Shown in pieces: positions 1-29,678 of a DNA stretch of 29,678 bases (position 1 is its first letter; each line of letters begins with the position of its first letter). Below the pieces are notes generated by a model. The model saw only the letters and a list, made by a program, of their open reading frames with translations, did not search any database and was not told the origin of the DNA. The DNA is taken from positions 1 to 29,678 of IMG/VR virus record IMGVR_UViG_3300036399_000778; one strand, given 5' to 3'. The position numbers and the translations under genes are program-made. This DNA comes from a virus.

Positions 1-3000
1 TTCTCAGATAAAGTTAAGCAAGCACTTAACGAAGAGGTGGTAGATGCTACGTTGATGGATGACATGCCTGCATTTGGTCAGTTTGAGAGTGCAGTTAACG
101 AGCAGTCTCAAAAACTTAAGGCAGCCCCATTGATTATCACCGCTATCAAGAGTTTGCCTCAATATAAAAACAACCTCCCTGTAAAGGACAAGGTGTTTGG
201 GGTGAACAAGATTGGTGACTTTGATACTAACTGGAACATCTTACAGAGAACTTTATCTGGTACTAACAGTTACGCAGATATGTATAGAAGGATTCAAGAC
301 TTGACTACTCGTTATGGTCAGTTCCGACAACTCCTTTCTTACCTGCCTAAACCCTCTGAGACTGATGTAAAGCAGAGTACGCTAAACTTTAAGAACGCTT
401 TCTTCAATACCTTCTCTATGCCATACATAGATGGGTATACAAATGAAATCACAACCACTACTGAAAAGGATGGTCAAACTAAAGTAACCCACGCTATCTA
501 CAAAGCACAGTCACTAGACTCTAAAAACTTGCGTCGTGCCTGGGATAACGATTTTTATGTTACTGATGGATTCTATAAGAGTATTGATGGAGAGACTGGT
601 AGTTACTATCTGAACGCAGATAAATACTTTGAGGATTACCCAACTGTACCGGATGAGCCTATCTTCACCTCAGAAGAGGATAAACTCAACTACCAAGAGT
701 CTCTGTATGCTATGCTTACTCCACTAGGATTTAACTTTAGTGAGTTTGGTAAGGAGGCTTTGTTTACTATGCCCGTTAAGGATTTCCGTAGACAAGTAGA
801 ACGTATCCATAAAAAGATCATTTCTCTAAGTGAAACACAGCGATACATCTTTACTCCTTTAACTAGTATTTCTTCTGAGCACATTAACTCTGAGGACGAA
901 GTTGTTTTCTCTGAGCAAACTGCTTTACTTGAACTTATTCAGTTCGAGGTACAAGCTAACGTAGAGTATGTGAACGACATGCAATACAATGCTTTGGGTA
1001 AGAAAGTATGGTCTGTAAATCCACATACTTACATGACAAGAGTTCTTTCTATTATGAATGACTCTACCCTGTATCCTACCTTGGACGATGTATACAGAGA
1101 GTTGCCTCAGTTAGATCCTGCTAAGAACCCTGCTGCTTCTTTCTCTGCTGTAATTAAGTACATGTTTACACCAGCCGGTAACAGAAGACTGAATCCTGAT
1201 AACTCTACTAGAACTCTTGATATTGCTAACTTGTTGGGTGTTAAAGAAGGTTTTGATGGAGAGAAGACCATTGATGTTGTAACCCCTGTAAAACATTACA
1301 CAGATGTTATGGGCTTACTAGCTTCTGGTGTTGAAGAGGTTAACCGTTTCTCAGGTAAGAGCACTACACGTGGTTTGGTACTTGATGACAGATTCCGCTA
1401 TGAGTTAGGGATGAAGTCTGCTTTTACCTACAACAATAGTTTGGTGATTCCCGATGCAGTATTTGCGAATAGTATTTTGCCAATACTCTTTGGTGAGATT
1501 TACACAACCCTAAACCCTTCTAGTAAGTTCCGAGTATCTGTAATGGAGAATGAAACTACTCCTATCTTATCTTATTTTCAGCAGATTCTTGAGCCAGCTG
1601 TTCGTGCCCAGTTGTTTGCTAGCTTTAAGGAAGAGTCTAACCTAGCTAACTATACTCTAGTATATGACAAGTTACCTACTGACTTGAAAAATAAAGTAAT
1701 CAAACAATTCAGTGCGTATATCTACGACAACATTCAGGCAAGTAATGCTTTCTTCCAGGGTGTTTATTCTGTTCCTTTTGAAGACTTGGCAAAGTACCAT
1801 GTACTAAGCTTTATCTCTCGTGTAGAACAACACAAATTATTCTATGGCCATCCTTACTACTACAAGAATGATAAAGAGATTGAAAAGCGTATCAGTGCTT
1901 GGAATGCTTACGGTAGTTATGCAGTAATAGATCAACAAAACTTAGAGTCTGTTAAGGACGCATACACACAACGTGATGCTTTCTTACATCATAACTCAAA
2001 GAGCAATGCCCCTGTGGATGTTGCTACTGGTATGAGCAGAGACTTATCTAAGATTTCTTACATAGTCCTCAAGGATACCGCTGTGTCTTCTGATACGGCT
2101 AACAACAGTGATGCTTACAACAAAGTAGGCGGCACTAAGAACGGTAAGAAAGTTACCTTAAAACAGTACTACAATGATAAGGATTCTAAGCGTCATGATG
2201 CAGCTGCGTTCTGTACCATGGACTTCTACAAACGCTTCTACAAGTTGTCTACAGGTGTTAGCGAGGCAATGCGTAAAGAGTTTGATAGACAGGATAGAAT
2301 CTATGCTCTACTTCTTCAGAAACAATCTGGTGTAGATAATCAAGAAGAGTTAGATAAAGTATTGAACGAAGGTCCTTACTATGCATTTAACATTAAGAAA
2401 CTTCAGTATGCAGGTCACGCAGCCATAGAATCAGGTGAAAGTATTCCTGTATTCCACAAGTACTCTGTTAAGCCTATCCTACCTTCTGAATTAGTTACTA
2501 GTCCAGAGTTGGCTCAGATACTTGCTAAAATGCATGCATCAGGTGCTGACTACGCTGTGGTTTCTTCAGGTACTAAGATTGCCGAGACTATTGAGCCAGT
2601 TAACTTGTTTAATGAGGATGGTAGTGTAGATACTAATTTTGTTCCTACAGGTTCTATCGACATGAGATACCTTAAAGAACAGGTGTTGGTAGAGAACAAG
2701 GAAACCTTCATGAGTATTTTTAGTACTCAGTTCAGAAAACTTGCTTACAAAGATTCTGAGAAGAGCGAACTCTACGAGGCTTATAGAAAGTACATCGATG
2801 AGTTGGTATCTCTAGATAAGATTAGTTTTGTTTCTAAACTAGAAGACCAAGAAAAACTTGTAGAATACTTGCTAAAGGAACTTTCTAAGAAGAACGTAGC
2901 TGAAGCAACTAAAGACTTAATTAAACTTAAAGAGAACGGTGAACTCCAGCATACACTTGATGCTATGATTGACCGTACTGTTATGGAGAGTGCTATTGTA

Positions 3001-6000
3001 GCCTCTGTAACGAACGATATCTTAAAACAAAAAGTACCAGGTGCTCAACGAGTTCAGTACCCTGCGTCATTGATTAGGCCCGGAAGAAAGCTTGGTTACT
3101 ACGACCTAGTTACAAATGCTGAGAACAAGAAAGTAATCAAGCAAGCCGAAGCCATGATTTCTTTCTCAAAGGGTTACTATCCTTTGTTAAATTTAATGTA
3201 CAACGGACAGACTATCGGTGAGTTTGATGCAAAAGGTAAGCCAGTAAACATGTCTAGTGCCGTAAGAAGACTTAACGAAGCATTGACTAATCCTATTTTC
3301 GTAGAAGCCAATTCAGCTATCCTAGATAAAGCTTTGACCATTGCAGCGATTCGTGTACCTGGTCAAGATTACAACTCTATGGAAAGCTTCCGTGTTGTTG
3401 AGTTCTTACCCGAAGAGTCAGGAGAAATCATCTTGGTACCTGATGAAATGGTTATCAAGTCTGGTTCGGATTATGATATTGATAAGTTGTTCTGCTATGA
3501 CCCATTCATTGAGTTGGACGGTAGTGTGTTGACTAATAACATTACACCACAACAAGCCTTTGAAGCAAGAGAAGCAGCTAAGCAAGAACTAGAAGCTATT
3601 AGAGAAACTAAGAAATCTCTATCTAAAGGTATCAATGCTATTCGTAAGCGTATCCAAGAGGTAGTGACTATCGCAGGATTCGATGCAAGCAACACAAGGC
3701 TTAAAGACCTGTACAAAATGTACACAGACTTTAATGCTGAGCAAGAGGAAGAAGACAGACCTATTAGTCAAGAAGATGTAGCTAGGCTTGCTAACTTCTT
3801 TAAGGAACCCTACGAGACTAAAAAGAAGAAAGCTACCACAGAGATTAAAAAGATTCTAACTGCTCTTAGAACAGCTAATAACGAAGGTCTGAGTGATTCT
3901 TTGTTTGCTTTGAATGAAGAGTTGTCTGCTTTATTGGAGCGTGAGAGATTCCTAACTCACGAGGTTAAGGCTATCCGTGGTCGTTTCTCAAACAACTTAC
4001 TCTTTAACTTGGCAGAACGTTTGACTGATGAATCATTGTTTACTTTGTTACTTCGTCCTAACAGTTCAGATACTGTGACTGAGATGGCAAAGTTGTTTGG
4101 TGAGTCTAACAAGTACACTACGGCTTCTTACACAAACATTGTTAATCCTTTGTACCAATTATATGTGCATCAGTTGAATGCATTCAAAAAGTCTTTGGGT
4201 GTTGATGCAAAATCTAACGTATTGCATGCAATCCTCCAAAAGGCTGGCTTGGTTGTAATTGATAAACAAGCTGTAGAAGATTATCCTCTAGATGCTAATG
4301 GTAAGTCAACAGGTTTTCTCGATTTCAGTTCTAATTTTGACGTAGAGTACAATAAAACTAAAGGCAAGAAAGGAACTCGTATCGGAGACATCAGTGGTCA
4401 GTTGATTACTGCTCACGTAGATATCGAACGAGACGATAACATTGCTAAGATTTTCCTTAACAATAAACTTACTCCGACTGCTAACTATATGAACATGCTT
4501 GGCAGCAGGTTTGAGGATATCGTAAAGATGATCAACCTATCTTACAAGAACGTTGATGGTGTTAAGAAGGATTCTTCGATCATCCGATACGCAAGAGGTA
4601 GTGCTAAGTACTTATCTAAACGTGACTTTGTACAAGCTATTCTAAATGAAAAACTAGATAAAGCTTTTGCTTGGTCTAAGAAAACAGGAGAGCCTCTTCC
4701 AGAGTATGCTCAGTTCTTAAATGCTTCTTTGAATCAGTTTGGTACTGAGATTATGGTAAATGCCCTTAAGAAGAGACTGAATGCTTATCGTATCAGTAAC
4801 CCTGACGCATTGCTCAGCGATCAGACTGAGATGGGTGACTTGCTTCGTTTTGTAGGATGGATTGCAACTGAAGAACAGCAAGATAAACTATTCATACTTT
4901 CATCTAATACAGACTTCGATACCTTTACTCCTCAGAACTTTGAGTCGTTCCGTAAAGGTGGTCAAGAATTGGCTGATTTGATGAAGTCTAACTTCTTTAA
5001 TAAAAAGGGTGTTCAGAATGTAATTTTTGAATCTGTAGTATCGCCTTTCCAACTTCAACAAGACATCTTTGATAAGTTGGAAACTATATTCCCAGTATCT
5101 GCAAACAAAACATTAACTAGTCTTATCATCAGACTTCACAGAAGTATGAAGGCTCTTAACTACAGGTTGGATTATGATACCTTCTCAAGAGTATTTAAGA
5201 ATGACTTGCTATACTCTTTGTTCAGAAACAACGTACCTCAAGTAGCCGAGTACGAGAAACTTCTAGATAAGCGTAACCTCGGTCACATCAGTACCTTGTA
5301 CAACAACCTTAAGGTTAGATTGGGACAAAGAGGTATTCAGTCTGATAACTTAATCTTTGACGGGGTAGTGTTTACTACCAATGAAGATAGTCAGTTTATC
5401 AGGGCCGGTTATGTGCAATCAGAGATTGACTACTCAGTAGATATGCTTCGTGAAGACTTCAGTAATGGATTCAACTGGTCTCATCCTAGCCTAGACCCGA
5501 CTAACGAGGATGACCAAAGATTGATTCAAGATATGCAATCGTTCTTCAAGGCTTATGCTTATGCAGGTATCATCGGTACCAACTTGAACAAACGCTATGA
5601 TTCATACTTGCCTTTGATTCCTGAACAGGTTTACACGTTGCCGATGTCTTCTATCATTTCAGAGTTTACTGTTGGCTTGGCTGAAAACATCAAAACCATT
5701 ACAGATGCTTTGGTTGCAGACTATAACGCCAAAGAGAACAAGGAACTATCTGATGTTCTTAAGGAAACTATGACGACCACTAGCGAAGAACGTGGTACTG
5801 TTATCAATAACGTATTGTCTGAACAGATGGATACCTTGCTAGATTCTTTGGGAGATTCACACATAGCTAAGTTTGTTCGTAGGTTCAAGGAAGTACATCC
5901 AGAGTTTAGCCGTACTAAAGACCCTAACATTGACTTGTTCTACTTTAAGGACTACGACTTGACTAGAGAGTCTATCACCCCTAGCAGTAAGGTACTTCAG

Positions 6001-6672
6001 TCTAGCTTGACTACCCGTAACGATAATCCAAACCGTGAGTATACGCCTAAAGAAGTACTAGAACTTCAGCCTAATGAAGTTTTTGTATTCGGTGCTAACA
6101 CACTCGGCCACCACGGATCAGGCTCTGCCGGTTATGCTCAATACAAAAACGGTAAGGCTAACTACAATGTACTAGAACCAGGAACCAAAGGCTACTGGTC
6201 TGAGTACGGAGTTACTGACCGTATTATGCAAGGTACGAACGGTATGTCTTACGGAGTTGTTACGAAGTTCGCATCAATGAAGAACGGTAAACTTAAGATA
6301 GGTGCTAAGAATAGTATTCCTTTGAGTGCTGTGGAGGAGTCAGTAGTAGGTATGTTAAAGACTGCTGCCGACAATCCTAACTTGAAGTTCTTGGTTACTG
6401 CTATCGGAGTTAAGCAGGCTGGTTGGAACACTCCTCAGATACGTTCAATCTTTGCTAAGCACAATGCTATCATACCTGACAACGTAATTCTTCCTAAGAT
6501 TTTTGAAGTTAGAGACAGTATTGTTCCTACTACAACCACCGATGAATCTGGTAACATTGTACCGCTTGTGCCTGAGAACTTCGAAGCAATCAAAAGAGAT
6601 GCTATCAAGGATACTTTCCAAGAGTTAGCAGACATCAGTAATAACCATGAAAACTTCTGTGGCGGGGCTTAA
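1..6672 (+). CDS. Virion RNA polymerase (crAss-like two-barrel type) with C-terminal macro-like domain, 5' end cut off
   Basis: The frame is open from base 1, so the GTG at 37 is not the true start and the gene begins upstream; 2223 residues are visible. A conserved block at visible residues about 1011-1036 (KVPGAQRVQYPAS) and another ending in LPEESGEIILVPDEMVIKSG lead into DYDID at residues 1157-1161. DxDxD is the metal-binding loop of the double-psi beta-barrel RNA polymerases, including the roughly 2200-residue virion RNA polymerase of crAss-like phage phi14:2. Known of that family: the enzyme is packaged in the virion, ejected with the DNA and transcribes early genes. Residues about 2020-2180 form a separate domain starting FVFGANTLGHHGSG, resembling phage macro-like (ADP-ribose-binding fold) proteins. 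The gene ends 39 bases before the next giant gene. The RNA polymerase call is strong; function of the tail domain is inferred. Confidence 0.85.
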   Translation, partial: FSDKVKQALNEEVVDATLMDDMPAFGQFESAVNEQSQKLKAAPLIITAIKSLPQYKNNLPVKDKVFGVNKIGDFDTNWNILQRTLSGTNSYADMYRRIQDLTTRYGQFRQLLSYLPKPSETDVKQSTLNFKNAFFNTFSMPYIDGYTNEITTTTEKDGQTKVTHAIYKAQSLDSKNLRRAWDNDFYVTDGFYKSIDGETGSYYLNADKYFEDYPTVPDEPIFTSEEDKLNYQESLYAMLTPLGFNFSEFGKEALFTMPVKDFRRQVERIHKKIISLSETQRYIFTPLTSISSEHINSEDEVVFSEQTALLELIQFEVQANVEYVNDMQYNALGKKVWSVNPHTYMTRVLSIMNDSTLYPTLDDVYRELPQLDPAKNPAASFSAVIKYMFTPAGNRRLNPDNSTRTLDIANLLGVKEGFDGEKTIDVVTPVKHYTDVMGLLASGVEEVNRFSGKSTTRGLVLDDRFRYELGMKSAFTYNNSLVIPDAVFANSILPILFGEIYTTLNPSSKFRVSVMENETTPILSYFQQILEPAVRAQLFASFKEESNLANYTLVYDKLPTDLKNKVIKQFSAYIYDNIQASNAFFQGVYSVPFEDLAKYHVLSFISRVEQHKLFYGHPYYYKNDKEIEKRISAWNAYGSYAVIDQQNLESVKDAYTQRDAFLHHNSKSNAPVDVATGMSRDLSKISYIVLKDTAVSSDTANNSDAYNKVGGTKNGKKVTLKQYYNDKDSKRHDAAAFCTMDFYKRFYKLSTGVSEAMRKEFDRQDRIYALLLQKQSGVDNQEELDKVLNEGPYYAFNIKKLQYAGHAAIESGESIPVFHKYSVKPILPSELVTSPELAQILAKMHASGADYAVVSSGTKIAETIEPVNLFNEDGSVDTNFVPTGSIDMRYLKEQVLVENKETFMSIFSTQFRKLAYKDSEKSELYEAYRKYIDELVSLDKISFVSKLEDQEKLVEYLLKELSKKNVAEATKDLIKLKENGELQHTLDAMIDRTVMESAIVASVTNDILKQKVPGAQRVQYPASLIRPGRKLGYYDLVTNAENKKVIKQAEAMISFSKGYYPLLNLMYNGQTIGEFDAKGKPVNMSSAVRRLNEALTNPIFVEANSAILDKALTIAAIRVPGQDYNSMESFRVVEFLPEESGEIILVPDEMVIKSGSDYDIDKLFCYDPFIELDGSVLTNNITPQQAFEAREAAKQELEAIRETKKSLSKGINAIRKRIQEVVTIAGFDASNTRLKDLYKMYTDFNAEQEEEDRPISQEDVARLANFFKEPYETKKKKATTEIKKILTALRTANNEGLSDSLFALNEELSALLERERFLTHEVKAIRGRFSNNLLFNLAERLTDESLFTLLLRPNSSDTVTEMAKLFGESNKYTTASYTNIVNPLYQLYVHQLNAFKKSLGVDAKSNVLHAILQKAGLVVIDKQAVEDYPLDANGKSTGFLDFSSNFDVEYNKTKGKKGTRIGDISGQLITAHVDIERDDNIAKIFLNNKLTPTANYMNMLGSRFEDIVKMINLSYKNVDGVKKDSSIIRYARGSAKYLSKRDFVQAILNEKLDKAFAWSKKTGEPLPEYAQFLNASLNQFGTEIMVNALKKRLNAYRISNPDALLSDQTEMGDLLRFVGWIATEEQQDKLFILSSNTDFDTFTPQNFESFRKGGQELADLMKSNFFNKKGVQNVIFESVVSPFQLQQDIFDKLETIFPVSANKTLTSLIIRLHRSMKALNYRLDYDTFSRVFKNDLLYSLFRNNVPQVAEYEKLLDKRNLGHISTLYNNLKVRLGQRGIQSDNLIFDGVVFTTNEDSQFIRAGYVQSEIDYSVDMLREDFSNGFNWSHPSLDPTNEDDQRLIQDMQSFFKAYAYAGIIGTNLNKRYDSYLPLIPEQVYTLPMSSIISEFTVGLAENIKTITDALVADYNAKENKELSDVLKETMTTTSEERGTVINNVLSEQMDTLLDSLGDSHIAKFVRRFKEVHPEFSRTKDPNIDLFYFKDYDLTRESITPSSKVLQSSLTTRNDNPNREYTPKEVLELQPNEVFVFGANTLGHHGSGSAGYAQYKNGKANYNVLEPGTKGYWSEYGVTDRIMQGTNGMSYGVVTKFASMKNGKLKIGAKNSIPLSAVEESVVGMLKTAADNPNLKFLVTAIGVKQAGWNTPQIRSIFAKHNAIIPDNVILPKIFEVRDSIVPTTTTDESGNIVPLVPENFEAIKRDAIKDTFQELADISNNHENFCGGA
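3469..3483 (+). other. DxDxD catalytic loop of the virion RNA polymerase
   Basis: These codons read Asp-Tyr-Asp-Ile-Asp, preceded by KSGS and followed by KLF. In two-barrel RNA polymerases three aspartates in this spacing hold the catalytic magnesium. All three are present, so the polymerase is probably active. Confidence 0.85.
6061..6530 (+). other. Macro-like domain fused to the RNA polymerase C-terminus
   Basis: The encoded stretch contains NEVFVFGANTLGHHGSGSAG, then a GTNGMSYGVVTKF segment and an FLVTAIGVKQAGW segment. Stand-alone phage and bacterial proteins with the order F-V-F-G-x-N-x-x-G-x-H-G-x-G, then G-x-S-Y-x-x-x-T-K, then V-T-x-I-G-x-x-x-A-G belong to a macro-domain-like family, whose fold binds ADP-ribose or related nucleotides. 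The glycine-rich loops are intact. Whether it binds or cleaves a ligand here cannot be seen. Confidence 0.6.
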
Positions 6673-6676
6673 TTGA

Positions 6677-6706
6677 TTGTGTAATTTTATTATTAAACTA
6701 TATTTG
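6677..6706 (+). promoter_or_regulatory. Promoter P1, Bacteroidetes type, 5 bases before the giant gene
   Basis: TTG (6677-6679), a 19-base AT-rich spacer and TATATTTG (6699-6706) match the Bacteroidetes -33/-7 consensus TTG/TAnnTTTG. It fills the 39-base gap between the two giant genes. The ATG at 6712 lies only 5 bases after the -7 box, so transcription should start at or very near the start codon. Confidence 0.6.
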
Positions 6707-6711
6707 TAAAG

Positions 6712-9700
6712 ATGATTTGTCCTAATTTAAATGATCCAGAGGTAAAAGCTAAGTTTGATCAACTGCTTAGTGTAGTACCTGAATATGCTTATTACCTCTG
6801 GGATAAGTATGAGGGAGAAGTTCCTGCTAAATACTACAACCTAAGTACAGTAGCCCCTGGACTAGGAACATCCGTTACTACTGTTGAGAATGCTATTAAA
6901 AGTAACCTACCAAAAGAAATTAGTAATGCTGTTAGTGTAGTGGACCTTGTTCCCTTAGATATACTTGGTAGAGAGGATCTATTCCTTTCTATGAAGGAGA
7001 TCCTGAACGAGAATGGAATTACAGATGAACTTTTAATTAACTGGGCTGGTAAGAACAAAGCAGTAATTGGAAATATAAAAAAGTTTAGGTCTACAGAACA
7101 ACTTGAGAAAGTAGTTGATACTATATATAACAACAAAGCTAAGGTAGAGAACCACGTTGAACTTAAGTCAAATGAGTTAGCTTTAAATAGTTTTAAAAAG
7201 TGGGTAGAAGCCTTAGAGAAGTACCCAGTACCTTTTAGAGACTTAATGTTAACTCACGCTATTAAGTACTTGAATCCACAAAGAAGGTCTAAGTATGTTT
7301 TACAGTTAAGCAAGGTAGCACTTCAGAAAGCGTATGGCATAGTTGTAAACAAACCTCACGAAGCTAATAGGATAGGTAAACTATATGATGAAGAGGTTCT
7401 AGCTACTTTATCAGATTCTGTAGATCATGAACCTTCTGCTAGTGGTAAGGGATATTGGGTGCATGTGCCTAGAACAGCTAAAACTGATGAAAAATTATCA
7501 GATAGAGAACAATACAAAACAAATGTAGAAACTCTTAGAAAACTGTCTCCCTCTACTTGGTGTACTTCTGGTTCTATGACAGAATATTACGTACAAAACT
7601 ATGATAATTACTTACTGATTGTAGATGGTATTACTGTTGCAGGGATTGAGGTAGGAATAAATAACACAAGCTCTAGACAATTACATGGTACTAAAGTATT
7701 TTATCTTTTTAAATCTGATGGTTATTTAAAAGATGGGTATGCTATTTATTCTGATAGAAAAGAAGAACTTGATGATAAAAATTTATTAACTTCTGAAACA
7801 ACTAAAAACCCAAGTGGAGTAGAATTTACTTATATAAACCTAAAGGAAGAAGATAAAGAAAAAAGACCAGTAAAAGAAGTTACATCAAGAGCTAACAATG
7901 GGGTAGCACCAATAGATCATTTAGATGATATAATAGCATTTTTTGAAAAGCATAACTTAGACTTAAACAATAATTCTGTTAAAAGAGCTCAACAATTAAA
8001 GTCTGAAGGAAAAGTAGATTCTGAGTATAAAGAAGAATTTCAAGGTTATATAGATCCATTTGACTACGAAGGACAGCCAGATTTTTATGATCCAGATTAT
8101 GATTTTGATGTAGACCAGTACGAAGAATTAAGAGCAGAGGAGAGAAATAGAAGGCAATTAATTGCAGCACAATTGATTTCTGTAGAAGAAACTCTAGACA
8201 ATCTTGAATTACTAGCATTACAAAACGAGAACAATGTTTTTCAGCAAATTCCCCAAGAACTTAGAGATGACGAAACTGTAGCAAGAAGGGCAGTTCTTTT
8301 AGACCCCCATAACATAAGACACATAAGTACTAACGTTCCTTTTTACAGAGAACTTGCAACTGAGGTTGTTACTAATACTCCTTATATCTGGAGTTACCTA
8401 CCAGAAGAAGGTAGAAATATACCTGGATTAGAGGAAATATACCGACAGTATAATCTAGAAGATGACCTTCCTTTCTCTAAAACTAGTTCAAAACAAATAC
8501 AAGGGTACTATGATCCTAAGAATGATAAAGTCGTAGTAGTAGCATCTAATGTATCTCCAGAAGAAGCCCCTAAGGTTGCTATTCACGAAGTAGCCCACAG
8601 AGGTATGCTTAGGATGGCTAAAGAGTTGAAAGGAACGAAGGAACTTTATCAAGTATTGTTTAACTCTGAGAAGGAGTTAATGAAAAAACTTCCTGAGTTA
8701 CTTAAGAGAACTGGACATACAAACATAGAAAGTTTGTTACAAGACTATGGATTTAGTACAGAGTCAGAAGAAGGTAAAGCAAAACTCCTAATGGAGTTGG
8801 CAGCAAGATGGGCAGAGACTTTAGTAGATAAACCTAAACCTACTTGGTGGAAACAATTCTTGTCAGGTATTCAACAGTGGGTAAAAAACTTTACAGGTAA
8901 GACCTTAAATGAGGCTGAAGTAAACGAGTTGGTAGGTGGATTTGTTAGATATGGTACTGCACCTGTATCTAACGTCATGTATAGTAAGGCTACTCTAGAT
9001 GACATTAAGAATCATTACTTAAGACTAGAGGTAAATTTAAAGCTTGCACAGGACCTACTGAAAAACCCTGAGTACGTTAGTCTAGATAGCTACAGTAAGA
9101 AGATTGCCTACATATCTAACAAAGTATGGCAGTCTGAAACTCAGAAGATTAAAGACAGGCCTTCTGTGACCTTGATTGGTAATAGAATCTACCACACTAG
9201 TACCGAGTACGTAAAGCCACACCAGATTCTTGGCTATGCTGATACTACCGCTTTAAAGATTAACAGTAAATACATCATCAACGGAGGCAAGAAGATCGCT
9301 TGGGCAAGGTACGATGACTCTGGAGTATACGTAGAGATTGACCCTCGATACAACTTTGCTGCTGATATAGTTGACCTAGTAGAAACCGTAGAAGAGGAAG
9401 AGATACGTGCTGAGATTGAAATGATGGGTTTGCAGGAAGCATTAGATGCTGAGAAGCATGCATTGATGGAGAAGTTAATCCAGTCAAATGAATTGTTAAT
9501 TGACGGAGAAGTATTGCCGCTAAGTAATGTTATGTTCCAAAAGACCATGGAGTTATCTAATGTTCTTAAGAGAGGTAACGTACGTAAGTTTGGGCAAATC
9601 TTTGACAAGTTGGTAGCTAAGTTCCCAGGTGTAACCTGGGCATGGGATACTAGTATTGATGGTGCTGCTCGTGTAGATCTAGCAACCGGACAGATACTTG

Positions 9701-12700
9701 TTAATCCTTACTTGGTAAAAGAAGATACTGCTTGGCATGAGTTCTCACACTTTATTATCAGAGGTCTAAGGACTTCTAATCCAGAAGCGTTTAGTAAACT
9801 TGTCGCTCAAGTAGAAAAATTGCATGCAGAGAATCCTACAGGATCATCTCAAGCTTATGTAGAGGCTAACTACCCTGAGTTAAAAGGTACTGCAGAGTTC
9901 TGGGAGGAAGTAATTGCTACTGAGGTTGGTTCCCAAGCAACCGAGTACACTCCAAAGACAGGTCTTTACAATACCATTGTACAGTTCTTTACAGATATCT
10001 TAACTGATTTAGGATTTGTAACTCCTAAGTTTGATACATTGGGAGACATCGTAACAGCGTTATATAATCCTAACTTTGAGTTTGAGTTCTACCCAACTAA
10101 CTCTGAAGTATCCGATTACATGTTCAGTAGGGTTATGCCTAAGGATATAGATGCGTTCACTGAGCATTTGATGCGTGACCCAAATAATCCAGATGACTTT
10201 AGTCCTGCCATTAAGCAGATTCAGTTAATATCTGATGCAATCACTGACCAAGAGTTTGCACGTTTGATGGACACCAACAAGTACTTTACTAGTGAAGAGA
10301 TTAGAAAGTCAACTTCTCTAAGACAAGCAGGTGCCGTATTCGAGTCTTCTAAAGGTCGGATAAAGGCCATGGCTACCAAAGAGGATGTAGCAGAGGCTGT
10401 ACTAGATTTGGCAAACTACATGCAGTACATGTCAATCTACTTTCAAGGATTGATTGACCACTTGCAGACACTTAGCCAAGACCCTAACATACCTCCTGGA
10501 AAAAAGCTAGGCGATATTCACAGGGCTTTCAAACAAGCATTAGTTGTACAGAGACACATAGAAGAAATCACTGGAGATAGATTTAACAATCAAGGAGCGT
10601 TAGCTAGAAGTGTATTCAAGCCTAACACAGTTTCATCTATCGTACAGTTGGCTCAGACTTCTGCTAAGCAAGAGGTAAACACTAATCCTTTCTTGAAGAA
10701 CTTGTTCTGGTTGAAACAGTCGCTTAACTCTATTGTTGAGAAGCACAACCAATACATTCAAGAGCCTATTCTAGATGAACTTTCTGAGTACTACGAAGAG
10801 GCTACCAAAGGATTGATTGAAACTATTAACCAAGACATTCAACAACTAGATTCTCAGTTGTCTAAGAAGTCTTTTGATGTAGTAGGTCAAGCTAATAAAA
10901 ACAATGCAGACCGTACTTACCGAAACCGTGTTGTACGTGCTATCAGTAAGGTGGGTAACGGGGTAGATTCTAAATTTGTAGTAACCTATACAGACGGAGC
11001 TATTCAAGAGTTTACAAACTTTAGGCAGTTTAAGCTGTCATTTGAGTTGCCTGTATCTGTAGGTAATATCTTAAATAGAATCCAAGACAGTAAAGACGAC
11101 TACACCAATAAGCTTCCTACACGAGAGAACTTGTCTAAGTTACTTATGGATACTAATAGTGAGTTGTTTGCTGCGTTTGACACAGCCACTACCACTAAGA
11201 ACCCAGGAATACAACTTGTAGCCAGTTACTTGAAAGGCATGGATATCTCGCATAGAGGTTCTTTGACTACCCTACGTAGTGAGATGGAGAACTTAATGCA
11301 AGATATCATCGCTGAGGAGGGTGCACAGTTTGGCGGATCTATCGTAGACGTTAAGAGTTTCTACAAGCCTTACTACAGGGAGACTTTCTTGTACGAGGTA
11401 GTTGATGGAGTACTTAACAAAGACAAGCGTATCTTAGTTTTAAATACTGCTACCAAGACAGTAGAGATGCGTAACTACATGACTGAGCAGAACTACAACA
11501 TTCAACATGGTATGGATGATGTGGCTGACTTAGACCCGACTGACATGAGTGCCGAGGCAGTTGCTAGGCGCAGTGCTGCGGAACAGAAAGTACAGGAGGC
11601 AATTGAGAACCTTGAGAAGTTCAAAGAACAGTATACTGAACGTCCGTTCACTGATAAATACTATGAGATTCAAGCCAAGCTACCTGTAGAGATTCGTAAC
11701 AAGCGTAACAGCATCTACCAAGAGATGGCTGCTGTTAGAGAAGCTTTCGTAGGTGGTGAGATTACAGAAGAAGCGTTTGAATTACTCCGCTTAAACCAAG
11801 CAGAGTTGGATGACATGGAATCTCTTTACGATTCTTTAGGTAATCTTAAACAGGGAGAAGCCTATGATGTAGCAAAAGCAATCATCGATTGGAAGACTGC
11901 TAAGTCAAATACCGAGATTCCTCAGTTGGATGCCAATGGTATGCCGTTGCTGGATGCCAAAGGTCAGCCTATCGTGAAGATAGTACCAACTACTGTTTAT
12001 CCTAAACTATCCGATGAGACCTTAAACGTATTCACCAGGACACTTTCTTCACGTAAACAGAAGTTACAGTCAGCTATTGCTGCTGCTGAGAGTCAATACA
12101 AGGCTGCACAGAATGATTCTGCTAGACAGTTGGCTCTTAGATTAAAACAAGATGCTTACGATGAGTATAATCGTTGGGCTTCTATCTACACACGTACTAC
12201 TTACTCTCAGGCTTTCTATGACGAGCGTGCTTTAATTACTAGTGAGATTCAACAGTTGTTGGGTGACAGAGGTGATAACCTAACTGAGTTGTATGAGAAT
12301 CTATTTAACTTGCTTAAGGGTAAGAAAGATAGAAATGGTGAGTACATGCCTAACGAAGTTAGTGATGGTCAACGTCAGACTGCTAAAGAACTAGAAGAAC
12401 GTATCGAGGAGATTAAAGGTCTTACTCGTCAGAACTCTCCCTTAGATAAAGACACTAAGGAAAAGTTAGTAGTACTTGTCCAAAAACTTCAAGACTTACA
12501 GAGTAACGTTAACTCAAAAGCCTACGAGAAAACTGTAGAGGACATCAAAGCAAGTTTGCGTACTCAGATAGCTACAGCTAATCCTACATTAGATAGTTCT
12601 TCTATTGAGAGACTTGTAAGCCAGGCATTTAAACAGTCTGCTTGGTACGCAGATAACCACATTAAAAAAGTAAGATACGATTCTCAGAGAGAGGAAACTG

Positions 12701-15144
12701 TTCTTGTAGAGGAGCCTATCTTTATGTGGAGAGTAACTAGGCCTAATGATGAGTCTTATATTGAGGAAGAAGCTCCTTCATTCCTGTGGTTTAGTCCTAA
12801 AGTAAGTACAGAGTTTCAGAACCCTAACCACGTGTTGGGAGAAACTACCTTCAAGGAGACTACCTCAGGTCCTTACTATAACGCTAACTATGATAGTTTA
12901 AGAAGCAATCAGAAAGTTCTGCTTGGTCGTATGCGTGATGCACTGAACGGTGCACAGTCTGAACTTTACAAAAAGGATAAGTTAGGTGATATTATCCCCG
13001 GAATCTATAAGACAGGAGGTGAATTATTCATTGACTTGATTACAGGTAGATCTAATCCGTTAAAACGTTGGTGGAATCAACAAAAGGAATGGTTGTTAGG
13101 TGAAACACGTCAGGCATTGGGTGATGAGGATGAAACTTTTGGTATTGCAGAACAAACAGATGCTTTTGGAGAACCTATTACTAGAGAGTCTCGTAAGTTA
13201 TTCGTAAGATATAGCCGTCCTATGGCTGCAGAAGAACAGTCTTATGATATTATGACTGCCATTGCTTCTTACTCAGCATCTGCTGCTAGGTTTAGAACTC
13301 ATCGTAAGTACCAATCTACTATTCTGGCAATGGAAGAATTGCTTAGTGGTAGAAAGGCACCTGCTTCTTTGTTAAATAAACAGGGTTCTTCAAGCAATAA
13401 AGTAATTGGTGATTTGATTGACCGTCAGTTGTATGGTAAAGGAGTAAATAATCCTAAGAACGTTTTTGCTAAAGTAGCCAATGGTATTCTACATGGTGCA
13501 GGTAGACTTGCCGGTGCTAAGAGTTTGGGTTTTAACGCCATCTCTTTGTTCCCTAACTACTTTAACGGTTACAAGAACAACTTGGCAGACCGTAGATTCT
13601 ATGACTTGAGTTACAGCGATTACTTGGCTGCCTACAAAGAGACTATGGGATTGTCTTTAGACTTTATCACTGGTCATGCTCAGACAGGTAATAAGCCTCT
13701 ACGTATGCAGATCATTGATTTCTTTGGGGGAACTCAATCTAACTACGAGCAAGAGTTTAAGGAGTTGTCTAACAAAGGAGTCTTTAAGTATTCTAAGTTC
13801 CATAAGTTTGTCTCTAACTTAAGGGAGTACACTGAATATGATATTGCTGCGCAGACAACGTTTGCCATGCTTAATAAATATCGTGTACCTCTAACTACTG
13901 GTGGAGAGATTAAGCTTAAAGATGCTTTCCACATAGTAAACGGGGCACTTGCTATCAAACCTGACGTAGTAGTTTCTCCTCAGTTGCTTAGAAAGATTAA
14001 GGATGAGATATCTACCGCTAACTATCGTGCACAGGGTGTATACGATAGTATCGGACAACCTACTGTAGCCAAGTACGCTTTGGTACGCCAACTTCTGTTT
14101 TTGAAGAAGTGGGTTCCTATGCATGCTAAGACAGAGTGGGGAGTAGGAAACATTCACTATGGTGCCGGTGTTAAGACTGTAGGTGCCAACTTAGCAATGA
14201 TGCGTTTTCTTCAACAGACTTTCTTTGAGTATGGAAGATTCTGGGAAGCAAGTAAAAACTTGACTAAGGCAGAGAAGGCAGCATTGGCTAAATTTAGATT
14301 TAACTTCTTTGCTTACTTGACTCTAGGTAATGTTATCAGTCAGATGGCTTTGTCTCTTGAGTGTGAAGATGACGGAGAGGCTGACTGGAAGGACTACGTT
14401 TGTTTCTTGTCAAAGAAAATAGCTAACGAAGCTGAAGGTGTATTCACTCTTTGGGGCATGAACGAAATGTTGTTTACTTATGTACAAGAGCAAGCAAACG
14501 GTACAGGATTCTTCGAGAAGTTAGGTTGGTCTGTTTTTGGTCCGTTCAGTGTATTTAGAAAGTTTGTAGATTGGGACAATGGTTTGTATAGCACAGACCC
14601 TTACTACAAGTATCGACCTAACTCTGATAAGATTGATTGGGATAAAACGCACCCAACCCAAGCAGGTAAGCCTGGTTTAGGTGTACTTGCAATGGAGATA
14701 CTAGGAACTAAAGGTGCTATGTTAGGATTAGATGCTAAGTCTATCGAGTTCCAGAACAGAGCATTTAACAGTTACACTCCTAAGACGTACACGAAAGAGT
14801 TGCGTACTCGTTACCTTGAAAATCATGATGGTCTTGAGACTATGAAGACTCGTACAGAAGAAGCTCAAGCTAAAAAGCAGTACAAGAAACAGCTTAAGCA
14901 ACTACAGAAAAGAGTATCTGCATTTGAAGCCGCTGGTGAAGATGTGCCTCAGGAAATCTACGATGAGATGGAAGTATTAAACTCTAACTACTCTGTAAGA
15001 TTAAGTGAGATTCAGGCAGGACGTGAACCCAACAAAGTATTTACAGGAGTGAAACCATTCTATATGTCAAGGCCAGGATTAGACTTAGAGGAAGAAGAAA
15101 TTTCTCAAGCAGTTGAAGCTCCAAGTTCTGATGAGTTTGATTAA
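6712..15144 (+). CDS. Giant virion/ejection protein with two zincin metallopeptidase motifs (polyvalent-type)
   Basis: This 2810-residue protein follows the virion RNA polymerase, where crAss-like phages keep other giant proteins packaged with the DNA. Visible parts, in order: an N-terminal region with an SPSTWCTSGSMTEYY motif near residues 280-295; an acidic Asp/Tyr-rich linker (about 450-485); a first HExxH (H625, E626, H629) with a downstream MELAARWAE helix (E695); a second HExxH (H1009, E1010, H1013) with FWEEVIATE (E1065/1066); a long helical, coiled-coil-rich middle; hydrophobic stretches near 2258-2288 and 2528-2550; and a charged coiled coil near 2716-2770. HExxH with a later E is the zinc site of zincin peptidases. 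Role in host takeover, DNA ejection or processing of virion proteins is inferred. Base composition drops sharply to AT-rich around 7680-8200. Confidence 0.75.
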   Translation: MICPNLNDPEVKAKFDQLLSVVPEYAYYLWDKYEGEVPAKYYNLSTVAPGLGTSVTTVENAIKSNLPKEISNAVSVVDLVPLDILGREDLFLSMKEILNENGITDELLINWAGKNKAVIGNIKKFRSTEQLEKVVDTIYNNKAKVENHVELKSNELALNSFKKWVEALEKYPVPFRDLMLTHAIKYLNPQRRSKYVLQLSKVALQKAYGIVVNKPHEANRIGKLYDEEVLATLSDSVDHEPSASGKGYWVHVPRTAKTDEKLSDREQYKTNVETLRKLSPSTWCTSGSMTEYYVQNYDNYLLIVDGITVAGIEVGINNTSSRQLHGTKVFYLFKSDGYLKDGYAIYSDRKEELDDKNLLTSETTKNPSGVEFTYINLKEEDKEKRPVKEVTSRANNGVAPIDHLDDIIAFFEKHNLDLNNNSVKRAQQLKSEGKVDSEYKEEFQGYIDPFDYEGQPDFYDPDYDFDVDQYEELRAEERNRRQLIAAQLISVEETLDNLELLALQNENNVFQQIPQELRDDETVARRAVLLDPHNIRHISTNVPFYRELATEVVTNTPYIWSYLPEEGRNIPGLEEIYRQYNLEDDLPFSKTSSKQIQGYYDPKNDKVVVVASNVSPEEAPKVAIHEVAHRGMLRMAKELKGTKELYQVLFNSEKELMKKLPELLKRTGHTNIESLLQDYGFSTESEEGKAKLLMELAARWAETLVDKPKPTWWKQFLSGIQQWVKNFTGKTLNEAEVNELVGGFVRYGTAPVSNVMYSKATLDDIKNHYLRLEVNLKLAQDLLKNPEYVSLDSYSKKIAYISNKVWQSETQKIKDRPSVTLIGNRIYHTSTEYVKPHQILGYADTTALKINSKYIINGGKKIAWARYDDSGVYVEIDPRYNFAADIVDLVETVEEEEIRAEIEMMGLQEALDAEKHALMEKLIQSNELLIDGEVLPLSNVMFQKTMELSNVLKRGNVRKFGQIFDKLVAKFPGVTWAWDTSIDGAARVDLATGQILVNPYLVKEDTAWHEFSHFIIRGLRTSNPEAFSKLVAQVEKLHAENPTGSSQAYVEANYPELKGTAEFWEEVIATEVGSQATEYTPKTGLYNTIVQFFTDILTDLGFVTPKFDTLGDIVTALYNPNFEFEFYPTNSEVSDYMFSRVMPKDIDAFTEHLMRDPNNPDDFSPAIKQIQLISDAITDQEFARLMDTNKYFTSEEIRKSTSLRQAGAVFESSKGRIKAMATKEDVAEAVLDLANYMQYMSIYFQGLIDHLQTLSQDPNIPPGKKLGDIHRAFKQALVVQRHIEEITGDRFNNQGALARSVFKPNTVSSIVQLAQTSAKQEVNTNPFLKNLFWLKQSLNSIVEKHNQYIQEPILDELSEYYEEATKGLIETINQDIQQLDSQLSKKSFDVVGQANKNNADRTYRNRVVRAISKVGNGVDSKFVVTYTDGAIQEFTNFRQFKLSFELPVSVGNILNRIQDSKDDYTNKLPTRENLSKLLMDTNSELFAAFDTATTTKNPGIQLVASYLKGMDISHRGSLTTLRSEMENLMQDIIAEEGAQFGGSIVDVKSFYKPYYRETFLYEVVDGVLNKDKRILVLNTATKTVEMRNYMTEQNYNIQHGMDDVADLDPTDMSAEAVARRSAAEQKVQEAIENLEKFKEQYTERPFTDKYYEIQAKLPVEIRNKRNSIYQEMAAVREAFVGGEITEEAFELLRLNQAELDDMESLYDSLGNLKQGEAYDVAKAIIDWKTAKSNTEIPQLDANGMPLLDAKGQPIVKIVPTTVYPKLSDETLNVFTRTLSSRKQKLQSAIAAAESQYKAAQNDSARQLALRLKQDAYDEYNRWASIYTRTTYSQAFYDERALITSEIQQLLGDRGDNLTELYENLFNLLKGKKDRNGEYMPNEVSDGQRQTAKELEERIEEIKGLTRQNSPLDKDTKEKLVVLVQKLQDLQSNVNSKAYEKTVEDIKASLRTQIATANPTLDSSSIERLVSQAFKQSAWYADNHIKKVRYDSQREETVLVEEPIFMWRVTRPNDESYIEEEAPSFLWFSPKVSTEFQNPNHVLGETTFKETTSGPYYNANYDSLRSNQKVLLGRMRDALNGAQSELYKKDKLGDIIPGIYKTGGELFIDLITGRSNPLKRWWNQQKEWLLGETRQALGDEDETFGIAEQTDAFGEPITRESRKLFVRYSRPMAAEEQSYDIMTAIASYSASAARFRTHRKYQSTILAMEELLSGRKAPASLLNKQGSSSNKVIGDLIDRQLYGKGVNNPKNVFAKVANGILHGAGRLAGAKSLGFNAISLFPNYFNGYKNNLADRRFYDLSYSDYLAAYKETMGLSLDFITGHAQTGNKPLRMQIIDFFGGTQSNYEQEFKELSNKGVFKYSKFHKFVSNLREYTEYDIAAQTTFAMLNKYRVPLTTGGEIKLKDAFHIVNGALAIKPDVVVSPQLLRKIKDEISTANYRAQGVYDSIGQPTVAKYALVRQLLFLKKWVPMHAKTEWGVGNIHYGAGVKTVGANLAMMRFLQQTFFEYGRFWEASKNLTKAEKAALAKFRFNFFAYLTLGNVISQMALSLECEDDGEADWKDYVCFLSKKIANEAEGVFTLWGMNEMLFTYVQEQANGTGFFEKLGWSVFGPFSVFRKFVDWDNGLYSTDPYYKYRPNSDKIDWDKTHPTQAGKPGLGVLAMEILGTKGAMLGLDAKSIEFQNRAFNSYTPKTYTKELRTRYLENHDGLETMKTRTEEAQAKKQYKKQLKQLQKRVSAFEAAGEDVPQEIYDEMEVLNSNYSVRLSEIQAGREPNKVFTGVKPFYMSRPGLDLEEEEISQAVEAPSSDEFD
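7222..7970 (+). other. N-terminal region with 'SPSTWCT' motif in the giant protein
   Basis: The region encodes LSPSTWCTSGSMTEYYVQNY, then a beta-rich stretch (YLLIVDGITVAGIEVG) and a terminal helix (HLDDIIAFFEKHNLDL). The pattern S-P-x-T-W-C-T followed by Y-x-L-x-V-x-x-G and a closing D-x-I-x-x-F-x-x-x-N-L helix recurs, from memory, in large phage proteins of unknown function. I cannot assign an activity. Cys284 and Trp283 are the most distinctive residues. Confidence 0.45.
8480..8980 (+). other. First zincin-like metallopeptidase domain
   Basis: A strand-like GYYDPKNDKVVVVASN leads to VAIHEVAHRGM (H625, E626, H629 of the giant protein); about 65 residues later MELAARWAE offers E695 as third zinc ligand. 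A Trp-rich tail (PTWWKQF, QQWVKNF) follows. All zinc and catalytic residues appear present. Confidence 0.65.
9625..10095 (+). other. Second zincin-like metallopeptidase domain
   Basis: WAWDTSIDGAARVDLATGQI leads to TAWHEFSHFIIRGL (H1009, E1010, H1013); about 50 residues later FWEEVIATEVG offers E1065 or E1066. The layout strand, HExxH, helix with Glu, then a hydrophobic tail (IVQFFTDIL) repeats that of the first domain, although sequence identity is low. Confidence 0.65.
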
Positions 15145-15148
15145 CCTC

Positions 15149-15178
15149 TTGACTTATTTATAAATAAACTTAACTTTG
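15149..15178 (+). promoter_or_regulatory. Promoter P2 for the tail and lysis cassette
   Basis: TTG (15149-15151), 19 bases, then TAACTTTG (15171-15178) matches the Bacteroidetes TTG/TAnnTTTG consensus with the same 19-base spacing as P1. It lies in the 72-base gap before 15217 and gives a leader of about 30 bases. A perfect 14-base AT palindrome sits in the spacer. Confidence 0.6.
15154..15167. repeat. 14-base perfect palindrome in the P2 spacer
   Basis: TTATTTATAAATAA equals its own reverse complement and lies wholly between the -33 and -7 elements. It could be an operator, or chance in AT-rich DNA. Confidence 0.4.
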
Positions 15179-15216
15179 TAATGTCGGACGCAAGTCGGTT
15201 TTAATAACGAAAGAAA

Positions 15217-15519
15217 ATGGATAATTATCAACAAGTAAACGAACAAGGAAAACGCTTGAGAGCGATTTCAGCACACACTGGACTTTCTGTAGGCTCTGGA
15301 GGCTTTAAACGCCACGGCACAGGTACTGTATCAAACGTACGCTACAATGCACTAGTAGTACAAGAAGATACTGTATTCACAGAATTTCTTGTCAATGGTG
15401 CTTCTGAGTTGTCTAACAATGGTATGAGTACTATCACCTTCAAGCAAGGAGCATTTCTTCCTGGAGGAGTGATTACAGGATTTGCTATCTCTTCAGGTAG
15501 TGTAATTGCCTATAAGTAA
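15217..15519 (+). CDS. Small beta-rich virion-type protein, unknown function
   Basis: The protein has 100 residues, no Cys, Trp, signal peptide or membrane segment, and is rich in Gly, Ser, Thr and Val with alternating hydrophobic strands. An N-terminal polar helix (QQVNEQGKRLRAISAHTGL) precedes strands such as YNALVVQEDTVFTEFLVNG. It is the first gene after promoter P2 and joins the tail-protein gene through a TAATG overlap at 15517-15521, which suggests a structural role next to it. I do not recognise the family; a small head-fibre or tail accessory protein is a guess from context. Confidence 0.7.
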   Translation: MDNYQQVNEQGKRLRAISAHTGLSVGSGGFKRHGTGTVSNVRYNALVVQEDTVFTEFLVNGASELSNNGMSTITFKQGAFLPGGVITGFAISSGSVIAYK

Positions 15520-17252
15520 TGATACAAGGCATTGGATTGGGCATTGGAATCAATCGTTCCAACTATGCCCAAGGGATTTTTTCGGCTTATCAGAGTCGGG
15601 TTGTTGCCGATGGTGGAGTAACTGAGGCGGGTGCTTGTGTAAATGCAGTAAGTTCGTTATTGCAGTCAGCATCATTGTTGCTCATTCCATCGGGCTACAA
15701 GTCGGGCAAAGCATATGCCGAAATTCCCACCAACGGAAACGGTGATTTAACTTGGACACGGGCGAGTGATGCTTGGCGTACAAATGCCGATGGGTTGATT
15801 CAACGAGTTCCGTGGAATTTGTTGTCAAACACAAATACTTTTAGCAGTTGGAGTTTAGAAGGTGGAGCATTGACAAGCGGTTTTGCTGACCCAGAAGGCG
15901 GATTAACTGCATATAGATATGTCCAAACAACTGGTGGACTTTATTCGGGTAGTTCTACGGCAACATCAGGTAATAAAACTGCATCTATATGGTTGAGAAG
16001 TGTTTCGGGTACATCAATCACTTGTAATCTTCAAGATGGCGGAAGTGGAAATAATACAGTTGTTACTGTTACGGGCGATTGGCAATTATTTACCGCTACA
16101 TATACAACATCTACATCAAGACCATCTTTATATGTATGGGGAATTTCAAACGCATCAGGGATTTTTGTTTGGCATCCACAATTAGTAGAAGGCAGTTCAG
16201 CCCAAACCTATTTCCCCACAACCGATAGGTTGAATGTACCCCGTCTATCCTATATGTACGGCAGTTGTCCTGCGTTGTTGTTAGAACCGCAGAGGACAAA
16301 TGTATTTCAAAATAGTGGATGGACTGGGGGAGGTGCTACACCTACTGGGTGGACATCTTTTATTAGTGGTAGCACAACTGCACTTGCATCAATAAAAAAT
16401 TTAAGTGTTACTGCGTATCGTTTTAGCGGAACATCACAAAGGACTTTTTTTGTTAATTCAATATCCGTTACAAGCGGAACAACCTACACAATTAGTTTTT
16501 ATGTTGAAAGCGTAACAACTGCCGCAGAAATACAACAATGCGTTTCTTTTGGTTCGTCAACATCTTCAACATACTACAAAAATGGCGTTGCGATTACATC
16601 ATTAACATTGGTTGAAGCGGGGAATTTATATTCCGTTACTTGGGTTGCAGGTACGACAGCAACTGCCGACATGAGAATTGGAATCGGAACGCAATCAAAT
16701 GTAACTGCGAACATCGTTATATCTATGCCCCAAATGGAACAAGGGGCGTATCCCACAACATTCATTTTGTCACCCGTTGGTGCATCAGCCACCCGTATTG
16801 CCGATTCATTCTCACGCAATAACATCTACACCAATGGTTTGATTACATCAAGTGGGGGTACTTGGTTTGTGGAGTTGAGGGGGAATTTGAGTTATACAAG
16901 GGATAACACGCAAAATCAATTACTTTTTTCGGACACAGGTTTGACAAATTTTTTCCGTTTAAGAAATGACGGAACACCAAATACAAGGTTGAGAATTCAA
17001 AAAAATGTTTCGGGTACAACAAGCGACCTTTTCTTAACAAATACCGACACCGTAAAATTTGCGATTAAATGGAATGGCAGTACTGCGGATGTGTTTGTGA
17101 ATGGTACAAAGGAAGTAAGTGCAACATCATTTACCGCTACTCAATTACAAGATTTAACAGTAAATCCACAAGTTCCAATTTTTGTTCAAGCAATGGGATT
17201 TTATACAACCCCGTTGAGTGACACTCAATGTCAAACCCTTACCACCTTATGA
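15519..17252 (+). CDS. Modular receptor-binding/tail protein with two jelly-roll modules and a LamG-like end
   Basis: The 577-residue protein starts with a glycine-rich anchor (MIQGIGLGIGINRSNY) and a GNGDLTWTRASDAWRTNADG segment typical of Bacteroidetes phage tail or spike proteins. Two similar carbohydrate-binding-type modules follow: about 98-245, ending WHPQLVEGSSAQTYFPTT, and about 255-430, ending SMPQMEQGAYPTTFI. Residues about 443-577 resemble a LamG/concanavalin-like sandwich (FVELRG, FAIKWNGSTADVFVNG). The likely job is binding host surface glycans. It is joined to its neighbours by TAATG and ATGA overlaps. Base composition is locally richer in GC than the flanking genes (31 of 60 at 15661-15720), suggesting the module was exchanged. 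It has no enzymatic motif that I can see. Confidence 0.7.
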   Translation: MIQGIGLGIGINRSNYAQGIFSAYQSRVVADGGVTEAGACVNAVSSLLQSASLLLIPSGYKSGKAYAEIPTNGNGDLTWTRASDAWRTNADGLIQRVPWNLLSNTNTFSSWSLEGGALTSGFADPEGGLTAYRYVQTTGGLYSGSSTATSGNKTASIWLRSVSGTSITCNLQDGGSGNNTVVTVTGDWQLFTATYTTSTSRPSLYVWGISNASGIFVWHPQLVEGSSAQTYFPTTDRLNVPRLSYMYGSCPALLLEPQRTNVFQNSGWTGGGATPTGWTSFISGSTTALASIKNLSVTAYRFSGTSQRTFFVNSISVTSGTTYTISFYVESVTTAAEIQQCVSFGSSTSSTYYKNGVAITSLTLVEAGNLYSVTWVAGTTATADMRIGIGTQSNVTANIVISMPQMEQGAYPTTFILSPVGASATRIADSFSRNNIYTNGLITSSGGTWFVELRGNLSYTRDNTQNQLLFSDTGLTNFFRLRNDGTPNTRLRIQKNVSGTTSDLFLTNTDTVKFAIKWNGSTADVFVNGTKEVSATSFTATQLQDLTVNPQVPIFVQAMGFYTTPLSDTQCQTLTTL

Positions 17253-17590
17253 CCTTCGCAAAATACTCATTCCTAAACCAAGCCGAATGGCTAACATACC
17301 AAGCCCAAATCAGCACAACGGTTGAAGGTAGCGTAACCTACACGAATTGTGCAGTCCACGAAATAGGGCAAATCTGTTTAGCAACAGACAACGAAGGTAA
17401 CTGCACCGACCTTTCCCCGTTGTATGCCGTGGACATCCTTTGGAATGGTGAGCCGTTGGAATCGTTCAGCACAAAAGAGGTGTTCCCAAATCCCGTGGGC
17501 GTTCATACTTTTAGTGGGTGTGAGTCGCTTTACTTTGCCCGTTTCTGTGAATTTAATCCGTCATCACCCTTTTGCAATATCCCTGAATAA
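17249..17590 (+). CDS. Small Cys-containing protein paired with the tail protein
   Basis: The start at 17249 is preferred because it forms an ATGA overlap with the preceding stop; the ATG at 17228 would overlap further. The 113-residue product begins MTFAKYSFLNQAEWLTYQ and holds seven cysteines spread along it, with a DILWNGEPLESF stretch. It shares the higher GC and codon style of the tail gene, for example 29 of 60 GC at 17281-17340, and ends at a TAATG overlap with the holin gene. It could be a chaperone, tip or accessory protein of the receptor-binding protein. No family is recognised. Confidence 0.6.
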   Translation: MTFAKYSFLNQAEWLTYQAQISTTVEGSVTYTNCAVHEIGQICLATDNEGNCTDLSPLYAVDILWNGEPLESFSTKEVFPNPVGVHTFSGCESLYFARFCEFNPSSPFCNIPE

Positions 17591-18009
17591 TGAAGACCTC
17601 TTTCCTCTTATACACAGGTACAACTCTCTTAGCTTTTTTAGGAACTTACTTCCTTAATCTAGGAGCAGATAATGCTGAACAGTACTTAGCTGTAGTTGCT
17701 GTTGTGTTTATAGATGGATTCTTTGGGGTATGGGCAGGAACTAAGATGGAAGGCTTTAAGACGCATAAAGCTCTTAGCGTGCTTAAAACTTTAATGGTGT
17801 GGGTATTTATGCTTACAGGTATCTTAATGATTGAGAAGGGCTTTGAAGGCACTTTCTGGCTAAGTGAGACTATCTGTGCTCCTTTTATTCTCTTTCAGCT
17901 TATAAGTGCACTCAAGAACGCAGCTAGGGCTGGCTTGATAAAGAATGAGTTACTGCAGTTAATCTTAGATAAAATCGACCAACATAAAGTAAATGAAAAA
18001 CAAGATTGA
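17590..18009 (+). CDS. Phage holin-like membrane protein
   Basis: The 139-residue protein has several hydrophobic segments: LLYTGTTLLAFLGTYFLNLG, YLAVVAVVFIDGFFGVW, LMVWVFMLTGILMIE and a weaker IC-APFILFQLISAL, followed by a charged C-terminal tail. The DGFFGVWAGTK loop after the second segment and overall size fit the Gram-positive-type phage_holin_4 superfamily seen in many Bacteroidetes phages. Such holins make the inner-membrane lesion that begins lysis. Spanin-like genes follow directly and the next gene starts 17 bases inside this one. No endolysin is recognised next to it. Confidence 0.65.
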   Translation: MKTSFLLYTGTTLLAFLGTYFLNLGADNAEQYLAVVAVVFIDGFFGVWAGTKMEGFKTHKALSVLKTLMVWVFMLTGILMIEKGFEGTFWLSETICAPFILFQLISALKNAARAGLIKNELLQLILDKIDQHKVNEKQD

Positions 18010-18313
18010 AGTTATTGTTATAGGGCTACTACTAATCACAGTAGCTTTTTTGTTATGGGAAAGACAAAGCTTAAGAAGCGGTAGTGAAGAGAAGTTTATG
18101 TCTTACATGGACTCTATGGAGAAACGCAACGAAAGTTTCCTTAGTAGGGTGGACTCATTATCTACACTTAAACATGAACAATTTAGTTATTATGAAAAAA
18201 TCAACCTCAAGTATGACACTATTCAGATTGCTCTTGATACTATGCCTGACATTGACGGCACCAAGTATCTACTCACAATCTCTAGACAGCTTACCGCTAA
18301 AGGAATTGAATAA
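17993..18313 (+). CDS. Rz-like inner-membrane spanin candidate
   Basis: The 106-residue protein has an N-terminal membrane anchor (IEVIVIGLLLITVAFLLW) and a periplasmic part predicted to be helical (MDSMEKRNESFLSRVDSLST, KINLKYDTIQIALD). Size, topology and position after a holin fit an i-spanin, which fuses inner and outer membranes at lysis with an outer-membrane partner. A second gene starts inside it in another frame, the classic Rz/Rz1 layout. The family is not recognised by sequence. Confidence 0.55.
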   Translation: MKNKIEVIVIGLLLITVAFLLWERQSLRSGSEEKFMSYMDSMEKRNESFLSRVDSLSTLKHEQFSYYEKINLKYDTIQIALDTMPDIDGTKYLLTISRQLTAKGIE

Positions 18314-18563
18314 TGAGTTTCTTAAGGGCATCAAGGCACGGGAACGTGTAGTTGTTCTTAAGACTATTATCCACCTGGATAGCCAGCAATTGGTTCTCTA
18401 CAAAGACTCAATCGTTCCTAGTTATCAACAGATGGTAGAAGTGTCTAAAAAAGAAGTCTATGACCTTAACAGAACCATTGACCGTAAGAACGCAGAGATG
18501 AAGTTCTACCGTTACGGTTTTATAGGTATGTCTATTCTAGCCATTCTTGGCTTTATTACTTAA
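18192..18563 (+). CDS. Spanin-partner candidate with signal sequence and C-terminal membrane segment
   Basis: The frame is open from 18084, but residues before MKKSTSSM look like an out-of-frame shadow of the previous gene, whereas 18192 gives a clean signal sequence (LFRLLLILCLTLTAPSIYSQ). The 123-residue product then has helical, charged segments (LNNEFLKGIKARERVVVLK, DLNRTIDRKNAEMKFYRYG) and ends in a hydrophobic segment, GFIGMSILAILGFIT. It begins 122 bases inside the i-spanin candidate in a different frame. The only Cys in the signal (LILC) is a poor lipobox, so it is either a cleaved membrane protein or an atypical lipoprotein. With a lipid anchor and a C-terminal membrane segment it would resemble a unimolecular spanin. 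Confidence 0.55.
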   Translation: MKKSTSSMTLFRLLLILCLTLTAPSIYSQSLDSLPLKELNNEFLKGIKARERVVVLKTIIHLDSQQLVLYKDSIVPSYQQMVEVSKKEVYDLNRTIDRKNAEMKFYRYGFIGMSILAILGFIT

Positions 18564-18566
18564 CCC

Positions 18567-19145
18567 ATGAAAAAACTTATATTCTTACTAGTATTCCTAA
18601 CCTCTGTGAGCATTTACGCCCAGAGGGATAGTGTGTTCATTAAAACCCCGATATACTCTTGCGTATACTCAGAGGTTCTCCAACAGCCTAAACGTGTGTG
18701 GTACACAGTACAATGCCCTACAGGAGCGTATCCTCGTAAGGGAATGGACTTCTACACTAACGATAGTGTGATTACTTCTGATGGAAAGGATTATGAAGCC
18801 AACGTATGGGACAAAGGACACTGTGCCCCGGCTGCTGACTTTAACTGCACAAGAGAAACTCTATGGCAGACGTTTTCGTATTTGAATTGTATTCTCCAGC
18901 ACGAGAAATTAAATAGAGGTGCTTGGAGATTGCTTGAAGCTTATGAGCGTCAACTAGCATTAACAAAGGTGGTGAAGGTACAAATAGATGTAATTTATGT
19001 TAAGAACGCTGTTAAACTACCAACAGGTGCTACTATCCCTACAGCCTTTAGAAAAACAATTAGCTTTGATAATAAAAAAGAAATCTATTACTTTGTAAAT
19101 GAAGCTCCGAGTTCAACAGACTTTAAGCTTTATTTAATAAAGTAA
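18567..19145 (+). CDS. Secreted DNA/RNA non-specific endonuclease (NUC1 family)
   Basis: A typical signal peptide (MKKLIFLLVFLTSVSIYA, cleavage likely after residue 18) precedes a His-Me-finger nuclease core: EANVWDKGHCAPAADF with catalytic H85 in a DKGH variant of the usual DRGH, and YLNCILQHEKLNRGAW with N107 and N116 in the metal-binding helix. The family cuts DNA and RNA without sequence preference, using magnesium. At 192 residues it is short but contains the whole core. It lies 3 bases after the spanin-like gene, so it is probably expressed late with lysis and exported to the periplasm. Likely roles are degrading released host nucleic acid or blocking incoming DNA; these are inferred. 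Confidence 0.8.
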   Translation: MKKLIFLLVFLTSVSIYAQRDSVFIKTPIYSCVYSEVLQQPKRVWYTVQCPTGAYPRKGMDFYTNDSVITSDGKDYEANVWDKGHCAPAADFNCTRETLWQTFSYLNCILQHEKLNRGAWRLLEAYERQLALTKVVKVQIDVIYVKNAVKLPTGATIPTAFRKTISFDNKKEIYYFVNEAPSSTDFKLYLIK

Positions 19146-19148
19146 ACT

Positions 19149-19382
19149 ATGGATTTACAAGCACTTAGATTTAAGATAAATGAATTTTATCTTGAGTCAA
19201 AAAATAGAGAGTATCCAAACTCTGTATTAGTTACTAACGAACAATATAAAGATTTCCTTAAGGAGATGTTTAGAGTTCCTGACTTCTCTGAGATTCCTGA
19301 AGGGATATTCATCACTTCGATTGAGGGACTTAAGGTTGTCTTCACAGAAGAACTAGAAGAACCTAGGGTACTAAAAATGTAA
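19149..19382 (+). CDS. Small protein of unknown function
   Basis: The 77-residue protein begins MDLQALRFKINEFYLESKN, is charged, soluble and mixed alpha/beta (EIPEGIFITSIEGLKVVFTEEL). It follows the nuclease by 3 bases and is the last gene of the plus-strand arm; its stop codon touches the hairpin terminator. No family is recognised and no cysteine or membrane segment is present. Confidence 0.6.
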   Translation: MDLQALRFKINEFYLESKNREYPNSVLVTNEQYKDFLKEMFRVPDFSEIPEGIFITSIEGLKVVFTEELEEPRVLKM

Positions 19383-19404
19383 AGGGGAGCGAACTCCCCT
19401 TTTT
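19381..19404. terminator. Bidirectional rho-independent terminator between convergent arms
   Basis: A 9-bp stem, AAAGGGGAG (19381-19389) with CTCCCCTTT (19394-19402), closes a CGAA loop and runs into TTTT on the plus strand. On the minus strand the stem ends in TTT, then ACATTTTT. It lies between the last plus-strand gene and the last minus-strand gene, so it probably ends both operons. Confidence 0.85.
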
Positions 19405-19408
19405 CATT

Positions 19409-19741
19409 TTACTTTTTTACTACTGTAGGACCACCGGTCATTTCAAAGAAAGCCTTAATCTCGGCTACTTCTTTCAACTCGATAGTGATTGGTTCACTGG
19501 TAACTTCAAACTTCTTGATTTTTACAGGAACTTTTTGCTTAGTTTGGGGATCAATCTTGTACTCGTACTCTACGGGATTCAACTTATCCACGTTACGATT
19601 TAAGATTACTGCTAAACCTTCCTTTACAGGGTAGGTCATAACTACTGAGTCCAGGTCAAATGAATAACCTGTCTCTGGCACGAACTCCATCTCGTCCTCG
19701 TGCTCTACTTTTTTCTTCTCTGTGTAATAGAATAATCTCAT
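19409..19741 (-). CDS. Conserved-looking small protein of unknown function
   Basis: The 110-residue protein starts MRLFYYTEKKKVEHEDEMEF and is strand-rich and charged, with a Lys-rich stretch (KVPVKIKKFEVTSEPITIEL). There is no signal, membrane segment or Cys. It is the last gene of the minus-strand operon; its ATG overlaps the upstream stop as ATGA (19738-19741). No family is recognised. Confidence 0.6.
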   Translation of the reverse strand: MRLFYYTEKKKVEHEDEMEFVPETGYSFDLDSVVMTYPVKEGLAVILNRNVDKLNPVEYEYKIDPQTKQKVPVKIKKFEVTSEPITIELKEVAEIKAFFEMTGGPTVVKK

Positions 19742-20097
19742 GATTTTTTGTTCTTGGGTTTGCTTGGGTAATGCTTACGCTTCTTCTTTACAGGCTCTTT
19801 GACTTCAGGTGTAGGCTCTTCTACAGGCATTTCCATCTCATAGACACCATCTGTTGTATCAGGAGCAACTAACTCAACCTCGACTACTTTAACAGGTTCT
19901 TGAACCTCAATTAAGTCTTCTTCTCTTACGAACAAGTCTGCTGGTGGGGGCTGAGGAGCTTCTGCTTGCAGTACTTCATCCATGATGTCATTGGCTGCTT
20001 CTTCGGTAGGACTAACTTCTGGACTATTTACGCTAAATGCTGCTATTAAAATAAACAGCAACACTATGAATCCGGCTAAATATAATACAACTTGCAT
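19738..20097 (-). CDS. Single-span membrane protein with acidic/proline-rich domain and basic tail
   Basis: The frame extends to 20247, but that part lies over the co-chaperonin-like gene; the ATG at 20097 gives a clean membrane protein of 119 residues. MQVVLYLAGFIVLLFILIAAF is the membrane anchor, followed by an acidic, Pro- and Val-rich region (AEAPQPPPADLFVREEDLIE, EMPVEEPTPEVKEPV) and a strongly basic end (KKKRKHYPSKPKNKKS). The layout suggests an extended, low-complexity arm with a charged tip. It is translationally coupled to the next gene by ATGA. Function unknown. Confidence 0.6.
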   Translation of the reverse strand: MQVVLYLAGFIVLLFILIAAFSVNSPEVSPTEEAANDIMDEVLQAEAPQPPPADLFVREEDLIEVQEPVKVVEVELVAPDTTDGVYEMEMPVEEPTPEVKEPVKKKRKHYPSKPKNKKS

Positions 20098-20107
20098 ATC
20101 TATAGTC

Positions 20108-20395
20108 TTAACTCCAGATGATTGAAATATCCATGTCTCTAACCATAATACGGTCAGCCCCATCGATGTGTAGGATTTCTGCATAGGCAAGTACACTTGG
20201 AGATACATACACAACGTCTCCGGTTTTGTAATCGGAAACCTCATCACCTACTGAAAAAACCTCAAGGTGTGTGTACTTCTTCATCTCTTCTTGCATTAAT
20301 TGCTCTTTGGTCTCTGGAGATAACTCTAGACCCAAATCATTGGTCTCAGGCTTGTTCAATAGAACTCTCTTGCCTTTAAGTTTGAATGTGCTCAT
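20108..20395 (-). CDS. GroES-like co-chaperonin
   Basis: The 95-residue protein follows the GroES pattern along its length: an opening strand KGKRVLLNKPE, a central EVFSVGDEVSDYKTGDVVYVS resembling the GroES VxAVG...VGDxVxF part, and an end, DRIMVRDMDISII, resembling the closing VLIMxESDILAI. The segment in the mobile-loop position (about ETNDLGLELSPETKEQLMQE) is not the GGIVL form of bacterial GroES. Known of phage examples such as T4 gp31: they replace host GroES on GroEL to fold the capsid protein. A TAATG overlap at 20393-20397 couples it to the upstream gene. Similarity is judged by eye. Confidence 0.55.
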   Translation of the reverse strand: MSTFKLKGKRVLLNKPETNDLGLELSPETKEQLMQEEMKKYTHLEVFSVGDEVSDYKTGDVVYVSPSVLAYAEILHIDGADRIMVRDMDISIIWS

Positions 20396-20661
20396 TATGT
20401 TGTTTCTGTTTTAGTTGGTTTAAATAATTCAAGTTCTGCCTGTCTTAACTCTAGTTGTTTCTCCACAAAGCGTTTTTCCATAAGGTGTGTTTCTTCAGCC
20501 ATAGCTAAATGCCTCTTATTCATAATTTGTGCTTCGAGATTTAATTTGTGAGTACGTTCAAAGTTACTAGTACTTTTAGTTATTTGCAATAGACTTGCGT
20601 AGCTAATTACTGTAGTTACTACTAGACTGATTGATATTACTATCAAATAGATTTCGTTCAT
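20395..20661 (-). CDS. Small membrane protein with helical cytoplasmic part
   Basis: The 88-residue protein has an N-terminal membrane segment (IYLIVISISLVVTTVISYAS) followed by a long charged helix rich in Glu, Lys and Gln (MNKRHLAMAEETHLMEKRFV, EKQLELRQAELEL), probably a coiled coil. It overlaps the dCMP deaminase stop as ATGA (20658-20661) and the co-chaperonin start as TAATG. It could be a membrane-associated scaffold or host-takeover protein. No family is recognised. Confidence 0.6.
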   Translation of the reverse strand: MNEIYLIVISISLVVTTVISYASLLQITKSTSNFERTHKLNLEAQIMNKRHLAMAEETHLMEKRFVEKQLELRQAELELFKPTKTETT

Positions 20662-21083
20662 AATTTTAATGTTTTAGGTTTATATTGGATTGCTTTTACT
20701 CCACAGTTACCAAGCAGCTTAATGCCTGCCTCATCTCTGTATTTGTTAATAAAGTAAACATTCTTAATGCCACTCTGGATTATAAGCTTAGCACATTCTA
20801 AACAGCATGAGTGCGTAATATACATAGTCGCTCCCTCAGTTGATATTGGTGACTTACAAGCCTTTGTAATGGCGTTAGACTCTGCGTGAAGGACGTAACT
20901 AAAGGTTACATCTTGTTCTTCACACTTGTTTGGCATATTAGTAGGGGTACCATTATACCCAAAGGATATAATGTTACCGTCTTTAACGATGATAGCCCCT
21001 ACTTTTAACCGTTCACAGTAGGACTCTTCGGCAACTCTCTTTGCTAAATCTAAATAAAGTTCTAACTTCTTTAATGCATTCAT
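20658..21083 (-). CDS. Deoxycytidylate (dCMP) deaminase
   Basis: The 141-residue protein has the zinc-dependent cytidine deaminase fold: HAESNAI (H66, catalytic E68) and CCLECAK (C94, C97) bind zinc, and FGYNGTP at 41-47 is typical of dCMP deaminases. The usual Pro before the first cysteine of PCxxC is Cys93 here. The enzyme converts dCMP to dUMP, feeding dTMP synthesis for phage DNA. It is joined by ATGA overlaps to genes on both sides. A general deoxycytidylate role is favoured over tRNA or riboflavin deaminases because of its small size and the GYNG motif. Confidence 0.9.
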   Translation of the reverse strand: MNALKKLELYLDLAKRVAEESYCERLKVGAIIVKDGNIISFGYNGTPTNMPNKCEEQDVTFSYVLHAESNAITKACKSPISTEGATMYITHSCCLECAKLIIQSGIKNVYFINKYRDEAGIKLLGNCGVKAIQYKPKTLKL

Positions 21084-21511
21084 AAATTATACCTATAGAT
21101 TTCTTTTGAGTGATCTATTCTCATAATTAAATCGGTGTGCAAGTTAGTAACTTTTTTGAATTCATCCGAATAGTTACTAGGAATCATATGCTTTAATTTG
21201 TAAAAATCGTCTTGGTATACGTGACCAATTTTAAATACAAGCATCCTGTGATTTTTAACTCCTACATCGTACCAGTCGTAGAAAGCCTGAAAACTAGATA
21301 CTTTCTCCTCTAGTGTAGCATAGAATCTAGCTGACGTGTCAAATAGAAATAAGATACAATTCTGATACCTGCACCTATGTCCGTAGTCATCTATGTAAAC
21401 ATTAACTAGACCTGACTCTACTAGCATAGGCAAAGAACCCTTGTTGAAAATAAGACCAGCAAATAACTTGCTGGTCATATTAAATCTATTTAAGTCCACG
21501 TTACTTTCCAT
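21080..21511 (-). CDS. Unknown protein, possibly a phage DUF of mixed fold
   Basis: The 143-residue protein is rich in aromatic residues (YIDDYGHRCRYQNCILFLF, AFYDWYDVGVKNHRMLVFKI) and shows alternating strands and helices. Two cysteines close together (HRCRYQNC) do not form a clear zinc motif. There is no signal or membrane segment. It lies between the PD-(D/E)XK nuclease and dCMP deaminase, overlapping the former by 11 bases and the latter by an ATGA. I do not recognise it. Confidence 0.6.
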   Translation of the reverse strand: MESNVDLNRFNMTSKLFAGLIFNKGSLPMLVESGLVNVYIDDYGHRCRYQNCILFLFDTSARFYATLEEKVSSFQAFYDWYDVGVKNHRMLVFKIGHVYQDDFYKLKHMIPSNYSDEFKKVTNLHTDLIMRIDHSKEIYRYNL

Positions 21512-22496
21512 TGTCTAACTTAGGCAAAGTTATTAACCTAAGACCTTCATTAATGTAATCCTCCATAGGGTAGTCCCACAGGTCATTCTCACTGTGCCAA
21601 GTAAAACGTCTAATGGCTTGGTCAAATCCCTCATACTCCTTACTTACCATCTTGCCACCAAATCTACCAAAGTTTAGAATCTCATGTCCGGCCTCAAATA
21701 CTAAAGGAGTTCCTGGACTAGTCTGACTCTCTACGATAAACTTAAACGGCTTAATTACGGTACAGTTATACTTCTGACAGTAATTGCCTAAGAACAAGCC
21801 CATAGTATAAAAAGATGCTTGGAAGTCATAACGAAGTTTCCAGAACATAGAAATCCAATTGGTTGTCTTTACGTTGGTAGTCTTGATATCGATAGGATAC
21901 AAATAACCCATCTCATTATCTACTACTAACATATCCAACAGACCTTTGCATGGTACTCCGTTGTACTCAAACTCAATTGGTACTTGGTAGTGTACGTCAT
22001 ACCTTTCGTTCTGTTGAAAGAACTTGGCTGTGTACCGGTGATTAAGGAGGCTGTCTTTAATAGCGTAAATCTGTACTAACTGCTGAGAAGTAATTACAGT
22101 CTTAGTCTCACCAGCTAATAATGCATCATAGTACTCCTTACCTTCTACCTTAAATCGCTCTATTACTTTCTCAAAGGAATCTCTTTTGAAGCCTACAGTA
22201 CTGTAAGCAATCTCTGCTGCTTCGGGATTACCTTTGTTTACGAACAGTTCCCATACAAAGTCACCCATCTGTCCTGTAGGTCTTTCTACGTTACTGATGT
22301 GGAATCTTTCGTGGAATACATCTTCTGACTGAGTGATAAGAATATCTACTGCATCCCCTACAACAATGTTTGCTTTAGGTTCGTCAAACTCTGTGTCGTA
22401 ACTAGAGTTCAGAAATTCTGTTGGGTGAATCAAAATTTTCTTTAGACGGCTTTGACTCACTGCCGTACTGTCCAGGTATGCTTGATCGGTTATCAT
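21501..22496 (-). CDS. PD-(D/E)XK exonuclease (RecB/RecE-like)
   Basis: The 331-residue protein starts like phage RecE/PDDEXK_1 nucleases with a SQSRLKKILIHPTEF segment (14-28). The catalytic core is GLLDMLVVDN (D188), PIDIKTT (D203, K205) and YDFQASFYTMGL (Q226, Y230), giving the D...DxK...QxxxY order of this nuclease superfamily. The earlier conserved His seen in many relatives (GxxxH) is replaced by VGDAVD. The likely role is resecting DNA ends for recombination or degrading host DNA, consistent with NinG- and NinB-like genes in the same operon. Its ATG overlaps the upstream stop as ATGA. Confidence 0.8.
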   Translation of the reverse strand: MITDQAYLDSTAVSQSRLKKILIHPTEFLNSSYDTEFDEPKANIVVGDAVDILITQSEDVFHERFHISNVERPTGQMGDFVWELFVNKGNPEAAEIAYSTVGFKRDSFEKVIERFKVEGKEYYDALLAGETKTVITSQQLVQIYAIKDSLLNHRYTAKFFQQNERYDVHYQVPIEFEYNGVPCKGLLDMLVVDNEMGYLYPIDIKTTNVKTTNWISMFWKLRYDFQASFYTMGLFLGNYCQKYNCTVIKPFKFIVESQTSPGTPLVFEAGHEILNFGRFGGKMVSKEYEGFDQAIRRFTWHSENDLWDYPMEDYINEGLRLITLPKLDNGK

Positions 22497-22678
22497 TTGC
22501 TGATTTCAATTAAAAGGGTAAAATAAAGCCAACCTATGTGTAGGCAGTAGCTTTTTGTCTTTGTTTTAGAATAACTAATAAGAGGGGTTAAATAGAAAAA
22601 TACGTAAGGGTAATCTCTTTGTCCGTACTTTTTCTTGTAAAAGTTATAAGCTGTAATTTCAGTCTTGCCTAAGATCAT
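22493..22678 (-). CDS. Small aromatic-rich protein, unknown
   Basis: This 61-residue frame fills a gap of about 160 bases that would otherwise be empty in a fully packed operon. Its stop overlaps the nuclease start as ATGA (22493-22496), and it starts 20 bases inside the upstream gene. The product is basic and rich in Tyr and Phe (YNFYKKKYGQRDYPYVFFYL, HIGWLYFTLLIEI) and might touch the membrane. No family is recognised; coupling is the main evidence that it is real. Confidence 0.5.
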   Translation of the reverse strand: MILGKTEITAYNFYKKKYGQRDYPYVFFYLTPLISYSKTKTKSYCLHIGWLYFTLLIEISK

Positions 22679-23039
22679 TGTACTCAGGTTTTTCTCTTAA
22701 CACATAGGCAAGGAACATAGCATTACACTGAATGTGTCCTACATGCTCAATGCCACTCTCTGGATCTACCAACTCACCCTCAAGTAACTTGTAGGTGTGT
22801 CTAAGCATACTTTCAATAATCTGAGAAACAGGCATACCTTTCTTCCAGTTATTCTTGCTGTACTTAAGGCAGCCATACTCTAGTACTCGTACCATAGGCT
22901 CAATAGACTTGTAGTCCACTAAAGACCACTGTACTTTACCTTGGTTGTAGCGTAGGGCTTGCTTGTCCCTCTCAATCAGTGCTTGAGTGAAGTCATCGAC
23001 TTCCTTCACAATCTCATCTTTAATCGACTTGTTTTCCAT
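22659..23039 (-). CDS. dATP/dGTP diphosphohydrolase N-terminal-type protein
   Basis: The 126-residue helical protein contains RYNQGKVQWSLVDYKSIEPM, LEYGCLKYSKNNWKKGMPV, LRHTYKLLEGELVDPESG and IEHVGHIQCNAMFLAYVL. This arrangement (a substrate-contacting GK start, a KYxxxNWxKG motif, then RH and D-x-x-x-G-x-x-H-x-x-H-x-x-x-N) matches the phage family named dATP/dGTP diphosphohydrolase, N-terminal (formerly DUF5664). Members are linked to clearing or reshaping purine deoxynucleotide pools. At this length it is a stand-alone domain. The substrate is not shown by the sequence. It overlaps neighbours by about 20 bases on each side. Confidence 0.7.
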   Translation of the reverse strand: MENKSIKDEIVKEVDDFTQALIERDKQALRYNQGKVQWSLVDYKSIEPMVRVLEYGCLKYSKNNWKKGMPVSQIIESMLRHTYKLLEGELVDPESGIEHVGHIQCNAMFLAYVLREKPEYNDLRQD

Positions 23040-23484
23040 AATCTTTAGTTGGTTCTGGGATGGTTACATCAAGAATGTTACGCCCAAATTCGATAACATC
23101 TTGGATAAATTTAAGTACCTCTGACTTCTTAGCTTTAGCTAGAGACATTGGTATCTTTTTGAATTCTCCTTCAAAGAGAACTTCTTCGTACAGGTACATA
23201 GTTTTAAGGATACTCATCGTCTCATCTTTAGTGAATGTAGTACCTTCTAGTTCCTCGAATCGTTCCTTGATAATAGGTAGAACCATACCATAGAAGTAAG
23301 CTAACTGAGGTAAAGTACGCTTAGAGTCTACTCTAATGATACTTATCTCTACGTTAACCTCTGGTTCGCCTAGCATCAATTCTGAGAAGTAAGATTGCAT
23401 AAGTTCCTTATCTACCTTGAGGTAGATATTGCCGTCGATATTCTTACTGAGTTTCCCCGGCAGGTGTATTCTCGTTACTGACAT
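23020..23484 (-). CDS. NinB/Orf-like recombination mediator candidate
   Basis: The 154-residue protein has a strand-rich N-terminus and an RTLPQLAYFYGMVLPIIKER segment followed by helical FTKDETMSILKTMYL. A basic R-[ST]-x-x-Q-x-x-x-x-x helix near the middle recalls phage NinB (lambda Orf) proteins, which bind single-stranded DNA and replace RecFOR. The match is by eye and partial. The gene lies in an operon with NinG-like and PD-(D/E)XK nuclease genes, which fits. The alternative is an unrelated phage family of similar size. Confidence 0.45.
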   Translation of the reverse strand: MSVTRIHLPGKLSKNIDGNIYLKVDKELMQSYFSELMLGEPEVNVEISIIRVDSKRTLPQLAYFYGMVLPIIKERFEELEGTTFTKDETMSILKTMYLYEEVLFEGEFKKIPMSLAKAKKSEVLKFIQDVIEFGRNILDVTIPEPTKDYGKQVD

Positions 23485-23743
23485 CTTGTTTTTCTAATTC
23501 TTCAAGTAATCTAAAAGCTAACTCTTCGTCTTTTTCTAGTTGACTCTTTAATCTATGCTTACCAAAAGCCAGGTCAATCTGTTTAATAAAAAAAGAGTTA
23601 GTGCCTTTAGCACTACTTATTGCTTTGTATAAGTCTGTGTTAACATACTCACGGATAAATTGGTATTGGAAGTTAAGGGCCTTCGCTAATAGGTAGGCCC
23701 TTCTCACATCCTTCATTATCTGTTCTTCAGTTGGTCTTTTCAC
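23444..23743 (-). CDS. Small helical protein, unknown
   Basis: The 99-residue protein is predicted to be almost all helix: MKRPTEEQIMKDVRRAYLLA, IREYVNTDLYKAISSAKG and a Glu/Lys-rich end (EELAFRLLEELEKQDVSNEN). It has no cysteine, signal or membrane segment. It overlaps the upstream gene by 17 bases and the downstream gene by 41 bases. I see no family signature; a small DNA- or protein-binding role cannot be excluded. Confidence 0.6.
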   Translation of the reverse strand: MKRPTEEQIMKDVRRAYLLAKALNFQYQFIREYVNTDLYKAISSAKGTNSFFIKQIDLAFGKHRLKSQLEKDEELAFRLLEELEKQDVSNENTPAGETQ

Positions 23744-24383
23744 CGTCTAACCTCTCCTTCTCACTTGCTAGGAACTCATCTAATGCTTTCTTTAACTCAT
23801 CTTTCTCCCCGTCAATCAGTGGTCCCCAATAGTCATCATCAAACTCTTCTAGAATATCTTCTAGGGTTTTGTAGTGACCATCATCAATCCAATTCATTAC
23901 GTCATCCCAAAAACATTCTGGGTTGTGCTTCTGTTGGAATTGACGATGACTCATTTGAACCTCATCAAAGTTTCCCTTAGCATCGATAGTGAATTCTCCC
24001 GCAAAATCCATCCCACCTTCCTCGTAAAAACCTTCGAGTTCTAGCTTAAACTCTTGTGCAAGTTTAATAAAGAAAGGTATTACAGGACTCCAAGCAGAAT
24101 CTCCACAGATAGTAAGTGAGCCATCTTCAGGATCTATATCAAACTCTGCTTCAAACCACTTAGAACCCCAGTCTAGGTAAACATCCCAATACTTAGTATC
24201 GTCTGGGTCTTCTTCTTTCCCCTCTACTTCAGGGAAAAACTGTGGATATATGTTTGACCCGCAACTGATATAGCTTCCTACACTATCTCCTTCTTTAGAT
24301 AAAAGAGTAACTATCGCTTGTAAGCGAGTCAGGTCCTTTTCAGAACCCGACCCACTAACATAGTTATAACAATGATTTGCCAT
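23727..24383 (-). CDS. Api92-like protein (DUF1281/ferredoxin-like fold)
   Basis: The 218-residue protein starts MANHCYNYVSGSGSEKDLTR, has a central DVYLDWGSKWFEAEFD and SLTICGDSAWSPVIPFFIKL, then FYEEGGMDFAGEFTI. This order (N-terminal xWCxNxVxxxG-like start, WGxKWxxxxx, TxWSPPxPxxxxL, then YxExGxxFxGxxxx) is that of the Api92/YubB-type DUF1281 family widespread on phages and plasmids. The C-terminal third is an extra, very acidic helical region (LEDILEEFDDDYWGPLIDGE). The family's function is unknown. It has the usual spacing, one base from the upstream stop. Confidence 0.75.
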   Translation of the reverse strand: MANHCYNYVSGSGSEKDLTRLQAIVTLLSKEGDSVGSYISCGSNIYPQFFPEVEGKEEDPDDTKYWDVYLDWGSKWFEAEFDIDPEDGSLTICGDSAWSPVIPFFIKLAQEFKLELEGFYEEGGMDFAGEFTIDAKGNFDEVQMSHRQFQQKHNPECFWDDVMNWIDDGHYKTLEDILEEFDDDYWGPLIDGEKDELKKALDEFLASEKERLDGEKTN

Positions 24384-24384
24384 G

Positions 24385-24642
24385 TTAAAATTGATGAAAC
24401 ATTAAAGGACCTCCTAGTGAAATTGACTCTTGTAGGAAGATAACACCTGCATCATTACCCTCATGGTCCCTACTAGCGTAGAAGCTGGTGCCGTCCTCCA
24501 TCCTAAATACAAGGAAGTCTTCAGTCCAACCCATTCCCTCTACCTCTTCTTCAGATGCATAGCGGATCTCTACAATTTTTTTGTCTTTAAGTAAGCTATT
24601 GGCTAACTCTAGTCTTTCTACTTGATTTTCTAACCTAGTCAT
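24385..24642 (-). CDS. Small protein of unknown function
   Basis: The frame opens at 24684, but the ATG at 24642 (MTRLENQVERLELANSLL) leaves only an 8-base overlap with the upstream gene and starts at a leucine-zipper-like helix, so it is preferred; 85 residues. The second half is a compact beta region (DFLVFRMEDGTSFYASRDHE) followed by GVIFLQESISLGGPL. No family is recognised. Confidence 0.55.
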   Translation of the reverse strand: MTRLENQVERLELANSLLKDKKIVEIRYASEEEVEGMGWTEDFLVFRMEDGTSFYASRDHEGNDAGVIFLQESISLGGPLMFHQF

Positions 24643-24994
24643 TCTCCAGTTCTCTTTGTTCGTTAATAAAATTTGCCTCTTCATCCCTTAGATGATCAAA
24701 GGCAGGATCATCGTCGTAGTCGACTGTATCTTCTTCAGATAGGTTAGTTAGAACTAACTCTCCATCTACAAACAATTCCTCAGTAGGTTCTTCTCCGTTG
24801 TCTGCTGCAGACATAAGTTCAGCAGTATCATAGATAGTTTCAGTATAAGCATTCTCTAACTCATCAATCTCATTATTCTCGTAGAGTTCTTTAGCAATAC
24901 GTTTTGCATCGTCAAGATTCTCTGCTTGAATAGTTGCTGTAGTACGATACCAAATAGTATGTTTGGCATCAAGTTCAATCTTGAAGCTTTCCAT
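24635..24994 (-). CDS. Very acidic small protein (possible DNA mimic)
   Basis: The ATG at 24994 shares its A with the upstream TAA (TAATG), so it is preferred to the ATG at 25009. The 119-residue product has a strand-helix core (FKIELDAKHTIWYRTTATIQ, LDDAKRIAKELYENNE) followed by a long acidic region (ADNGEEPTEELFVDGELV, LSEEDTVDYDDDPAFDHL). The charge pattern recalls phage DNA-mimic inhibitors, but this is inference. It ends in TAG, showing TAG is a stop in this genome. Confidence 0.6.
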   Translation of the reverse strand: MESFKIELDAKHTIWYRTTATIQAENLDDAKRIAKELYENNEIDELENAYTETIYDTAELMSAADNGEEPTEELFVDGELVLTNLSEEDTVDYDDDPAFDHLRDEEANFINEQRELEND

Positions 24995-25545
24995 TACTCT
25001 GCTGCCCAACCAAAGAAGTGATAGATACCTGGCTTTTGATTCTTGTCGTGCTTGTACTTGATTCTAGCAACAACAGGACTGCAACTAACCAATACTCTCT
25101 CCATGATAACTGTAGTACTAGTTCCGGTTTTCTCTGTAAACTGACGGGCCAATTTAACAGCCTCAGTTTTGTGACCACTGCTGTTAATCTTCTTACCGTG
25201 ATTATCTAGTACAAAGTAAACCAAGTCCCACTTCTTAGTACCAGGTACTACTATGTCTTCTACTTGAGTTTTAATCTTAAGCTTGTTCTGTACTGGCTCT
25301 GACTCACAAATACCCCAGCAAGGGGCAAACTTAGAGGTATTATCATAGTTCTTGTCTATGAACTCTCTCAGAGGTAGTTTACTTCTCTTCCACTCAGCAG
25401 TTTTGTCTACAAACCCTGTTGTGGTACTGATGGTACCATTGTAACTGTCGTGACCATACTCACTAATAGCATCATCTACTAGTGCTTGATAAGCTTGCTG
25501 CATTGAATTAGCTCTTGTTTTGTCGTAAAATTGACTTGCTCCCAT
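24994..25545 (-). CDS. Phage protein of unknown function with YGHDSYNGT motif
   Basis: The 183-residue protein starts with a helical region (ASQFYDKTRANSMQQAYQAL) and a YGHDSYNGTISTTTGFVDKT motif at about 30-49. A similar Y-G-x-D-x-Y-N-G-x-I motif is, from memory, common in unknown proteins of large phages. A central C-W-G-I-C segment and a beta-rich end (VYFVLDNHGKKINSSGHK, TVIMERVLVSCSPVVARI) follow. It is the first gene after the DNA polymerase, 18 bases downstream. No function can be given. Confidence 0.65.
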   Translation of the reverse strand: MGASQFYDKTRANSMQQAYQALVDDAISEYGHDSYNGTISTTTGFVDKTAEWKRSKLPLREFIDKNYDNTSKFAPCWGICESEPVQNKLKIKTQVEDIVVPGTKKWDLVYFVLDNHGKKINSSGHKTEAVKLARQFTEKTGTSTTVIMERVLVSCSPVVARIKYKHDKNQKPGIYHFFGWAAE

Positions 25546-25563
25546 AATTTTAAGGTTTAGTTT

Positions 25564-27567
25564 TTATTTTTTCCAGAATTTTTCTATGCAAGGATCTGCC
25601 TTAAGCGGTACTCGCTTACAGAAGACAGCCCCTGCTTTTACCATTGCACTTTCTAGTGCGTTTGCTACTTCTCCTGATAAAGACTCAGGACATTCCACTA
25701 AGTTCTCGTCGTGAACCGTGTTAATAAATTTTACCGTAAACAATAGGTTGTTTGGTAGTAAGTAATCTTCCCAAAAGTAAACACAAGATAGCTTGGTTAT
25801 CTCTGAGCTTTGTCCTTGAATAGGGTAGTTCAAGGACATACGTTCTATTTGACCTTTCTTACTGAAGAAGGTAGATACTTGCTGTTTAATTTTAGAGTAA
25901 GATGCTGTTTTGTGTTCTCTGTGTTTTTTGTAGTTATCCCAGAAGCCCTTAACACCTACAGCTTTTTTTGCTTCGAGAAACTCATCGTAATAGTCCACAT
26001 AGGATTTTTTACCTGTTACTTCCGAGATTAGTACATAGCCATTGTCTACGCCAAATTTCTTGGCTTCATCAAAGTAGGCTTTTAATCCCGGAAACGCAGC
26101 AAAGTATGCATCGTAAATCTTCTGTCCCTGCTCAACACTTAATCCTAGTTGGTCGGCAATACCTATGCCGCTACCACCGTAGTTAATTGCAAAGCCAGCG
26201 ACCTTAGCAGATTGACGCTTATCCTTGTGCTTCTTTTTAATCTCATCTAAGTCCATACCATCCAACTCGTCATACATCTTGGATGCAACGAAGCTGTGCA
26301 TGTCACCCAGATTCTTATCGTAAAACTCTAGTAAGTTAGCGTCAAGACATTTGTTCACTAGAACAATCTGCTCTTGACCTGTGTAGTCACATCCAATGAT
26401 AACATTACCATTCTCTGCTACAAAACAACTGCGTGTCTCTTCATCGCTAGGTATGTTTTGTAGGTTAGGGTATGCTTCACCGGTTTCTTTGTTTCTACCA
26501 CCACTAGATAGACGACCTGTGTTCATCAACTGTTTGTACTGTGTGTGGATTCTACCGCTTACAGGGTTGATTAGTCTAATCCAATTCTCTCCGTAAGTAC
26601 CTAGATCCTTTTGAGCTTGCTTGTAGTTGAGGTAATTCCCAATGATTGGGAATTCTTTAGCAAATTTACCCAAGTGACTAGCCTCTATCGTGTCTTTCTC
26701 TACGCCCTTCTCTACGACTTTAGTATCTACACCTAGAGCCTTAAAGAACTCGACTACTTGCTGTGAGGAGTTCCAGTTAACACTTGCCTTGACTTGAGTG
26801 TTGAACATATCTAATTGACGTTCGATAAATTTAACCATGTTATTCTCAAGCACAAACTCGTTAAGTTCTGCCTCAGCCTTTTCTAGGTCAAGTTTAGTCT
26901 TGTTCATTTTGATTCGCCACTTATTCTCATCTAGTTTGATGCCACAGTACTCGATGTAAGCCAGAACCTTTACGAATCTATTGTCAAGCTCAATTGACTT
27001 TAACGAACCTTGCTTCTCAAGTATCTCTAGTTGAATCTCTTTGAGTTTATGCAGGTAAGCAACGTCAAGTGCAGAGTAAAGAATAAAGGACGGAGTAAAC
27101 TTACCATTGATATTCTTACGCTCGGTCTTGTCTAGTACGATTCCCAAGTGACGATAGACGCACGCATCTAAACTACATCTGTGGCTATCTATACCTAACC
27201 TAGTAGTCTTCTCGCCTAGGAAAGTATCGTAGACCTTGTAAGGAATAATCCTCTCATGGTACAAGAACTTCAAGTCGAACTTCAAGTTGTGGCCGATAAG
27301 CTCTTTGGTCTCTAACAACTCTTTGAAGAATTGGATGTCTACACTCTTTACGTCTATCACAAACTGGTGTACATCGTTACCTAGTTGTATTGTGACTAAA
27401 TCGGTTGTGTAGGGATCAAATCCTAGAGTCTCCGAGTCAAAGCCTAGTGTGTCTTTAGTTTGAAGTAAAGATAAAGCCTGTTCTTTGCTACAAAAGACAA
27501 TGTTATCCTCAGGCTTCAGCTTGAGGTTTCTGATAACTGCTGGGTCCTCTGTTACAAATCCTATCAT
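25564..27567 (-). CDS. polA: Family A DNA polymerase with 3'-5' exonuclease
   Basis: The 667-residue protein has a complete proofreading domain: Exo I FDSETLGFD (D44, E46), Exo II GHNLKFD (N94, D98), and Exo III YSALDVAYL (Y164, D168). The polymerase domain shows motif A CDYTGQEQ (D394, E399), motif B RQSAKVAGFAINYGG (R451, K455, F459, Y463) and motif C NTVHDEN (H619, D620, E621). It lacks a 5'-3' exonuclease domain, as usual for phage replicative Pol A. It copies the phage genome in the host cytoplasm. Its ATG overlaps the NinG-like stop as ATGA, so the two are translationally coupled. Motif A reads DYTGQE instead of the DYSQIE consensus but keeps both key acids. Confidence 0.97.
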   Translation of the reverse strand: MIGFVTEDPAVIRNLKLKPEDNIVFCSKEQALSLLQTKDTLGFDSETLGFDPYTTDLVTIQLGNDVHQFVIDVKSVDIQFFKELLETKELIGHNLKFDLKFLYHERIIPYKVYDTFLGEKTTRLGIDSHRCSLDACVYRHLGIVLDKTERKNINGKFTPSFILYSALDVAYLHKLKEIQLEILEKQGSLKSIELDNRFVKVLAYIEYCGIKLDENKWRIKMNKTKLDLEKAEAELNEFVLENNMVKFIERQLDMFNTQVKASVNWNSSQQVVEFFKALGVDTKVVEKGVEKDTIEASHLGKFAKEFPIIGNYLNYKQAQKDLGTYGENWIRLINPVSGRIHTQYKQLMNTGRLSSGGRNKETGEAYPNLQNIPSDEETRSCFVAENGNVIIGCDYTGQEQIVLVNKCLDANLLEFYDKNLGDMHSFVASKMYDELDGMDLDEIKKKHKDKRQSAKVAGFAINYGGSGIGIADQLGLSVEQGQKIYDAYFAAFPGLKAYFDEAKKFGVDNGYVLISEVTGKKSYVDYYDEFLEAKKAVGVKGFWDNYKKHREHKTASYSKIKQQVSTFFSKKGQIERMSLNYPIQGQSSEITKLSCVYFWEDYLLPNNLLFTVKFINTVHDENLVECPESLSGEVANALESAMVKAGAVFCKRVPLKADPCIEKFWKK

Positions 27568-28211
27568 CGCTTAATTAATTTACTGACAACACATAAATAG
27601 TGATAGTAACAGTCCCCAATTAAATCTCGTTTCTCTTTAGTAGATAATGATTGGGTTTCTAATTTCTCAAGTGCTACTTTGTAGATGTCATAAATCTCTC
27701 TACGGTCCGTGTTGTTCATCTTTAGACTAGTAGCTGCGAGTTCTAGAAGTGTCTCAGTCATCTCTTCTCCCCAAATATTATTGATGGACTTACCTAAGTT
27801 CCAAACGTGGTGAGGTGTATACATGTTACAAGTAGGGCAACCAGGAAGCATATTGCGTACGTCAAATCGAGTGATACTTTTTGTTCTACTCACAAAGTGA
27901 CAACATTGTAAACTTTTCCTAGGCATTCTTACCTCACATGCATAGCATTTTTCCTCAAAGGCGGCTCTAATCAACCAAGAAGTCATTTGGTCTAACTTAG
28001 CTTGCGTGATGGTACTTGCCTTCTTCTCACGCACCTTAGCACGTTTTTCCTTTAACTTCTCTTTTTGTGATTTTTTCACACAAACGGCACATAACTTCTT
28101 CGTTTTGTTAGCAAACGGACGTTTTTTGCCACATTCTGTACAAATTGTCTCTACTAAGGGTTTTTCAATTACTCCTTTAATAGGCACCTTTTTAACTGTT
28201 TTTCTCAGCAT
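27564..28211 (-). CDS. ninG: NinG/Rap-like recombination protein
   Basis: The ATG at 28211 is preferred to the TTG at 28217, which lies inside the promoter -7 box; this gives 215 residues. An N-terminal zinc ribbon, CTECG...CAVC (C24, C27, C41, C44), and a Lys/Arg-rich helix precede the NinG core: CYAC, LQCCHFVSRTKSITRFDVRN, and GCPTCNMYTPHHVWNLGK. Lambda NinG (Rap) is a structure-specific nuclease that resolves branched recombination intermediates; its core is HNH-like and zinc-bound. It is the first gene after promoter P3 and is coupled to DNA polymerase by ATGA. Confidence 0.85.
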   Translation of the reverse strand: MLRKTVKKVPIKGVIEKPLVETICTECGKKRPFANKTKKLCAVCVKKSQKEKLKEKRAKVREKKASTITQAKLDQMTSWLIRAAFEEKCYACEVRMPRKSLQCCHFVSRTKSITRFDVRNMLPGCPTCNMYTPHHVWNLGKSINNIWGEEMTETLLELAATSLKMNNTDRREIYDIYKVALEKLETQSLSTKEKRDLIGDCYYHYLCVVSKLIKR

Positions 28212-28214
28212 AAA

Positions 28215-28244
28215 CAAATATAATAAATAAAATTAAAGGGCAAA
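28215..28244 (-). promoter_or_regulatory. Promoter P3 for the ninG-polA operon
   Basis: On the minus strand, TTTG (28244-28241), 18 bases, then TATATTTG (28222-28215) match the Bacteroidetes promoter consensus. The ninG ATG at 28211 is 3 bases after the box, predicting a leaderless message. The -33 element lies inside the upstream terminator stem. Confidence 0.55.
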
Positions 28245-28261
28245 AGAATTCTCTTGCCCTT
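28236..28261 (-). terminator. Terminator after the DUF932 gene
   Basis: An 8-bp stem, AAGGGCAA (28236-28243) and TTGCCCTT (28254-28261), encloses a 10-base loop containing the AGAATTCT palindrome. On the minus strand it is followed by an AT-rich TAATTTTATTTATT run. It begins 26 bases after the DUF932 stop. Confidence 0.7.
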
Positions 28262-28287
28262 AACATAGAAAGTTATAACCTGCAAAA

Positions 28288-29157
28288 TTAAGCAGGTTCA
28301 AGTCCTACCAAATGGTAAGTCTTGTCGATGGTTGGGTCTACAAATTCCCTGTAGATTGTGTCAAAACCTTTCTGATTGGTTCTGAAAGCAATACCACTCA
28401 TCAAAGCATTACGCTTAGCCTCAATGTCCTTGTAGGTAAGCATATGGTTTGTGTAGCGAGTCACAGCGTTAAATAAACCGTAAGCAGTTTCTCCGTGAGT
28501 ATTGAACTCGTTGGTCATTGCTACACGGAAGTTATTCAAACGGTTCTTGGTACGAGTGAACTCTTCGTCACCACCAATAATGCTAAGCAAGAACTCATCA
28601 GTAATCTTACTAGGTACTGTTGTCTTGCTCATCTGCACCATCATTTCGATCAATGCTTCTTCCTGGAACACAGAGTTACGGAGTTGAGCACTAATCAAAG
28701 AGATTTTTGCTTTTGAGTTAGCGGTGTGACGAACACGTTGCATGTCCTTCAAGGCAGAGAAGAATGTGTTAGCACAAACTACTACTACGTTGGTGGTACC
28801 AAAACCGATAGGTGCTGAACCATCATGTGAAGTCAAGGCAGTCAAGAATCGCTTAGAGTCTGAACCACCGATGCGAACATCAGGCAATTCTAACTGAAAG
28901 TAAACTTTCTGACCGCTACCGAGCATACCTGCTCTGGTAATTTTTAGGTTCTGTTGACCGGCAGCTTCATACAAAGTTTCTGCAATCTCATAGTTTTGCG
29001 TAGGAGTGTACTTACTACCTACAATACCTAGACATGCTTGGGTGTCATCTCTAAAGATACCGAAGCCTTGTGTTTCTTGTCCTTGTGGGCCATAAAGAGT
29101 GTGTTTACTTACAGTCCAGTTGGCATTAGCTTGTTCTAAAATTTGTTCTACTGACAT
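28288..29157 (-). CDS. DUF932 phage/plasmid protein
   Basis: The 289-residue protein carries the family signature: GIVGSKYTPTQNYE, QLELPDVRIGG, FLTALTSHDGSAPIGFGTTN, VVVCANTF and a C-terminal helix pair (NALMSGIAFRTNQ). DUF932 proteins are common on phages and plasmids of many bacteria and are often highly expressed; their function is unknown. It has the full usual length. It sits 2 bases downstream of the preceding small gene and is followed by its own terminator, so it probably forms the end of a separate transcript with the UDG region. Confidence 0.85.
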   Translation of the reverse strand: MSVEQILEQANANWTVSKHTLYGPQGQETQGFGIFRDDTQACLGIVGSKYTPTQNYEIAETLYEAAGQQNLKITRAGMLGSGQKVYFQLELPDVRIGGSDSKRFLTALTSHDGSAPIGFGTTNVVVVCANTFFSALKDMQRVRHTANSKAKISLISAQLRNSVFQEEALIEMMVQMSKTTVPSKITDEFLLSIIGGDEEFTRTKNRLNNFRVAMTNEFNTHGETAYGLFNAVTRYTNHMLTYKDIEAKRNALMSGIAFRTNQKGFDTIYREFVDPTIDKTYHLVGLEPA

Positions 29158-29159
29158 AA

Positions 29160-29435
29160 TTAGTTTGTTGTGTTTGTTGGATTGGTTTTTTCGGTTGATT
29201 CTGCGATTTTACTTACTTCTGTGTGTCTGGCATTTTCCTTAAGGAAAGCATTCAGATTCTCAAGTTCCCTTATCTGACCGGCAACAGTACAGTAGTCGTA
29301 CTCGGTTGATTGTGTAAGGGTCTTGATTGATTCCATTCGATCATTAATGTGTTTAATTAAACTAGCCCTGAAATGGTAGTAGGTTAGTAATTCTTCTTTA
29401 ATAAGATTGTCGTTGTTGTCTAAAAATTCAGCCAT
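29160..29435 (-). CDS. Small helical protein, unknown
   Basis: The 91-residue protein is mostly helical (LIKEELLTYYHFRASLIKHI, VAGQIRELENLNAFLKENAR) with a polar, Thr/Asn-rich tail. It starts 16 bases inside the upstream uracil-DNA glycosylase gene and ends 2 bases before the DUF932 start, so all three are probably co-translated. No family is recognised. Confidence 0.6.
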   Translation of the reverse strand: MAEFLDNNDNLIKEELLTYYHFRASLIKHINDRMESIKTLTQSTEYDYCTVAGQIRELENLNAFLKENARHTEVSKIAESTEKTNPTNTTN

Positions 29436-29678
29436 TTGATTGTGTCTCCGTTGTTGTGAAGTAAAATAGTGTCGATTTTTTCAAAGTGGTCGCACTCCCA
29501 CTGACCTCCCTTGTATACAGCAGATACAGGGTGAGGTGCTTTAAGTACATGGTGGAATTTAGGATTGACTAAATCTGCAAACTGCTGTGCATCTTTACCC
29601 CAAAAGCAAAAGATTACGCCTGAGCTATTCTCGGAGATAGTCTTGATTACTTTCTCTGTGAATGGTCTCCACAAACTA
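29420..29678 (-). CDS. ung: Uracil-DNA glycosylase, C-terminal part (5' end beyond the window)
   Basis: The frame is open to the right edge, and the TTG at 29674 is not a likely start. The visible 86 residues match the C-terminal half of family 1 UDG: a WRPFTEKVIKTI helix, GVIFCFWGKDAQ (in place of GVVFLLWGxxAQ), HHVLKAPHPVSAVYKGG (the HPSPLS DNA-intercalation loop, changed to HPVSAV), CDHFEKID, and the closing G-D-T-I-K-W-L. It removes uracil from DNA; many crAss-like phages carry one. The catalytic Asp and the uracil pocket lie outside the window. Confidence 0.85.
   Translation of the reverse strand, partial: SLWRPFTEKVIKTISENSSGVIFCFWGKDAQQFADLVNPKFHHVLKAPHPVSAVYKGGQWECDHFEKIDTILLHNNGDTIKWLNF

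Follow-up and report, generated by a model that had tools for sequence, protein, structure and literature searches.

Little is known of how crAss-like and other Bacteroidota phages handle competitors and bring about their own release, and the locus analyzed here touches both matters: what may a phage gain from a nuclease that it sends out of the cytoplasm? The stretch of DNA examined (the virus record IMGVR_UViG_3300036399_000778, 29,678 nucleotides, hereafter the window) very likely codes for such an enzyme, next to lysis genes. An original prediction, made from the letters alone, had described a secreted nuclease with complete catalytic residues, located after spanin-like genes in a lysis cassette, had suggested that it may keep out superinfecting phage, thin the lysate or destroy the DNA of rivals, any of which would be a notable phage strategy, and had proposed a survey of related phages.

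The nuclease and its active site

The open reading frame coincides exactly with the one originally predicted (ATG at 18567, TAA at 19143-19145; Table 1). It matched PF01223 (Endonuclease_NS) with 74.2 bits, over a curated cut-off of 23 (E 1.5e-20), PHROG 14168 (nuclease) and, by sequence, the solved Serratia nuclease (1e-6) as well as EndoG/EXOG; the NCBIfam search gave no match for it. The active-site block reads W-D-K-G-H85-C-A-P-A-A-D-F ... L-N116-R-G-A-W-R-L-L-E124, preceded by R57, with H85 as the catalytic histidine within W-D-K-G-H. As had been predicted, the catalytic set (D-[RK]-G-H, Asn, Glu and Arg) is complete: R57, K83, H85, N116 and E124 were identical in 59/59 aligned relatives. 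The strict DRGH motif is not found, position 83 being Lys (DKGH) in all 59, chromosomal ones included, which makes it a trait of this nuclease branch and no defect. The replacement of DRGH by DKGH would be the argument for a wrongly read frame, or for a remnant that is inactive or stays in the cytoplasm, but this explanation is scarcely credible: DKGH occurs also in the chromosomal homologues, the catalytic residues are all invariant, a signal peptide is present in every listed cluster, and the mature-domain dN/dS against relatives was 0.04-0.13, indicating a functional gene. The product is thus predicted to be a DNA- and RNA-cleaving enzyme of the EndoG/NucA/Serratia type.

An AlphaFold model built from 59 diverse relatives reached a mean pLDDT of 90.9, superseding a first one from 27 close relatives (pLDDT 69.9, poor near the active site). 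The best solved-structure matches found by Foldseek were mouse EndoG, Anabaena NucA, human EXOG and Serratia nuclease (probability 1.00, identity about 17-25%), and the model has the beta-beta-alpha metal fold of PF01223. The best viral structure match was a 192-residue protein, 56% identical and consistent with the immuto phage protein described below; other viral matches were sparse, with giant viruses of eukaryotes among them. Secretion beyond the cell via a C-terminal sorting domain was rejected, since in the model the catalytic fold extends nearly to the last residues and leaves no space for such a domain.

Predicted export as the constant trait

The N-terminus (MKKLIFLLVFLTSVSIYA, followed by QRDS) shows the layout of a signal peptide, again in agreement with the original prediction. 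In 54/54 phage clusters listed (sequences grouped at 90% identity) a hydrophobic N-terminal segment stands ahead of the mature domain, with an N-terminal hydrophobicity score that about 11-15% of the genes around it attain by chance. Export is the most conserved trait of the nuclease and is kept even where the signal sequence has diverged. Within the window's lineage many pairs have signal sequences of 12-35% identity over mature parts of 80-93%, which suggests selection on signal-peptide function and not on a particular sequence. Since export is conserved over the 54 clusters, the enzyme very likely acts outside the cytoplasm. We are highly confident, from predicted export, that this non-specific nuclease leaves the cytoplasm and would thereby spare the replicating phage DNA; being always exported, it could destroy periplasmic or external DNA without harming the phage's own copies. 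We infer that it is retained in the periplasm.

Both Cys50 and Cys94 are present in 55/59 sequences and both are missing in 4/59, these four occupying at least two places on the nuclease tree. This joint presence and absence suggests a Cys50-Cys94 disulfide, a bond expected only outside the cytoplasm. Sequences without the pair (L096, L099, L167 and L181) carry two C-terminal cysteines, at about 177-210, that suggest an alternative disulfide. Besides, L166 and L172, two of the phage clusters, show a lipobox-like end (VAC) with a linker after it; their nucleases look like putative lipoproteins, tethered and not free.

Neighbourhood, carriers and operon contexts

In the window the order is holin, two overlapping spanin-like genes, nuclease, small gene and terminator-like hairpin (Table 1).

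Table 1. Features of the window around the nuclease gene
Feature	Position	Strand	Basis or remark
Holin, Phage_holin_4_1 family, 139 aa	17590..18009	+	PF05105 2.8e-5; PHROG 199 holin 2e-5
Putative inner-membrane spanin-like protein, 106 aa	17993..18313	+	Topology from sequence
Putative partner spanin-like protein, 123 aa	18192..18563	+	Topology from sequence
Exported PF01223 (EndoG/NucA/Serratia-type) nuclease	18567..19145	+	192 aa; R57, D82-K83-G84-H85, N116, E124
Signal peptide, residues 1-18, cleavage near A18/Q19	18567..18620	+	Predicted: layout and family conservation
Small conserved gene, 77 aa	19149..19382	+	3 bases past the nuclease
Intrinsic terminator-like hairpin, 9 pairs, between convergent genes	19381..19402	+	Closes the late operon

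The 106-aa product has an N-terminal membrane segment and then a charged, probably helical, periplasmic part. Its 123-aa partner, encoded by the overlapping gene in another frame, has a signal peptide and then a C-terminal hydrophobic segment; a canonical lipobox was not seen in it. Family searches gave no match for either gene, so that on topology alone the name spanin-like is plausible but unproven. The predicted placement of the nuclease in a lysis cassette agrees with the upstream holin and the two overlapping genes, less securely so for the spanin label. Outside the window's close lineage the 77-aa gene is not kept downstream of the nuclease, and family searches gave no match for it; as a linked immunity protein or inhibitor it is unsupported. 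Two giant ORFs of the window (37-6672 and 6712-15144, 2211 and 2810 aa), for which the family searches gave next to nothing, resemble giant proteins of crAss-like phages. In several crAss-like relatives we have found a 2.3-kb block, absent from the window, between the spanin-like gene and the nuclease (L009:3660-5296; also L012, L024, L030, L033 and L042, and L049/L051 without a nearby holin). It codes for a PAS/HATPase histidine kinase of 400 aa and a response-regulator protein of 145 aa, and a phage two-component system adjoining lysis genes is unusual.

The window ends short of a capsid gene. A 110-kb contig (that of L007) carries a nuclease 98% identical to the window's, shares the local gene order and holds the crassvirus major capsid protein and ring proteins (PF23898, PF24228, PF25702); judged by these genes on that contig, the window's lineage is crAss-like. 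With early and late arms assigned by gene content, an early-type arm (+) and a structural late-type arm (-) converge there at the nuclease, which is the final late-arm gene save one small gene. The equivalent convergence in the window is marked by the hairpin. One protein of the same contig (L217-L222) matches Por_Secre_tail, the C-terminal sorting domain of type IX secretion, and Lectin_C and Cohesin matches were also obtained; it is possible that some proteins of this phage are exported through the host's type IX system. The crass capsid cut-off was exceeded in 7/35 large nuclease-bearing contigs, all seven from the window's broader lineage, and the remaining ones, including the cultured 160-kb Flavobacterium phage immuto_2-6A, gave no crass capsid match. 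Apparently unrelated Bacteroidota phages therefore share the nuclease, its carriers being phages of freshwater Bacteroidota, crAss-like ones included. A 112-kb contig (IMGVR_UViG_3300020042_011666) has two copies (L065/L085 and L068/L087), 82% identical over 173 residues and about 46 kb apart. A contig binned as Lokiarchaeota (L088, JAEORV010000306), whose nuclease is 59% identical to the phage one, is probably a mis-binned Bacteroidota-phage contig.

The integrase family PF00589, the only one searched, was found in 0/18 large contigs, possibly incomplete, and in 14/14 control genomes. By this measure the nuclease-bearing phages look virulent or at least non-integrating, and a prophage with lysogenic conversion was rejected on the same result. 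This bears on a role known from Campylobacter: the DNases encoded by its prophages are reported to be expressed, to be periplasmic or extracellular and to render strains non-transformable (PMC3995785; PMC10893306). The nuclease of CJIE4 is a distant homologue (28%), and the window enzyme might in the same way block natural transformation or act in lysogenic conversion, like those of CJIE2/CJIE4. We consider this very improbable, given the 18 contigs free of PF00589 and the little that a virulent phage would gain.

The surroundings of the gene were then compared over the 54 phage clusters, which were found mainly via two nuclease queries (at most 80 loci per scan), the counts being those of a sample and not of the virosphere. 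In 18/54 a holin, GH19 endolysin or spanin-like gene stands no more than 3 kb from the nuclease, and in 17/54 nucleotide or 7-deazaguanine genes do; none of the 54 has both contexts and 19 have neither. The nucleotide-type neighbours are RNR, ThyX, QueE/QueC, GTP cyclohydrolase and phosphoribosyltransferase. Some nucleases sit between nrdB and nrdA with gaps of 1-44 bases, as in L159, L168 and L173, where the gaps to these ribonucleotide reductase genes are 44 and 1 bases. Linkage to 7-deazaguanine-type genes (QueE/QueC, GTP cyclohydrolase) is recurrent (L104, L107, L122, L156-L158, L170, L174, L078 and L068). In unrelated phages the nuclease directly adjoins GH19 endolysins. Mapping the lysis label onto the nuclease tree takes about 10 changes, at least eight by well-supported branches, implying that the gene moved repeatedly. 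Among contigs of at least 50 kb with a detected lysis gene, the nuclease was no more than 4 kb from it in 7/23 cases against 1.8 expected (P 0.0014, shared ancestry being ignored), and four of the seven belong to one lineage. The survey that had been proposed thus bears out export throughout, and the lysis cassette for the window's lineage, but not as a property of the family.

These contexts also allow a metabolic reading, in which DNA outside the cell or in its periplasm is broken down by the exported nuclease, and the infected cell takes up nucleosides or phosphate for phage synthesis. It would agree with the 17 clusters in which genes for ribonucleotide reductase, ThyX, phosphoribosyltransferase or 7-deazaguanine lie beside the nuclease, often with hardly any gap, and with the existence of chromosomal Bacteroidota homologues with signal peptides. 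However, the 18 clusters in lysis regions are others, the window included, late expression would be of little benefit, and no uptake genes were seen near the nuclease, which leaves nutrient supply an improbable main function.

Possible roles and known systems

For the window copy we favour, tentatively and at slightly less than even chances, that the nuclease mainly degrades host DNA freed at lysis, the lysis-time role being the least certain part of our interpretation. The enzyme would be made late by the crAss-like phage, its gene closing the transcription unit for structure and lysis, and would pass through the Sec pathway into the periplasm, where the disulfide probably forms. Export would separate this non-specific nuclease from replicating and unpackaged phage DNA. 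Once holin, endolysin and spanin-like proteins opened the cell, the nuclease would meet the freed host chromosome and cut it, releasing virions from DNA and lowering viscosity; before that, during its stay in the periplasm, the enzyme could also attack DNA from any other phage that had stalled in this compartment. The computed support comes from the fold, the catalytic residues, the conserved export layout and the late-operon position beside holin and spanin-like genes, before the terminator. An enzyme kept in store until lysis would agree with export that is constant and operon timing that is not, and since the window copy ends the late arm beside lysis genes, cutting of host DNA at that moment is its likeliest benefit. 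Against a lysis role speak the 17 clusters whose nuclease gene belongs to nucleotide or 7-deazaguanine operons and should be expressed in the early or middle period, and the enrichment near lysis genes, which ignores shared ancestry and owes four of its seven close cases to one lineage; against a free lysis-time enzyme speak the two clusters that look like tethered lipoproteins.

Directly and closely behind lysis-time clearing ranks, for the window copy, superinfection exclusion, in which a periplasmic or membrane-tethered nuclease would cut the DNA of rival phages whose ejection is stalled or blocked. Host endonuclease I is known to cut superinfecting T-even DNA, and long infections are plausible for crAss-like phages. 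The invariance of export over the listed clusters would suit such a barrier, as would the lipoprotein forms of two clusters, which hold the nuclease at the envelope, the early or middle operons of 17/54, which would place it there in time, the large relatives without integrase and the crAss-like membership. But a copy in the late arm, such as that of the window, comes at the time when exclusion is of least use, and most tailed phages deliver their DNA directly to the cytoplasm. Neither a linked immunity gene nor one that blocks ejection was recognised, and PADLOC gave no match to a defence system. Exclusion as the main function is thus possible but, on balance, doubtful. Somewhat more doubtful is the combination of both, with the nuclease shared and exchanged among apparently virulent Bacteroidota phages as an envelope barrier that first destroys periplasmic rival DNA and then clears the DNA of lysis. 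If so, a single enzyme would serve exclusion and virion release, with the lipoprotein forms anchoring it at the envelope.

Each role would have its own consequence. A nuclease that excludes rivals would be the phage's own equivalent of host endonuclease I, with superinfecting DNA as its target, and one that clears lysates would add a DNA-degrading step to host lysis besides the usual wall and membrane steps. A compact, always exported clade under strong purifying selection, found in unrelated phages and in lysis or nucleotide operons, is a defined and testable gene, and immuto_2-6A gp012 in Flavobacterium sp. LMO8 offers a cultured system for it. A partial literature search found no description of such a nuclease clade in Bacteroidota phages, and gave nothing usable on a phage-encoded periplasmic nuclease excluding superinfecting phage or on T4 DNA breakdown by endonuclease I.

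Among known enzymes, Serratia marcescens nuclease, Anabaena NucA and mitochondrial EndoG share the fold of the window nuclease (TM about 0.76-0.80 by query length) and its active-site residues, but with about 215-245 residues they exceed it in length, their identity to it is about 19-24%, and the window enzyme differs by DKGH and by its probable disulfide. Much closer are chromosomal exported nucleases of Flavobacteriales (e.g., L090 and L091; 46-48% identical), which have in common with it the signal peptide, DKGH and Cys50/Cys94, but are bacterial genes outside any recognised phage and form a mostly separate part of the tree, with two phage sequences among them.

Exported nucleases carried by phages are already known in kind, so that the notable strategy of the original prediction has precedents. 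Streptococcal prophages carry exported DNases (Sda1, Spd) with a role in virulence; like the window nuclease they are exported and phage-carried, but they belong to prophages of a Gram-positive host. The CJIE4-like nuclease of Campylobacter jejuni (KF751795 nucA) is phage-encoded and homologous, with a signal-peptide-like N-terminus as in the window, although the identity of 28% covers the catalytic part only and, unlike the window gene, it is a prophage gene adjoining a repressor-like gene. As in CJIE2/CJIE4, the window has a phage-encoded nuclease of the family with a signal peptide; an integrating element was not recognised, PF00589 being absent from 18/18 large relatives and the window being a 30-kb fragment. 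The closest cultured counterpart is gp012 of Flavobacterium phage vB_FspM_immuto_2-6A (NC_055915, annotated as 'nuclease', DNA/RNA endonuclease G NUC1), which is 56% identical over its full length of 192 aa and likewise has a signal peptide and belongs to the same nuclease family. It adjoins ribonucleotide reductase and a Holliday-junction resolvase-like gene and not lysis genes as in the window, and its 160-kb phage has no detectable crAss capsid match, in contrast to the crAss-like lineage of the window. What is new in comparison with all these systems is a large, compact and always exported clade in apparently virulent Bacteroidota phages, crAss-like ones included, with two alternative operon homes.
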